Shown: positions 1 to 64,000 of the stretch, one piece after another
Layout: every line of letters begins with the position of its first letter
Position numbering within the stretch: the stretch's first letter is position 1
Assembly: GCF_900143565.1 (NCBI RefSeq)
Contig: NZ_FREX01000008.1
Location: 66,540 to 130,539, forward strand
Direction of reading: 5' to 3'
DNA length: 64,000 bases
From: Pseudovibrio sp. Alg231-02
Lineage (GTDB): Bacteria > Pseudomonadota > Alphaproteobacteria > Rhizobiales > Stappiaceae
Notes under the pieces: model-generated
Database searches by the model: none
What the model saw: only the letters and a program-made list of their open reading frames with translations
Told to the model about the DNA's origin: nothing
Made by a program: the position numbers and the translations under genes

Positions 1-104
1 CCATGAATGTACTTCATGCGAGAAGGTTTGTTTCAGGCAATGATTTAAGGTGTTGGCACTCTGAAGAGGCACTGAAGCAAACCCCTGGAGACTTGTTGAT
101 GCAC

Positions 105-134
105 AAAAAAAGCAGCTTCCCTGAAGAGGCTGCC
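105..134 (-). terminator. Intrinsic terminator of the first minus-strand gene
   Basis: Read on the minus strand, a GCAGC/GCTGC stem with a short inner TTC/GAA pairing is followed by seven T residues (positions 105-111). It lies about 50 bp past the stop codon of the gene at 182-1447. The remaining bases 1-104 show no gene that I can support. Confidence 0.6.
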
Positions 135-181
135 TTCTTTGTCTGGTAGCTCTTGAATTGCCTTGATGGTTCAGGATTGAG

Positions 182-1447
182 CTACTTCACACCCCAGATG
201 GTCAGTTTGACCTGTTGGTTTTCGCCGATGAGGGCTACGACGAAGTTTGCGTTGTAGTTCTGAATGGGGCGAAACTCAGCGATGGCGACGTCGTAGTATT
301 TGCCGTTGATGCGGCCTGAGGTGTCTTTGTCATAGGTGGTGCCAGCGTGATCCCATAGGTGGACCTCCATTCGCTGTTTGCCGCGGTTTTTCGGGTTTCT
401 TTTGCAGAAGGTGTCAAAGCCCAGGTGGCTGCTGACCAGATAGTTGCCATTGCCGATCACTTCTACGGCGACTTCCTTTGCGACGCCTCCGCTGCCCTGA
501 AACTCACGCTCAGCCCTTCGGCGGAGGTACTGGGTGCCGTCGGTTCCAATATCCCATTCGATTAGCTTGCCACGCCCATGGGGTTCTTTATGAATGGTCT
601 GGCCCAAACATTTATGCCCTGTTTTGAACTCACTGGGGCCTTTGCTTGTTGATAGGGTGATCCATCGGCCATTCGGAGTGCCATCGGCAGCAGTAATTGC
701 GGCTTTCTGAATTTGGCCCATGCTTACAAGTGTTGGTCCGCGTTCGATCACAGATGCGTTCTGGCGTTTGCGCAGTCGAGTAACTCGCAGTTTTCCATCA
801 CCATCGCGGAAGGCGAGGAGATTTGCGGTTCCGTCACTCATGGTGAGTTGGTCGGCGGAGCCGGCAAAATTATATATGCCGCGACGGTCGAGTGCTTTTT
901 CAGTCGGGATGTCTTCTGCTTGCTTCACTTTGAAGGCTTGTGCAAACAAGGTGCCGTTCTTTCGTTGAGCGACGACCATGGCAGCTGAGCCAGAGCTTGC
1001 AGAGGTTACTTCTGTAACTTCCGGGCCGGAGCGAAAACCACGATATGTGATTTCCCCGTTTCCTGTGATCTTCCAGAGAATGACCCTGAGCTTGTTGCCT
1101 CCATCAATGACGGGCGTGATGAAATGGGTGTCGTCGATCTTTGCGACGGAAACACTGCGCGCTTTGCCTCGATTGACCAGATCTACTGGTGTTGTGACAT
1201 TGGACTGCCATGTAGAGATAACGAGATTATCTGCTGAGTCTGATGCGACGAGGATGTATCCAAGAGATCCGTTAGCATCATAGCTTGCCGCCTCAATTTC
1301 TTTGGCGAGAAACGGAAAGGTATAGGATGTCTTTTCATACGAGACGTGAGGTTTGAATTCTTCGAGTTTATGCAGTGAGGCTGAAGTGGCTGATGTTGCG
1401 CACAGACACAGTGCAGCCAGCAGAGCCAGCGCTTTTACTTTGAACAT
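182..1447 (-). CDS. Exported protein of unknown function, repeated beta-strand/Trp units
   Basis: This is a 421-residue protein that I do not recognise. It begins with a typical Sec signal peptide (Lys-containing start, then an Ala/Leu-rich core; likely cleavage near residue 23, after ATSA-TSA). The mature part carries short strand-like units, mostly of the form L-x-hydrophobic-x-x-W and often followed by a turn with Gly or Asp, near residues 74-80, 119-125, 166-172, 219-225, 294-300, 360-366 and 412-418. This spacing of about 45-75 residues resembles the blades of a beta-propeller, which is inference. Two cysteines (about 280 and 348) could form a disulfide in the periplasm. The gene has its own terminator downstream and lies 183 bp downstream of another exported-protein gene on the same strand. 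Function unknown; the gene call itself is strong because of length, signal peptide and lack of a better frame. Confidence 0.75.
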   Translation of the reverse strand: MFKVKALALLAALCLCATSATSASLHKLEEFKPHVSYEKTSYTFPFLAKEIEAASYDANGSLGYILVASDSADNLVISTWQSNVTTPVDLVNRGKARSVSVAKIDDTHFITPVIDGGNKLRVILWKITGNGEITYRGFRSGPEVTEVTSASSGSAAMVVAQRKNGTLFAQAFKVKQAEDIPTEKALDRRGIYNFAGSADQLTMSDGTANLLAFRDGDGKLRVTRLRKRQNASVIERGPTLVSMGQIQKAAITAADGTPNGRWITLSTSKGPSEFKTGHKCLGQTIHKEPHGRGKLIEWDIGTDGTQYLRRRAEREFQGSGGVAKEVAVEVIGNGNYLVSSHLGFDTFCKRNPKNRGKQRMEVHLWDHAGTTYDKDTSGRINGKYYDVAIAEFRPIQNYNANFVVALIGENQQVKLTIWGVK

Positions 1448-1583
1448 TCTGGAGCTCCCAAAAGGACAAATTTGCGGGTGAGCAGAAATGAATTTTTGAG
1501 GCTACTTTAACTGTGTATGTAGCAGGAATAATCTCTCACTTGTGGGGAGTTAATCCTGACGAGGGAGATTGGGGGGCATTTGC

Positions 1584-1616
1584 TGTATTGGCCCCAAATG
1601 GTCTGAGGCCAATACA
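1584..1616 (-). terminator. Stem-loop downstream of the peptidoglycan-binding protein gene
   Basis: A perfect 10-bp inverted repeat (TGTATTGGCC ... GGCCAATACA) with a 13-base loop lies just past the stop codon of the minus-strand gene at 1631-2743. There is no strong T run on the minus strand, so it may be a weak terminator or a 3' end stabiliser. Confidence 0.45.
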
Positions 1617-1630
1617 AAGGCATAGGCTGA

Positions 1631-2743
1631 TCAGAACTTTAGCTCATCCGCGGCTTCGGATTTGGTTTGGAAAATGCCGGTTTGCTCTTCCTCTGCGAGT
1701 TGGATGGGGTGACCGTCGTAGAGGGTGATGCGCATGGACTTGAGGTTGCGGGTGCCTTCTAGCTCAATGGCGTAGAAGTTGCGGCAGTTTTCGGTAAGTG
1801 TCAGAAGCGTTTCAGGGTCGGATGGATTGGCCTCTGCAGGTGCTAATAAACTAGCCCCATCGCCACTGTGGTGCTCCAGGCAGGTTTTGGAGCTGGACGT
1901 TGCCATCTTTTTGAAGCGGGTGAGGTTGGGGTAGGCCTCTGCCAGTTTGGTTAGGACTGCAGATCTTGGGGCGGCAGTCTTGAAGCTCACAGTGCGGCTC
2001 AGTCCGTAGATGATGTTTCCAACCTTACTGACGCTGACGGTTTCCTCAAGGTTCTTGGTTGCTTTCTTGCAGATGGTCAGTCCGGTTGTCTCCACGCACT
2101 CCTCATAGCCTTCTGTCTTTAGAAAGCCCGCAGTTTCGTCACTGCGCATGCCAGTGATCAGACCGTAAATGTTGGGTGGATTTTTGGGGTCCAGCGCAAG
2201 CTTGTTTTCTTTTGGGATTCTGACTGTTGCTTTTTCCGCCTCCGAATACCCGCCAGGATTAGATTGGGGCAGAGGTGGTTGAGCTGGTGTTGGTTGCGCC
2301 TGATCGATCTGGGTTTTCTGATAGCGTTTCTTTTGCGTGCGGGTGTAAAGCTCTTCCAGTTGAGACTGTGTAAGCCGCCCGGTTGCCACGTAACCAAGGG
2401 TGCTTTGAAATCTGCCTATTGCGCGCAAGGTGCGTTTACCAGCTACACCATCTGGAAAACCGGCGTTGTAGCCAAGCAGATTGAGGCGATACTGGACGTC
2501 TTTCAGCTGAATGCGACTGAGAGCCACTGTTTGCTGGGTTGCGATGCGGGGAATGCTGCGCGCCTGCTGGGATTGAGCGGTGACGACATGTGGGGTTGGT
2601 TGTTGAGTTGCATCGATGATCGTGTTTCCGATCGCTCTTACACCGAGCCCGATGATGAAGTCCCCTGTATCAGCCTGAGTGGGTGAGGGGATTGCGACAG
2701 CTGTTGTTGCTACGAGAGCAAGCGCTTTGAAAAATGTGCCCAT
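1631..2743 (-). CDS. Exported protein with peptidoglycan-binding domain (PG_binding_1-like)
   Basis: This 370-residue protein starts with a signal peptide (MGTFFKALALVATTAVA, likely cut after residue 24, near TQA-D). Residues of about 78-134 look like a PG_binding_1 domain: L-K-D-V-Q-Y-R-L-N-L-L-G-Y, then F-P-D-G-V-A-G-K-R-T, then I-x-x-F-Q and a final L-T-x-x-Q-L. A Pro/Gln-rich linker (about 140-165) leads to a C-terminal part of about 200 residues with paired cysteines that I do not recognise. Binding to the cell wall is known for the domain family; what the C-terminal part does is unknown. No catalytic wall-hydrolase motif is visible, so an anchoring or scaffold role is more likely than an enzyme. 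Confidence 0.75.
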   Translation of the reverse strand: MGTFFKALALVATTAVAIPSPTQADTGDFIIGLGVRAIGNTIIDATQQPTPHVVTAQSQQARSIPRIATQQTVALSRIQLKDVQYRLNLLGYNAGFPDGVAGKRTLRAIGRFQSTLGYVATGRLTQSQLEELYTRTQKKRYQKTQIDQAQPTPAQPPLPQSNPGGYSEAEKATVRIPKENKLALDPKNPPNIYGLITGMRSDETAGFLKTEGYEECVETTGLTICKKATKNLEETVSVSKVGNIIYGLSRTVSFKTAAPRSAVLTKLAEAYPNLTRFKKMATSSSKTCLEHHSGDGASLLAPAEANPSDPETLLTLTENCRNFYAIELEGTRNLKSMRITLYDGHPIQLAEEEQTGIFQTKSEAADELKF

Positions 2744-3057
2744 AAAACCGGTCCTTGAAATGAATTGGACTGTCGACTTTTTTGTATTTTGATTGAGATG
2801 ATTGTTCCTGACTTTATCGCAGGAGCCGCCCCGCGCTAAGTAGAATTACGAGATTTGACTTTTTTGAGGCGGTTTTCGAATTTTCATTGATGGCGAATAA
2901 GATTTTTTTCAGGGCTAGCCAAAAAGTCCTTGAGTCCAGAAGGGGATAAAATGGGTGATATGCAGTCTTGTTTTCCACATCTGAACGCATTTCGAGGCCA
3001 ATTTTCACAGTGAAAACAAGTTATTCAGGAAAAACTCGCAAAGTCGATCCAACTTCG
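2744..3057. other. Intergenic stretch upstream of the tRNA promoter
   Basis: These 314 bp lie between the start of the minus-strand wall-binding protein and the promoter of the tRNA-Asp operon. The minus-strand promoter of the former must lie here but I see no convincing consensus. An open frame of 64 codons on the minus strand has no domain or ribosome site support. Confidence 0.5.
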
Positions 3058-3087
3058 CTTGACTTGGACCCGCCCCCGCCGTAAATC
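3058..3087 (+). promoter_or_regulatory. Promoter of the tRNA-Asp operon
   Basis: CTTGAC (3058-3063), with TTGACT as the -35 hexamer at 3059-3064, is followed by a 17-base spacer and TAAATC at 3082-3087 as the -10. The CTTGAC start is typical of alphaproteobacterial stable-RNA promoters. The first tRNA begins 36 bp downstream of the -10. Confidence 0.65.
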
Positions 3088-3123
3088 AGCGCCACCAACA
3101 ACGACACAACGTTGCTGACCCAA

Positions 3124-3200
3124 GCGGGTGTAGCTCAGTTGGTTAGAGTGCCGGCCTGTCACGCCGGAGGTCGCGGGTTCGAGTCCCGTCACTCGCGCCA
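3124..3200 (+). tRNA. tRNA-Asp (GTC), copy 1 of 4
   Basis: A 77-base cloverleaf: acceptor GCGGGTG pairs with CACTCGC, discriminator G, and the CCA end is encoded. The anticodon loop CTGTCAC carries GTC, reading the Asp codons GAC and GAU. The T arm contains GGTTCGAGTCC. It is followed directly by a small hairpin (CTTTTCCT...AGGAGAAG) in the spacer. Confidence 0.97.
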
Positions 3201-3260
3201 CTTTTCCTTAGGAGAAGCGGCGCAGGAAAGCAAAGTGTTGTTGAAGGTAGTTTGGATTGA

Positions 3261-3337
3261 GCGGGTGTAGCTCAGTTGGTTAGAGTGCCGGCCTGTCACG
3301 CCGGAGGTCGCGGGTTCGAGTCCCGTCACTCGCGCCA
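3261..3337 (+). tRNA. tRNA-Asp (GTC), copy 2 of 4
   Basis: This copy is identical base for base to the copy at 3124-3200, including the encoded CCA. It lies 60 bp after copy 1. The following spacer again opens with a hairpin (CTTCCC...GGGAAG). Confidence 0.97.
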
Positions 3338-3382
3338 CTTCCCTTGGGAAGAGGTGTTCAGTCCAAGCAAACTGTTATAGCT

Positions 3383-3459
3383 GCGGGTGTAGCTCAGTTG
3401 GTTAGAGTGCCGGCCTGTCACGCCGGAGGTCGCGGGTTCGAGTCCCGTCACTCGCGCCA
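3383..3459 (+). tRNA. tRNA-Asp (GTC), copy 3 of 4
   Basis: This copy is identical to the others and lies 45 bp after copy 2. The following spacer opens with the hairpin CTTCTC-TTT-GAGAAG. Confidence 0.97.
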
Positions 3460-3506
3460 CTTCTCTTTGAGAAGTAGCTGCTATAACAAACACATAAATG
3501 AGAGTT

Positions 3507-3583
3507 GCGGGTGTAGCTCAGTTGGTTAGAGTGCCGGCCTGTCACGCCGGAGGTCGCGGGTTCGAGTCCCGTCACTCGCGCCA
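3507..3583 (+). tRNA. tRNA-Asp (GTC), copy 4 of 4
   Basis: This is the last identical copy, 47 bp after copy 3 and followed by a strong terminator. The four genes probably form one precursor that is cut between copies. Confidence 0.97.
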
Positions 3584-3599
3584 CTTTCATTTACTACGA

Positions 3600-3637
3600 A
3601 AAGCACGGTGTTCGCTTTAAATAGCGCACCGTGCTTT
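3600..3637 (+). terminator. Terminator of the tRNA-Asp operon
   Basis: An 11-bp stem (AAAGCACGGTG with CACCGTGCTTT) carries an inner CGCT/AGCG extension. It ends in TTT-C-G-T, so the U run is short. Its position just after the last tRNA fits transcription termination. Confidence 0.65.
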
Positions 3638-4245
3638 CGTGTATTCTGGCTCATCTTCTCTGAGCTTTATTGCATTATCTGCCCATGTCTTTTGCCAAAG
3701 CTTTGCTGTCTTATAATTAGGGTAGGGGAGCTGTCTTAAATCGCGGATTTAGCGGACAAGTTTTTGCGGGCAGGGACTTAAAGTGTAGCAAGTAGTGCAG
3801 GCCCATGGGTATTGCCCCGCGACTCTTCAATTGAGACATTTTGACTATTTACGCAGAACTACGCAGGAAAATGCACCAATTTTATTGTCCGATTTTAAGT
3901 CTTGAGTAGTTTTCCCAAGCAATTGTTAGAAAACGTCATTTTTCTATTTTAATATGAGTATTGTACTCATAATATATATCTCTAGGTTTTTAGCGGCTTT
4001 TTAGTGCCCGCCTCTCGAGAATGTGATCTTCTCGCGGCGTAAGGCACTCTTTCCGACCCGATTTACTCCGTTGTAAGGTCTTGCGCAGATGGTGGGGCTA
4101 AGCTAATCGTGCGTTGCGGTGCGACTAGATACACCGGATCCTAGGGTGTCCTTCCAAATCTTACGCCCTACTTTCTGCCGTGTGTGCAGTGCACCAAGAG
4201 TTTTATTGGTCGCATGACCTGTTACGTCCAGGGACGGATATACAA
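3638..4245. other. Long non-coding leader region of the complex I operon
   Basis: About 600 bp separate the tRNA terminator from nuoA. I see no credible gene in it. It contains an inverted repeat at 3953-3971, listed separately, and a CGAGAA...TTCTCG stem near 4014-4033. A weak promoter-like pair, TTGCGC-N17-TAATCG, lies near 4081-4110. The nuo promoter and its control sites are expected here. Confidence 0.5.
3953..3971. promoter_or_regulatory. Inverted repeat, possible operator upstream of nuo
   Basis: TATGAGTA-TTG-TACTCATA is a perfect 8-3-8 inverted repeat in an AT-rich stretch, about 275 bp before the nuoA start. Its form fits a dimeric repressor or activator site; the protein is unknown. 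Confidence 0.35.
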
Positions 4246-4611
4246 ATGGAAGACCTCCTCAGGGAGTACATCCCGATTGTCGTCTTTATCGGTGTTGCCC
4301 TCGTTATTGGCCTCGCGCTTCTCATTGCCCCGTTTATCGTAGCTTTCAAGAATCCAGATTCTGAGAAGCTCTCCGCTTACGAGTGCGGCTTTAATGCCTT
4401 TGATGACGCGCGTATGAAATTCGACATCCGGTTTTATCTGGTATCGATCCTCTTCATCATCTTTGATCTCGAAGTTGCTTTCCTCTTCCCATGGGCTGTT
4501 GCTTATGGCGGACTGGGCTGGTTTGGCTTCGTTTCCATGATGATCTTCCTGGGCGTGCTCACGATTGGGTTCATCTATGAATGGAAGAAGGGAGCGCTGG
4601 AATGGGATTGA
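4246..4611 (+). CDS. nuoA: NADH-quinone oxidoreductase subunit A
   Basis: NuoA is a small membrane subunit of respiratory complex I, at the junction of the quinone site and the proton-pumping arm. The 121-residue protein has three membrane segments and the family motif around [19 protein letters not shown] chose the ATG at 4246 because GGGACGG lies 8 bases upstream and the product starts [10 protein letters not shown] as in relatives; an in-frame start at 4180 would add 22 atypical residues. It is the first gene of the 14-subunit nuo operon, and its last 10 bases overlap nuoB, which suggests translational coupling. Confidence 0.96.
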
Positions 4612-5186
4612 TCTCTGACGGCTCCAAGCCTCTTGTCTCTGAAGCTCCAAAAGGGATCATTGATCCCAACACAGGCCGCCCGGTGGGCGAAAATGATCCG
4701 TTCTTCATGAATGTGAACAACGAGCTTTCTGACAAAGGTTTTCTGGTTACTTCCAGTGAAAGTCTGATTCAGTGGGCACGTACCGGTTCGCTCATGTGGA
4801 TGACGTTTGGTCTTGCTTGTTGTGCAGTGGAAATGATGCAGATGTCGATGCCGCGTTATGACGCAGAGCGTTTCGGCTTTGCTCCTCGTGGCTCCCCACG
4901 TCAGTCTGACGTGATGATTGTTGCAGGAACACTGACCAACAAAATGGCACCTGCGCTGCGTAAGGTTTACGACCAGATGCCAGAGCCTCGCTATGTGATC
5001 TCCATGGGATCATGTGCAAATGGCGGCGGTTACTACCACTATTCCTATTCTGTTGTACGCGGATGTGACCGGGTTGTTCCGGTTGATATCTATGTGCCGG
5101 GTTGTCCTCCAACTGCTGAAGCGCTGCTTTATGGTGTGCTGCTGCTGCAGAAGAAGATCCGCCGTACGGGTACGATTGAAAGATAA
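4602..5186 (+). CDS. nuoB: NADH-quinone oxidoreductase subunit B
   Basis: NuoB holds iron-sulfur cluster N2, the last electron carrier before ubiquinone, in the peripheral arm of complex I. In the 194-residue product the cluster ligands are visible as C73-C74 (in L-A-C-C-A-V-E-M-M), C138 (M-G-S-C-A-N-G-G-G) and C168 (V-P-G-C-P-P). The start at 4602 lies inside the end of nuoA with GGGAG just upstream; an earlier in-frame ATG at 4581 would add seven residues. The N-terminal extension of about 45 residues before the conserved core is common in alphaproteobacteria. Confidence 0.96.
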
Positions 5187-5286
5187 ATTACAGGTCGTGC
5201 ACTTTCGTGGTGCGCGGCCTTATCGACATTGCTGGCATGGGGTTCCTTGCCATTTGTGAGATGTCCAACCTATAGGAAACAAGGTA

Positions 5287-5889
5287 ATGGACGAGACGCT
5301 TAGCGAACTCGGTGAATTTATCGAGCTAACGCTTGGAGACAAAGTTAAGGGCTGGTCGGTTGCTTATGGCGATCTGGCCCTTAATGTGTCCCATGATCAG
5401 ATTATCAATGTTTTGCGTTTCCTGCGCGATGACGCGCGGTGCGGCTTTGTAGCATTGGTTGATATTTGCGGTGTGGACTGGCCAGCTCGGGAAAAACGTT
5501 TCGACGTTGTGTACCACCTGCTTTCCCCCGTTCAGAACTTGCGCGTTCGCGTGAAGGTTCAGACAGATGAGGCCACTCCGGTTCCTTCTGTTATCTCCAT
5601 TTTCAAGGGTGCTGAATGGTTTGAACGTGAAGCCTACGATATGTACGGCATTCTGTTCACCGGTAACCCGGATCTGCGGCGCTTGCTGACTGACTACGGT
5701 TTTGACGGTTTCCCGCTTCGCAAGGATTTTCCTCTGACAGGTTATGTAGAGGTTCGTTATGACGACACCAAGAAGCGTGTTGTTTATGAGCCTGTGCAGC
5801 TTACTCAGGAATTCCGTAGTTTTGATTTCCTCTCACCATGGGAAGGTACTGACTATGTGCTTCCTGGTGATGAAAAAGCATCGAACTGA
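5287..5889 (+). CDS. nuoC: NADH-quinone oxidoreductase subunit C
   Basis: NuoC is the 30-kDa peripheral subunit of complex I that packs against NuoD near the quinone site. The 200-residue protein has the 30-kDa signature [12 protein letters not shown] at about residues 117-128 and ends with the usual F-R-x-F-D-F-x-S-P-W-E-G. AGGAAACAAGG precedes the ATG. The 100-bp gap after nuoB holds an imperfect hairpin (CGTGCAC...GTGCGCG) but no gene. NuoC and NuoD are separate here, not fused as in E. coli. Confidence 0.96.
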
Positions 5890-5903
5890 GGCACGGGTAG
5901 AGA

Positions 5904-7088
5904 ATGGCTGAGGCTCAGGTACGAAACTTTAATATTAACTTTGGTCCGCAGCACCCTGCGGCGCACGGTGTGCTTCGTCTGGTTCTTGAACTGGACGGTG
6001 AGGTGGTCACTCGCGTTGATCCGCACATCGGTCTGCTGCACCGGGGTACTGAAAAACTGATCGAGCACAAGACCTATCTTCAGGCTGTGCCTTACTTCGA
6101 CCGGTTGGACTATGTAGCACCAATGAATCAGGAGCATGCTTTTGCTCTTGCAGTTGAACGCTTGCTGGGCATTGAAGTGCCAAAGCGCGGTCAGCTGATC
6201 CGTGTGCTTTACTCTGAAATTGGACGTTTGCTGTCACACCTTTTGAACGTGACCACGCAGGCGATGGATGTTGGTGCATTGACACCGCCGCTGTGGGGCT
6301 TTGAGCCTCGCGAAGAGCTTATGGCGTTTTATGAGCGCGGTTGTGGTGCTCGTATGCACGCGGCTTATGTGCGTCCGGGCGGCGTGCATCAGGATCTTCC
6401 TGCTCAGTTGCTTGAGGATATGTGGAACTGGTGTGATCCGTTCCTCAAAACCCTTGACGACATTGAAGGCCTTCTGACTGACAACCGTATCTTCAAACAG
6501 CGTAACGTTGATATCGGCGTTGTTGATCTTGATGAAGCCTGGGCTATGGGCTTCTCCGGTGTGATGGTTCGTGGTTCCGGTGCGAAGTGGGATTTGCGCA
6601 AGTCGCAGCCTTACGAGTGCTACGATGAGATGGAATTCGACATTGCAATCGGTAAGAACGGTGACTGTTACGACCGTTACCTGATCCGCATGTTTGAGAT
6701 GCACCAGTCTGTTCGCATCATTAAGCAGTGTCTGGAGATGCTGGGTAAGGAAACTGGCCCTGTTTCTTCTGCCGATGGTAAAGTGGTTCCACCAAAGCGT
6801 GGTGAAATGAAGCGCTCCATGGAAGCTCTGATCCATCACTTCAAGCTTTACACCGAGGGTTATAAAGTCCCTGAAGGCGAGATTTATGCAGCCGTTGAGG
6901 CGCCAAAAGGCGAATTCGGCGTGTATCTCGTTTCTGATGGAACCAATAAGCCTTACCGCTGCAAGATCAAGGCTCCTGGCTTTGCTCACCTGCAGGCGTT
7001 GGATTACCTGTGCCGCGGCCATATGTTGGCTGACGTTGCCGCTGTCATCGGTTCCATCGATATCGTATTTGGGGAGATTGACCGGTAA
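5904..7088 (+). CDS. nuoD: NADH-quinone oxidoreductase subunit D
   Basis: NuoD is the 49-kDa subunit that lines the quinone-binding cavity of complex I and descends from the large subunit of NiFe hydrogenases. The 394-residue protein shows [11 protein letters not shown] near the N-terminus, L-H-R-G-T-E-K and a C-terminal D-I-V-F-G-E-I-D-R, all typical. Its length is normal. Its stop codon overlaps the nuoE start by one base (TAATG). Confidence 0.97.
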
Positions 7089-7888
7089 TGTCAGTGCGTC
7101 GTCTTCATCACGAACAGCCAGAGTCTTTTGAGTTCTCTCCAGAAAATCTGGAATGGGCGAATAAGGTTATCGCGCGTTACCCAGAAGGGCGTCAGGCTTC
7201 TGCTGTCGTACCAATTCTGTGGCGTGCGCAAGAGCAGGTTGGTTGGGTGACCGAGCCAGCGATCCGTGCGATCTCTGAAATGCTCGATATGCCTCGCATC
7301 CGTGTTCTGGAAGTGGCTACCTTCTACACCATGTTCCAGCTGCAGCCGGTCGGTAAAAAAGCACACATTCAGGTGTGTGGTACGACCCCTTGTCAGCTGC
7401 GTGGTTCTGAAGAGCTTATCAAAGTTTGTAAAAGCAAGATCTCTGAGACCCCTCATACCCTTTCCGAAGATGGAAACTTCTCCTGGGAAGAGGTTGAGTG
7501 CCTTGGTGCTTGTGTAAACGCGCCGATGGTGCAGATCTTCAAAGACTTCTATGAGGATCTGGATGTTGAGAAGTTTGAAAAGCTTCTTGATGACATTGCA
7601 GGCGGAAAGCCGGTTCTGCCGGGCCCTCAGGGTGTTGACCGTATATTCGCGGCGCCAGAGGGTGGTCCAACCACATTGCTGAACATTGAGGACACCACAA
7701 AGGGTGCACCTCAGGAAGCTATCGTTGTTGACGGTTCCGATGCAGCGTCACGGCACCATGCAGGTGCTGCTCTGAATACTGGCGGTGCTGGTTATACTGG
7801 TGTTCCTCGTCCAGCTGAGGCTGGTGTTGCGGAGTTCTTGGAGAGCCACCGCAAAGCTCAGGAAGCCAAAGCGAAAGGTGAGGGGTAA
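7088..7888 (+). CDS. nuoE: NADH-quinone oxidoreductase subunit E
   Basis: NuoE is the 24-kDa subunit of the NADH-oxidising tip of complex I, carrying the 2Fe-2S cluster N1a. The four ligands are visible as C97, C102, C138 and C142 in a thioredoxin-like fold. The protein is 266 residues, about 90 longer than the E. coli form. The extra C-terminal part (from about residue 175) is Ala/Gly/Pro-rich and looks flexible, a common feature in alphaproteobacteria. It is followed by nuoF after 3 bases. Confidence 0.96.
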
Positions 7889-7891
7889 GCG

Positions 7892-9193
7892 ATGCTGAAC
7901 GATTCCGATCGTATCTTCACCAATATCTATGGTCTGCATGACTGGGGGCTCGAAGGAGCTCGTCAGCGCGGGTCATGGTCTGGTACCAAAGACATTATTG
8001 ACAAAGGTCGCAGCTGGATCATTGACGAAATGAAGACTTCCGGTCTTCGTGGTCGTGGTGGTGCGGGCTTTCCGACTGGCCTGAAGTGGTCCTTCATGCC
8101 GAAGGAAAGCGATGGTCGTCCAGCCTATCTCGTGGTCAATGCAGATGAGTCCGAGCCGGGCACCTGTAAAGACCGTGAAATCATGCGTCACGATCCTCAC
8201 CATCTGGTTGAGGGTTGCTTGCTTGCTGGTTTCGCGATGGGTGCTATTGCGGCGTACATTTACGTGCGCGGCGAGTTCATTCGTGAACGTGAGCGCCTGC
8301 AGGCTGCGATTGATCAGGCATATGATGCTGGCCTGATCGGCAAGAACAACAAGAACGGCTACGACTTTGATATCTACGTGCACCACGGTGCAGGGGCTTA
8401 CATCTGCGGTGAAGAAACTGCACTGCTGGAAAGTCTTGAAGGTAAAAAAGGTCAGCCGCGTCTGAAGCCTCCGTTCCCTGCGAACATGGGTATCTATGGC
8501 TGCCCAACCACAGTGAACAACGTGGAATCCATTGCTGTTGCTCCGACCATCTTGCGTCGCGGTGGTGCATGGTTCTCCGGTATTGGCCGCGAAAACAACG
8601 CTGGTACAAAGCTGTTCTGTGTTTCCGGACACGTGAACAAACCTTGTACTGTTGAAGAGTCCATGGGGATTCCGTTCAAAGAGCTGATTGAAAAGCACTG
8701 CGGTGGCATCCGCGGCGGCTGGGACAATCTGCTGGCGGTTATTCCGGGTGGTTCCTCTGTTCCTTGTGTGAAGGGCGAAGAGATCCGCGACGCCAAGATG
8801 GACTTTGACGGTCTGCGCGAAGTTGGCTCTTCTCTGGGTACAGCTGCTGTGATCGTGATGGACAACTCCACGGACATCATCAAAGCGATTGCCCGTCTGT
8901 CCTACTTCTACAAACATGAGAGCTGCGGTCAGTGTACGCCGTGCCGTGAAGGTACGGGCTGGATGTGGCGCGTGATGGAGCGGATGGTCAAGGGCGAGAG
9001 CTCTTATGAAGAAATCGACATGCTGTTCAAAGTAACTAAGCAGGTGGAAGGTCATACGATCTGCGCGCTTGGTGATGCGGCTGCATGGCCTATTCAGGGT
9101 TTGATCAAAAACTTCCGCCCTGTGATTGAAGATCGGATCGATCAATACGTTGCTACGCAGCGCACACCGACCGACAAGATTGCAGCGGAGTAG
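7892..9193 (+). CDS. nuoF: NADH-quinone oxidoreductase subunit F
   Basis: NuoF oxidises NADH using FMN and passes electrons to cluster N3. The 433-residue protein has the NADH/FMN glycine-rich motif [10 protein letters not shown] at residues 54-63, the segment [12 protein letters not shown] at about 167-178, and the 4Fe-4S ligands C345, C348, C351 and C391. The length is normal. It is followed after 5 bases by a pentapeptide-repeat gene rather than directly by nuoG. Confidence 0.97.
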
Positions 9194-9198
9194 GGGAT

Positions 9199-9549
9199 AT
9201 GAAGATCAGCAATGAGAAAAAACGTCTGAATGTGAGCGAAAGCGACCTTTCCGGTTCTTTGTTTGTGGATTGCAATCTGTCTGGTTGTTCTTTCACGAAT
9301 GTGAACCTGTCCGGTGGCCGCATCAAGGACGTTAATCTCTCAGGTTGGTCTATCCTTGATGCAAACCTTTCTGGTTGGTCAGTCGAGAAAGTCAATCTTT
9401 CTGGGCTGATCCTTGAAAATGCCAATCTGGCTGGCGCTAAACTCAAAAGCTGCCGGCTGGAGGGCATGACCATCGATGGAATTGAAGTGACTGAGCTTCT
9501 TAAAGCTTATCGGGCTAAAGAAGCTAAGGGTGAGGATGCCAACGCATGA
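9199..9549 (+). CDS. Pentapeptide-repeat protein inside the nuo operon
   Basis: This 116-residue protein is made largely of a ten-residue repeat built from two pentapeptides, with N-L-S-G or a close variant recurring every ten residues between about 15 and 92 (C-N-L-S-G, V-N-L-S-G, A-N-L-S-G, A-N-L-A-G). That is enough for about four coils of a quadrilateral beta-helix, followed by a charged tail of about 24 residues. It has no signal peptide or membrane segment, so it is probably cytoplasmic. GGGGATATG gives a good start, and the gene ends in an ATGA overlap with nuoG, so it is translated with the operon. Its job is unknown; a role in assembly or stability of the complex I peripheral arm is only inference from position. 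Confidence 0.88.
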
Positions 9550-11642
9550 CCAAGCTTGTCGTCGACGGCAAAGAAATTGAAGTTCCTGCGGAATATACCG
9601 TTATGCAGGCCTGTGAAGAGGCCGGCGCGGAAATTCCTCGGTTCTGTTTTCATGACCGGCTTTCAGTAGCCGGCAACTGCCGCATGTGCCTTGTAGAAGT
9701 AAAAGGCGGACCGCCAAAGCCGGTTGCCTCTTGTGCAATGGGCGTGCGCGATCTGCGTCCGGGACCAGAAGGCCAGCCACCAGAGATTTTTACAAAATCT
9801 CCTATGGTGAAAAAAGCGCGAGAAGGTGTGATGGAGTTTCTCCTGATCAACCACCCGCTGGACTGCCCTATCTGTGACCAAGGCGGTGAGTGTGATCTTC
9901 AGGATCAGGCCATGGCTTACGGTGTAGATAGTTCCCGTTATGCGGAAAACAAGCGCGCAGTTGAAAATAAATATGTCGGTCCGCTTGTGAAGACGATCAT
10001 GACACGCTGCATTCACTGCACGCGCTGTGTTCGCTTTACGACCGAGGTTGCCGGTGTTTCTGAGCTGGGCCTGATTGGCCGAGGTGAAGATGCCGAGATT
10101 ACCACTTATCTTGAAGAAGCGCTTTCCTCCGAGCTGCAGGGCAACGTGATTGACCTTTGCCCGGTTGGTGCTCTGACTTCCCGTCCATACGAGTTCAATG
10201 CTCGTCCATGGGAACTGGTGAAGACAGAAAGCGTCGACGTGATGGACGCTCTTGGCTCTGCTATCCGTGTGGATACACGCGGTAAAGAAGTCATGCGCAT
10301 CATGCCTCGCCTCAATGAAGAGGTGAACGAGGAATGGATCTCCGATAAAACCCGCTTCATCTGGGACGGTCTGAAGACACAACGTCTGGATCGCCCGTAT
10401 GTGAAGCAGGGGGGCAAGCTGGCTCCTGCGAGCTGGACTGACGCTCTGAATGCGGTTGCGGCCAAGGTGAAAGCGGTTGGTGGTTCTAAAACTGCTGCAA
10501 TTGCTGGTGACCTTGCAACTGTTGAAGAGATGTTCGCTCTGAAGGCTTTGATGGAGAGTGTTGGTTCCGCCAACATGGATTGCCGTCAGGATGGTGCACA
10601 GCTTGATCCATCGCTTGGCCGGACAACCTATCTGTTTAACTCTTCCGTGGAAGGTATTGAAGACGCTGATGTAATTCTTCTCGTGGGTGCTAATCCACGT
10701 GTTGAAGCGCCTGTTCTCAATGCTCGCATCCGCAAGGTGTGGCGTCATAGCGGTGCAAAAGTTGGTCTGATTGGCCAGCCTGCAGACCTGACTTATGATG
10801 TGGATTACCTCGGTGCTGGTCCGGACACTCTGGCGGATCTTGCTTCTGGCAAGAATGCATTTGCAGAGGTCCTGAAGAACGCGAAGAATCCAATGATTAT
10901 CGTTGGTGAAGGCGCGATTGCCCGTGAAGACGGTGCAGCTGTGCTGGCTGCTGCTGCCAAGCTTGCTGAAAGCGTTGGTGCTGTGAGCGATGAGTGGAAC
11001 GGCTTTAACGTTCTGCACACTGCTGCCAGCCGCGTTGGTGGTTTGGATATCGGACTTGTTCCGGGTGAGGGCGGTCTGGATACTGGCGGTATTCAAGACG
11101 CAGCTGCCAAAGGCGACCTTGATGTTGTGTTCCTGCTTGGCGCAGATGAACTGGACATGTCTTCCTTTGGTGATGCGTTTGTTGTTTACATCGGTACCCA
11201 CGGTGACCGTGGTGCACACCGCGCTGACGTTATTCTGCCAGGCGCTGCTTACACCGAAAAACCAGGGACCTTTGTGAACCTGGAAGGCCGTGTACAGCTG
11301 GCAAACCGTGCTGCATTCCCTCCTGGTGATGCACGTGAGGACTGGGCAATCATTCGTGCGCTTTCCGGTGCACTTGGTAAGCCACTTTCCTTCAACAGCT
11401 TTGCGCAGTTGCGCGGTGCTGTTGTTGAGGCAGTTCCTCATATGGCGAATGTAAATTGCATCGCGACCGGTGTTGCTTCGGATGTTTCCAAGCTTGCCGC
11501 ACGCGGTGGTGACATGAATGGTGCCGGTTTCGCACAGGCATTCAATGATTTTTATCTAACCAACCCGATTGCCCGAGCTTCAGCGGTGATGGCCGAGTGT
11601 TCCGCACTTGCCATGCAGCGCCGAGCTGAGGCGGCGGAATAA
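9546..11642 (+). CDS. nuoG: NADH-quinone oxidoreductase subunit G
   Basis: NuoG is the large iron-sulfur subunit of the peripheral arm of complex I. The 698-residue protein starts with a 2Fe-2S ferredoxin domain (C34, C45, C48, C63), then the His-Cys3 cluster (H103, C107, C110, C116) and a 4Fe-4S motif (C155, C158, C161 plus a later Cys in L-C-P-V-G-A-L). The remainder is a molybdopterin oxidoreductase-like domain that has lost its cofactor. The start overlaps the upstream pentapeptide-repeat gene by four bases. Confidence 0.96.
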
Positions 11643-11655
11643 GGGGACGGTGAGC

Positions 11656-12729
11656 ATGGAAGCTTTTTTCTGGGATTATGGCTGGCCGCTGATCATCATG
11701 CTCTTCCAGAGCGTGTTGTTGATGGTCGTGCTGCTGCTGATCGTTGCTTACATTCTATACGCTGACCGTAAGATCTGGGCTGCTGTCCAGATCCGTCGTG
11801 GTCCTAACGTTGTTGGCCCCTGGGGCTTGCTGCAGAGTTTTGCGGATCTTTTGAAATTCGTTTTGAAAGAGCCAGTGATCCCATCGGGATCTGATAAGTT
11901 CCTGTTTTTGTTTGCGCCGCTGATTACAGTGGTTCTGTCACTCGCTGCATGGGTGGTTATGCCTGTTGCAGATGGCTGGGTGATTGCAAACATCAACGTG
12001 GGTATTTTGTATGTGTTCGCGATCAGCTCCCTTGGAGTTTACGGCGTGATCATCGGTGGTTGGGCTTCCAACTCCAAATACCCGTTCCTGTCAGCTCTAC
12101 GTTCTGCGGCTCAGATGGTTTCTTACGAAGTGTCTATCGGCTTCGTGATCGTGACTGTTCTGCTTTGCGTTGGTTCGTTGAACCTGACCGAGATCGTTTA
12201 TGCGCAGCAGGCTCGCGGGCTTGCTCACGTGCTGGGCGTTCCATGGTTGTCTATTTTGAACTGGTACTGGTTGCCGCTGTTCCCGATGTTCGTGGTGTTC
12301 TTTGTTTCCGCACTTGCTGAAACAAACCGTCCGCCATTCGATCTGGCAGAGGCGGAATCTGAACTGGTTGCAGGCTTCATGGTTGAATACGGCTCTACCC
12401 CTTACATGATGTTCATGTTGGGTGAGTATGTGGCGATCTCCTTGATGTGTGGTCTGATGACCATCCTGTTCATGGGTGGCTGGTTGCCTCCATTGGATAT
12501 CGCACCATTCACATGGGTGCCTGGTATCGTCTGGTTCCTGCTCAAGTGTCTGTTGGTGTTCTTCTTCATCTCCATGGCCAAAGCAATGGTCCCTCGGTAC
12601 CGCTATGACCAGCTGATGCGCCTGGGTTGGAAAGTCTTCCTGCCGCTGTCACTGGCAATGGTGTTCATCGTGGCCTTCGTGCTGATGTTCATGGGCTGGA
12701 CCCCGCCAGTGGGTGGGTTCGGAGCATGA
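11656..12729 (+). CDS. nuoH: NADH-quinone oxidoreductase subunit H
   Basis: NuoH is the membrane subunit that forms the quinone entry channel with NuoB and NuoD. The 357-residue protein is strongly hydrophobic with about eight membrane segments and has the family motifs [15 protein letters not shown] and [18 protein letters not shown] placed the start at 11656 (MEAFFWDYG) after AAGGGGACGG; an in-frame start at 11608 would run back into nuoG. Its stop overlaps the start of the next small gene (ATGA). Confidence 0.96.
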
Positions 12730-12962
12730 TTTCCATCGCCGGGTTAATCGGCGGTGTCATGGGAATTTACCTTGGATGGCTGAACTACCGTCTCCTTCTT
12801 GGATTTATGGAGGCAGCCATCAACAAAGGAAAAGAGCGCAACCCAGCTGAAAAAGGTTGGGTTGAGCTGGCGGAACCGACGATCCGCAAAGTCATTTTTA
12901 CCCTGACGATAATCGGGATTCCGATTATCGGATATCTCGCCGGAGCTAGTATTGCTCCTTAA
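12726..12962 (+). CDS. Small two-helix membrane protein between nuoH and nuoI
   Basis: This is a 78-residue protein that I do not recognise. It has two predicted membrane helices (about residues 3-29 and 54-77) joined by a charged loop with [13 protein letters not shown]. The N-terminal helix is Gly-rich. The start at 12726 overlaps the nuoH stop as ATGA, and this frame is the only sensible use of the DNA before nuoI. Being translated with nuoH suggests an accessory membrane subunit or assembly helper of complex I, but that is inference from position. Confidence 0.8.
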
Positions 12963-12981
12963 TTCGAGAGGAAAGGGTAAC

Positions 12982-13022
12982 GAGAACCTAGTATGACTTC
13001 TTGGAAGTGCCCCTAGGTTCTC
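12982..13022. other. Stem-loops in the gap before nuoI
   Basis: GAGAACCTAG (12982-12991) pairs with CTAGGTTCTC (13013-13022), a perfect 10-bp stem. A second hairpin, CATGCC-GGT-GGCATG at 13043-13057, is flanked by matching GATC arms. There is no T run, so these look like mRNA processing or stability elements inside the operon rather than terminators. Confidence 0.5.
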
Positions 13023-13084
13023 TTGGATTGTAATCGATCTTCCATGCCGGTGGCATGTTCGATCAAGAAAGGGCTGTAAAGGCT

Positions 13085-13573
13085 ATGGGACTGGGACAGG
13101 CCGCAAAGTCGTTGCTTTTGAAGGAGTTCGTATCGGCGTTTTTTCTTGCCATGCGTTATTTCTTCAAGCCAAAGCCGACGATTAACTATCCCTTTGAGAA
13201 GGGTGCTGTAAGCCCGCGTTTTCGCGGTGAACACGCCTTGCGCCGGTATCCGAATGGAGAAGAGCGCTGCATTGCTTGTAAGCTGTGTGAAGCGATCTGC
13301 CCTGCGCAGGCCATTACGATTGAAGCTGGACCTCGTCGTAATGACGGGACACGCCGTACCACTCGCTACGATATTGACATGACCAAGTGCATTTACTGCG
13401 GGTTCTGTCAGGAAGCGTGTCCGGTGGATGCGATCGTGGAAGGCCCGAACTTTGAATTTGCGACCGAGACGCGGGAAGAGCTGTTCTACGACAAGGACAA
13501 GCTGCTTGCGAATGGGGAGCGTTGGGAGCGTGAGATCGCTCGCAATATCGAATTGGATGCTCCGTACCGTTAA
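13085..13573 (+). CDS. nuoI: NADH-quinone oxidoreductase subunit I
   Basis: NuoI carries clusters N6a and N6b, which hand electrons to N2. The 162-residue protein has two 4Fe-4S ferredoxin motifs: C62, C65, C68, C72 and C102, C105, C108, C112. I chose the ATG at 13085 ([10 protein letters not shown]) because relatives begin there; an in-frame start at 13055 would add ten residues. Its C-terminal end, L-D-A-P-Y-R, is typical for the class. Confidence 0.95.
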
Positions 13574-13649
13574 GGTAACGGGAGTGGATTGTGTCCGGTT
13601 GGGGCTTTGCACTGACCGGGCGAGACAATAGGACAAAGGCAACCTAAAA

Positions 13650-14264
13650 ATGGTTTTGCAGGCCCTGTTTTTCTATCTGTTTGCCGCACTTGCGGTGGCC
13701 TCTGCCTTCATGGTGATTGCTTCTCGCAATCCGGTTCACTCAGTGCTGTTCCTCATCCTGTGCTTCTTTAATGCAGCCGGGTTGTTTGTACTGATTGGTG
13801 CCGAGTATCTGGCGATGCTTCTGGTTGTTGTCTACGTGGGTGCGGTCATGGTGCTGTTCCTGTTCGTGGTCATGATGCTGGATGTTGACTTTGCCGAAAT
13901 GCGTCAGGGGTTCTTGCAGTACTTGCCAATCGGCGCGCTGATTGGTGCAATTCTGCTGGCTGAACTTTTGATGGTTGCCAGTGGCTGGTACATCGCTCCT
14001 GGCATGTTAGGTGAAGGGTCCGCCCCGACACCTCCTGTTGAGCAGACACAAAATATCGCCGCTATCGGTGAGTTGCTTTACACCCGCTACATTTACTGGT
14101 TCCAGGTTTCTGGTCTGGTGCTGCTGGTTGCAATGATCGGTGCGATTGTATTGACCCTCCGCCATAAGCCGGGCGTACGCCGTCAGAACATCTCTGAGCA
14201 GGTTGCCCGTCGTCCTGAAACTTCGATCGAAGTGGTCAAAGTTGAAAGAGGCAAGGGGTTGTAA
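13650..14264 (+). CDS. nuoJ: NADH-quinone oxidoreductase subunit J
   Basis: NuoJ is a membrane subunit of complex I with five helices. The 204-residue protein has the family region L-I-G-A-E-Y-L-A-M-L-L-V-V-V-Y-V-G-A-V-M-V-L-F in its middle, which holds the helix distortion linked to coupling. The C-terminal tail of about 35 residues is charged and cytoplasmic. It lies 76 bp after nuoI. Confidence 0.95.
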   Translation: MVLQALFFYLFAALAVASAFMVIASRNPVHSVLFLILCFFNAAGLFVLIGAEYLAMLLVVVYVGAVMVLFLFVVMMLDVDFAEMRQGFLQYLPIGALIGAILLAELLMVASGWYIAPGMLGEGSAPTPPVEQTQNIAAIGELLYTRYIYWFQVSGLVLLVAMIGAIVLTLRHKPGVRRQNISEQVARRPETSIEVVKVERGKGL

Positions 14265-14300
14265 GACGCGTTTGTAACGGGTCTTCATCATTAATTCGTG

Positions 14301-14339
14301 CCGGAGAAAAGGCCTTCCTCTTGAGGGTTCCTTCTCCGG
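14301..14339. other. Stem-loop between nuoJ and nuoK
   Basis: CCGGAGAA-A-AGG pairs with CCTTCTCCGG across a loop that has its own small CCT/AGG pairing. There is no T run. Like the element before nuoI it may set mRNA stability inside the operon. Confidence 0.45.
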
Positions 14340-14376
14340 AATTTGAATAGAACACGGGGAGCACTGAGAGGCGCCC

Positions 14377-14685
14377 ATGGAAATTGGCATAGCGCACTAT
14401 CTCGGGGTCGCAGCGATCCTATTCACCATCGGGATCTTTGGCATCTTTCTCAACCGAAAGAACGTCATCGTGATCCTGATGTCTATCGAGCTCTTATTGC
14501 TCGCAGTTAATATCAACCTGGTGGCATTTTCCTACTTCATGCAGGACATGGTTGGTCAGATCTTTGCGCTCCTGGTTCTTACCGTTGCAGCAGCAGAGGC
14601 GGCCATTGGTCTTGCTATTCTGGTTGTTTACTTCCGTAACCGCGGCTCTATTGCCGTGGAAGACATCAATATGATGAAAGGCTGA
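14377..14685 (+). CDS. nuoK: NADH-quinone oxidoreductase subunit K
   Basis: NuoK is a small antiporter-derived membrane subunit with three helices. The 102-residue protein contains the two buried glutamates needed for proton transfer, one in [11 protein letters not shown] and one in [15 protein letters not shown] precedes the start. nuoL follows after 7 bp. Confidence 0.96.
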
Positions 14686-14692
14686 GGGGCGG

Positions 14693-16672
14693 ATGTTTTC
14701 AGCAATCGTTTTTCTGCCGTTGCTTGGCTTCCTGATTGTCGGAATGTTCGGCAATCGGCTTGGGGTCAAAGCCAGCGAGTACATCACCAGCGGCTTCATG
14801 ATTGTCGCAGCCCTTTTGTCATGGGTGGTGTTTTTTCAATACGGCCTTGGGTCGGAGAGCACGCAGATTGTGACAATTTTCCGCTGGATCACCTCTGGGG
14901 ATCTATCGGTTAACTGGACAATTCGTGTTGATACACTCACCGCAGTGATGCTGGTGGTTGTGAACTCCGTTTCCTGTCTGGTTCACATTTACTCTATCGG
15001 GTACATGCACCACGATCCGCATCGTCCGCGGTTCTTTGCATACTTGTCCTTCTTTACCTTCTCAATGTTGGCACTGGTCACCTCTGATGACTTGCTGCAA
15101 ATGTTCTTTGGTTGGGAAGGCGTTGGTCTGGCATCCTATCTGTTGATCGGGTTCTGGTACAAGAAACCTTCTGCCAATGCGGCTGCGATGAAAGCATTCA
15201 TCGTCAACCGTGTGGGTGACTTTGGTTTCGCTCTGGGTATCTTCGGTGTTTTCTACCTGTACGGTTCCATCGACTTCGCAACGATTTTCAGCAGCGGTCC
15301 TTCTCTTCTTGAGAATAAAGAGCCTGTTCTGAACTTCCTTGGTTATGAGTTGATGCCTGAAGCGGCGCTGACAGTTGTCTGTCTGCTGCTCTTCATGGGT
15401 GCCATGGGTAAATCAGCTCAGTTTCTGCTTCACACCTGGTTGCCGGATGCGATGGAAGGCCCAACGCCTGTTTCCGCGCTGATCCACGCAGCGACCATGG
15501 TGACGGCTGGTGTGTTCATGGTTGCGCGTCTTGCGCCAATCTTTGAACTTGCGCCAACGGCTCTGACTGTTGTGACCTTCTTTGGTGCGACGACTGCCTT
15601 CTTTGCAGCGACCATTGGCTGTGTGCAGAACGATATCAAGCGCGTGATTGCCTATTCCACCTGTTCTCAGTTGGGTTATATGTTCGTGGCGCTGGGTGTT
15701 GGTGCGTTCGGTGTTGGTATCTTCCACCTGTTCACACACGCGTTCTTTAAAGCGCTGCTGTTCTTATGCGCTGGCTCCGTCATTCACTCTGTGTCTGACG
15801 AGCAGGACATGCGTAAGATGGGTGGTCTGCGTAAGCACATTCCATGGACCTACTGGACCATGATGATTGGTACGCTGGCACTGACTGGTTTCGGTATTCC
15901 GTTTACCTACATCGGTACAGCTGGCTTCATCTCCAAAGATGCGATCATTGAAGCTGCTTATGTTGGTCACAACATGTTTGCGTCCTATGCCTTCTGGGCA
16001 ACGGTACTTGCAGCTGCGCTGACCAGTTTCTACAGCTGGCGTCTGGTGTTCATGACCTTCCACGGCAAGACCCGCGCTTCTGTTGATGTGATGAAACACA
16101 TCCATGAGAGCCCATGGGTTATGCTTGTACCGCTGCTGTTGCTTGCACTTGGTGCTGCTTTTGCCGGTATGGTGTTCAAGGATGCCTTTATTGGTGCTGA
16201 CTATCTCAGCTTCTGGAAGAATGTTTTTGGCGGTACGAACAGTGAGCTCGCAGTCATTGAAGAAATGCATCACGTCCATTGGCTCGTGAAGCTTTCCCCA
16301 TGGCTTGCAATGGCTGGCGGTTTCATCATCGCTTACCTCTTCTACATCGCTAAACCAGATATGCCGAAGGCTCTGGCAGAGCGTCATAAGCCTCTGTACC
16401 TGTTCCTCCTGAACAAGTGGTACTTCGATGAGCTTTATGACTTCCTGTTCGTAAAACCTTCCCTGGCTCTTGGCCGCTTCCTGTGGAAGCGCGGTGACGG
16501 CACTGTGATTGACGGACTTGGTCCTGACGGTGTTGCCTCACGCGTTCAGCAGGTTACCGGTTGGGTTGTTCGCCTGCAGTCTGGCTACATCTATCACTAC
16601 GCATTCGCCATGTTGATCGGGGTTGCCTTCTTCGTGACCCTGGCCATGTTCTCCGGTGGGGGAGTTCATTAA
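14693..16672 (+). CDS. nuoL: NADH-quinone oxidoreductase subunit L
   Basis: NuoL is the distal proton-pumping subunit of complex I, related to Mrp antiporters, with about 16 helices including the long lateral helix. The 659-residue protein shows the conserved [15 protein letters not shown] (essential Glu) and [19 protein letters not shown]. Length is normal. Its stop TAA shares one base with the nuoM ATG. Confidence 0.97.
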
Positions 16673-18198
16673 TGAACGACTGGTCCATCCTTTCCATCAC
16701 AACATTTCTCCCACTGGTCGGTGTGTTCTTCATCCTGCTGGTGCGGGGAGATGACCCAGATGCGAAAACGAATATTCGGCGTGTTGCGCTGATTACGACG
16801 AGTTTCACATTTATCGTCTCTTTGTTCATCTGGGGCGGGTTCACCAACGAGAACCCTGGCTTCCAGATGGTGGAGAAGCACAACTGGTTTGGTGATACCT
16901 TCACCTACCACATGGGCGTTGACGGCATTTCCATGCTGTTCGTGATCCTGACTACTTTCCTTATGCCGCTGTGTATTCTGGCGAGCTGGGAAAGCATTCA
17001 GACCCGCGTCAAGGAATACATGATCGCTTTCCTTGTACTGGAAACACTGATGATCGGTGTGTTCTGTTCGCTGGATCTGGTTCTGTTCTACGTGTTCTTT
17101 GAAGCTGGCCTTATTCCGATGTTCCTGATCATCGGTGTTTGGGGTGGTCCGCGCCGCGTTTATGCAAGCTACAAGTTCTTCCTGTACACCTTGCTCGGCT
17201 CCGTGCTGATGCTGGCGGCTATCATGGCCATGTACTGGCAGGCTGGTACACTGGATATTCCAACTCTTCTTAACGAGAGCGAATTCCCGGCAGCGATGCA
17301 GACGTGGTTGTGGCTGGCCTTCTTCGCAAGCTTTGCAGTGAAGATGCCAATGTGGCCTGTTCACACCTGGTTGCCAGATGCTCACGTGGAAGCACCGACG
17401 GCTGGTTCTGTTGTTCTGGCTGCGATCCTGCTGAAGATGGGTGGCTATGGGTTCCTTCGGTTCTCACTACCAATGTTCCCAATCGCCAGTGATATGTTCG
17501 CACCGTTCATCTTTACACTGTCTGTCGTTGCGATCATCTACACCTCTCTGGTGGCGCTGGCTCAGGAAGACATCAAGAAGCTGATTGCCTACTCATCCGT
17601 TGCTCACATGGGCTTCGTGACCATGGGTATCTTCTCTGCCAACGCGCAGGGTATTGAAGGCGCGATCTTCATGATGCTGGCTCACGGTCTGATCTCTGGC
17701 GCACTGTTCCTGTGTGTTGGTGTGATTTATGACCGGATGCACACCCGTCAGATTACGGCTTATGGTGGTCTCGTGAACAACATGCCTCGTTATGCGGTGG
17801 CGTTCATGATCTTCACCATGGCAAACGTTGGTCTGCCAGGTACCGCCGGCTTTGTGGGTGAGTTCCTGACTATGATTGGTGTGTTCCAGGTAAATACGTG
17901 GGTGGCGTTCTTCGCTGCGACTGGTGTGATCCTGTCTGCTGCTTACGCTTTGTTCCTTTACCGCCGCGTCGTGTTTGGTGCGTTGGAGAAGGAAAGCCTC
18001 AAGTCCATGCTGGACCTGACAGGCCGTGAGAAGCTGATCCTCGCTCCGCTGATCATTTTAACTATCTTCTTCGGGTTCTACCCAGCAGCAGTGCTGGATG
18101 TGACGTCTGCGTCCGTTGGTGCCCTTATCGAAAACTACAATGCCGCGCTTGATGCAGGGGGTCTTGCCCATGCAGCCGCTGCAGTGTCTAGCCATTAA
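16672..18198 (+). CDS. nuoM: NADH-quinone oxidoreductase subunit M
   Basis: NuoM is a proton-pumping antiporter-like subunit with about 14 helices. The 508-residue protein has [11 protein letters not shown] (essential Glu) and [18 protein letters not shown] set the start at 16672 ([10 protein letters not shown]), overlapping the nuoL stop; the frame stays open further upstream into nuoL but those residues do not fit the family. Confidence 0.97.
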
Positions 18199-18215
18199 CA
18201 GGGGACCGTGCACTC

Positions 18216-19658
18216 ATGAATGCTGAGCTTCTAGCTATTCCTGATCTAATGCCGGTATTGCCCGAGATCCTTCTGGTTCTCGGCGCAATGGTCCTGCTGA
18301 TGGTTGGAGCTTTTGGTGGAGAGAAATCCACTCCGCTGGTAACTGGTATCTGCGTTGCGTTGCTCACTGTTGCGGGTCTGATCCTGCTGGTGAGCCCGCA
18401 TTACGGCACAACATTTGACGGCGCATTCGTACAGGACGCGTTCTCCCAGTATATGAAAATACTGGTGCTGATCGGGTCCGGCTTTGCGATTGCGATGTCC
18501 GTTGCTTACGCACGTTCTCAGAACTTTGACCGCTTTGAATACCCGATCCTTATCGTGATCGCGACCGTTGGTATGATGCTGATGCTTTCAGCCAACGATC
18601 TGATCTCCATGTATCTGGGTGTTGAGCTGCAGTCTCTGGCGCTTTACGTGGTGGCTGCGATTAACCGTGACTCTGTTCGTTCAACAGAGGCTGGCCTGAA
18701 GTACTTCGTCCTTGGCGCGTTGTCTTCCGGTATGCTGCTTTACGGTATGTCCTTCATCTACGGCTTTACTGGCCACACTGACTTTACTGGCATCGCGGCG
18801 GCTCTGACAGACGATCGTGCATCCCTTGGTCTGGTGTTCGGTATCGTGTTCATGCTGGCAGGTATTGCCTTCAAGATCTCTGCGGTTCCATTCCATATGT
18901 GGACCCCGGACGTTTATGAGGGTGCACCAACACCGGTTACTGCGTTCTTTGCTGCAGCACCTAAGATTGCTGCGTTCGGTATGCTGATCCGTGTGCTGGT
19001 TGAGCCTTTGGGCAATGTGACTACGGACTGGCAGCAGATCGTTGTGTTCATCGCTATCGCGTCCATGGGTCTTGGTGCCTTTGCTGCGATTGGTCAGAAG
19101 AACATCAAACGTCTGATGGCATACTCTTCCATTGGTAACATGGGTTACGCTCTGGTTGGTCTGGCAGCTGGTACTGAAGCTGGTGTCCACGGTCTGATCG
19201 TGTTCATGACTGCCTATCTTGCGATGACACTGGGTGCGTTTGCTTGCATCCTGTCCATGCGCCGCAAGGAAGGCATGGTTGAAGAGATCTCCGATCTTGC
19301 AGGTCTTTCCAAGACCAACCTGCCAATGGCAGTGTTGCTTGCAGTGATCATGTTCTCTCTGACCGGTCTGCCACCACTTATCGGCTTCTTTGGTAAGTTC
19401 TACGTGTTCATCGCTGCGATGGATGCAGGTCTTGCTCCATTGGTCGTGATTGGTCTGGTGACCAGCGTTGTGGCTGCTTACTATTACCTGCGTGTGATCA
19501 AGGTCATGTTCTTTGATGATGCGACTGGCGAGTTCCTGCCAATGTCCGGTGAAATGAAAATTGTGCTTGGTCTTTCCAGCGCAGTTGTCGGACTGTTCTT
19601 CATCATGCCGGAACCAATTATGAATGCGGCTGCCAATGCGGCTGGCGTTCTGTTCTAG
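18216..19658 (+). CDS. nuoN: NADH-quinone oxidoreductase subunit N
   Basis: NuoN is the third antiporter-like proton pump of complex I and the last gene of the operon. The 480-residue protein has [11 protein letters not shown] (essential Glu) and [18 protein letters not shown]. Length and hydropathy are normal. birA begins 6 bp later. Confidence 0.97.
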
Positions 19659-19664
19659 TTTCCT

Positions 19665-20441
19665 ATGATGAACCTTGGACAATTAAAAGACGAAGGCCCG
19701 GTGCGATCTGCACCGGGCTTTTGTTTTGAGTACTACGACCAGATCGGATCCACCAATACTCACGGCCTGCACAAGGCACGGGAAGGGCATCCAGGTAATC
19801 TGTGGGTCCGCTCCGATATTCAACTGAGCGGGCGCGGACGTCGTGGACGGGCGTGGACTTCGGAGACCGGCAATCTGTTTGCCTCAGTGTTGCTGCGGGT
19901 GGGTGTACAGAACGAGAAGATCGTTCAGCTGCCCTTTGTGGCTGCTCTTGCTCTTGGAGAGGCTATTGAACGGGCAACAGGTGCGCACAATCTGGTGCAG
20001 CTGAAGTGGCCGAATGATGTGCTCATCGACGGACAAAAAGTCTCTGGCATATTGCTTGAGAGCGAAAGTGGGCCTAATGGTGAGCTGTGCCTTGTGTGCG
20101 GTTTTGGCGTCAACGTGTCTCATCACCCAGATTTGGGTGATTATGCTGTTACAGATTTACGCAGCATGGGATACATGTGTGAGCCGCAACAGGTCTTTGA
20201 CGCACTTGCGCAAAGTTTTGCACGATGGCTGGAAACGTGGAAAGCTGCCAGTGGGTTTGAAGAGATCAGATCTGCATGGCTGCGACGCGCCGTGGGGCGC
20301 GGGAAACCGATCCGTGTCCGCCTGAGCAATGAAGAGTTTTCCGGTGTCTTTATGGACATCGACCAAATGGGTCGCCTGATCGTCAAGATGGATCATGGTG
20401 GCGAGCGGCTGGTGACAGCCGGAGATGTTTTCTTTTCCTGA
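19665..20441 (+). CDS. birA: Biotin--[acetyl-CoA-carboxylase] ligase
   Basis: This enzyme attaches biotin to the carrier domain of biotin-dependent carboxylases, via biotinyl-AMP. The 258-residue protein shows I-G-S-T-N, G-R-G-R-R-G-R-A-W-T-S (biotin/ATP loop) and L-K-W-P-N-D-V-L-I-D. It lacks the N-terminal DNA-binding domain of E. coli BirA, so it is a ligase only. The start is uncertain: ATG at 19665 or 19668, or GTG at 19701. The catalytic I-G-S-T-N motif must be kept, so no later start is possible. Oddly, a strong intrinsic terminator, best read as the end of the nuo operon, occupies codons 10-21 (listed separately), so birA transcription from upstream should be strongly reduced. Confidence 0.9.
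   Translation: MMNLGQLKDEGPVRSAPGFCFEYYDQIGSTNTHGLHKAREGHPGNLWVRSDIQLSGRGRRGRAWTSETGNLFASVLLRVGVQNEKIVQLPFVAALALGEAIERATGAHNLVQLKWPNDVLIDGQKVSGILLESESGPNGELCLVCGFGVNVSHHPDLGDYAVTDLRSMGYMCEPQQVFDALAQSFARWLETWKAASGFEEIRSAWLRRAVGRGKPIRVRLSNEEFSGVFMDIDQMGRLIVKMDHGGERLVTAGDVFFS
19693..19727 (+). terminator. Intrinsic terminator of nuo, located inside the birA reading frame
   Basis: GCCCGGTGC (19696-19704) pairs with GCACCGGGC (19710-19718) over the loop GATCT, followed by TTTTGTTTT. Two or three A bases before the stem extend the pairing with the T run. It is about 40 bp past the nuoN stop, as expected for an operon end, yet 28 bp inside birA. Confidence 0.85.
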
Positions 20442-20502
20442 AGACGTGCAAAGCGTGTTCTGCTGGCTTTTTGAATACCAAGGCCACACGTCTGTCAGGA
20501 CA

Positions 20503-20609
20503 TAGAGCAAGTTGCGTTCATTAGCATTCACGCATCTCGCTCTTAGTTCTTTTGTTTGAGCGAATTCCTGTTGCTTGATTGGTCCCAATCAAACGGAACG
20601 CGCTCTAGA
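20503..20609. repeat. Dispersed intergenic repeat, full-length copy
   Basis: This element of about 107 bp between birA and rnj begins TAGAGCAAGTTGCGTTC and ends GAACGCGCTCTAGA, so its ends are imperfect inverted repeats. Near the right end it has a hairpin TTGATTGG-TCC-CAATCAA. The right half recurs at 22521-22555 and the left end at 31692-31711. It resembles small non-coding mosaic repeats of Rhizobiales. The rnj promoter must lie in or next to it. Confidence 0.55.
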
Positions 20610-20678
20610 GTTTATACGCATATTCTCATTCCGAGAACCGGAACCATTTATTGGGGATATGCTTTGAAGGAGTCTTAG

Positions 20679-22346
20679 ATGTCGAGCACTCAAGAGCTCG
20701 TATTCCTGCCTTTGGGCGGTGTTGGTGAAATTGGAATGAACCTTGGTCTTTATGGATATGGACCTGAGGACGACCGTCGCTGGCTGATTGTTGATTTTGG
20801 TGTCTCATTTGCCGGACCGGAATTGCCGGGTGTCGACCTTGTTCTGCCAGATATTCGTTTTCTGGAAGAAGAGCGGTCTCGCATTGATGGCATCGTCATT
20901 ACGCATGCTCATGAAGACCATTACGGCGCATTGTCCTACCTCTGGAAGCGCTTGGAACTGCCGGTCTACGCGACCGAGTTCACTGCTCGCCTTCTGGAAG
21001 CCAAGCTGATTGGCGATGGTGCGGATTATGAAATTCCGGTGACCGTTGTTAATCAGGGAGATCGTTTCAAAGCCGGTATCTTTGATATTGAGATGGTGAC
21101 CATGACCCACTCGATCCCGGAGCCGTGTGCTCTGGCTATTCGTGTTGGCGGTCAGCTGGTGTTGCATTCCGGTGACTGGAAGATCGATCTGACACCGGGC
21201 ATTGGCAAGGCGATCGACCTTCAGCGTTTGCGTGAACTGGGAGATGAAGGCGTTGATGTCTTTGTCTGTGACAGCACCAATGCAGTCCGTGACGGGGTCA
21301 GCCCGAGTGAAGCGGATGTTAAGGAAGAGCTGACACGGATTATCAAAGAGGCACCGAACCGCGTTGCTGTGACCACGTTTGCCTCCAACGTTGCGCGTAT
21401 GCGCGCGGTTGCAGAAGCGGCAATGGCGGCAGAGCGTGAGATTGTTGTGATTGGCAGGAGTATGCAGCGCACCGTCGAGATCGCGCGTGATCTGGGCTAT
21501 CTTGATGGATTGGCGCCATTCCGTGATGAAGAGACCTATGGATCTTTGCCGCGTGATAAGGTTGTTGCTCTTTGCACTGGTTCGCAAGGCGAAGCGCGCG
21601 CTGCGATGGCCCGTATTGCAGGTGATCAGCACCGCCAGGTCGCGCTGTCTGCTGGTGATATGGTTATCTTCTCCAGTCGGACCATTCCAGGCAATGAGAA
21701 GGCTGTTTCCAATATCATCAACCAGCTGACCCACGAAGGGTTGAAGGTGGTGACAGATCGTGATGCGCTGGTGCACGTGTCTGGTCATCCGCGTCGTGGT
21801 GAGCTGGATCAGGTTTACAATCTTGTGCGCCCGAAGAAAGTTTTGCCGGTTCACGGTGAGCCGCTGCACCTGCAGTGTCATAAGGACTTTGCGATCAGTA
21901 AAGGCGTGAAGGACGTTAAGATCATCCGTGATGGCGACATGGTGCGCCTACATCCGGGTGGGCTTGAGGTCATTGATGAAGCACCTGCCGGTATTCTGGT
22001 TCGCGATGGTCATTTGATTGCAGCTCCTGAGGAAACTGGTGTTCAGGAACGGCGCAAGCTTTCTTATGGTGGCTGCGTGACGGTTTCGCTGATCGTGGAT
22101 GGCCGTGGTGAGTTGCTTGGCGATATCGATGTGGTTCTGTTCGGGATGCCGGATGAGACTGAGAACGGGACACCGTTTGAGGATGCCGTTCGTGATGCTG
22201 TTTATGGAGCTGTGATTTCCATTCCAAAGAGCCGCCGCCGTGATGTGGAACTGGTGCGTGAAGCTGCCAGACGGGCGGGGCGTTATGCAGTTGTAGAGCA
22301 TTGGGGCAAGAAGCCTCTTTGTAAAGCATTGGTGCAACGCGTCTGA
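20679..22346 (+). CDS. rnj: Ribonuclease J
   Basis: RNase J is a metallo-beta-lactamase/beta-CASP ribonuclease with endo- and 5'-3' exonuclease activity, acting in rRNA maturation and mRNA decay. The 555-residue protein has the zinc motif H-A-H-E-D-H at residues 76-81, a further His in H-S-G-D-W-K-I-D, the beta-CASP region with G-S-Q-G-E, and H-V-S-G-H-P-R-R-G. A C-terminal domain of about 110 residues follows, typical of alphaproteobacterial RNase J. AAGGAG lies just before the ATG. It follows birA and the dispersed repeat. Confidence 0.93.
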   Translation: MSSTQELVFLPLGGVGEIGMNLGLYGYGPEDDRRWLIVDFGVSFAGPELPGVDLVLPDIRFLEEERSRIDGIVITHAHEDHYGALSYLWKRLELPVYATEFTARLLEAKLIGDGADYEIPVTVVNQGDRFKAGIFDIEMVTMTHSIPEPCALAIRVGGQLVLHSGDWKIDLTPGIGKAIDLQRLRELGDEGVDVFVCDSTNAVRDGVSPSEADVKEELTRIIKEAPNRVAVTTFASNVARMRAVAEAAMAAEREIVVIGRSMQRTVEIARDLGYLDGLAPFRDEETYGSLPRDKVVALCTGSQGEARAAMARIAGDQHRQVALSAGDMVIFSSRTIPGNEKAVSNIINQLTHEGLKVVTDRDALVHVSGHPRRGELDQVYNLVRPKKVLPVHGEPLHLQCHKDFAISKGVKDVKIIRDGDMVRLHPGGLEVIDEAPAGILVRDGHLIAAPEETGVQERRKLSYGGCVTVSLIVDGRGELLGDIDVVLFGMPDETENGTPFEDAVRDAVYGAVISIPKSRRRDVELVREAARRAGRYAVVEHWGKKPLCKALVQRV

Positions 22347-22520
22347 TCCTCAGACACATTTTTCGAGATAATCAAAGACCGCAAATGAGCATATCATCTG
22401 CGGCCTTTGACTTTTGATCCAATGGACTTTGTGAATGAAATCTGTTCCTTAGAACTCATAGGCGTTCATCTGCAGATAGGTGCTGTGCTCTGACATTTTG
22501 TTTGGGCAGCTTCTTGTCAT

Positions 22521-22555
22521 TTGATTGTGTGCAATCGAATGGAACGCGCTCTAGA
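22521..22555. repeat. Dispersed intergenic repeat, right-half copy
   Basis: This copy matches the right end of the element at 20503-20609 in 29 of 35 positions and ends in the same GGAACGCGCTCTAGA. The hairpin is kept (TTGATTG...CAATCGA) although the loop differs, which hints at selection for structure. It sits just upstream of the mce ribosome site. Confidence 0.55.
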
Positions 22556-22580
22556 ACAAAGAGTTATTGGGAGGACCGTC

Positions 22581-22985
22581 ATGATTGGACGATTGAACCA
22601 CGTCGCGATTGCCGTGTTGGATATGGAAGAAGGCCTGAAGGTGTATCGTGATGCACTCGGCGGCATTGCCTCAGAAAAAGTGGCACAGCCGGATCATGGT
22701 GTTTCGACCGTGTTTATCGAGCTTCCAAACACGAAGATCGAACTGCTGGAGCCGCTTGGCGAGAATTCTCCGATCTCCAAGTTTCTGGAGCGTAACACGC
22801 AAGGTGGTATCCATCACATCTGTTATGAAGTTGATGACATTCTTGCAGCGCGCGATCAGCTGGTTGCTAACGGAGCCCGGATTCTGGGTGATGGTGAGCC
22901 GAAGATTGGTGCACATGGCAAGCCGGTGTTGTTCTTGCACCCAAAAGACTTCCTTGGAACATTGACCGAGTTGGAACAGGCTTAA
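22581..22985 (+). CDS. mce: Methylmalonyl-CoA epimerase
   Basis: The enzyme interconverts (R)- and (S)-methylmalonyl-CoA in propionyl-CoA breakdown. The 134-residue protein has the vicinal-oxygen-chelate fold: R-L-N-H-V-A-I-A-V at the N-terminus (metal His7), G-G-I-H-H-I-C-Y-E-V in the middle and a final T-E-L-E, which supply metal ligands. The ATG at 22581 has GGGAGGA upstream; in-frame starts from 22521 lie in the repeat and are rejected. Confidence 0.92.
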   Translation: MIGRLNHVAIAVLDMEEGLKVYRDALGGIASEKVAQPDHGVSTVFIELPNTKIELLEPLGENSPISKFLERNTQGGIHHICYEVDDILAARDQLVANGARILGDGEPKIGAHGKPVLFLHPKDFLGTLTELEQA

Positions 22986-23141
22986 GTTTGCCTTGAAAGA
23001 CTTGTGGTTTGAGGAAACTGGAAGGCTTTCGGTTCGGGCCTAATTCTTGTAGGTAAAAACCTGTAGTGCGCTGGTTGCTTTGTGATACAACAGTAAGGTG
23101 ACCAGCTGCAGAAGAAACAAGAACGTTCCAGGAGCACATTT

Positions 23142-23420
23142 ATGGCTACGCCGCTACTCGTTGCACTCTACTTTATGATGTGGTGGATTTTGTTCCTAGC
23201 CATTTTACCGTTTGGTGTTCGCACTCAGGCGGAAGAGGGCGAAGTTGTTCCGGGAACGACTGAAAGCGCGCCCAAAAATCCTCAGATGCTGAAGAAGGTG
23301 ATCATCAACACGATTGTAACGACAATTGTGTTCGTTGCCTTCTATTGGTTCCTTGAGTCCGGCCTTGGCGCGCATCTGTTTCCACTTGTTGATCAATTAA
23401 TGGGCAATGCTCCTTCCTGA
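23142..23420 (+). CDS. DUF1467 family membrane protein
   Basis: A 92-residue protein with two membrane helices (about 5-27 and 52-75). The first ends in the family mark L-P-F-G-V-R-T-Q, which I recognise from the DUF1467 family found between mce and proS in many alphaproteobacteria. AGGAGC precedes the start. Function unknown; conserved position next to proS and lolC is the only clue. Confidence 0.88.
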   Translation: MATPLLVALYFMMWWILFLAILPFGVRTQAEEGEVVPGTTESAPKNPQMLKKVIINTIVTTIVFVAFYWFLESGLGAHLFPLVDQLMGNAPS

Positions 23421-23490
23421 TTTTGGTTTTACACATCAATTGTGTGGCGTAAAATCAGCGAGTTACAGAGCAAATCCATCAAGTGTCAAA

Positions 23491-23519
23491 AAAAGCGATT
23501 CTCTGGAATCGCTTTTTTT
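23491..23519 (+). terminator. Intrinsic terminator after the DUF1467 gene
   Basis: AAAAGCGATT-CTCTGG-AATCGCTTTT followed by three more T bases makes a perfect 10-bp stem with a U run. It can also act on the minus strand. Confidence 0.85.
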
Positions 23520-23650
23520 GCGTTTAGAGGGGTGTTGTTAGAGAGACACTTGTCCCTGCTGTATTCAGACTCTGGTGAGTATGCTGATATGAGTAAACTG
23601 AATGCGGTATTCATAGAATATCATGGAGTGAAACGGCAGAAATTGGCGAA

Positions 23651-23676
23651 AAAAAAGCAAGGCCGAAGCCTTGCTG
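23651..23676 (-). terminator. Minus-strand intrinsic terminator with UUCG loop
   Basis: Read on the minus strand, GCAAGGC-TTCG-GCCTTGC is followed by eight T bases. No annotated minus-strand gene ends here, so it either serves an unlisted minus-strand RNA from the 23680-23880 region or shields the neighbouring small-RNA region from read-through. Confidence 0.6.
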
Positions 23677-23705
23677 TTAGAACGAGTTCCGCGTCTAAAT
23701 GTTCT

Positions 23706-23814
23706 CTTTGCACTTGCGTAGAGTGCCGGCTGCAACCAAACGGGCGCCCGAGAACCTTCCTCCCAAGACTAAAGATCGCGATACCTTGCAACACCGCTTA
23801 AGGGTGTTGTTTTT
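23706..23814 (+). ncRNA. Candidate small RNA with CCUUCCUCCC motif
   Basis: A promoter-like pair TTGCTG (23671-23676) - 17 bases - TCTAAA (23694-23699) would start transcription near 23706. The RNA would fold a hairpin GCACT...AGTGC (23710-23726) and a palindrome CGGGCGCCCG (23741-23750), then expose CCTTCCTCCC (23755-23764), which is complementary to ribosome binding sites. It ends in a terminator CAACACC-GCTTAAG-GGTGTTG-TTTTT (23789-23814). This layout, hairpin then single-stranded CCUCCC then terminator, resembles the Hfq-dependent alphaproteobacterial small RNAs of the MmgR/alpha-r8 and related kinds, though I cannot confirm the family. The opposite strand is also possible, since it has its own terminator at 23651-23676. 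Confidence 0.45.
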
Positions 23815-23882
23815 GTTGTTGAACAGACACTAACGTAATCACATTAGTTTGTCATCATTTTGTATCAATTCGCCGCAATTTT

Positions 23883-23909
23883 TTGCTTGCCTAAAATTTT
23901 AGCTATAAT
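23883..23909 (+). promoter_or_regulatory. Likely proS promoter with palindromic spacer
   Basis: A perfect TATAAT lies at 23904-23909, with TTTGCT/TTGCTT as a weak -35 15-16 bases upstream. Between them is the perfect 12-base palindrome CTAAAATTTTAG (23891-23902), a good place for a repressor. The transcript would have a leader of about 190 bases before proS. Confidence 0.4.
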
Positions 23910-24102
23910 TTTTCGGAGATTCCGTGAGTTGAACCCAAAGGTGTAGGCAAAAAGCTGCGTGTATGGGGAAATATGTCTTAGAAAATTGGCATATAACCAT
24001 GTTGGCAGTTACAACAGGCGTTCTGCTTGCTAAGAAGACATAGAAATGATGTTTGGTGGTGAGCCAGAGCTTGCGTGCCTTTAAACCTGAAGAGTTAAAC
24101 TA

Positions 24103-25428
24103 ATGCGTTTGTCCCGATATTTCCTGCCTATTTTGAAGGAAACTCCGAAAGAAGCCGAGATCGTATCGCACCGCCTGATGTTGCGTGCGGGTATGGTCCG
24201 TCAGCAGTCAGCCGGGATTTATGCATGGCTGCCGCTTGGCCACCGTGTGCTCAACAAGATTCAGCGTATTGTTGAAGAAGAGCAGAACCGCTCCGGTGCT
24301 GTCCAGCTGCTTATGCCAACCATTCAGCCTGCTGACCTGTGGCGCGAAAGTGGCCGCTATGATGCGTACGGCAAAGAAATGCTGCGCATTGAAGACCGTC
24401 ATGAACGGGAAATGCTCTTTGGCCCAACCAATGAAGAGATGATCACTGACATCTTCCGCAGCTATGTGCGCTCCTACAAGGACCTGCCGCTGAACCTTTA
24501 TCACATACAGTGGAAGTTCCGCGATGAAGTGCGTCCTCGTTTCGGCGTGATGCGCGGTCGTGAGTTCCTGATGAAGGATGCTTATTCCTTCGACCTGGAC
24601 AAAGAGCGGGCAACAGAAGCCTACCGCCGCATGTTTGTCGCTTATTTGCGCACCTTTGCCCGCATGGGTCTGACTGCAATTCCTATGAAGGCGGACACTG
24701 GCCCAATCGGCGGCGACCTGTCTCACGAGTTCATCGTGCTGGCGTCTACCGGTGAGAGCGAAGTGTTCCTTGATAAGGATATTCTTGGCCTGCCAACTCC
24801 GGCGGAAGATATTGATTTCAATGGTGACCTTTCCGGCATTATTGAGCAGTGGACCACGCCTTACGCTGCAACTGATGAGATGCATGACGAAGCTGCCTTT
24901 GAGGCTGTTGCAGAAGACAAAAAGGTTTCTGCACGCGGTATTGAAGTTGGCCACATCTTCTACTTCGGCACCAAATACTCCGAGCCTATGGGCGCGAAAG
25001 TGATGACTGCTGAAGGCAAGGAACAGCCTGTTCACATGGGTTCCTACGGCATTGGTGTGTCCCGCCTGCTGGGCGCGATCATTGAAGCATGCCATGATGA
25101 TGATGGCATTGTCTGGCCAAAAGAAGTTGCGCCGTTCCATGTTGGTTTGATCAACATGAAGGTTGGTTCTGAGTGCGATGAAGTTTGTGAGAGCGTTTAC
25201 GCGGAGCTGGAAAAGGCGGGCGTTGAGGTTCTTTATGATGACCGCAAGACCAGTGCAGGCCAGAAATTTGCAAGCATGGATCTGATTGGTCTGCCATATC
25301 AGCTGGTTGTTGGCCCACGTGGTCTGAAGACTGGTGAAGTGGAAGTCAAAGACCGTGCAACTGGTGATCGCGAAATGTTGACCCCGGAAGCGGCTGTCAA
25401 CAAACTGATTTCTGCCTTAAAAGGCTGA
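24103..25428 (+). CDS. proS: Prolyl-tRNA synthetase
   Basis: A class II aminoacyl-tRNA synthetase that charges tRNA-Pro. The 441-residue protein lacks the inserted editing domain of the longer bacterial form; this short form is standard in alphaproteobacteria. Visible are motif 2 ([17 protein letters not shown]), motif 3 ([11 protein letters not shown]) and the C-terminal anticodon-binding domain ([13 protein letters not shown]). It starts the proS-lolC-lolD run that is conserved in this class. Confidence 0.96.
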
Positions 25429-25477
25429 TATCAGCGAAGCTTGGGGTAACTCAGCAGCTTCAATGGTATGCTAGGTG

Positions 25478-25507
25478 CCGGCGGCCTTTCTGCTGCCGGG
25501 CCTTTTT
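25478..25507 (+). terminator. Intrinsic terminator after proS
   Basis: CCGGCGGC pairs with GCTGCCGG (one G-U) over CTTTCT, followed by GCCTTTTT. It separates proS from lolC. Confidence 0.7.
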
Positions 25508-25589
25508 GCCAGAGCTTATGGCACTTGCTCTTCATGCTCCCTATATTCCACGGGGTAGTTGAACAGGCGGAAACGGAGAATAGTCTAGT

Positions 25590-26876
25590 ATGACGGCAGA
25601 GATTCAGGCGGCTCATCCCGGAAAGAACCGGTGGTTTGCACCCTTTGAGTGGATGCTGGCAGGGCGTTATCTGCGCTCCAGACGCAAAGAAACTTTCATT
25701 TCAATTATTGCCGGTCTGTCCTTTTTGGGCATCACTTTGGGCGTTGCAACTCTGATTATCGTTATGGCGGTGATGAACGGGTTCCGTACGGAGCTGCTGA
25801 CCAAAATTCTTGGCATCAACGGACACGTGCTCGTGCAGCCCATCGATAGCCCGCTCAATGACTATGAGGCGACCTCGGTCAAGCTGGCTGGCATCGACGG
25901 TGTTGATTTTGCTATGCCGTTTGTTGAAGGGCAGGCGATGATCTCCGGACCAAGCGCTGATCTGGGCGCTTTGTTCCGCGGTGTTCATAAGGCTGATCTT
26001 GATAAACTGGATCTGGTGTCCGGGAACGTTCTGCTTGGAACGCTGGATGGGTTTGATGATGGTGAAGGTGTTGCCATTGGCTCTCGTCTTGCGCGTCAGC
26101 TGGGTGTGACTGTTGGTGATACGGTTCGCGTGATTACGCCGCGTGGCAGCATCACGCCGATGGGGATGACCCCGCGCGTGAAGGGCTATCCGGTCTCTGC
26201 GATCTTCCAGATTGGCATGAGCGAATATGATGGTACGATTGCCTTCATGCCGTTTAATGAAGCACAGCTGTACTTCAATAAAGAAGGTCTGGCGACGGGC
26301 ATTGAGGTCTATGCTGATGACCCGGATGCTGTTGGTCCGCTGCGACCTGTCATTGAAGAAGAGGCTGGACGGCCTGTGTTCGTTTCTGACTGGCGCCAGC
26401 GCAATATGACGTTCTTCTCAGCGCTTGAGGTTGAGCGTAACGTGATGTTCCTGATCCTCACGCTGATTGTTCTTGTTGCGGCTTTGAATATCATTTCCGG
26501 CATGACCATGCTTGTGAAAGATAAGGGCCGTGATATCGCCGTGCTGCGTACGATGGGTGCAACTCGCGGCGCGGTGATGCGGATCTTCATCATCACGGGG
26601 GCCAGCATTGGAACCATTGGTACGTTTGCCGGGTTTATTTTGGGTACTGTGGTGTGCTGGAACATTGAGAGCATTCGCCAGGGGATTTCCTGGTTGACCT
26701 CGACCGAGCTGTTCTCGCCTGAGCTTTACTTCCTTTCAAAGCTGCCGGCTGAAATGAATCCAAGTGAGACGACCAGTGTTGTTATTATGGCTTTGGTCTT
26801 GAGCCTGCTTGCTACGATTTACCCTGCCTGGCGCGCAGCCCGGCTCGATCCTGTTGAGGCTTTGCGCTACGAATGA
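25590..26876 (+). CDS. lolC: Lipoprotein-releasing ABC transporter permease
   Basis: This is the membrane part of the Lol exporter that extracts outer-membrane lipoproteins from the inner membrane. The 428-residue protein has one N-terminal helix (about 41-68), a MacB-like periplasmic core (about 70-280) and three C-terminal helices of the FtsX type, ending [12 protein letters not shown]. Only one permease gene is present, so it probably works as a homodimer, as described for the LolF type in alphaproteobacteria. The stop overlaps the lolD start (ATGA). Confidence 0.92.
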
Positions 26877-27607
26877 TGAATAAACCAACAAAACCGGTTT
26901 CTGGTGTTTCGCTTAAGGGTGAGGAACGCGTTCCTGTTCTGAGTTTGAAGAATGTTGTCCGCGGTTATGTTGAGGGCAACAGCAAACTGGAAATTCTGAA
27001 GGGCGCTGACCTTAACCTCTATGAAGGGGAAATGGTTGCGCTCGTGGCGCCCTCCGGCGCAGGTAAGTCTACGCTGATGCATCTGGCTGGCCTTTTGGAA
27101 ATGCCGCAGAGCGGTGAGGTGCTGATTGGCGGGCGGGAATGTTCCAAGCTCAATGATGATGCGCGCACAGCCATTCGGCGGACTGAGGTGGGCTTTGTCT
27201 ACCAGTTCCATCAGTTGCTGCCTGAATTTACTGCGCTGGAAAACATTGCGTTGCCGCAGATGATTTGCGGACTGAAACGTCAGGATGCAGAAGAGCGCGC
27301 GCGCCAGCTGCTCTCTTATATGCGTTTATCTGAGCGGGAAACTCATCGTCCGGCTGAGCTTTCCGGTGGTGAGCAGCAGCGTGTTGCGATTGCGCGTGCG
27401 GTTGCCAATGCACCGCGTGTTCTGTTGGCGGATGAGCCAACGGGGAACCTTGATCCGAACACCTCGCAGTATGTGTTTGAGGCACTGACTGCGCTGGTTC
27501 GTGCCTCCGGTGTGGCGGCCTTGCTGGCAACCCACAATCTGGAAATTGCAAAACAGATGGACCGACGGATTACACTGCGCGAAGGCAAGGTGGTCGAGCT
27601 TCCTTAA
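26873..27607 (+). CDS. lolD: Lipoprotein-releasing ABC transporter ATPase
   Basis: LolD powers lipoprotein release. The 244-residue protein has Walker A ([10 protein letters not shown]), the ABC signature ([12 protein letters not shown]), Walker B ([12 protein letters not shown]) and the switch His in L-A-T-H-N-L. It overlaps lolC by four bases and shares its transcript; a terminator follows. Confidence 0.95.
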
Positions 27608-27640
27608 ATTGGAAACGAGAGTGCGTTCCATTGAGAATCA

Positions 27641-27676
27641 AATGCCAGCGACCTGTTCGCTGGCATTTTTGTTTTT
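27641..27676 (+). terminator. Intrinsic terminator after lolCD
   Basis: AATGCCAGCGA (27641-27651) pairs with TCGCTGGCATT (27657-27667) over CCTGT, followed by TTTGTTTTT. Confidence 0.85.
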
Positions 27677-27777
27677 GGGAGATGTTCTTGTTTTGATGCC
27701 TGTTGTTCTCTCTGTCTGAGTGCTCAAGCAAGGCTGGTGTTCCGCGATACTTACCTGCGGCGTTAACGCTGATTGAT

Positions 27778-27800
27778 TCAGCAACTTGTTGAGTTGCTGA
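27778..27800. other. Perfect 9-bp inverted repeat
   Basis: TCAGCAACT-TGTTG-AGTTGCTGA lies between lolD and the short gene at 27960. There is no T run, so it may be an operator or an RNA hairpin in the leader of that short gene. Confidence 0.35.
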
Positions 27801-27959
27801 GGGAAATACCTTGCTGTGTTTGAGTGGTGATGTTGGAGGAGGAATGCGTATACCACTCATTAACTATGAGTTTGACCCAGCCAAATTAAGGGTTGAAAGA
27901 ATGAGAACATTGATAGAACATAACGAATACAAATAGGGTTCAAAATAAGGGTGTTTGTT

Positions 27960-28061
27960 ATGTCATTTGTACTTCGTGAAGCAGCAGCATTCGGTTCTAT
28001 CGTTCTTTTTGCAAGCAGTTGCCTGATGTGGGGTGATGCGCTGACCCGGATGCTTCCTTAG
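27960..28061 (+). CDS. 33-residue small membrane protein
   Basis: ATG at 27960 is preceded by AAGGG with a spacing of 8 bases. The product begins MSFVLREAAAFGSIVLF, continues with a single hydrophobic helix (about residues 8-24) and ends D-A-L-T-R-M-L-P. The layout (short polar start, one helix, charged tail with W-G-D) looks like a real small membrane protein. It lies in the 590-bp gap between lolD and dnaE. Function unknown; comparison across relatives would decide it. Confidence 0.5.
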   Translation: MSFVLREAAAFGSIVLFASSCLMWGDALTRMLP

Positions 28062-28195
28062 AAAATACTGAGGAAGAGAGGTTGGGAAACTCGGGATAAC
28101 CGGTGGTGCGATTTGCCAGGCAATTGCATTTTGCTTTTGGGTCCTCCAAATGAGGTGCTACTGTCGCACATACCTTGCGAACCAAAAGGCTCCAG

Positions 28196-31100
28196 ATGTC
28201 ATCTCCAGGTTTCGTCCATCTCCGTGTTCACTCGGCTTATTCATTGCTGGAAGGAGCTCTCCCAATTGGAAAGCTGCTTGATCTGGCTTCCAAGGATGAA
28301 CAACCGGCGCTGGCCATTACTGACAGCGGGAACTTGTTTGGTGCGCTTGAGTTTTCTGAAAAAGCTTTTGGCGCGGGTATACAGCCTGTCATTGGTTGTC
28401 AGATATCGGTGACCTTTGACGATCAGCCTGACGCGGTGGGAGATGAAGCCGTCAGTGATCTGGTTTTTCTTGCCGTGAATGAAGGGGGCTATGAGAACCT
28501 CATGGATCTTGTATCAAGAGCCTTTCTTGATACAGAGCCGGGGCTCAAAGCCAATGTTCCTCTTTCACGTGTGTTGGGTAAATCCGATGGCTTGATTGTT
28601 CTGAGCGGTGCGAGTGATGGCCCGATTAACTCGCAACTGCGAGAGGGGCATGTTGATCTTGCCAAGTCTCGCCTAGAGGTTTTGCAGTCCACATTTGGCG
28701 ATCGTCTTTATGTGGAACTGCAGCGCCACAATATGAAAGGCGAGGAAGATGTTGAGCCTGCGCTCCTGAACCTTGCCTATGATCTGAATATTCCAATTGT
28801 TGCGACCAACGAGGCTTATTTCCCTAATCCGGATGATTATGAAGCGCATGATGCCCTGATCGCGATTTCCGAAGGTCGTGTTCTTGTCGAGACGGATCGC
28901 CGTCAGCTGACGCCGGATCATTGCTTCAAAACCCGTGAGCAGATGATGGAGCTGTTCTCCGATCTTCCGGAGGCGCTTGAGAACTCCGTGGCGATTGCGC
29001 GGCGCTGCCATTACCGGCCTTTGAAGCGAGATCCTATTCTGCCACGCTTTGCTGGTGCGGATGCTGATGCTGGCGAAGCGGAGCGTGCCGAGGCGGAAGA
29101 GCTGACGCGGCAGGCGAAGGAAGGCTTGCAGGCGCGTCTCGATCTGCATGGGCTGGCACCTGACCTTGAAGAGAAAGATTACTGGGACCGTCTGGATTAT
29201 GAGCTTGGCATCATTATCCGTATGAAGTTTCCTGGATACTTCCTGATCGTTGCGGACTTTATCAAGTGGGCGAAGAATGAGGACATTCCTGTGGGACCGG
29301 GGCGTGGTTCCGGTGCGGGGTCGCTTGTTGCCTGGTCACTGACCATCACCGATCTTGACCCAATGCGGTTCTCGTTGCTGTTCGAGCGCTTCCTGAATCC
29401 GGACCGCGTGTCCATGCCGGATTTCGACATCGACTTTTGTCAGAACCGTCGTGAAGAAGTGATCCGTTATGTGCAGCGCAAGTATGGCCGCGAGCAGGTG
29501 GCACAGATCATCACCTATGGAACGCTGCAGGCCAAGGCGGTGCTGCGCGACGTGGGCCGTGTTCTGCAAATGCCATATGGTCAGGTGGACCGCCTAAGTA
29601 AACTGGTGCCCGGCAACCCGGCCAATCCGTGCACATTGCCAGAGGCCTTGGAGCAGGAGCCGCGGCTGCGTGAAGCAGCCAAGCAGGAAGAGGTTGTCGA
29701 TCGCCTTTTGAAGATGGCGCAGAAGCTGGAAGGACTTTATCGTCACGCGTCTACCCACGCGGCGGGTGTGGTGATTGGGGACCGTCCGCTGGAGCAGCTG
29801 GTACCGCTTTACCGAGATCCTCGTTCTGACATGCCTGTTGCTCAGTTCAACATGAAATGGGTTGAAGCGGCCGGTCTGGTCAAGTTTGACTTTTTGGGTC
29901 TGAAAACGCTGACAGTGATTGATACTGCGGTTTCGCACATCAAGAAGCGCGGTATTGAAGTTAAGATCGATGAAATACCGATTGATGACCCCGCGACCTA
30001 TAAGCTTCTGGCTGCTGGTGAGACGGTTGGTGTGTTCCAGCTGGAAAGTCAGGGCATGCGCCGCGCCATTGCTGGTATGCGGCCTGACCGGTTTGAGGAT
30101 ATCATTGCTCTGGTGGCGCTCTATCGCCCGGGCCCAATGGACAATATCCCGATCTACAACGCGGTAAAACATGGCGAGCAGGAGCCTGATTATCTCCACC
30201 CGTTGCTGGAGCCAATCCTGACCGAGACAAACGGCATTATCGTTTATCAGGAACAGGTGATGCAGATTGCTCAGGTGCTGTCTGGTTACTCTCTTGGTGA
30301 AGCGGATTTGCTGCGCCGTGCGATGGGTAAGAAGATCGCGGCTGAAATGGAGATCCAGCGCGCCCGCTTTGTTGAGGGGGCGGTTGAGCAGAAGGTCGAT
30401 AAAAATCAGGCCGGGATGATCTACGATCTGGTGGCCAAGTTCGCGAACTACGGTTTTAACAAATCCCACGCGGCTGCTTATGCGCTTGTGGCCTATCAAA
30501 CTGCATGGCTGAAAGCGAATTATCCGGTTGAGTTCCTCGCCGGCATCATGACGCTTGATCTGGGTAATACGGACAAGTTGAGTGACTTCCGTCAGGAAGC
30601 GGTGCGTATGGGTATCGAGGTCGTGCCACCCTCCGTCAATAAATCCGGTGTGCATTTTGGCGTGCTTGACGGCAAGATCGTTTACGCTATGGGTGCGATC
30701 AAAGGTGTGGGCGAGCAGGCGGTTGAACACATTGTTGATGTGCGTGGAGATGAACCGTTTAAGGATCTGGGTGACTTTGCAACGCGTATCAGTCCGAAGG
30801 TTCTTAATAAGCGCACGATCGAGAATCTCATCGCTGCTGGCGCATTTGACGAACTTAATCCAAACCGTGCGCAGTTGCTTGACGGTCTGGATCGCATCAT
30901 CGGGATGGCACAGCGGACGGAAGAGAATAAGACATCTGGTCAAAATGATTTCTTTGGCGGAGACAATGCGCCAGAGCCTTTGATCCTCAATCCGACAGAC
31001 CCTTGGCTGCCATCCGAGCGGCTGCAAAAAGAATATGCGGCGGTCGGCTTTTACATTTCAGCCCATCCGCTCGATGAGTATCGCGAGCTGTTCACCAAGT

Positions 31101-31630
31101 TGCGTGTGCAGCTTTGGAAAGATTTTGAGCGCTCTGTGAAGGCTGGGTCTTCCGCAGGGCGTCTTGCAGGCACTGTGACAGCAAAGCAGGAGCGCAAGAC
31201 CCGTACCGGCAACCAGATGGGCATCGTTCGTATTTCTGATCCGACCGGGCAGTATGAAGCGGTGATGTTCTCTGAGACGCTGAACCAATGCCGCGATTTG
31301 CTGGAGCCGGGGCAATCTGTTGTGCTGCTGGTGCAGGCAGATATGCGTGATGAGGAAGTCAGTGTTCGCATTTCACAGGTAGAGCCGCTGGAGAAAGTGG
31401 CGGGCAGGGTGCATCGAACCCTGCGAATTTTCCTCGGATCCAGTGAACCGATCCAGAGTTTGCAGCGCCAACTCCGCCGCGGCGGTGATGGTGAAGTGAG
31501 CTGCGTTGTGCTGCTGGATAACGGTCAGCGCGAAGTGGAGGTCAAACTCCCCGGAAACTATCAGCTTTCACCGCAACTGTCTGGTGCGTTGAAAACCCTA
31601 CCGGGCGTGATGGACGTCCAGATGTCCTAG
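28196..31630 (+). CDS. dnaE: DNA polymerase III subunit alpha
   Basis: The replicative polymerase. The 1144-residue protein has an N-terminal PHP domain (H-L-R-V-H-S-A-Y-S near the start), the polymerase core with catalytic P-D-F-D-I-D-F and G-P-G-R-G-S-G-A-G-S, a helix-hairpin-helix region and an OB domain near the C-terminus. I prefer the ATG at 28196 (MSSPGFVHLR) because AAGG lies six bases upstream; a TTG at 28175 in frame would add seven residues. Own terminator downstream. Confidence 0.96.
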   Translation: MSSPGFVHLRVHSAYSLLEGALPIGKLLDLASKDEQPALAITDSGNLFGALEFSEKAFGAGIQPVIGCQISVTFDDQPDAVGDEAVSDLVFLAVNEGGYENLMDLVSRAFLDTEPGLKANVPLSRVLGKSDGLIVLSGASDGPINSQLREGHVDLAKSRLEVLQSTFGDRLYVELQRHNMKGEEDVEPALLNLAYDLNIPIVATNEAYFPNPDDYEAHDALIAISEGRVLVETDRRQLTPDHCFKTREQMMELFSDLPEALENSVAIARRCHYRPLKRDPILPRFAGADADAGEAERAEAEELTRQAKEGLQARLDLHGLAPDLEEKDYWDRLDYELGIIIRMKFPGYFLIVADFIKWAKNEDIPVGPGRGSGAGSLVAWSLTITDLDPMRFSLLFERFLNPDRVSMPDFDIDFCQNRREEVIRYVQRKYGREQVAQIITYGTLQAKAVLRDVGRVLQMPYGQVDRLSKLVPGNPANPCTLPEALEQEPRLREAAKQEEVVDRLLKMAQKLEGLYRHASTHAAGVVIGDRPLEQLVPLYRDPRSDMPVAQFNMKWVEAAGLVKFDFLGLKTLTVIDTAVSHIKKRGIEVKIDEIPIDDPATYKLLAAGETVGVFQLESQGMRRAIAGMRPDRFEDIIALVALYRPGPMDNIPIYNAVKHGEQEPDYLHPLLEPILTETNGIIVYQEQVMQIAQVLSGYSLGEADLLRRAMGKKIAAEMEIQRARFVEGAVEQKVDKNQAGMIYDLVAKFANYGFNKSHAAAYALVAYQTAWLKANYPVEFLAGIMTLDLGNTDKLSDFRQEAVRMGIEVVPPSVNKSGVHFGVLDGKIVYAMGAIKGVGEQAVEHIVDVRGDEPFKDLGDFATRISPKVLNKRTIENLIAAGAFDELNPNRAQLLDGLDRIIGMAQRTEENKTSGQNDFFGGDNAPEPLILNPTDPWLPSERLQKEYAAVGFYISAHPLDEYRELFTKLRVQLWKDFERSVKAGSSAGRLAGTVTAKQERKTRTGNQMGIVRISDPTGQYEAVMFSETLNQCRDLLEPGQSVVLLVQADMRDEEVSVRISQVEPLEKVAGRVHRTLRIFLGSSEPIQSLQRQLRRGGDGEVSCVVLLDNGQREVEVKLPGNYQLSPQLSGALKTLPGVMDVQMS

Positions 31631-31655
31631 GATGCTTCGGTATATGCAAAAAAAG

Positions 31656-31691
31656 AACCCCGCGGAAGATGTTCGGCGGGGTTTTCTATTT
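31656..31691 (+). terminator. Intrinsic terminator after dnaE
   Basis: AACCCCGC (31656-31663) pairs with GCGGGGTT (31676-31683) and is followed by TTCTATTT. The upstream A run lets it serve the minus-strand lipoprotein gene too. Confidence 0.8.
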
Positions 31692-31711
31692 TAGAGCATG
31701 TTGCGTTTATT
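31692..31711. repeat. Dispersed intergenic repeat, left-end copy
   Basis: TAGAGCATGTTGCGTTTATT matches the left end of the element at 20503 in 18 of 20 bases. The right half is absent here. Confidence 0.4.
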
Positions 31712-31736
31712 GGTGTTCATGCCAGTTGCTCCGATA

Positions 31737-32423
31737 CTAAAAGATTTTCTGTATGACCTGTTCAGCGCAGGAGTAACCGAGGTTTCTGGCGAAGCGGTCT
31801 ACACTCTTTTGTCCTTTCTCAGCCAGATCAGTTAAATCGGCATGATCAGTAACGTTGCAGGTTGAGGCAGCGAGGATTTTGCCATCCTTGGCGGAAACCA
31901 GGAGTGCGCGTCCGCGGTAGCGGTAAGCGAGATTTGCGAACCAGCCTGCGCCCTGCATTTCTGACTGATAGGTGACAGTTGATACATCCAAGTAATAACC
32001 AGAGTAACCGGTTTCTCTGGCGAGCTTTGTGAGAGCTTTTGCGCGTTTCTCCTCGCTGATGGTCGGTTTGCTATATGGGCCCTTGATCGTGCCCTTAAAG
32101 CGGAACTTGTGGGTGCTCTGCAGATATTTGGTCAACCGGTCGCGCATGGCGGTTTGTGGATCGTGCTTCGCTGCGGGAATGGAGGCCATCTCGCCATAGG
32201 CGCCAGAGGCTGCATTCATGGCTGTGGTCACAACAATACCCAGCAGACCATGCTGGATGCCATGGGTGTTGATGTGACCTTCTCTCACATGTCGGTTTTT
32301 GATGGGCTTTACTGAGGATTTGGAGATCGTCTTTGCATCAATGTCCGAGAGCTTGACGGTTTTGGCGCAGCCACTCAATGTCAAAGCCACAAGTGCTGCT
32401 ACTATCAGTTTGTTTGGTGCCAT
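31737..32423 (-). CDS. Predicted lipoprotein of unknown function
   Basis: A 228-residue protein with a clear lipoprotein signal: basic start, hydrophobic core and lipobox L-S-G-C with the acylated Cys at residue 19. The mature part has a segment H-G-L-L-G-I-V-V-T-T-A-M-N-A-A that may touch the membrane, and two later cysteines (in A-S-T-C-N and Y-S-C-A-E) that could pair. The residue after the lipid Cys is Ala, not Asp, so outer-membrane sorting by the Lol system is expected. I do not recognise a domain. It converges on dnaE and shares the bidirectional terminator. Confidence 0.75.
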   Translation of the reverse strand: MAPNKLIVAALVALTLSGCAKTVKLSDIDAKTISKSSVKPIKNRHVREGHINTHGIQHGLLGIVVTTAMNAASGAYGEMASIPAAKHDPQTAMRDRLTKYLQSTHKFRFKGTIKGPYSKPTISEEKRAKALTKLARETGYSGYYLDVSTVTYQSEMQGAGWFANLAYRYRGRALLVSAKDGKILAASTCNVTDHADLTDLAEKGQKSVDRFARNLGYSCAEQVIQKIF

Positions 32424-32632
32424 TTTAAAATGTGTCCGAATTGAGTCGTTTTGTTGATGTTTTGTTAACTATAACTTTTCGGAATTACTAATATGTAATG
32501 CGCATACCCACAGTTTGGTTTGGTGTCTGGTTGCTGTGGTGGAGATGATAAAATTTGTAGTTGTGCAAACAGGGCTGGAGAGTATCTGTTTTACTAATTC
32601 GGGCCTATGTGTTGATCTTAATCCTTGAGTGC

Positions 32633-32661
32633 TTGATCTTCTTGAAAAGGGGTTCTATAAG
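32633..32661 (+). promoter_or_regulatory. rpsB operon promoter
   Basis: TTGATC (32633-32638), a 17-base spacer and TATAAG (32656-32661) make a strong sigma-70-type promoter. Transcription would begin near 32668, giving a leader of about 113 bases before rpsB. Confidence 0.65.
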
Positions 32662-32667
32662 CGCCCC

Positions 32668-32780
32668 ATCCCGCACGCAGGGCGGGGTTTGTCCTTGTGG
32701 CGAGCTCCATCCGGTTAGAGAGTTGCACGGTTGTGCTGCCCTGCGGAGGATTAAACCGGAAAACTAAGGAGAATAAAGGC
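32668..32780 (+). promoter_or_regulatory. Structured 5' leader of rpsB
   Basis: The leader can fold CCCGC...GCGGG near its start and a long-range stem CCGGTT (32711-32716) with AACCGG (32754-32759) enclosing a GCAC/GTGC hairpin. AAGGAG and AAAGG lie just before the rpsB ATG. In many bacteria the rpsB leader is bound by protein S2 for feedback control; whether this fold does the same is inference. Confidence 0.45.
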
Positions 32781-33578
32781 ATGGCTTTGCCTGATTTTAC
32801 TATGCGTCAGCTTCTTGAAGCAGGCGTCCACTTTGGTCACCAGAAGCACCGCTGGAACCCAAAGATGAACAACTACATCTTCGGTGTTCGCAACAACATT
32901 CACATTCTTGATCTTGGTCAGACAGTTCCGCTTCTGCACCAGGCTCTTAAAGCTGTGTCTGACACTGTTGCTGCTGGTGGTCGCGTGCTTTTGGTTGGTA
33001 CCAAGCGCCAGGCTCAGGAAGCTGTTGCAGAAGCTGCTCGCAACTCTGCTCAGTACTACGTAAACGCTCGTTGGCTCGGCGGCATGCTGACCAACTGGAA
33101 GACGATCTCTCAGTCCATCCAGCGTCTGCGTAAAGTTGAAGAACTGCTCGACGGTGGTGATGCAAACCGCATGACCAAAAAAGAGCGTCTGTTCCTTGAC
33201 CGTGAGCGTCAGAAGCTTGAGCGCAACCTTGGTGGTATTAAAGACATGGGCGGTATTCCCGACCTGATCTTTGTTATCGACACCAACCGCGAAGCTAACG
33301 CAATTCAGGAAGCTCGTCGTCTGGGCATTCCGGTTGCTGCGATCCTGGATTCCAACTGTGATCCAGATGGCATTACTTACCCTGTACCGGGTAACGATGA
33401 TGCTGGTCGTGCAATTACTCTTTACACAGACCTGATCGCACGCGCTGCTATTGACGGCATCGCACGCGCATCCGGTTCTATGGGTATCGATCTCGGCGAA
33501 TCTGAAGAACTCCTTGAAGAGCCTGTTCTTGCTGAAGAAGCTGCTCCTGCAGCTGAAGCTGACAAGAGCGAAGGCTAA
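32781..33578 (+). CDS. rpsB: 30S ribosomal protein S2
   Basis: S2 binds the head-body junction of the small ribosomal subunit. The 265-residue protein starts [20 protein letters not shown] and has the S2 motifs [19 protein letters not shown] and D-S-N-C-D-P. The acidic Ala/Glu tail of about 25 residues is usual in alphaproteobacteria. An in-frame start at 32697 lies in the leader and is rejected. Confidence 0.97.
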
Positions 33579-33589
33579 GGTTTTCTCTC

Positions 33590-33613
33590 GGGAAGCGCAT
33601 TTATGCGCTTCCC
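33590..33613 (+). terminator. Stem-loop between rpsB and tsf
   Basis: GGGAAGCGCA-TTTA-TGCGCTTCCC is a perfect 10-bp stem 11 bases past the rpsB stop. The T run (CTCCAGTTTTT) is delayed, so it may be a partial terminator or stability element that sets the S2 to EF-Ts ratio. Confidence 0.55.
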
Positions 33614-33748
33614 CTCCAGTTTTTATGTGATTTTTCGTCTGTTTTACTGCGAAGGGTCACGGTCGCTATGCGATAAATCGGATGAATCCGCAGGGAAGTC
33701 GGCTTCCTCTGATTTTTTTATGACACACTCCCGTCCATGAGGCGTACG

Positions 33749-34672
33749 ATGAGCATTACCGCTGCTATGGTAAAAGAGCTCCGCGAAACAAGCGGTGCTG
33801 GCATGATGGATTGTAAAGCTGCCCTGAAAGAAACAGGCGGTGATATGGAAGCAGCTGTTGACTGGCTGCGTACCAAAGGCCTTGCAAAGGCTGCTAAGAA
33901 GGCTGGCCGTGTTGCGGCTGAAGGTCTTGTCGCAGTTGCTGCAGATGGCAACAAAGCTGTTGTTGTTGAGGTTAACTCCGAAACAGACTTCGTTGCTCGT
34001 AACGAAAACTTCCAGAAGCTGGTTCGCGATATCGCTGCAACCGCGCTTACTGTTGATGGTGACGTTGAGAAGCTTGCTGCAGCACCTTACCCAGGTTCTG
34101 ATAAGAGCGTTGAAGGCGAGCTGAAGGAAGCTGTTGGCACCATCGGTGAAAACATGACCCTTCGTCGTTCTGCTGGTCTGTCTGTTTCTGAAGGTGTTGT
34201 TGCTTCTTACATGCACAACGCTGCTGGCGACGGCCTTGGCAAAATCGGTGTTCTGGTTGCTCTTGAATCTGCAGGTGATGCAGACAAGCTGGCAGCTTTG
34301 GGTAAACAGATTGCAATGCACGTTGCAGCGACCAACCCAATGGCACTGAACACTGACGAGCTGGACGCGGACGCTGTTGAGCGTGAGCGCACTGTTTACA
34401 TGGAACAGGCTCGTGAGTCTGGTAAGCCTGAAAGCATCATCGAGAAGATGGTTGAAGGTCGCCTGCGTAAGTTCTATGAAGAAGTTACACTGGTTAAGCA
34501 GTCTTTCGTTATCAACCCTGATCTGACTGTAGAGAAGGCCGTTGAAGAAACAGCTAAAGAAATCGGTTCTCCAATCAAACTCACCGGCTTTGTTCGCATC
34601 GCCCTTGGTGAAGGTATTGAAAAAGAAGAATCAGACTTCGCAGCTGAAGTTGCTGCTGCTGCTGGTAACTAA
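33749..34672 (+). CDS. tsf: Translation elongation factor Ts
   Basis: EF-Ts exchanges GDP for GTP on EF-Tu. The 307-residue protein begins [20 protein letters not shown] with the family motif T-G/S-A-G-M-M-D-C-K-x-A-L and has the T-D-F-V-A-R-N motif at about residues 80-86. The ATG at 33749 follows GAGG; the in-frame start at 33737 adds four residues and is less likely. Confidence 0.97.
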
Positions 34673-34678
34673 TTTATT

Positions 34679-34708
34679 GAGGGCGTCGACTCAGTCGACG
34701 CCCTCTTT
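34679..34708 (+). terminator. Strong stem-loop after tsf
   Basis: GAGGGCGTCGAC-TCA-GTCGACGCCCTC is a perfect 12-bp stem followed only by TTT. It starts just past the tsf stop and only 30 bases before pyrH. Confidence 0.65.
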
Positions 34709-34737
34709 GTATCTGGATGCATGAAAAGAGGTTTACT

Positions 34738-35457
34738 ATGTCTGAGGGTGTTCGCTGGAAACGAGTTCTTCTGAAACTTTCAGGGGAAGCGCTGATGGGC
34801 GACCAGGACTTTGGTATCGATCCAAAGGTGGTTGAACGGGTAGCAGCGGAAATTTCAGAGGCTGTAAATCTGGGTGCCCAGTTCGGCATTGTTGTTGGTG
34901 GCGGTAACATCTTCCGCGGTGTGGCTCTGGCAGCCAAAGGCGCAAACCGTGTTACCGGCGACCATATGGGTATGCTGGCAACCATTATGAATTCGCTCAC
35001 GCTTGCCGATGCGCTTCGTCAGCGCGGTATTCAGGCGCGTGTGCTTTCCGCTGTTCCGGTGCCGTCGATTTGTGAGAGCTTTACTCAGCGCGGCGCAGAG
35101 CGTTACATGGAAGACGGGGACGTTATTCTGTTTGCCGGTGGTACGGGCAATCCGTTCTTTACCACTGATTCTGGTGCGGCACTGCGTGCGGCAGAGATGC
35201 AGTGTGATGTGTTCCTCAAGGGTACCAGTGTTGATGGCGTTTATGACGCTGATCCTAAGCTTAAGCCTGATGCAAAGCGTTTTGACACGCTTACACCGGG
35301 GGAAGTTCTTGAAAAGAACCTTAAAGTCATGGATGCGACCGCGATTGCACTTGCCCGGGACAACTCTATTCCTGTAGTTGTCTTTTCCATCAAGACCTCC
35401 AGCGCGCTTGTTAATGTGCTGCGCGGGCAGGGGCTGTTTACGGTCATTGAAGACTAA
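34738..35457 (+). CDS. pyrH: Uridylate kinase
   Basis: PyrH phosphorylates UMP to UDP, feeding nucleotide and cell-wall precursor supply. The 239-residue amino-acid-kinase-fold protein has L-K-L-S-G-E-A-L-M-G at the N-terminus, G-G-G-N-I-F-R-G and A-G-G-T-G-N-P-F-F-T-T-D. The ATG at 34738 follows AAAAGAGG; an in-frame ATG at 34717 lies against the preceding stem-loop. A 16-base palindrome (35460-35475) follows the stop. Confidence 0.96.
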   Translation: MSEGVRWKRVLLKLSGEALMGDQDFGIDPKVVERVAAEISEAVNLGAQFGIVVGGGNIFRGVALAAKGANRVTGDHMGMLATIMNSLTLADALRQRGIQARVLSAVPVPSICESFTQRGAERYMEDGDVILFAGGTGNPFFTTDSGAALRAAEMQCDVFLKGTSVDGVYDADPKLKPDAKRFDTLTPGEVLEKNLKVMDATAIALARDNSIPVVVFSIKTSSALVNVLRGQGLFTVIED

Positions 35458-35555
35458 CAGACACCAGCTGGTGTCTTAACTGTCGGATTTTGACCCGGGC
35501 CGGTTTTTAGTTTTGGAATGCCGGTCCGTTAAAATGATAGGTGAAAGAGGAAATT

Positions 35556-36113
35556 ATGTCAGAGCTGGACTATGACGATCTTGACCGCCGCATGAATGGT
35601 GCGATCACAGCTTTGAAGCATGAATTTGCTGGTCTTCGTACTGGTCGTGCTTCTGCAAGTATGCTGGACACAATCACTGTGGAGGCTTATGGCGCTCCAA
35701 TGCCGATCAACCAGGTCGCGACAGTCAGTGTTCCAGAGCCGCGCATGATTTCTGTTCAGGTCTGGGATCGTTCCATGATGCAGGCCACTGAAAAAGCTAT
35801 CCGTGAATCCAGCCTTGGTCTGAACCCGGTTGTGGATGGCATGGTGCTGCGTTTGCCAATTCCTGAGCTTAATGAAGAGCGTCGTCAAGAACTTGTCAAA
35901 GTTGCGCATAAATTTGCCGAGCAAGCGAAGATCGCTGCACGTCATGTTCGCCGCGATGGCATGGAAACCATCAAAAAGCTCGAAAAAGCTGGTGAGATGG
36001 GGGAAGACGATGCGCGGTCAGCTTCTGACAGGGTTCAGAAGATGACTGACGACATTATTGGTGAAGTTGATTCTGTACTTGCCAAAAAAGAACAGGAAAT
36101 CAAGCAGGTTTAA
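35556..36113 (+). CDS. frr: Ribosome recycling factor
   Basis: RRF splits post-termination ribosomes together with EF-G. The 185-residue protein has G-L-R-T-G-R-A-S on the first helix and the standard R-R-D-G-M-E-x-I-K-K-L region near the end. The start at 35556 follows AAGAGG; a GTG at 35541 in frame is rejected. Confidence 0.96.
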
Positions 36114-36136
36114 TCCTGTTTGCAAGCGGGGGCTAT

Positions 36137-36910
36137 ATGGCGGCGAGCGTTGAATTTGAGGCGGTTGATGCAAATTCCGAAATCGGACTTTTGAGTGTGC
36201 CTCGTCACGTCGCCATCATTATGGATGGTAATGGCCGTTGGGCAACTCGCCGGGGCCTTCCGCGCACTGAAGGGCATCGGCGCGGTGTGAAAACACTGCG
36301 CGAAGCCGTTAAACACGCACAAAAGCGCGGGATCTCCTACCTGACGCTTTTTAGCTTTTCTTCTGAGAACTGGGCGCGCCCGCAACAGGAAGTTTCTTTC
36401 CTGCTGGCCTTGCTGCGCCGGTTTGTACGCGATGACATTAAGGAACTCACCAAGACTAATGTGAGGGTTCGTGTCATCGGGTCCAAAGAAAATCTCGATA
36501 AATCTATGCTGACCCTGCTTAATGATGCGGAACGAGAGACCGCTCATTGTACCGGGCTGGTGCTGGTTATTGCTTTTAACTACGGAGCGCGGGACGAGTT
36601 TGTCCGAGCTGCACGGCAACTGGCGCAGCGCGTGGAAGCTGGTGAGTTGAGAGCTGCTGACATTGGGGAGGATGATGTCAGCACTTGTCTGGATACCCGT
36701 GATATTCCGGATCCAGACCTCATAGTCCGCACAGGGGGAGAGCAGAGACTTTCCAACTTCCTGTTGTGGCAGGCTGCTTATGCCGAATTTTATTTTGCTC
36801 CGACGCCCTGGCCTGAGTTTAACTCTGATGCTTTTGATGATGCTTTGCTGGCGTTCTCTAACCGTGACCGGCGGTATGGGGGTTTGAGCTCTGACGCGAC
36901 TGGGACGTAA
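36137..36910 (+). CDS. uppS: Undecaprenyl diphosphate synthase
   Basis: A cis-prenyltransferase that makes the C55 lipid carrier for peptidoglycan and O-antigen. The 257-residue protein has the catalytic I-I-M-D-G-N-G-R-W-A (Asp30) and R-T-G-G-E-Q-R-L-S-N-F-L-L-W-Q near residue 200. The first 20 residues are extra compared with many homologues. Its stop overlaps the cdsA start by one base. Confidence 0.95.
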   Translation: MAASVEFEAVDANSEIGLLSVPRHVAIIMDGNGRWATRRGLPRTEGHRRGVKTLREAVKHAQKRGISYLTLFSFSSENWARPQQEVSFLLALLRRFVRDDIKELTKTNVRVRVIGSKENLDKSMLTLLNDAERETAHCTGLVLVIAFNYGARDEFVRAARQLAQRVEAGELRAADIGEDDVSTCLDTRDIPDPDLIVRTGGEQRLSNFLLWQAAYAEFYFAPTPWPEFNSDAFDDALLAFSNRDRRYGGLSSDATGT

Positions 36911-37800
36911 TGCCTGACAAAAACAATCAGAACAATTCTGAAGGCGCTTCCGGAGGAATTATCCGGCGCGTGCTAAATGCAAATCCTGATTTGCTGGTAC
37001 GCGCTCTTTCTGCAGTTATTCTTGCTCCTGTCGCGCTGGCGCTGACATGGGCAGGTGGCTTCTGGTTTGCTGGCCTCGTGCTTGTTGGCATGCTGATTGT
37101 TTACTGGGAATGGTACAAGATCATTTTGCAAAACACTCAGCGACCTGTTGTGCTGCTGGGCTATCTGTTTCTCCTCTTCATTGGCTTTAGTTACTTTCAG
37201 GCGCAACCGCTCTGGATTGCCGGAGCGCTGATTGCTGGCGCCGCGGTACTTTACGGTGCTGGCGGTTTTGACCGGACGGCGCGCTGGGTGAGTGAGGGCT
37301 ACGTTTACGCTGGCCTGACCTTTGTCTCATTGCTTGCGCTGCGGGAAGGGGATGAAGGGCTTTTCTTCATCATCTATCTCTTCCTTGTGGTCTGGGGAAC
37401 CGATATTGCGGCCTATGTGTGTGGTCGCAGCTTTGGCGGACCTAAGCTTTGGCCTGCTGTTTCTCCAAACAAAACCTGGAGCGGTGCTATTGGTGGCGTG
37501 GTTTTTTCTTCGCTTTTAGGAATGGGCTTTGTTGCTGTTGCAGGTGGTTCTCAGCTGGTCTGGGCTTTGGGGCTTGCTGTTGTTCTTTCTGCAGTCTCTC
37601 AGCTTGGAGACCTGTTTGAAAGCTCCATGAAGCGCCGCTTTAAGGTGAAAGACTCCAGTCGCCTTATTCCCGGGCATGGTGGGCTGCTTGATCGCGTTGA
37701 TGGCCTTGTCGCTGCCGCTGTGTTTGCTTATGTGGTTGGTGTAGTGTTTGGCGGTCAGCTGTTCGATCCAAATGCAGGGTTGATGCTGTTTGCATCCTGA
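36910..37800 (+). CDS. cdsA: Phosphatidate cytidylyltransferase
   Basis: CdsA makes CDP-diacylglycerol for phospholipid synthesis in the inner membrane. The 296-residue protein has about seven or eight membrane segments, S-P-N-K-T-W-S-G-A-I-G-G and the C-terminal signature K-R-x-F-x-V-K-D-S-S-x-L-I-P-G-H-G-G-L-L. It sits between uppS and dxr as in most relatives. Confidence 0.95.
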   Translation: MPDKNNQNNSEGASGGIIRRVLNANPDLLVRALSAVILAPVALALTWAGGFWFAGLVLVGMLIVYWEWYKIILQNTQRPVVLLGYLFLLFIGFSYFQAQPLWIAGALIAGAAVLYGAGGFDRTARWVSEGYVYAGLTFVSLLALREGDEGLFFIIYLFLVVWGTDIAAYVCGRSFGGPKLWPAVSPNKTWSGAIGGVVFSSLLGMGFVAVAGGSQLVWALGLAVVLSAVSQLGDLFESSMKRRFKVKDSSRLIPGHGGLLDRVDGLVAAAVFAYVVGVVFGGQLFDPNAGLMLFAS

Positions 37801-37856
37801 TACTGCTGATTTTTGTGCTTCGCCCACGGTTCTGTTGATTTGCAAGGGTTGTTGAT

Positions 37857-39029
37857 ATGACAAAATCTCTCAGTGTGTTGGGAGCAACCGGATCGGTTGG
37901 AGCCAGTACGCTCAAAGTTATTGCGCACAGCCCTGAGCGTTATGACGTCAATGCACTTGTTGCAGGCCGCAATGTTGATGCGCTTGCGAAGGCGTGCCGG
38001 GAGACTGGCGCAAAGCGTGCGGTCATTGGTGATGCCTCCAAATACGAAGATCTTAAAGCGGCACTCGCCGGTACTGGCGTTGAGGTTTCTGCTGGTCGTG
38101 AGGCTGTGCTGGAGGCGGCTAGCCAGAAGGTGGATGTGCTGGTTTCTGCTATGGTGGGAGCCGCAGGGCTGGAGCCGACCATTGAGGGGATCAAGGCAGG
38201 CAGCAATATCGCTCTTGCCAACAAAGAAACCATGGTGTGTGCAGGCACGATTGTGTGTGAGCTGGCTGAAAAGCATGGCTCCAAACTGCTGCCGATGGAT
38301 TCAGAGCATAATGCTATTTTTCAGGTGTTTGATCAGGATGACCCCAAAGCTGTCGACAAAGTGATTGTCACAGCTTCCGGTGGACCATTCCGAACATCGA
38401 CACTGGATGAGATGCGTGTTGCGACGCCTGAGGTGGCGCTGAAGCATCCAAACTGGTCCATGGGGCGGCGGATTACCATTGATAGTGCTTCGATGGTGAA
38501 CAAAGGTCTTGAGCTGATTGAAGCCTATCATCTGTTCCCTATTACCGCTGATCAGCTGGATGTGGTTGTCCATCCACAATCAATTGTCCATGGCATGGTT
38601 AGATATTGTGATGGGTCATTATTGGCCCATATGGCGGTTCCGGACATGTGCGGGCCAATTGCTCATTGTCTGGCATACCCAACCCGAAAGACGGCTCCGG
38701 TTGCGGATCTTGATCTGGGGATGATTGGGCGTCTGGACTTTGAAAAGCCTGATTTTGAGCGTTTTCCTGCGCTGTCACTTGCACGTAAAGTGATGGAACT
38801 TGGCGATGGGGCAGGGACGATTTTTAACGCAGCTGACGAAGTGGCGGTGGAAGCCTTCCTTGGACGGAAGATCGGCTTCCTCCAGATCCCAGAGCTTCTT
38901 GAGGATGTTCTGAATCGGCTTCATACGCAAAATATGCTAGATTGTTCAGATCAGCTGGAGGAGATTCTTCAGTTGGATCAGGTAGCGCGTCGAGTTGCAA
39001 ACGAAGTTATTGGGAAGATGGCCGCCTAA
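37857..39029 (+). CDS. dxr: 1-deoxy-D-xylulose 5-phosphate reductoisomerase
   Basis: Dxr catalyses the first committed step of the MEP isoprenoid pathway, supplying the precursors used by UppS next door. The 390-residue protein has the NADPH site G-A-T-G-S-V-G-A-S-T near the N-terminus, the metal/substrate motif M-D-S-E-H-N-A-I-F and N-K-G-L-E-L-I-E-A. Length is normal. Confidence 0.96.
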   Translation: MTKSLSVLGATGSVGASTLKVIAHSPERYDVNALVAGRNVDALAKACRETGAKRAVIGDASKYEDLKAALAGTGVEVSAGREAVLEAASQKVDVLVSAMVGAAGLEPTIEGIKAGSNIALANKETMVCAGTIVCELAEKHGSKLLPMDSEHNAIFQVFDQDDPKAVDKVIVTASGGPFRTSTLDEMRVATPEVALKHPNWSMGRRITIDSASMVNKGLELIEAYHLFPITADQLDVVVHPQSIVHGMVRYCDGSLLAHMAVPDMCGPIAHCLAYPTRKTAPVADLDLGMIGRLDFEKPDFERFPALSLARKVMELGDGAGTIFNAADEVAVEAFLGRKIGFLQIPELLEDVLNRLHTQNMLDCSDQLEEILQLDQVARRVANEVIGKMAA

Positions 39030-39068
39030 TCCGGCGCTTCCTTTAAAAAATAAGGTAAGGCTGTTCGC

Positions 39069-40205
39069 ATGGACGTTCTGAGTTCAGTTCTTGGTGGTTC
39101 GCTCGGAGTCATCATTCCCTTCTTGGCTGTGCTTACTGTGGTTGTTTTCTTCCATGAGCTAGGGCATTTCCTCGTCGCGCGTTGGTGCGGGGTGAAGGTT
39201 CTTGCATTCTCAGTCGGGTTTGGACCGGAACTGTTGGGTCGCAATGACAAGCATGGGACGCGCTGGAAGGTCTGTGCCATTCCGCTGGGTGGCTATGTGA
39301 AGTTCTCAGGTGATGAGAATGCTGCAAGCGTGCCAGACCGTGATGAGCAAGCCAAAATGGATGAGGAGATGCGCCGGACTGCGTTCTTCGCGAAGAACCC
39401 GTGGCAGCGCTCCGCAATTGTGGCCGCAGGGCCTATTGCCAATTTTATCCTCGCTATTCTTATCTTTGCAGGAATGTTTGGATTTTTAGGAAAATTTGAA
39501 ACATTGCCACGTGTGGATCAGGTGCGACCTGGTAGTGCGGCTGAAATGGCCGGCATTTTGCCAGGGGATTTGATCCTCTCGATTGATGGCAATCCAGTAG
39601 AAAGTTTCAATGATGTGCAGCGGGTCGTGACGGCGAGTGCGGGCGTTCCGATGCAGATCGATGTGGAGCGCGGGGATGCTGTCGAGCGCCTTACTGCAAC
39701 GCCAGAACTACAGGAAATCAGTGATGGTTTTGGGAATACGCAGAAGGTTGGAATTCTTGGAATTCAGCGAAATACTTCTCAGGAAGATATCATAGTCAAG
39801 CGTTTTGGCCCGGTGGAAGCCGTGGGTGAAGGGGTAAAAGAGACATGGTACATTCTTGATAGGACATTAGGTTATATTGGCGGTCTTTTCCTCGGTAAAG
39901 AAGATCCGGACCAACTAGGTGGTCCGATTCGCGTAGCGCAAATTTCCGGGCAAGTTGCGACCCATGGTATTTTACCGCTAATTAACCTTACCGCAGTTTT
40001 GTCAATTTCTATTGGTTTACTCAACCTTATGCCTGTTCCCATGCTGGATGGCGGGCATCTGCTGTACTACATCATCGAGATCGTAAGGGGTAAGCCGTTG
40101 AGTGAAAAACTGCAGGATTTCGGGTTCCGGATAGGAATCACTCTGGTTCTGCTTCTAATGGTTTTTGCGACCTGGAATGATCTGCGGTCGATAATCGGCT
40201 CTTAG
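39069..40205 (+). CDS. rseP: Site-2 protease RseP
   Basis: An inner-membrane zinc protease that cuts anti-sigma factors and leftover signal peptides. The 378-residue protein has the H-E-L-G-H motif (H29, E30, H33) in the first helix, one PDZ domain (about 140-230) and the second zinc motif M-P-V-P-M-L-D-G-G-H near residue 330. With a single PDZ it is shorter than E. coli RseP, as usual in alphaproteobacteria. Confidence 0.95.
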   Translation: MDVLSSVLGGSLGVIIPFLAVLTVVVFFHELGHFLVARWCGVKVLAFSVGFGPELLGRNDKHGTRWKVCAIPLGGYVKFSGDENAASVPDRDEQAKMDEEMRRTAFFAKNPWQRSAIVAAGPIANFILAILIFAGMFGFLGKFETLPRVDQVRPGSAAEMAGILPGDLILSIDGNPVESFNDVQRVVTASAGVPMQIDVERGDAVERLTATPELQEISDGFGNTQKVGILGIQRNTSQEDIIVKRFGPVEAVGEGVKETWYILDRTLGYIGGLFLGKEDPDQLGGPIRVAQISGQVATHGILPLINLTAVLSISIGLLNLMPVPMLDGGHLLYYIIEIVRGKPLSEKLQDFGFRIGITLVLLLMVFATWNDLRSIIGS

Positions 40206-40338
40206 GTAAGTTGCGTAACCAAAGGTTGGGCAAAGGATTGGGCAAATTGCATTAAATCCAGTTGTGTCGCCTTGCTTTACTCTGAAAACCTTGTACAAAG
40301 TTCCTAGGTGTTTCAGATTCTATCCATTACCCTGAGGC

Positions 40339-40371
40339 GCATTAGTGATCTGAGGATCAGGGGACTAATGC
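40339..40371 (+). promoter_or_regulatory. Hairpin in the bamA leader
   Basis: GCATTAGT (40339-40346) pairs with ACTAATGC (40364-40371) around an inner GATC/GATC. It lies 35 bp before the bamA start in a 200-bp gap that otherwise shows no gene. It could modulate bamA translation. Confidence 0.35.
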
Positions 40372-40406
40372 AACTTTAGGCTGAAAATAAAAGGCATAGC
40401 AGTTCT

Positions 40407-42764
40407 ATGCAGTCATTTAAGAACCTGTCACGTGTGTCGCTTTTGGCAATGGCCGTCGCAGCTACTAGTACAGTTGCTCCGGTTGGGGTTCCGTTTATCG
40501 GAACAGGGGTTGCTGAGGCCGCGGTGGTTAACAAGATTGTCGTTAACGGTGCAACGCGCATCGAAAGCGAAACAGTTCGCAACTACCTGACTATCCGTCC
40601 AGGGAAATCGTTTTCTGCAATTGATATCGACGAGAGCCTGACCACGCTTTATGCGACCGGTCTGTTTGCTGATGTTTCCATCGAGCAACGCGGCGGCACT
40701 CTTGTTGTTGATGTTAAAGAAAATCCAGTTATCGGCAAAATCTCCTTTGAGGGTAACAAGCGACTGAAAGACGAAGCTCTGCAATCAGTCGTTCGTTCTT
40801 CTGAGCGGTCCATGCTGACACGTGCGCGTGTTCAGTCTGATGCTCAGAACCTTCTGGAAGCTTATCGTCGCTCCGGTCGCTATCGTGCGTCTGTTGAGCC
40901 GAAGATTATTGAGCGCGCTAATAACCGTGTGGATCTGGTTTTTGAAATCGAAGAAGGGGATAAGACGGGTGTTGCCCGTATTTCCTTCATCGGTAACCAA
41001 GCCTTCTCCGACGGCTACCTGCGTGAGCAGATCCAGACCCGCGAAAGTGGCTTCCTCGGCTGGTTGCGTACAACTGATGTTTATGATCCTGATCGTCTCG
41101 ATGTAGATGAAGAATCTTTGCGTCAGTTCTACTACCAGAAGGGTTACGCTGACTTCCGCGTTGTTTCTGCTGTTGCAGATCTGGACCGTGAGCAAAACAT
41201 CTTCTACGTGACGTTCACTGTTGATGAAGGTGAGCAGTACGAGTTCGGTGATATCGAAATCGATACCTCCTTGTCTGCTGTTGACCCAGAGGCGATGCGC
41301 CAGTATCTGCGCACTCAGTCTGGTGATACCTACAACTCTTTAGAAGTTGAAAAGACGCTTGAAGCTCTGACGCTGGAAGTTTCCAAGGCAGGCTATGCGT
41401 TTGCTCAGGTTCGCCCTCGTGGTGAGCGTGATTATGAGAACAAGACAGTCTCGATCACTTATTTGATCGAAGAAGGTCCACGCGTTTATGTTGAGCGTAT
41501 CAACGTTCGTGGTAACGACCGTACACGTGAGTACGTGATCCGCCGCGAATTCGATCTCGCTGAAGGTGATGCTTACAACCGTATCCTTCTGGATAAGGCT
41601 GAGCGTCGTCTGCGCAACACGCGTTACTTCCAGAATGTGCGTATTACGCGTCAGCAGGGTAGTGCTCCTGACCGTGTGATCATCAACGTGGATGTTGAAG
41701 AGCAGCCAACCGGTGAAGTTTCATTCGGTGTGGGTTACTCCACCTCTGACGGTGTGATTGGTGATATCTCCATCACCGAGCGCAACTTCCTTGGTCGCGG
41801 TCAGTACGTTAAAGCTGCTGTTGGTGGTGGTACCGATAACCAGAAGTATGAGTTCAAATTCGTTGAGCCGTTCTTCATGGGGCGTCGTATCTCCGCAGGT
41901 CTGGATGTATACCGCCGCGTATACGATCAGAACAGCTCCCGTGCTTATGAAGAGCAGACAACTGGTGGTGCGATTAACTTCGGCCTTCCGCTTCGCGAAG
42001 ACGAACTGACGCTTAACCTGTTCTACAAGCTCTACCAGCGCGATCTGACACGTAGTGACTCTACTGGCATTAGCGATTGTGAGCCTGGTGTGTCTTTGGG
42101 TGTCTGTGACTCCCTTGGGCAGTACACGACTTCACTTGCGGGCTTCTCGCTCGTCTACAATACTCTGGACAACAACCTGAACCCACGTGACGGTTATGTT
42201 GCTTCCTACGAGCAGGAAGTTGCGGGTCTCGGCGGAGAGTCTCAGTATGTTCGTGGTCAGTTTAAGGGTAGCGCATTTGAAGAGCTCTACGCTGAATGGG
42301 GTCTTGTTGGTTTTGTGAAGGGTTCTGCCGGTTACATCGAATCTATCGGTAACCGTCTGCGCGTGACTGATCAGTTCCAGGGTTCACCTGACAGAATTCG
42401 TGGTTTTGCAACCAACGGTTATGGTCCTCGTGATGAAAACGGTGGCGATGCCTTGGGTGGTAAATACTACGTTGCAGGTACCGTTGAAGGTCAGTTCCCA
42501 TTCCCAGTCTTCCCTGAAGAACTTGGATTGTCGGGCGCAGTCTTCGCTGATGCGGGTTCTCTCTGGGGTGTGGATAGCGAACTGTCTTCTGTAATCGGAA
42601 GCGGTATCCAGTCTGAAGACTTCGATCTTCGTGCTTCTGTTGGTGTTGGGGTGTTGTGGCAGTCGCCGTTTGGGCCGCTGCGTGCTGACTTTGCTTGGCC
42701 TGTGCTCAAAAACGATGTTGATGAAACGCAGGTATTCAAGCTCAGTGGTGGTACACGCTTCTGA
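40407..42764 (+). CDS. bamA: Outer membrane protein assembly factor BamA
   Basis: BamA folds and inserts beta-barrel proteins in the outer membrane. The 785-residue precursor has a long signal peptide (cut near V-A-E-A, residue 38), five POTRA domains (about 40-400) and a C-terminal Omp85 barrel. The lid-loop motif V-R-G-F is varied here to I-R-G-F (D-R-I-R-G-F-A), and the last residue is Phe, the usual barrel signal. A possible ribosome site AAAAGG is rather far (13 bases) from the ATG. Confidence 0.96.
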   Translation: MQSFKNLSRVSLLAMAVAATSTVAPVGVPFIGTGVAEAAVVNKIVVNGATRIESETVRNYLTIRPGKSFSAIDIDESLTTLYATGLFADVSIEQRGGTLVVDVKENPVIGKISFEGNKRLKDEALQSVVRSSERSMLTRARVQSDAQNLLEAYRRSGRYRASVEPKIIERANNRVDLVFEIEEGDKTGVARISFIGNQAFSDGYLREQIQTRESGFLGWLRTTDVYDPDRLDVDEESLRQFYYQKGYADFRVVSAVADLDREQNIFYVTFTVDEGEQYEFGDIEIDTSLSAVDPEAMRQYLRTQSGDTYNSLEVEKTLEALTLEVSKAGYAFAQVRPRGERDYENKTVSITYLIEEGPRVYVERINVRGNDRTREYVIRREFDLAEGDAYNRILLDKAERRLRNTRYFQNVRITRQQGSAPDRVIINVDVEEQPTGEVSFGVGYSTSDGVIGDISITERNFLGRGQYVKAAVGGGTDNQKYEFKFVEPFFMGRRISAGLDVYRRVYDQNSSRAYEEQTTGGAINFGLPLREDELTLNLFYKLYQRDLTRSDSTGISDCEPGVSLGVCDSLGQYTTSLAGFSLVYNTLDNNLNPRDGYVASYEQEVAGLGGESQYVRGQFKGSAFEELYAEWGLVGFVKGSAGYIESIGNRLRVTDQFQGSPDRIRGFATNGYGPRDENGGDALGGKYYVAGTVEGQFPFPVFPEELGLSGAVFADAGSLWGVDSELSSVIGSGIQSEDFDLRASVGVGVLWQSPFGPLRADFAWPVLKNDVDETQVFKLSGGTRF

Positions 42765-42787
42765 TCTAGTGAAAATTTGATTATAAT

Positions 42788-42819
42788 CGGTCGCCGATAC
42801 CCTCGGCGGCCGTTTTTTT
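42788..42819 (+). terminator. Intrinsic terminator between bamA and lpxD
   Basis: CGGTCGCCGA pairs with TCGGCGGCCG (one G-U) over TACCC and is followed by seven T bases. It is only 11 bp before the lpxD ATG, so lpxD must depend on read-through or a promoter inside bamA. Confidence 0.75.
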
Positions 42820-42829
42820 GTAGGATCCT

Positions 42830-43894
42830 ATGACAGAACCATCAAATCAATCTGAAGTTAGCCCGGTTTTCTTCCCTGAAGCTCGATCAATAACAGTGAA
42901 ACAAGTAGCTGAATGGGCTGGGGCGGAGATTGTTCGTGGTGATAGTGAGCTTGCCATTACTGGTGTTGCTCCTCTGGATGAAGGCGTACCCGGAACGCTT
43001 GTGTTCATCGATAATCCGAAATATCTGGATCAGCTTGAGAGCACGAAGGCAACAGCTTGTCTCGTGAGCAAAAAGCATGTCGACAAGGTGCCTGACGGCG
43101 TTGTGCCTTTGCTCGCCAAGGAACCGTACCGCTCACTGGCGAAAGTTCTGGCAGAGCTTTACCCAACCGCAATGCGGCCACTTCCGGTAACCAGCGAGAC
43201 GTCTGTCAGTCCGCGGGCTTTTGTTGATGAGAGCGCGCAGCTGGGTGAAGGTGTTGTTGTTGAGGTTGGTGCTGTCATTGGCGCGCATGTGGTGATTGGG
43301 GCTGGATCTCGTGTTGGTCCCAATGCAGTGATCGCTGCCAATTGTCAGCTGGGCGAGAACTGCTCCATTGGAGCAAATTCCAGTTTGCAGCACGCAGTGC
43401 TTGGTGATCGTGTCATTATTCACCCAAACGTTAGCATAGGGCAGGATGGCTTTGGGTTTGCGATGGGGCCAGGTGGACATATCAAGGTTCCCCAGCTGGG
43501 CCGAGTTGTGCTAGGAAATGATGTTGAAATTGGCGCTGGCTCCTGTATAGACCGCGGTGCAAACCGTGATACGACTGTGGGTGATGGAACCAAGATTGAT
43601 AATCAGGTTCAGGTTGGTCACAACGTTAATATCGGAAAGCATTGCGTCATTGTTTCTCAGGTAGGGATTTCTGGAAGTTCCAGCCTTGAGGATTATGTGG
43701 TTCTTGGCGGGCAGACCGGTGTTTCCGGGCACGTTCGCATTGGAATGGGCGCGCAAGTTGCTGGCGTAAGTGCTGTACACGACGATCTGGCGCCAGGTGG
43801 GCGTTATGGTGGTGTACCGGCACGGCCGATCCGTGAGTGGTTCAAGGAAATGACGGCGCTTCGCCGCCTGACCGCTCAAGGCGGCAAGAAATAA
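42830..43894 (+). CDS. lpxD: UDP-3-O-acylglucosamine N-acyltransferase
   Basis: LpxD adds the second acyl chain in lipid A synthesis. The 354-residue protein has an N-terminal uridine-binding domain (about 15-115) and a left-handed beta-helix of hexapeptide repeats, with D-G-F-G-F-A and the likely catalytic His in Q-V-G-H-N-V-N-I-G. The start is 11 bp past a terminator. Confidence 0.95.
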   Translation: MTEPSNQSEVSPVFFPEARSITVKQVAEWAGAEIVRGDSELAITGVAPLDEGVPGTLVFIDNPKYLDQLESTKATACLVSKKHVDKVPDGVVPLLAKEPYRSLAKVLAELYPTAMRPLPVTSETSVSPRAFVDESAQLGEGVVVEVGAVIGAHVVIGAGSRVGPNAVIAANCQLGENCSIGANSSLQHAVLGDRVIIHPNVSIGQDGFGFAMGPGGHIKVPQLGRVVLGNDVEIGAGSCIDRGANRDTTVGDGTKIDNQVQVGHNVNIGKHCVIVSQVGISGSSSLEDYVVLGGQTGVSGHVRIGMGAQVAGVSAVHDDLAPGGRYGGVPARPIREWFKEMTALRRLTAQGGKK

Positions 43895-44017
43895 CAGATT
43901 AGACCCGGGATCTGATCCCGATAGTTAACTAGATTGGCTGGTGAATGAGGAGGGCGTGTCCTCAGATGCTCCAAGTGAGACATATGCCAGTCAAACCGAT
44001 ATTGCTGAGGCATTATT

Positions 44018-44494
44018 ATGAGTGATGTAGAGACCAGAACACTTGAAAGCGCTGATATCATGCGGGTTATGGAGCTTTTGCCCCATCGTTATCCGTTTTT
44101 GATGATTGACCGTATCGTTGATATGGACGGCGACAACTCAGGTGTTGGTATTAAGAATGTAACCATCAATGAGCCACATTTTCAGGGGCATTTTCCAAGC
44201 CAGCCTGTAATGCCAGGTGTGTTGCTTATCGAAGCGATGGCTCAGACTGCTGGTGCGCTTTGCGTCCATGGTCGTGAAAAGAAAGATGTGCCTTCTCTGG
44301 TTTACTTCATGACCATTGATAAGTGTAAGTTCCGCAAGCCTGTGGTTCCTGGTGATCAGGTGCACTTTCATGTGAAAAAAGTTCGTAACCGCGCGACCAT
44401 CTGGAAGTTTGAAGGTGTTGCAATGGTAGACGGGCAGAAGGTTGCTGAAGCGGAAATCAGCGCAATGCTTGTCGATTCTGACGAGGCGAATTGA
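44018..44494 (+). CDS. fabZ: 3-hydroxyacyl-ACP dehydratase FabZ
   Basis: FabZ dehydrates hydroxyacyl-ACP in fatty-acid synthesis and competes with LpxA for the same precursor. The 158-residue hot-dog-fold protein has L-P-H-R-Y-P-F-L and [18 protein letters not shown] with the catalytic His and Glu. The 123-bp gap before it carries no gene. Confidence 0.96.
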
Positions 44495-44502
44495 GGTCAT
44501 TG

Positions 44503-45303
44503 ATGCAACAGATTCATCCCACCGCGATTATCGAGGATGGGGCCGTACTTGGAGAGAATGTCAAGATCGGTCCTTACTGCATGGTGGGTCCCAAGGTAAC
44601 CCTTGGCGATGATGTAGAGCTTGTTTCCCATGTGGTGATCGCTGGACGGACAACGATCGGCGCCCGGTCGAAGGTCTACCCGTTTGCCAGCTTGGGGCAT
44701 CAGCCGCAGGATCTGAAGTTTTCCGGCGAAGATACGCTACTGGAAATCGGCGAAGACAATCAGATCCGCGAGCACTCCACTATGAACCCTGGCACTGCCG
44801 GCGGTGGTGGTGTGACGCGTGTTGGGAATGGCGGCCTGTTCATGATGGGTACTCATGTCGGGCATGACTGCATTGTGGGCAATAACGTTATTTTGGCCAA
44901 CAACGCGACGCTTGCCGGGCATGTTGAGGTTGAAGATCATGTGATCTTTGGCGGACTGTCTGCTGTGCGTCAGTGGTGCCGTGTGGGTGCTCACTCCATC
45001 ATTGGCGGTCTGACTGGTGTTGAGTTTGATGTGATCCCTTATGGGTCTGTGATTGGTGATCGTGCACGTCTTGCAGGGCTGAACCTGATTGGTTTGAAGC
45101 GCCGCAACTTTTCTCGCGAAGAAATCCACGCCCTGCGCGGTGCGTATAAGGAGGTCTTCAACAGTGAAGAGGGTACGTTGCGTGCTCGTGCAGACATTGC
45201 GCGGACAAAGTACGCTGAATTTGAAGGTGTGCAGACGATGACGTCGTTCATGCTTGAAGATGAAAAGCGCCGCTTCTGTACGCCGCGCAACACCGGTGAA
45301 TAA
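44503..45303 (+). CDS. lpxA: UDP-N-acetylglucosamine acyltransferase
   Basis: LpxA starts lipid A synthesis. The 266-residue trimeric left-handed beta-helix protein has L-G-H-Q-P-Q-D-L-K-F, R-E-H-S-T-M-N-P-G-T and the catalytic His in G-T-H-V-G-H-D-C. I chose the ATG at 44503 (MQQIHPTAII) after GAGG; a TTG at 44491 overlaps fabZ. Confidence 0.96.
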   Translation: MQQIHPTAIIEDGAVLGENVKIGPYCMVGPKVTLGDDVELVSHVVIAGRTTIGARSKVYPFASLGHQPQDLKFSGEDTLLEIGEDNQIREHSTMNPGTAGGGGVTRVGNGGLFMMGTHVGHDCIVGNNVILANNATLAGHVEVEDHVIFGGLSAVRQWCRVGAHSIIGGLTGVEFDVIPYGSVIGDRARLAGLNLIGLKRRNFSREEIHALRGAYKEVFNSEEGTLRARADIARTKYAEFEGVQTMTSFMLEDEKRRFCTPRNTGE

Positions 45304-45320
45304 GGGTCTGTTTTGAATTC

Positions 45321-46190
45321 ATGGTGAAACAGGCACCTATTGCTGTGATTGCTGGCGGTGGCGATTTGCCCGGTCTGGTCATTCGGTCTGCTATGGAACA
45401 AGGTCGCGATGTGGTGACCATCGCAATCAAGGGGGAGGCAGATGCCTCCCTTTCTGCGTTTAATCCCGTTGAACTTGGCTGGGGGCAGATCGGCAAACTG
45501 TTCTCAACGCTGAAATCTAACGGCGTTCAGGATGTGGTGTTGATCGGTGCTGTGCGGAAGCGGCCTGATTTCACATCAATCCTTGGTGATTTTGGGACGA
45601 TTTGGCGTTTGCCGCGTATCATCAAGGCTGTTGTTGGCGGTGATGATCATTTGCTGGTGAAGGTAGCCGGAATATTTGAACGAGAGGGATTGCACGTGGT
45701 TGGTGCTCATGAAGTTGCTCCGGGGCTGGTTGCTAGCCCAGGCCACGTGGCAGGGCCGAAGCCGGATGCTAAGGCTCTGAGTGATATGAAGCTTGCCATT
45801 GAGGCGGTGGATGCTGTGGGCCGATTGGATATCGGGCAGGGTGCTGTTGCTGTGGGTGCACGTGTTGTTGCTGTTGAGGGCGCTGAAGGCACTGACGCCA
45901 TGCTTGAGCGTGTTGCTGGGTTGCGTGCCAATGGCCGTGTCCGGTCCAAAGGGGCTGCAGGTGTGCTTGTAAAGTGTTCTAAGCCTCAGCAGGACCTTCG
46001 TCTCGATATGCCGGGGATTGGGCCGCAAACCATCAAGAAGGCGGCTGAGGCGCAGCTGAAAGGCGTGTGTGTTGAGGCTGGGCGTGTGCTGGTTGCGCAT
46101 CGTGATGAGGTTGAGCGCCTTTGCGATGAGCTGGGTGTTTTCCTTTATGGCTGCGCACGTGATGAAGATTTTGAATCTGGTGAGCGCTAA
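45321..46190 (+). CDS. lpxI: UDP-2,3-diacylglucosamine pyrophosphatase LpxI
   Basis: LpxI hydrolyses UDP-diacylglucosamine to lipid X; it is the alphaproteobacterial stand-in for LpxH. The 289-residue protein has the LpxI/DUF1009 features I-A-G-G-G-D-L-P near the start, G-A-V-R-K-R-P-D-F, G-G-D-D-H-L-L and K-C-S-K-P-Q-Q-D-L-R-L-D-M-P near residue 220. It lies between lpxA and lpxB, 4 bp before lpxB. Confidence 0.93.
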   Translation: MVKQAPIAVIAGGGDLPGLVIRSAMEQGRDVVTIAIKGEADASLSAFNPVELGWGQIGKLFSTLKSNGVQDVVLIGAVRKRPDFTSILGDFGTIWRLPRIIKAVVGGDDHLLVKVAGIFEREGLHVVGAHEVAPGLVASPGHVAGPKPDAKALSDMKLAIEAVDAVGRLDIGQGAVAVGARVVAVEGAEGTDAMLERVAGLRANGRVRSKGAAGVLVKCSKPQQDLRLDMPGIGPQTIKKAAEAQLKGVCVEAGRVLVAHRDEVERLCDELGVFLYGCARDEDFESGER

Positions 46191-46193
46191 GGT

Positions 46194-47390
46194 ATGAGCG
46201 ATTTGGAAGCTGTCAAACCCTTCAAGGTTTTCTTTGTTGTTGGTGAAGAGTCTGGTGATCAGCTCGGCGCGGAAGTCATAAAAGCTCTGCGGGCTTCGAT
46301 TGGTGATCGTCTACAAGCCTGTGGTCTGGGCGGTGAGCGCATGGCGACTCAAGGTGTGCAGTCGATCTTTCCGCTGCATGATATTGCTGTGATGGGCATT
46401 ACGGCGGTGCTGGAACGTTTGCCGACAATTATTCGCCGTGTACATCAAACCGTTGATGCGGTTATTGCCGAGCAACCTGATTTGCTGCTGATCATCGACT
46501 CTCCGGATTTCACTCACAATGTGGCAAAGCGCGTGCGCAAAAAAGCGCCTCATATCCGAGTGGTGGACTATGTGAGCCCGTCTGTGTGGGCGTGGCGTCC
46601 GGGACGTGCGAAGAAGATGGCGGCATATGTGGATCAGCTGCTTGCTCTGTTGCCGTTTGAGCCTGAGGCTCACAAGCGCCTTGGTGGACCGCCCTGTGAT
46701 TATGTGGGGCATCCGTTGATTGAGCGGCTTGCTGATTTGCGGCCGGCTCCGGGGGAGCGCGCAGAACTCGGTGCAGGCAGAAAGCAGTTGGTGGTGCTTC
46801 CGGGCTCCCGAACCAGCGAGGTTTCGCGGTTGCTGGAGCCGTTTGGCGAAGCAGTCGCTTTGATTTGTGCGCAAGATCCGAATGTGGATGTGATCATTCC
46901 AGCAGTGCCTCATCAGGAGCAGCGCATTCGCGATGGTGTGGCTTCCTGGAAGGTGCAGCCGCGTATTGTGACGGGTGAAGCGGAAAAGTTTGCGGCTTTG
47001 CGACAGGCAAATGCAGCGCTTGCGGCCAGCGGTACTGTGTCTTTGGAGCTGGCGATTGCTGGTGTGCCTATGGTTATAGCTTACAAGCTGGACTGGTTCT
47101 TCCGCCGCCTGAAGCAGATCAACCGGTTCGTCAAGATTGTTGCGGTGGACACCATTGTGCTGCCCAACCTTGTGCTTGGGGATCACAGCATCAAGGAATA
47201 TATTGAGGACGAAGCGGACCCTGAAGTGCTCAGTCAGGCCGTACTTGCGCTGCTGTCTGATAGTCCAGAGCGGCGGGCGCAGCTGGACGCGTTCTCTCGT
47301 ATTGATGAAAAGATGCGTTTGCCTGAAGGCGAAAGTCAGGCAGGCAAGGCTGCCCGGATTATTCTGGAAACGGCTGGAGTTTCAGCTTAG
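46194..47390 (+). CDS. lpxB: Lipid A disaccharide synthase
   Basis: LpxB joins lipid X and UDP-diacylglucosamine. The 398-residue GT-B glycosyltransferase shows G-E-E-S-G-D-Q-L-G near the start, Y-V-S-P-S-V-W-A-W-R-P-G-R, D-Y-V-G-H-P and L-P-G-S-R. It is the last gene of the long rpsB-lpxB run and is followed by a strong terminator. Confidence 0.95.
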   Translation: MSDLEAVKPFKVFFVVGEESGDQLGAEVIKALRASIGDRLQACGLGGERMATQGVQSIFPLHDIAVMGITAVLERLPTIIRRVHQTVDAVIAEQPDLLLIIDSPDFTHNVAKRVRKKAPHIRVVDYVSPSVWAWRPGRAKKMAAYVDQLLALLPFEPEAHKRLGGPPCDYVGHPLIERLADLRPAPGERAELGAGRKQLVVLPGSRTSEVSRLLEPFGEAVALICAQDPNVDVIIPAVPHQEQRIRDGVASWKVQPRIVTGEAEKFAALRQANAALAASGTVSLELAIAGVPMVIAYKLDWFFRRLKQINRFVKIVAVDTIVLPNLVLGDHSIKEYIEDEADPEVLSQAVLALLSDSPERRAQLDAFSRIDEKMRLPEGESQAGKAARIILETAGVSA

Positions 47391-47486
47391 GTGCTTTTGA
47401 AAGTGATTCACTAAATGGGTGTAGCTCTTTGAAAACCAAGAGTCATTTGGTGTTATGCTTAAAGTGACGCTTTAAGCTGTAAGTTT

Positions 47487-47516
47487 AAAGGCCTGAAGAG
47501 ATCTTCAGGCCTTTTT
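47487..47516 (+). terminator. Intrinsic terminator after lpxB
   Basis: AAAGGCCTGAAG-AGAT-CTTCAGGCCTTT followed by two more T bases is a perfect 12-bp stem. It lies between the convergent lpxB and the last gene of the small exported-protein cluster and can serve both. Confidence 0.85.
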
Positions 47517-47524
47517 GTATGATG

Positions 47525-47980
47525 TTAGTTGTCCAATACCTTGATGTGCAGTGTTCCGCGGCAGGTGCCGTCGGAGAAAACGCCGGACGCTTCCTGAGTG
47601 CCGACCAGACCTGTTGCAGCGAGTTCCACGTCAACAGGTGTTTTGGTTTCATCTCCCGGGAAAATGATCTCGTACTCGTTCTCGATTGAGAAGATGCCCC
47701 CGCTGACGCTGCCACCAATGGCGATGACCAGAATGTCGTGGCCTTTGTCCGTGCCGCGTTTAAGCGTGTCATTGGTGGAGTCCGGGTGATCCTTGGTTGT
47801 GAAACCTTCACCGTAGCGCTTTTCGCAGGTTCCATCATCTGGACTGCCGTCTGTCATGGAGAGATTGGAGAAGGTGATTGTTTTATCGCCGGGCCCCAGC
47901 CTTTGTGCGACGGCCAGAGCAGCGGTGCTGGTGATGGCTAGTGCCGTGAAGGCGATTGTGGTCAGGAGCAGTGTTTTCAT
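47525..47980 (-). CDS. Small exported protein, two-Cys family, copy 1
   Basis: A 151-residue precursor with a signal peptide (MKTLLLTTIAFTALA, likely cut after A-A-L-A near residue 23). The mature protein carries the features shared by the six-member cluster: F-S-N-L-S-M-x-D-G-S-P-D-D-G-T-C, then K-R-Y-G-x-G-F-T, K-G-H, E-N-E-Y-E-I-I-F-P-x-D and G-V-F-S-D-G-T-C-R-G near the end. The two Cys probably form a disulfide in the periplasm. Closest to copies 2 and 3. It starts 46 bp after copy 2 and probably shares its mRNA. I do not recognise the family. Confidence 0.8.
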   Translation of the reverse strand: MKTLLLTTIAFTALAITSTAALAVAQRLGPGDKTITFSNLSMTDGSPDDGTCEKRYGEGFTTKDHPDSTNDTLKRGTDKGHDILVIAIGGSVSGGIFSIENEYEIIFPGDETKTPVDVELAATGLVGTQEASGVFSDGTCRGTLHIKVLDN

Positions 47981-48026
47981 TGTTCTATCCGTCCCGTATC
48001 GTTGGGTGGTATGACGCGGTGTTGTA

Positions 48027-48494
48027 TCATTTAAGTTGTGTTTTCTTCAGCAGTGTCATCACTGTTGAGCCGCGACACGTCCCGTCAGAGAAGACCCCAG
48101 TCGCTTGCGTTTCGCCTGTGATCCCTGTTGCCATCAGCTGAAAGTTGACAGGTTTGCTTTGTATGTCCTGCGGGAAGGTGATGATGTATTCATTCTCCAC
48201 TGAGTACAGGCCACTTTCCAAGCTGCCGCCTATATGGATCATTTTGATCTCATGCCCCTCATAGGTGATGAAATTGCGGTGCTCTGCGAGGGAGCCTGGA
48301 TGATTCTTAACCGTGAAGCCATTGGCATATCTTTTCGCGCAGATCCCGTTGTCCGGACTTCCGTCCACCAGTTACAGGTCGGTGAATGCGGAAAACTTGT
48401 CGCCGCGCCCCAATCGCAGGCTCATCGCGTCTGCGCTGATGCTTGTGAGCGTCAGGGCTGTCAGGGATATGACTGTGCAAAGGGCGGCTTTCAT
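48027..48494 (-). pseudogene. Small exported protein, two-Cys family, copy 2, interrupted by TAA
   Basis: The frame begins with ATG at 48494, 12 bases after copy 3, encodes a signal peptide (MKAALCTVISLTALTL) and runs in register with copies 1 and 3 through F-T-D-L, then meets TAA at codon 41 (48372-48374) exactly where relatives have Ser or Thr. After the stop the frame continues unbroken to 48027 with D-G-S-P-D-N-G-I-C, E-N-E-Y and G-V-F-S-D-G-T-C-R-G. One base change (TCA to TAA) would explain it. A GTG at codon 43 could restart translation, but the product would lack the signal peptide. Otherwise a sequencing error is possible. No other decay is visible, so the loss is recent. Confidence 0.8.
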
Positions 48495-48506
48495 CGGGCT
48501 CGGGTC

Positions 48507-48962
48507 CTACTGCTGGGCCGATTGAATGGTGACCTTGCCGCGGCACGTGCCATCCGAGAACACGCCTGAGGCTGTTCCGCTGCCAATCAGGCCGGTTGCG
48601 AACATCTTCACATCAATTGTTTCTTTGTGCTCGTCATTGGGGAAGATGATCTCGTATTCATTTTCGATGGACAGGATGCCATCCCCAATGGTGCCTCCGG
48701 TGGAGGAGATGATGATGTCGTGGCCTTCTGTCGTCGTCTTTTGAGCGTTTGGTGAAGACGTGTCGGGATGGTCTGCGGTTTTGTAACCTGTTCCGTAGCG
48801 TTTTGCGCAGGTGCCGTCGTCAGGCGTGCCGTCTGCCAATGTCAGCTCGGAGAATGTGACGGATTCATTGTCACTGCCCAGACTGTGATCGTCTGCCAGG
48901 GCCGTGCTGCTGACATAGGCAATTGCGCCAAGGCTTGCTGCTGCACAGAGATATTTCTTCAT
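48507..48962 (-). CDS. Small exported protein, two-Cys family, copy 3
   Basis: A 151-residue precursor starting MKKYLCAAASLGAIA with likely cleavage after T-A-L-A near residue 23; four extra residues are possible from an upstream ATG at 48974. The mature part has F-S-E-L-T-L-x-D-G-T-P-D-D-G-T-C-A-K-R-Y-G, then E-G-H, I-E-N-E-Y-E-I-I-F-P-N-D and G-V-F-S-D-G-T-C-R-G. It is the first gene of the 3-2-1 set. Its upstream region (48963-49110) is duplicated upstream of copy 4. Confidence 0.8.
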   Translation of the reverse strand: MKKYLCAAASLGAIAYVSSTALADDHSLGSDNESVTFSELTLADGTPDDGTCAKRYGTGYKTADHPDTSSPNAQKTTTEGHDIIISSTGGTIGDGILSIENEYEIIFPNDEHKETIDVKMFATGLIGSGTASGVFSDGTCRGKVTIQSAQQ

Positions 48963-49110
48963 GGGTGCCACCACTTGTTATTTTTCAGGCTTAAAACCGC
49001 TCAAAGAGTAGTCCTGCTGCGTTAACGTAGATGTTTTTGCTGAGCTTCGATTTTCTTTAGGATGAAGAATGAGTTTTGGGGATGCTGCTGGATTTAGCCA
49101 GTTTCTAATG
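48931..49110. repeat. Duplicated promoter/start segment, copy A
   Basis: This segment covers the first codons of copy 3 and about 150 bp upstream of it. Matching stretches in the second copy at 50319-50495 include AGTCCTGCTGCGTTAA and GATTTTCTTTAGGATGAAG, plus the first codons MKK-x-x-CAA. On the minus strand it should contain the promoter of copies 3-2-1. Confidence 0.65.
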
Positions 49111-49281
49111 CACTACGCATAAACATCCGTGAAAACTGAAGATTTACGCAGTGCAGGGGCTGGAAAATCCAGGGCTTATGATAGGCTATGCTCTTCATTG
49201 CATTGATGCATCGTGGGTTTTCGCCTGTCGTGTTTGTTTTGAGAATGAGTGTGCAGGTCAGCTACAGATTTTGAGGTTTTT

Positions 49282-49767
49282 ATGAAAGTCAGAGACGCGG
49301 TTCTGGTCGATGCTGAAGAAATCAGCGTTTTTTTGCAGGAACTTGCTGCGTTAGGAAAGCGCAGTTTGCCGAGTGATGAGACCTATGTGATCTCTCAGTA
49401 CATTGCTCATGCAGATAATATCCGCTGTTCTGTGGTTGAAGATGTGGACGGGACCCTGCTTGGGCTGCAGATCCTGAAACGGGCATCAGAGGGCAACACT
49501 TATGGTGTGACGCCGGGTTGGGGCATGATCGGCACCCATGTGCGCCCGAGTGCAGGGCGCCGCGGTGTCGGGCGGGCCTTGTTTGCTGCAACGCTTGATG
49601 CTGCCAGACAAGCCGGGCTTGAGAAGATTGATGCCACGATTGGTGCCTCCAACCCGGAGGGGCTGGGTTATTATGAGGCGGTTGGCTTTCGCACCTATAA
49701 GACCAACGAGAGTTCTGTCAGTAAATGTTTTGAGCTGACTGAGGCAACTGCGCCTGTCCAGAAATGA
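49282..49767 (+). CDS. GNAT family N-acetyltransferase
   Basis: A 161-residue protein with the GNAT fold. The acetyl-CoA loop is R-R-G-V-G-R-A-L (about residues 100-107), preceded by I-G-T-H-V-R-P and followed by the typical A-S-N-P-E-G-L-G-Y-Y-E-A-V-G-F. The substrate is unknown. Start at 49282 follows GAGG; a GTG at 49249 would add eleven residues. It is the only plus-strand gene inside the exported-protein cluster, and its stop directly abuts the stop of copy 4 (TGATCA). Confidence 0.85.
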   Translation: MKVRDAVLVDAEEISVFLQELAALGKRSLPSDETYVISQYIAHADNIRCSVVEDVDGTLLGLQILKRASEGNTYGVTPGWGMIGTHVRPSAGRRGVGRALFAATLDAARQAGLEKIDATIGASNPEGLGYYEAVGFRTYKTNESSVSKCFELTEATAPVQK

Positions 49768-50253
49768 TCATTTGACGCCGACGACAGAGAACCTCCCGGA
49801 GCAGATGCCATCTGAGAAGACGCCGGTGAAGATTTTGGAGTTCACGAAGCCGGTTATGAACTGGGTGTTCTCGACTTCTTCGCCCGGATCATTGGGGAAG
49901 GTGATGAGGACTTGCGAGTGTTCGGCATAAATGCCGTCACCGCGCAGTTCACTGCGGGCATAAAGGGAGAATTTGTGCCCTTTGTCGCTGACAAACTGTC
50001 CGCGCCGTCCGTTTGGATCGGGGTAGACAGTGTATCCGTTGCCATAGCGCTCTTTACAGAACTCAACACCAACTGCATCTGTCAGGACTGTCAGGTTCTG
50101 GATGGCGATCTGCCGTGATACAGACAGGCGTTTCAGGTCTGTGAAGGGATTGCCCCGGTTGTCGCGGTGGGTGATCTGAGCGTTAGCTTGCCCCAGCATC
50201 CCAATGGTGAGGATGAGAGCTACACCGGACTGTTTCAGTTTTGTAAGGCGCAT
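49768..50253 (-). CDS. Small exported protein, two-Cys family, copy 4
   Basis: A 161-residue precursor from the ATG at 50253 (MRLTKLKQSGVALILTIGML, cut likely after A-N-A near residue 25), with GGGAG upstream. Mature motifs: N-L-T-V-L-T-D-A-V-G, F-C-K-E-R-Y-G-N-G-Y-T, D-K-G-H, L-I-T-F-P-N-D and G-V-F-S-D-G-I-C-S-G. It forms a subgroup with copy 5, sharing the signal-peptide core K-L-K-Q-S-G-V. The frame is open further upstream to 50334, but that DNA is a remnant of a copy-3-like start in another frame, so the long form is unlikely. Confidence 0.8.
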   Translation of the reverse strand: MRLTKLKQSGVALILTIGMLGQANAQITHRDNRGNPFTDLKRLSVSRQIAIQNLTVLTDAVGVEFCKERYGNGYTVYPDPNGRRGQFVSDKGHKFSLYARSELRGDGIYAEHSQVLITFPNDPGEEVENTQFITGFVNSKIFTGVFSDGICSGRFSVVGVK

Positions 50254-50266
50254 GTCTACTCCCATT

Positions 50267-50350
50267 TCAAACCTGCTGTGCCTGACCTCTCGTCCCGGAT
50301 CTGTCGAGGACAGGACTGAGGCTTGTTGCTGCACAGAAAATCTTCTTCAT
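50267..50350 (-). pseudogene. Truncated signal-peptide remnant of a copy-3-like gene
   Basis: ATG at 50350 opens a 27-codon frame beginning MKKIFCAATSL, nearly the same as the start of copy 3 (MKKYLCAAASL), and after about 11 codons it loses similarity and stops at TGA (50267-50269). It lies within the duplicated segment and 14 bases upstream of copy 4. It may be translated as a short leader or be inert. Confidence 0.65.
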
Positions 50351-50495
50351 GGGGAGCTTCCACTCGTTGCTGTTCAGGCCTCACGACCCGCAAAGAATAG
50401 TCCTGCTGCGTTAATGTAAATGCTCTGGGTTCAATTTGATTTTCTTTAGGATGAAGAATGTGTTTCGTGTGACTGTCCGGATTTAGTCAATTTCT
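50319..50495. repeat. Duplicated promoter/start segment, copy B
   Basis: Second copy of the segment at 48931-49110, now in front of copy 4. The best-kept blocks are in the upstream non-coding part, suggesting that these hold a promoter or a regulator site kept by selection. Confidence 0.65.
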
Positions 50496-50515
50496 CGAAG
50501 CAGCGTTTTGCGGGA

Positions 50516-51001
50516 TCATTTGGCGGCTACGACGGAGAAGTGCCCGGTACAGACGCCATCAGAGAAGACGCCGCTGAACATCTTGGAGTTGACGAAGCCG
50601 GTGATGAAGGCAGTCACCTCGACCTCTACGTCTGGGGCATTGTGGAAGGTGATCAGCAGTTTTGAGTGTTCTGCATAAATGCCATCCTGACGCCACTCAC
50701 TGCGATCGTAGAGGGAGACTTTGTCGTTCATCTTGCTGATAAACTGCCCTTGTTTCCCGTTTCGGTCAGGAAAAATGGTGCCGCCTTTGCCATAACGTCC
50801 CTCGCAAAACTCAATTCCCACGGCATCAGTCAGGACTGTCAGGTTGTCAATTAAGACTTGCCGTGTTGGAAGCGCGCGCTTCATGTCGGAAAATGGATTG
50901 GCCTTATTGACGCGATTGACGATCTGACTGCTGGCTGGCCCCAGCATTCCAAAGGTGATGAGGAGGACAACACCGGACTGCTTCAGCTTTTTAACTCGCA
51001 T
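50516..51001 (-). CDS. Small exported protein, two-Cys family, copy 5
   Basis: A 161-residue precursor from the ATG at 51001 (MRVKKLKQSGVVLLITFGML, cut likely after A-S-S near residue 25), with GAGAG upstream. Motifs: N-L-T-V-L-T-D-A-V-G-I, F-C-E-G-R-Y-G-K-G, L-I-T-F, F-I-T-G-F-V-N-S-K-M-F and G-V-F-S-D-G-V-C-T-G. It is the sister of copy 4. In this copy K-G-H is replaced by N-D-K, so that feature is not invariant. Confidence 0.8.
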   Translation of the reverse strand: MRVKKLKQSGVVLLITFGMLGPASSQIVNRVNKANPFSDMKRALPTRQVLIDNLTVLTDAVGIEFCEGRYGKGGTIFPDRNGKQGQFISKMNDKVSLYDRSEWRQDGIYAEHSKLLITFHNAPDVEVEVTAFITGFVNSKMFSGVFSDGVCTGHFSVVAAK

Positions 51002-51196
51002 GCTTTCTCTCGTTTTAAACCTGTTGCGTCCCATCTTTTATGCCTGAACGGTCAGGATTGGTGCGGCTGCGAAATGCTGTTGGACGATGAGCCTGATGTG
51101 CCCTTTGCTCCGAACCATTTCGGTTTGGGGAACCTCTCAGAATATCTGTCTCTGTCTCTGTCTGTGTCAGTTCAACGGAACGGTGGTGAGCGGGCT

Positions 51197-51649
51197 TTAC
51201 TGCAGTTTCAGCGGGCCAACAAAGACCTTGCCGGTGCATGTGCCGTCTGTGAATACGCCGCTGTAATGGTCTCCGCCAATCAGGCCGGTTACGAACTGAG
51301 TGACCTCGATCTCTTCCTCTTTATTGCCGGGAAACGTCATCATGAATCTGTCGTGCTCTGCAAAAATGCCGTGTCCCAGGATCTCGTTTGTATCGACCAG
51401 CGTTACCGTGTGCCCCTTATCGCTGATGTAGGTGCGCTTGGGGGCTTCCTTGGAGGGGGAGACTGTGTACCCGTCACCATAACGCTCAACGCAGATGGAA
51501 TTGTCTGATGTGCCGTCCTGCATGCTCAGGTTTGAAAAGACAACGTCCCTGGAGGCTTGTGTCGTGTCGGTGTTTGCTAAGGAATAGCTTGCCAGACCAG
51601 CAGAGAGGAGCGTGAAAGCTGCAAAAACAGGGAGGGGGGCAAGACGCAT
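51197..51649 (-). CDS. Small exported protein, two-Cys family, copy 6
   Basis: A 150-residue precursor from the ATG at 51649 (MRLAPLPVFAAFTLLSAGLA, cut likely near S-L-A, residue 25), with AAAGGATG upstream. Its first mature third reads like copies 1-3 (F-S-N-L-S-M-Q-D-G-T-S-D-N-S-I-C-V-E-R-Y-G), while the middle reads like copies 4-5 (I-S-D-K-G-H, G-I-F-A-E-H). It ends G-V-F-T-D-G-T-C-T-G. This mixed character suggests it is nearest to the ancestral form. The frame extends to 51697, but the upstream start has no ribosome site. Confidence 0.8.
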   Translation of the reverse strand: MRLAPLPVFAAFTLLSAGLASYSLANTDTTQASRDVVFSNLSMQDGTSDNSICVERYGDGYTVSPSKEAPKRTYISDKGHTVTLVDTNEILGHGIFAEHDRFMMTFPGNKEEEIEVTQFVTGLIGGDHYSGVFTDGTCTGKVFVGPLKLQ

Positions 51650-51786
51650 CAATACATCCTTTTCTGATGCCAGTGGCAGTGCTGGGCACTTGGTCAAACA
51701 TCAAGGATAGGGATGTGGTGAGGCATGAACAGGATTAAGCCGCCTCATGGTTTGCGTGTGTTGAACGCAATGGGCGCTATTCAAAT

Positions 51787-51815
51787 AAAAAAGGAGGCAA
51801 AATGCCTCCTTTTTC
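51787..51815. terminator. Bidirectional terminator downstream of gltA
   Basis: AAAAAGGAGGCA-AAA-TGCCTCCTTTTT is a perfect 12-bp stem with A and T runs on both sides. On the minus strand it ends gltA transcription. Confidence 0.85.
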
Positions 51816-51855
51816 TAAAGTCTGTCTATCAGCTCAAGCAGCTTTGCTACACTTC

Positions 51856-51880
51856 CCGAAAACCGGTATCCGTTTTTCGG
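51856..51880. repeat. Rhizobiales-type palindromic repeat (RIME-like)
   Basis: CCGAAAACCGG-TAT-CCGTTTTTCGG lies 10 bp past the gltA stop. The pattern of GAAAACCGG facing CCG plus a T run is the core of small palindromes spread through many Rhizobiales genomes; assignment is from memory of that pattern. Confidence 0.5.
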
Positions 51881-51889
51881 AGAATGTTT

Positions 51890-53182
51890 TTAGCGGCGCT
51901 GGTCGATTGGCTGATAATCACGCTCGGAATAGCCGGTGTACAGCTGGCGTGGACGACCGATACGCTGGGAAGGATCTTCAATCATTTCCTTCCACTGTGC
52001 GATCCAACCTACTGTACGAGCCAGTGCGAAGAGCACGGTGAACATGGTGGTTGGGAAGCCCAGAGCACGCAGGGTGATGCCGGAGTAGAAGTCAATGTTT
52101 GGATAAAGCTTCTTCTCAACGAAGTAAGGATCGGTGAGAGCAACTTTTTCCAGTTCCATTGCCACTTCAAGAAGCGGATCGTCCTGGTGGCCCAGCTCTG
52201 CAAGCACTTCATGACAGGTTTTCTGCATGATGCGCGCGCGTGGGTCGTAGTTTTTGTAGACGCGGTGACCGAAGCCCATGAGGCGGAACGGATCATTCTT
52301 GTCTTTTGCACGTGCTACATACTCAGGAATACGGTCAACAGAACCGATTTCGGAGAGCATGTTCAGAGCTGCCTCATTCGCACCGCCATGAGATGGACCC
52401 CACAGACATGCAATACCAGCTGCAATACATGCAAATGGGTTTGCGCCTGAAGAACCAGCAAGACGTACGGTGGATGTGGAAGCATTCTGCTCGTGGTCAG
52501 CGTGCAGGATGAAGATACGGTCCATGGCACGTGCCAGAACCGGATTTACTTTATATTCCTCACATGGAACTGCGAAGCACATGTGCAGGAAGTTGGATGC
52601 GTAGTCCAGATCGTTTCTTGGGTAAACGAATGGCTGGCCAACGTGGTATTTGTAGGCCATTGCAGCAATGGTCGGCATCTTTGCGATCATGCGCAGGGAT
52701 GCAACCATGCGCAGGTGTGGATCAGAGATGTCGGTGCTGTCATGATAGAAGGAAGAGAGAGCTCCAACGGTACCGGTCATGACTGCCATTGGGTGGGCGT
52801 CACGACGATAACCCTTGAAGAAAGAGCTCATCTGATCATGGATCATGGTGTGGTAGGTTACACGATGAACAAAATCGTCCTTCTCTGCGCGTGTTGGCAG
52901 TTCGCCGTACAGCAGCAGATAGCAGCTTTCCAAAAAGTCGCCGTGTTCGGCGAGCTGTTCAATCGGGTAACCGCGGTAAAGCAGAACGCCTGCGTCACCG
53001 TCGATGTAAGTGATCTTGGATTCGCATGAGGCAGTTGATGTGAAACCAGGGTCCAGTGTGAAGTGATCAGTTTGCTTATAAAGCGAACCGATGTCCAGAA
53101 CATCAGGGCCCATGGAGCCAGAGTGGACGTTAAAGTCCCAGCTGTTGTCTCCAATAGTCAGTTTCGCTGTTTTGTCGCTCAT
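51890..53182 (-). CDS. gltA: Citrate synthase
   Basis: Type II citrate synthase condenses oxaloacetate and acetyl-CoA in the TCA cycle. The 430-residue protein has the Gram-negative N-terminal domain ([20 protein letters not shown]), the catalytic His in [10 protein letters not shown] and G-F-G-H-R-V-Y-K, and the catalytic Asp region D-F-Y-S-G. The ATG at 53182 follows GGGGG; a TTG three codons earlier is possible. Confidence 0.97.
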
Positions 53183-53222
53183 ATCAGGCAACCCCCATTT
53201 TGTATCTCCTCATGCGACTTGC

Positions 53223-53242
53223 TTCATTTGTGTACAAATGAA
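53223..53242. promoter_or_regulatory. Inverted repeat upstream of gltA
   Basis: TTCATTTGT-GT-ACAAATGAA is a 9-2-9 inverted repeat about 40 bp before the gltA start, in the expected promoter/leader region. It has the form of a dimeric regulator site. Confidence 0.45.
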
Positions 53243-53355
53243 TACACTGCATGATCTGACGTTTCCGCCCGGAGGAGAGTGTTGTCGTGGAACTGCCTAT
53301 ATCATTTGCCGCGATGGGGCAAGCGCCCGCAACCAATGCTTTTAGCTATAAGTGT

Positions 53356-53394
53356 AACTACCGCTACGAATGACTAGTATTTGCAGCGGTAGTT
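53356..53394. terminator. Stem-loop downstream of gltX
   Basis: AACTACCGCT pairs with AGCGGTAGTT (10 bp, 19-base loop). The T run is better on the plus strand (TTCTTTTA) than on the minus strand, where gltX ends 20 bp away. Confidence 0.45.
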
Positions 53395-53413
53395 TCTTTT
53401 AGAATTCAGCGAA

Positions 53414-54838
53414 TTAAGCTGAAAGATCACGAATGCGTGCGCAAGATTCGTCTTTTCCGAGCACTTTGAGCACGTCAAAGATGCCTGGGGATGTGCCACG
53501 ACCAGTGAGTGCAGCGCGCAATGGCTGAGCAACTTTGCCGAGTTTCAGCTCTTCTGCTTCAGCCACTGCCTTAACGGCAGTCTCGGTGCTTTCCACGGTC
53601 CACTCGTCCAGTGCTTCCAGAGCAACCAGAACCTTGCCAAGAACAGCACGTGCCTCGTCAGAGAGGATCTTTTCAGCCTTTGCATCCAGATCCAGCGGAC
53701 GCTGAACCCAGAGGTAACGTGCAGATTCCTGCAGTTCGACAAGGGTCTTTGCGCGCTCTTTCAGGCCAGGCAGAGCTTCAACCAGTTTGTCCTGGTTTCC
53801 GTCGCCTGCAATCCACGCCATGACGTCTGCGCCGCCTTCCACGTCCATCAGATAGGTGAGGAAGTGGCCGAGCAGCTCCTCATCGCTTTCTGAGCGCATG
53901 TAGTGAGCGTTCAGGTTTTCCAGCTTCTTGAAGTCGAAACGGGACGGGGATTTGCCTACAGCGTCCAGACCGAACCACTCGATCATCTGATCGGTAGAGA
54001 AGATCTCGTCATCGCCGTGGGACCAGCCGAGGCGTGCCAGATAGTTGCGCATGGCGGATGGCAGGTAGCCCATAGCCCGGTACGCTTCTGCACCTACTGC
54101 GCCGTGGCGCTTGGAGAGCTTTGCGCCATCTGGTCCATAGATCAGCGGAATGTGCGCCATGACCGGGACATCCCAGTTCAGGGCCTTATAGATCAGGGAC
54201 TGGCGTGCTGCGTTGGTCAGGTGGTCATCGCCACGAACGATGTGGGTGATGCCCATGTCATGATCGTCTACCACAACAGCCAGCATGTAGGTTGGGTTGC
54301 CATCAGAACGCACGAGGATCAGGTCGTCCAGATCCTTGTTGGCGAACTTGACGGTGCCCTGAACCTGATCTTCCACGATGGTGTCACCTTCGAGCGGCGC
54401 TTTCAGGCGAATGGCTGGGGCGATGCCTTCTGGTGCTTCAGAAGGGTCACGATCACGCCAGGTGCCGTCATAACGCGGCGGGCGACCTTCTGCGCGGGCC
54501 TTCTCGCGCATCTCGTTCACTTCTTCCGGAGAGCAGTAGCAGTAGTACGCAGTGCTGTCCTTGACCATCTGCTCAGCAACTTCGCGGTGGCGGTCAACGC
54601 GGCCATACTGGGAGATCGGCTCGCCGTCCCAGTCCATGCCCAGCCAGGACAGACCGTCCAGCAGCGCATCTACGGCTTCCTCGGTGGAGCGGGAGCGATC
54701 GGTGTCTTCAATGCGCAGCAGCATTTTACCGCCGCTGTGTTTTGCCAGAAGCCAGTTGAACAGGGCTGTACGGGCGCCGCCAATATGCAGGTAGCCAGTA
54801 GGAGAAGGCGCAAAGCGCGTCACAACAGGTTTAGTCAT
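53414..54838 (-). CDS. gltX: Glutamyl-tRNA synthetase
   Basis: A class I synthetase that charges tRNA-Glu. The 474-residue protein has the HIGH-type motif [11 protein letters not shown] at 12-21, R-I-E-D-T-D, and the K-L-S-K-R-H-G loop near residue 245, with a C-terminal anticodon-binding helical domain. Many Hyphomicrobiales carry a second gltX elsewhere; only one is in this window. It diverges from comEC. Confidence 0.96.
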
Positions 54839-54963
54839 AGGTGTTCCGGAAAAGTTTCAAGTTACTTCGAATAGTTTGGGGTAATTACGGCGGGGCGCCG
54901 TACCTCTGCGGGCTGTGTACCATAGCATTGAAAAGTTCCCAAGTGGCAGAAAGGGACTTAAGG

Positions 54964-57516
54964 GTGCGCGAGGGGCAATCATCCTCAGACAAGACGCAAT
55001 CTGGTGGCTGTGCTCCCAGAATAGGTGAGCTTTGCCTTGAGGAGGATAAGTTTTCTTCTGCACCGTTTGAGACCGATACGGCGCTTGCTGGGCGAGCCAC
55101 ACAGCAACGCACAAAAACGCAAACCAACGCAAAAAACGCACATAGCAACGCAAGCACGCGTTTTGCTGAAGAAAAACAGCGCCTTAGGCTTTGTGAAGTG
55201 GTCCAAAAGACACGTAAGCTGCTGGGTTTCGTGCTGAGGCCGGATTGGTCAGCTGTCATGACTTATGCCCGCTCTGCGCTCGTGCAGGATTGGAACAAGG
55301 GGCATGGCATCCTCTGGTATGCGCTTTGCCATCTGGCTGGTGTGCTGGTTTATTTCTCACTCCCCGCGGAGCCTTATAGTGTTTTAAGCGGAACTTCTTT
55401 TATCTTATTGGGATTATTTGCTTTTCGCCGTTGGAGAGCTGGGCGATTGACGGTTGGGCTGACTGCGCTTTTGTTCTTTACTGCCGGGTTCTTCCTTGCT
55501 GATTTGCGCGTGGAGTATGCGCGCGGTGACCCGCTGGAGCGGCCGGTTACACGCAAAGTAGAGGGTGTGGTTGCTGGGGTAAAGCATTCTGGCAAAGGGG
55601 CTTACTCCGTCATTTTTGCAGATGTGACAACACTTTCGCAGAAGGGCGTAACTCCTCTTTCTTATCGCATCCGGATCAGCATCAAGGGGATGAAAGAGGC
55701 ACCCGTGATGGGGGACAGGATGCAGCTGAAGGCTCGGTTGTTGCCACCGGGAGGTGCGGTGCGCCCCGGTGGGTATGACTTTGCCCGCACTGCGTTTTTC
55801 AGTGGGATTGGTGCGGTTGGCTACGCACTTTCCAAGCCGGTTGTTGTGGCACCCGTAGAGGGCGCAAGTTTTCTGCGAGGGATAGAGCGTGTGCGCAGTG
55901 GGATAGCGCAGCGGATCCGGCGGGTGTTGGATAACAGCGCGGAAAGTGCGTTTGCTGTTGCGCTTCTGGTGGGCAAGCGAGACTACCTTGCCACTGCTGA
56001 CAAGGATGCGTTACGCAACGCCGGACTTGCTCATGTGCTTGCTATTTCCGGTATGCATATGGGTCTTGTGACTTCTCTGGTCTTCCTTGGTGCCCGCCTG
56101 ATCCTATCCCTCAGCCAGTCGCTTGCGCTGAAAGGACATATTCACGTTTATGCCAGCGTGGCAGCACTGATTGCGGCGATTGTTTATCTTGGTTTGTCAG
56201 GAGCTTCTGTCGCAACGCAGCGAGCTTTTTTGATGGCGGCGATGATTTTATGCGCGGGTCTGCTTGGTCGGCGGGCCTTCAGTTTGCGTGGTCTGGCGCT
56301 GGCTTGCCTTGTTCTTTTAAGCCTGAGGCCGGAGGAGATTCTGGCTCCCGGGTTTCAGATGTCCTTCATTGCAGTGCTCGCCTTGCTCTCAGCCTATATG
56401 ATTGGGAAGGATTGGTTGCTCGGTGATCGCGATAATTTGCGAAGGAGTAATGCCTCATGGTTTCAAAAGGTTAGTCGTGTAAGTTTAAAGTGGATTCTAG
56501 CTTGTGCGTTGACCTCGTTGATTGCAGGTGCTGCTACGGGGCCAGTTGCGGCGATGCATTTTGAGCAGGTTGCGCCTTATGGGGTTCTGGGGAATATCCT
56601 TGCTATGCCATTGGTGACTTTTGTGGTTATGCCCCTTGGGTTGTTGAGCCTGCTGGCGATCCCGTTTGGTGCGGATGCGTTCTTTCTGCAAGGGATGGAG
56701 GCTGGGTTGGCACTGGTGCTGAAAGCTGCCTACTGGGTGAGCTCACTCAGTGAGGGGCTGACCAGTCTCGGGGTTGCCAGCGCTCCAGGGTATCTGCTTG
56801 TGATCTTTGCTATTGTCGTGCTGTGTGTGATGCCGCTGCGCCTGAAATGGCTTTCACTTCCGGCATTTACGGTGAGTGTCCTGATGTTTGCCGGTGGCAA
56901 GGCGCCTGATCTGATGATTGCGGATGCGGGCAAGCACATTGCTTATTATGGGCAGGATGGTGCGTTTCGACTGACGTCCTCACGTATGTCGTTTGCTGCT
57001 GACAGCCTGTTGCGTGCTGGTGGAGTTTCGGCGGGTTCGTTCAAGCAACACAAGGTGAGGGCTTCAGATCGGTCCTGTGATGAGCGCGGCTGTGTGATTG
57101 AGATATTCCCTCAGCAGCCTGCAGAGGGAGGGAGGATAAGCTCTGCGCCGATCCTGTTGGCACAGTCTAAAGTAGCTGAAGTTTTGGAGGCTGACTGCCG
57201 TCTTGCCACCATCGTCATCACACAGGCTCAGGCGCCTCCGGCTTGCCGGGCTGAGCTGGTTATTGACCAGAAGATTTTCGGAGAGCGCGGTTCAGCTTAC
57301 ATCTGGCTTTCTGCTGGTGCTGAGGGCGGGGAAAGAATAAAAAAAGTGCGCTGGGCATATGATGCTCAGCGCAGACCTTGGAATCCAAAATTGCCTCAGG
57401 CAACCAATGATTTAATAGCGGCGGAAGAGCGCAATCATCTTGCCTTGAACGTGGACGCGGCCCGGGCCGAAGATGCGAGTTTCGTAGGCGGGGTTGGCCG
57501 CTTCCAACGCGACTGA
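54964..57516 (+). CDS. comEC: ComEC/Rec2-type DNA uptake channel protein
   Basis: ComEC forms the inner-membrane channel for single-stranded DNA in natural transformation. The protein has a DUF4131-like N-terminal region and the competence domain with [16 protein letters not shown] and about ten membrane segments. After that only about 200 residues follow, with no H-x-H-x-D-H motif, so no intact metallo-beta-lactamase domain is present. The start is uncertain: I prefer the GTG at 54964 (850 residues), with AAGGG eight bases upstream; the frame is open back to 54841 at the gltX start and there is an ATG at 55258. The last 35 codons overlap lexA on the other strand. Confidence 0.82.
57338..57373 (-). 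terminator. lexA terminator inside comEC
   Basis: On the minus strand TGCGCTGAGCAT pairs with ATGCCCAGCGCA (one G-U) and is followed by TTTTTTTATT. It is 40 bp past the lexA stop and lies within the comEC coding region. Confidence 0.8.
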
Positions 57517-58128
57517 GGCGCCTTTTTTGCGCAGGCGCTTCAAGGTTGCTTCTTCTTCATCAATCAGTGCCACAACGATTTCGCCGTTATCAGCCGTGTC
57601 ACCACGTTTGATCAACACGGTATCCCCATCGAAGATGCCGGCATCGATCATGGAATCGCCTTTGACTTCCAGCGCATAATGCTCGCCACGCCCCATCAGA
57701 TCAGCAGGCATTGCGATGGTATGGCTTTGTGTCTGGATTGCTTCGATTGGGACGCCTGCAGCAATGCGGCCCATGACCGGGATTTCCAGGGTCGGCACTT
57801 CGTCTGGTGATGTGGCGCGTGGTGGGGTTGCGACTTTCTTGCTTAGGGAGCCCTCAATCACCTCTGGCGCAAAGCCTTTTTCCTTGGCGGCAGGCTTCAG
57901 GCCCGGAGAAATGGAGTCTGGCAGTTTGAGGATTTCAAGTGCACGAGCTCTGTTCGGCAAGCGGCGAATGAAGCCGCGCTCTTCCAGAGCTGTGATCAGC
58001 CGGTGAATGCCGGATTTGGAACGGAGGTCCAGCGCGTCCTTCATCTCATCGAAGGAAGGCGGAACACCGGCTTCCTTCAAGCGTTGATGGATGAACATCA
58101 AAAGCTCGTGTTGCTTCTGTGTAAGCAT
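57412..58128 (-). CDS. lexA: LexA repressor
   Basis: LexA represses the SOS genes and cuts itself when RecA filaments form. The 238-residue protein has an N-terminal winged helix (residues 1-70), the cleavage site A124-G125 in R-I-A-A-G-V-P, catalytic Ser159 in K-G-D-S-M-I-D-A-G and Lys197 in A-T-L-K-R-L. The linker (about 70-112) is longer than in E. coli, as usual in alphaproteobacteria. An SOS box lies upstream, so it controls itself. Confidence 0.96.
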
Positions 58129-58266
58129 CTTTTATCCCCGTTCGCTCCTAAGGCGCTGATTGAAAGTGAGCGGCCATTCCTGACCAATCGCGGTTTTGTA
58201 ATTCCAAGAAGCTGAAAGACTTCAACTTCTGCGATTGGAAGGACAAAACACGAACGTACTCTACCT

Positions 58267-58281
58267 GTTCTCATTGTGTTC
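58267..58281. promoter_or_regulatory. SOS box (LexA operator)
   Basis: GTTC-TCATTGT-GTTC matches the alphaproteobacterial LexA site GTTC-N7-GTTC. It lies 139 bp before the lexA start codon. Confidence 0.75.
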
Positions 58282-58341
58282 TGCAATGGGTTTGTTGAGG
58301 TTAAGCCCTGCTAGAACTGGGGGATTTGGTTTCTGGTGGGT

Positions 58342-58364
58342 GAGTGGGCAGAGGTTGCCCACTC
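58342..58364 (-). terminator. Stem-loop downstream of moeA
   Basis: GAGTGGGCA pairs with TGCCCACTC (9 bp, 5-base loop) 14 bases past the moeA stop. There is no T run on the minus strand, so termination may be weak. Confidence 0.45.
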
Positions 58365-58377
58365 CTGATGACTGGAT

Positions 58378-59592
58378 TTAGCGTAGCTTGAGCAGGTCCA
58401 CTTTTTCACCTGCCTTTGCAGCTGGTGCGTGTGGTGGGCGAATGATCAGGGCATCTGCTTTTGTCAGCAAGGCAAGCATGGAAGAGTCTTGTTTGCCAAA
58501 CGGCGTTGCTATCAGATCTCCGTGCTCGTCTGTGTCCAGGCTGGCGCGCAGGTAATCCTGACGCATATCATTTGCAGGCAAATCAGCTGCCAATGTGGCT
58601 TTGGTAACGCCTTGATTTGTCACAGAGACCGTGCGGCCTAACATCTTATCCAGAAGCGGGCCAAGGAAGAGGAGTGCACATACAAGGCTGGAGACTGGAT
58701 TGCCAGGAAGGCCGAGGACTTTCATGGGGCCAAGGGCACCGGCCATGAGGGGCTTGCCCGGGCGCATGGCGATGCGCCAAAAGCCCAGCTCCATGCCTTC
58801 AGCGCCCAGCACGTCCTGAATGAGATCGTGGTCGCCAACAGAGGCACCGCCGAGTGTCACCAGTACATCGGCTTTCGCTTCAATGGCCTGCTTCACGCGT
58901 GCTGCAATTTCCTCAGGCTGATCTGGGGCAATGCCCAGCATCATTGGCGTTCCGCCACAGTTTCTGACGAATTCTGCGATGCCGACCTGATTGGACGCTA
59001 TGATTTGATTCGGGCCCGGTACCTGGCCTGGCTCGACGAGTTCGTCACCATTTGCGAGGATCGCAACAACTGGCTTTTTGCGTACTGGCAGGGTTGCGTG
59101 GTTCATGGCGCCTGCAAGAGACAATTCACGGAAGCCGAGTGGGGCACCTGCCTTCAGGAGGGTCTGGCCTTCTTTGAAGTCGAGGCCTGCTGGGCGGATG
59201 AACTTACCAACAGAAACGGCTTCCTCGCAAAACAGGTTATCCCCGTCACGGCGGGCGTTTTCCTGCATTAAAATCGCGTCAACGCCTGCTGGAACAGGTG
59301 CACCTGTAAAGATGCGCAGAGCTTCTCCGGCTTGCAGCGTGCCATCGAAGTTATGCCCGGCAGCAACTTCTCCAATGACCTTCAAAGCAGTCTCTGGATC
59401 GACCGTATCAGCAGCTTTGACAGCATATCCATCCATCGCTGAGGCGGAAAATGGAGGCTGCGTTCTCGTTGCAGCAACATCTTCTGCCAGAATGCGTTCT
59501 CCGGCTTCAAGTAGTGGAAGCTGCTCGGTGCCGGTCTGCTTCACATCTTTCAGGAGGCGGTCCAGCGCTTCTTCAATACTGATCAAGCTCAT
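58378..59592 (-). CDS. moeA: Molybdopterin molybdotransferase
   Basis: MoeA inserts molybdate into adenylylated molybdopterin. The 404-residue protein has [35 protein letters not shown] and [10 protein letters not shown]. Its start overlaps the moaC stop, so the two are translated together. Confidence 0.95.
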
Positions 59593-60092
59593 TGGGAGTT
59601 ATCCTCCTCAGCCAAATAGTGACCGGACTTGCCGCCCTTCTTCTCCAGCAACCGGATTTCACCGATCTCCATAGAACGGTCCACGGCTTTTGCCATGTCG
59701 TAAATTGTCAGGCAGGCAACGGAGGCGGCTGTAAGTGCTTCCATCTCGATGCCTGTCTGGCCGGATACTTTTGCGAAGACTTCGATCTCAATTCCTGGCA
59801 GTTCAGGATTGGGTGTGAAGTCCACCTGAACCTTGGAAAGCGCCAGAGGATGGCACAACGGGATCAGCTCGTGAGTTCTCTTGGCCGCCATGATGCCAGC
59901 AATGCGTGCCGTTGCGAGCACGTCGCCTTTCTTGGCGTTGCCTGAAAGGATCATGTCCAGAGTCTCAGGCTGCATTTTTACCTGACCGCCTGCACGGGCA
60001 ATGCGTGAGGTAACCTCTTTCTCCGAAATGTCGACCATATGAGCCGCACCGCTGTCATCTAAGTGAGTGAGTTTTGGAGAAAGTTCTGACAT
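59589..60092 (-). CDS. moaC: Cyclic pyranopterin monophosphate synthase
   Basis: MoaC makes cyclic pyranopterin monophosphate in molybdenum cofactor synthesis. The 167-residue protein has M-V-D-I-x-x-[14 protein letters not shown] and [13 protein letters not shown]. The ATG at 60092 ([10 protein letters not shown]) fits relatives; a start at 60110 would add six residues. Confidence 0.96.
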
Positions 60093-60149
60093 TGTCTTGC
60101 CTCTGGACACAGTTTGTTCAGGTGTCTGCTTTTGCCAAGCAGTTGATTT

Positions 60150-60941
60150 TTAGCGTTTAAGCAAAGCTTTGGTTGCGGTTTCCACATCTTCCTGACGCAT
60201 CAGGCTTTCGCCGATGAGGAAGGTGGAGATGCCGGAGTTTTCCATTCGGGAGAGGTCTTCCGGAGTGAACAGGCCGCTCTCGCCAACGATGATCCGATCT
60301 TGCGGGATCAGTGGTGCGAGCCGCTCGCTGGTTTCCAGAGATGTCTCGAAGGTTTTTAAATTGCGATTGTTGATGCCAACAAGCGGAGAGGAGAGCTTCA
60401 GTGCGCGTTCCAACTCAGCTTCGTCATGAACTTCGATAAGCGCATCCATGCCCAGTTCAAATGCGGCGTCTTCCAACTCTTTGGCCAGTTGGTCGTCAAC
60501 AGCTGCCATAATGATCAAAATACAGTCAGCGCCCCATGCGCGTGCTTCATGAACCTGATAGGTGTCATAAAGGAAATCTTTGCGCAGAACTGGCAGAGAG
60601 ACTTCAGCGCGAGCTGCTACAAGAAAATCTGGTTTGCCCTGAAAGGATGGTGTGTCCGTCAATACGGACAAGCATGCTGCCCCACCGTTTTCATAGGCTT
60701 TGGCGAGTGCGGGCGGGTTGAAGTCAGCGCGGATCAATCCCTTGGATGGACTTGCTTTTTTAACCTCTGCGATCAGGGCGTATTCACCGTTCGCATGCTT
60801 GGCTTTCAAAGCATCTGCAAAGCCGCGTGTTGGTGTTGCTGCTTTAATCGCCTCATTCAGATCAGCCAATGAAGTTTGCGCTTTGGCAGCAGCAATTTCT
60901 TCACGTTTGTAAGCTTCGATTTTCTTAAGGATATCTGACAT
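60150..60941 (-). CDS. trpC: Indole-3-glycerol phosphate synthase
   Basis: TrpC closes the indole ring in tryptophan synthesis. The 263-residue TIM-barrel protein has [27 protein letters not shown] and V-G-E-S-G-L. It is not fused to TrpF. It lies 13 bp after trpD. Confidence 0.96.
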
Positions 60942-60954
60942 GGGATCCGTGATC

Positions 60955-61992
60955 TTAGAGTTTCATATTGGCAGCTGTTGCAGCGTCGGAGGCTTCAACA
61001 AGTTTGTCCAGTCGGGAAAGGGCTGCACCTTGGTCAATCGCATGCGCAGCCATCTGGACACCCTCAGCGAGGGTGGAGACCTTATCTGCGACGATAAGGG
61101 AGGCCGCTGAATTGAGTAGGACGATATCCCTGTAAGCGTTTTTTGCTCCTTGCAGCACTTCGCGCAGTGCCTGAGCATTTTCTTTTGGATCGCCGCCTTT
61201 CAGATCTTCTGTCTTTGCAAGCGGCAAGCCCGCATCTTCAGGAGACACTGTGAAGGTGTTGATGTTTCCGTTCTTCAGTTCGGCGACAAAGGTGGTTCCG
61301 GTGGTGGTGATTTCGTCCATTCCATCGGAGCCGTTGACGATCCAGGCTTTTTCGGTGCCCATTTCCTGAAGGGTGTTGGCGAGTGGTTCAACCCATTGCT
61401 GTGCGAATACGCCTGTCATCTGGCGCTTTGCGCCTGCTGGATTGGCGAGCGGGCCTAGCAGGTTGAAGATTGTTCTGGTGCCCAGCTCAATGCGGGCCGG
61501 GCCGACATGGCGCATGGCCTTATGGTGGTTTGGCGCAAACATGAAGCCGATACCGGCCTCATGAATGCAATGGCTGATGCCGTTCGCATCCAGATCCAGA
61601 TTGATGCCAAGCTCGGCAAGCGCTTCTGCAGAGCCGGATTTGGAGGACAGGGACCGGTTGCCATGTTTAGCAACAGTCACGCCACAGCCTGCCACAACAA
61701 TGGCTGTGCAGGTTGAAATGTTATAGGAGCCGGATGCGTCGCCACCTGTGCCAACAATGTCGATAGCGTGATCTGGTGCTTTCACCGGGATCATTTTGGC
61801 GCGCATGGTTTCTACAGCTGCGGAAATTTCGTCGATGGTTTCGCCGCGCAAGCGCAAGGCCATGAGGAAGCCGCCGATCTGTGCGGGAGTTGCAGCGCCT
61901 GACATGATGATCTCGAAGGCCTGGCGGGCCTGAGATCGGTCCAACGTGTTTCCGTCAGCGACAATTCCAATGAGATTTTTCAAATTGCTCAC
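60955..61992 (-). CDS. trpD: Anthranilate phosphoribosyltransferase
   Basis: TrpD transfers phosphoribose to anthranilate. The 345-residue protein has [20 protein letters not shown] and N-L-L-G-P-L-A-N-P. No trpE or trpG lies upstream; in many Hyphomicrobiales they are fused and located elsewhere, which fits. Confidence 0.96.
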
Positions 61993-62086
61993 GGCGAAAA
62001 CCCCCTCAATCTCTCAGGTAATTCCTTAGCATACACAAGGGCTAACTATTAGATAGCTTTCGGAGGGCTGTCTAGGAGATAAACAA

Positions 62087-62122
62087 AAGCCCGCCACACT
62101 TATAAGTGTGGCGGGCTTGTTT
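62087..62122. terminator. Strong bidirectional terminator after ppiD
   Basis: AAGCCCGCCACACTTA and TAAGTGTGGCGGGCTT form a perfect 16-base inverted repeat. On the minus strand it is followed by TTGTTTA, ending ppiD. Confidence 0.85.
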
Positions 62123-62137
62123 TCGACAAGGATTTGT

Positions 62138-64000
62138 CTACTGACGATCCAGTCCGGTCAGCTGGTTGAAGACTGCCTGATTTACTCGGACACCTTCTGT
62201 TTGCTCCAGCTGAGAGATGAACTGGTTGAGCAAGGAGCTTTCCAGCGCACCTGTTAGCTGAGTGTCAATGCGCTGCACGTTTTCAGATTCTGTCATGAAG
62301 GCTGGAGACGTCGTGTCGGTGAGGACAAGAAGAATGCGGTCTTCGTTGTTGCCAGGAACCTGAGAGGCGGTGCCTTTTGGTCCGGAAAATGCTGCAGTTA
62401 CAGCAGAGCCGGAAAGCTCCGCGATGCCGCCGTTGCGGGTGAACGGAGCGGATGTAGCTGTTGTCAGACCTTCGGCCGTTGCGACTTCGGAAAGAGGCTT
62501 TCCTGCTTCGACTTCTGCGATCAAGGCTTGAGCTTTTTCTTCCAGTAGCTCTGCCGTGCGGTTGGCAGTCCAGTCAGCAGTCACGGCTTCTTTCACTTCA
62601 GAGAGTTCTCTGTCGCGGGAAGGGGTGACATTTTTCACTTCGTACCACAGGTGACCTGTACGGCCGATTTCCAGTGGATCATTTTCAACGCCAACATCGG
62701 TAGAAAAGACTGCTGTGGTCAGTGCGCTTGCTTGTGGAAGATCAACAGTTTCGCCCGCTTCGTTTTTGCCGGAAGCGTCAAATGAAGGTGTGTTGATCAG
62801 AGCCAGATCAAAGCGCTCAGCGATTTCTTCAAAGGTGCTGCCGCCTGCGCGTGCGTCTTCGACTTCGTTGAAGAGGTCTTCTACTTCATCGGCTGCGTTT
62901 GCCTGAGCAACGACACCGCGTAGTTCATCTTTAACGTCTTCCAGAGGCTGTACTGCAGCTGCCTTGACCTCTTTGGCAAAGAGGACCGCGTTGGTGAACT
63001 GGCCTTCAACCACGTTGCTTGCCTGACCTTCTTTGAGAGCAAAAGCTGCATCTGCAATTTTTTGGTCAAGGAAGCCGGATTTGTTCATGAGGCCGAGATC
63101 GACGTCTTTTTCGGTCAGATCGCGTTCATTCATGAGGTCTTCAAAAGTCTTGCCGGACTCCATCTCAACAACAGCGGCTTCTGCTTCCTGTTTGGTTGGG
63201 AAGGAAATCTGGAAGATACGGCGCTGTTCCTGAGACTGATAGCGGTTTTTGGTACGCTCATATTCCTGAGCGAGTTCCGCTTCAGTCACATTTTCCGGCT
63301 TTGCAATCTTGTCTGCTGTCAGCTCTATCAAAGTGGCACTGCGGTATTCAGGTGCTTTGTAGTTGCCTTTGTTCTCTTCAAAGAACGTAGCGAGTTCTTC
63401 GTCAGTCGGAGCTGGAACATTTGTCAGAGAGCTTTGTGGCAGCACGAGGTACTCAACAGTGCGCTCTTCCATTGCGTATTTGTCGAAGGCTTCGAGTATT
63501 GCTTTAGGCACAACGATGCCGCCGATAACAGCTTCTGCAAGCTGCTGACGCTCTGCGACGAGCTGTTGCTGCATCACGAATTCGTCTTCGCTTATGCCCA
63601 AGTTATAAAGTACCTGGCTCAGGCGATTACGATCGTAGCCATTTACACCCTGAAATGCTGGGGTTTCCTGAATTGTTTTGACAATAGCTTCATCAGATAC
63701 ACCGATGCGCAGCTGTGATGCTTCATAATCAAGCGCAGCTTCGGCGATGAGGCGGCCCAGAACCTGAGCTGGTACGCCAAATGCAGCGGCCTGTTCCTGA
63801 GTGACAGGCTGGCCGACGCGGCGTGACAGCTGGTCGAGCTCGCGTGAATAAGCTCGTTGGAAATCCTGAGCCGAAATTTCTTTGTCGCCAACTGAGGCAA
63901 CAGATGTGGAGCCGATTCCAGTAAAGACGTCAGCGATCCCCCAAACTGCAAAGCTGAGGACCAGAAGGCCGATCAGGATCTTTGCAAACCAGGAACCTAC
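62138..64000 (-). CDS. ppiD: Periplasmic folding chaperone PpiD (SurA-like), partial
   Basis: PpiD is an inner-membrane-anchored chaperone of the SurA_N/parvulin group that helps newly exported proteins. 620 residues are visible and the start codon lies beyond the right edge. The first visible part is the anchor helix (A-K-I-L-I-G-L-L-V-L-S-F-A-V-W-G-I-A-D-V-F), then a SurA_N region with E-A-A-L-D-Y-E-A and G-I-S-E-D-E-F, and a central parvulin-like region (about 250-360). Continuity across 63601, where a TTG could be mistaken for a start, is clear because the frame stays open to 64000 with matching family sequence. Confidence 0.92.
   Translation of the reverse strand, partial: VGSWFAKILIGLLVLSFAVWGIADVFTGIGSTSVASVGDKEISAQDFQRAYSRELDQLSRRVGQPVTQEQAAAFGVPAQVLGRLIAEAALDYEASQLRIGVSDEAIVKTIQETPAFQGVNGYDRNRLSQVLYNLGISEDEFVMQQQLVAERQQLAEAVIGGIVVPKAILEAFDKYAMEERTVEYLVLPQSSLTNVPAPTDEELATFFEENKGNYKAPEYRSATLIELTADKIAKPENVTEAELAQEYERTKNRYQSQEQRRIFQISFPTKQEAEAAVVEMESGKTFEDLMNERDLTEKDVDLGLMNKSGFLDQKIADAAFALKEGQASNVVEGQFTNAVLFAKEVKAAAVQPLEDVKDELRGVVAQANAADEVEDLFNEVEDARAGGSTFEEIAERFDLALINTPSFDASGKNEAGETVDLPQASALTTAVFSTDVGVENDPLEIGRTGHLWYEVKNVTPSRDRELSEVKEAVTADWTANRTAELLEEKAQALIAEVEAGKPLSEVATAEGLTTATSAPFTRNGGIAELSGSAVTAAFSGPKGTASQVPGNNEDRILLVLTDTTSPAFMTESENVQRIDTQLTGALESSLLNQFISQLEQTEGVRVNQAVFNQLTGLDRQ

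Follow-up and report, generated by a model that had tools for sequence, protein, structure and literature searches.

The window, a stretch of 64,000 nucleotides from contig C24 of the 5.96-Mb genome of Pseudovibrio sp. Alg231-02, encodes, between positions 47525 and 51649 of its minus strand, a set of six related coding stretches, as seen from open reading frames and their translations. They are flanked by lpxB (46194-47390, plus strand) and gltA (51890-53191, minus strand), names taken from an initial annotation and from a reading of the translations. In the direction of transcription the order is A, B2, a relict, B1, C, D and E. Member A (51197-51649; 150 residues) adjoins gltA and is followed by B2 (50516-51001; 161 residues), a duplicate of B1 with a 66% identical mature part, by a relict C-type copy consisting of a leader and first codons (50319-50495, minus strand) upstream of B1, and by B1 itself (49768-50265; 165 residues); C (48507-48962; 151 residues), D (48027-48494) and E (47525-47980; 151 residues) complete the run. 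The initial annotation described a tandem of six genes for proteins of 150 to 161 residues. Six related stretches are indeed present, but D is a pseudogene, dead in this genome, with an in-frame TAA at 48372-48374, and the open members span 150 to 165 residues, lengths that depend on the chosen starts. The run does consist of duplicated copies, but it includes the relict and is split between the third and fourth members by a GNAT acetyltransferase gene on the opposite strand (49249-49767, plus; Pfam PF00583, 36.7 bits against a cut-off of 20.7), which lies between B1 and C and is convergent with and abuts B1. This GNAT gene is present at the lpxB-gltA junction in 9 of the 11 genomes that carry the family. 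Six members are found at the cluster, but the same genome has one more open paralogue, S, elsewhere, on contig C16. S adjoins genes resembling, by eye, a peptide-type ABC transporter; these accompany S at all eight of its loci, which represent 8 of the 11 carriers, while the other neighbours differ.

Two hairpins, both picked by eye, border the cluster. A 12-bp terminator-like hairpin, not assigned to a strand, separates E from lpxB where the two genes converge (47487-47514; -19.9 kcal/mol, z -6.7), and a hairpin followed by U-rich sequence lies on the minus strand downstream of gltA, in the gap between gltA and the cluster (51787-51815; -18.2 kcal/mol, z -4.95); the arms of the latter recur in nine group A upstream stretches. 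Neither hairpin was on the list of a consensus terminator scan, and consensus promoter and terminator scanning found fewer sites than in shuffled sequences. Elsewhere, the window holds four tandem tRNA-Asp (gtc) genes with equal Rfam scores (3124-3583, plus strand) and, on the minus strand at 23649-23819, a match of 55.9 bits to the Rfam model of the alphaproteobacterial sRNA ar9, which has a gathering score of 45.

It is clear that the paralogues arose by duplication. The mature parts of the five open window members share 28-66% identity, with BLASTP E values of 2e-18 for C versus B1 and 2e-26 for A versus B2. B1 and B2 form a direct repeat of 72% over 300 bases; the relict matches the leader of gene C at 142 of 182 positions (E 2e-27), and further direct repeats (D2, D4) record this copied leader at 76% over 114 bases and 86% over 35. 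A tree of the family resolves groups A, B, C and S, and places D, E and F together in a mixed group; 21 of 56 inner branches are well supported, the bootstrap is not fully settled and some branches are long. Groups A, C and S occur as a single copy per genome where present, group A being represented once per genome in 9 of the 11 carriers, while B and the mixed group multiply. In upstream alignments, groups A, C and S show conserved leaders, but no nameable regulator.

Two motifs mark the family, C-x-x-R-Y towards the N-terminus and G-V-F-S/T-D-G-x-C-x-G towards the C-terminus. The motif first given as (C)-x-x-R-Y-(G/A) is present in the window members, but its last residue is G in all five open members and A only in the broken D. 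Both signatures, in the strict forms C-x-x-R-Y and S/T-D-G-x-C-x-G, occur in 55 of 59 open frames collected from the genus. In an alignment of 40 sequences, six residues never vary (C28, R31, Y32, G109, D113 and G118 in the numbering of mature C), C116 is present in 39 of 40, and residues 106-118, which hold G-V-F-S-D-G-x-C-x-G, are by far the most conserved stretch. The expectation of two conserved cysteines held, since all 59 open frames have exactly two in the mature part (counted from 12 residues before C-x-x-R-Y); this pattern suggests that they pair in a disulfide. Two members lack the usual second cysteine, and one open frame, from genome G004, has an altered end. In P. ascidiaceicola, a gene that is D-like by eye (locus L042, 6875-7339) is open and has lost the usual second cysteine; it has a cysteine five residues earlier, and so retains two in total. 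The five open window members begin with N-termini of the export type, in line with the signal peptides noted at the outset. By simple rules, with starts picked partly for hydrophobicity, all 59 open frames have a hydrophobic segment at the N-terminus and a site resembling A-x-A, 58 have a basic residue close to the start and one has a lipobox-like match. The proteins are predicted to be exported.

The family is undescribed in the libraries that we searched, as the initial annotation had supposed, and profile searches of members against those libraries matched no characterised family. Queries with the five open members against PHROGs, PADLOC, Pfam and NCBIfam (the last two also with the 3' part of D) produced nothing better than matches below cut-off or at the level of chance. 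Pfam searches of 39 family members gave none above cut-off (best E 0.02). The sole match among PDB sequences, cortactin, had an E value of at least 0.55 and was rejected as chance. A tblastn search with member C against plasmids and phages found no match, and 11 pattern matches in viral contigs included no relative; a mobile origin was rejected. There is no mention of the family in the parts of the literature consulted, which included portions of PMC5959193, PMC11796379 and PMC9486555.

A model of the family matched 62 open stretches on 19 DNA stretches in 11 genomes, comprising the 59 open frames taken forward, the two halves of D and one fragment in genome G008. The carriers are thus 11 of 16 genomes of the genus, and a search of 87 genomes of the taxonomic family matched 12, namely these 11 and one from another genus (G1137; E 1e-30). 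At all eight loci with named relatives the organism is a Pseudovibrio (strain Ad37, P. denitrificans, P. japonicus, P. ascidiaceicola, P. axinellae and one uncultured). Samples of 397, 385 and 398 genomes from the order, class and phylum, which overlap and in which up to about ten first-look candidates were scored per genome, so that misses are possible, gave no credible match outside the genus. Three genomes of the phylum gave marginal matches over 47-53 positions of the N-terminal half (best E 0.010-0.017). Two 83-residue frames in one genome of the same phylum (G826; loci L085 and L087) score 15-17 bits around C-x-x-R-Y-G and have none of the remainder; we do not count them as family, and they may be chance matches or distant relatives of the N-terminal half.

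The cluster was initially read as an accessory insertion that had grown by duplication. The duplication is evident and the junction is empty in three congeners, but the insertion is neither recent nor strain-specific, because all 11 carriers (ten loci and the window) have family genes between lpxB and gltA and the G1137 homologue likewise lies between lpxB and gltA, which are 58% and 88% identical to those of the window by tblastn. Among the five non-carriers of the genus, the lpxB and gltA matches end 159-178 bases apart in three (G007, G011 and G012). In G013 the junction holds a different insert (locus L077, 1348-5451) with some frames that are glycosyltransferase-like by eye, and in G001 gltA is not within the stretch examined. 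In other genera of the taxonomic family, where lpxB was found in 11 genomes and junction stretches were examined for eight, the match ends are 106, 173 and 441 bases apart in three genomes. The different gene set in G013 makes the junction look variable, and the occupied state of all carriers, the empty or otherwise filled junctions of non-carriers and the synteny in G1137 together indicate that it was filled early in the clade. The family is old within its clade. Its proteins are real and conserved, and are under purifying selection. Median dN/dS values (NG86, first 25 residues omitted, pairs with 0<dS<1.5 out of all pairs) were 0.08 for group A (14/28 pairs), 0.11 for B (7/36), 0.25 for B2 (6/6), 0.11 for C (26/45), 0.18 for D (3/6), 0.08 for E (16/28), 0.19 for F (1/3) and 0.11 for S (10/28), and by group these ratios give no sign of an arms race.

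Structure models of the mature parts of C (mb37644230bae) and B1 (m517d2382e3aa), two divergent members, converge on the same predicted fold, in agreement with a common fold for the family. The predicted fold is an eight-stranded up-and-down closed beta-barrel of about 125 mature residues; segments with pLDDT below 50 are short, covering 3 residues of C and 17 of B1. Foldseek returned no match at E <= 0.001. When groups A, B, C and E were compared, 31 of 127 positions proved to be fixed to at least 80% inside each group while differing from group to group, and group-distinguishing positions numbered 8/11 in strand 5, both counts being taken without a null run. The architecture is of a common kind. 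The strand order predicted for C and B1 fits the eight-stranded up-and-down barrel of lipocalins and other calycins, one of the closest known systems, with no Foldseek match at the threshold above and no sequence match to these from Pfam, on the window proteins and the 39 members, or from the PDB sequence search. The bacterial avidins (agroavidin, hoefavidin, wilavidin and bradavidin) are also among the closest systems, although the Pfam avidin model matched neither the window proteins nor the 39 members. Cap15, likewise one of these systems and an intracellular membrane-anchored anti-phage receptor, has a cyclic-dinucleotide-binding beta-barrel (PDB 7n34 and 7n35) with 9-10% identity to the family. 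Unlike Cap15-type (CBASS) receptors, the family proteins look exported, and PADLOC defence models matched none of the five open window proteins.

Our results can best be explained by a family of exported, disulfide-locked, eight-stranded barrel binders whose paralogues have different specificities, were duplicated at lpxB-gltA and were kept by purifying selection, a reading to which we give about an even chance; the architecture and the duplication are what suggest a binding role. Each copy would fold outside the cytoplasm, where the cysteine in a short helix after strand 1 and that opening strand 8 would tie the barrel by a disulfide. The conserved helix and the strand 7-8 hairpin would form a scaffold end, while the barrel or its variable parts may bind either a foreign protein or some small ligand, with the choice set by the positions that differ between groups. 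Duplicates at lpxB-gltA would then diverge in specificity before purifying selection holds them.

The leading specific alternative to binding of this kind would be protease inhibition, in which exported Inh/AprI-like inhibitors of proteases or other enzymes would block a protease, either foreign or the cell's own, and would cover, as paralogues, different proteases encountered in invertebrate hosts. The Inh/AprI and Omp19-type inhibitors are among the closest known systems, but the corresponding Pfam model matched none of the window proteins or the 39 members. In addition, inhibition by U-Omp19 is reported, in the part of the source consulted, to come from its disordered N-terminal region and not from its barrel (PMC9486555), a region that is short in the models of C and B1, and this weakens an already unlikely reading. 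It is a little less probable again that the proteins have a structural or chaperone-like part in the periplasm or at the surface and no specific ligand, with copies serving dosage or condition-specific expression. Strong purifying selection, the concentration of conservation in residues 106-118 and the differing conserved leaders of groups A, C and S, which suggest separate expression, would all suit such a role, but paralogues within a genome differ by 34-72% in sequence, more than dosage alone predicts. A row of divergent paralogues in which one copy is broken and another is a relic also resembles arrays of immunity or effector proteins of interbacterial competition. This reading is very improbable, as no toxin or secretion-system gene was seen by eye among the translations between 45.3 and 54.8 kb, PADLOC gave no match and dN/dS is low.

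A further set of observations concerns the neighbours of the family in other genomes. One Pseudovibrio (G010) and G1137 each have a single family gene at lpxB-gltA, and downstream of it, in the same orientation, come a short gene and then a class I/II aminotransferase (PF00155, 43.8 and 58.5 bits, respectively; cut-off 19.7). The short protein carries the motif W-H-T-H-I-L-F-T-x-K-Y-x-x-D-C, and a gene of the same type follows paralogue S in G006 and G014, so that in four genomes, from two genera, such a gene comes directly behind a family member (L059 7743-8165, L088 7967-8350, L054 5595-5960 and L061 4991-5356). With a fifth, a second copy in G010 (L109), these proteins have 34 invariant positions in common. 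It is conceivable that the GRDP-like short protein and the pyridoxal phosphate (PLP) enzyme modify the family protein in the cytoplasm before export, and their same-strand positions favour such a role. However, the match to GRDP-like PF07173 is below cut-off in one case (17.9 against 22.7 bits) and absent in the other, the second G010 copy lies, by eye and by family search, away from the only family match of that genome, and no GRDP-like gene was found in the window's genome or in 8 of the 11 carriers, while the aminotransferase gene occurs in 1 of the 16 genomes of the genus. As the partner genes were not found in most carriers, most family members work without them, and the modification reading is very improbable. 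Among 39 loci around GRDP-like matches elsewhere (36 places, mostly of about 3 kb), no family member was found by HMM or motif. These neighbours give a hint of an earlier functional setting, one that may since have been abandoned in most Pseudovibrio. An ancestral three-gene locus of barrel, WHTHILFT protein and PLP enzyme might have made or carried an amino-acid-derived product, with Pseudovibrio freeing the barrel and expanding it to as many as nine specialised secreted binders at one junction for life with marine animals, although we consider this extension of the binder reading improbable.

In summary, the family is defined, conserved and testable, with no match in the curated libraries searched. 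Its link to GRDP-like and PLP partners offers an entry point to bacterial GRDP-like proteins; the GRDP papers listed are, judged by titles, mostly on plants. In the part of the literature consulted, interest in Pseudovibrio comes from its association with sponges, corals and ascidians, and the lpxB-gltA junction can be compared among its close relatives in empty, single-copy and many-copy states.
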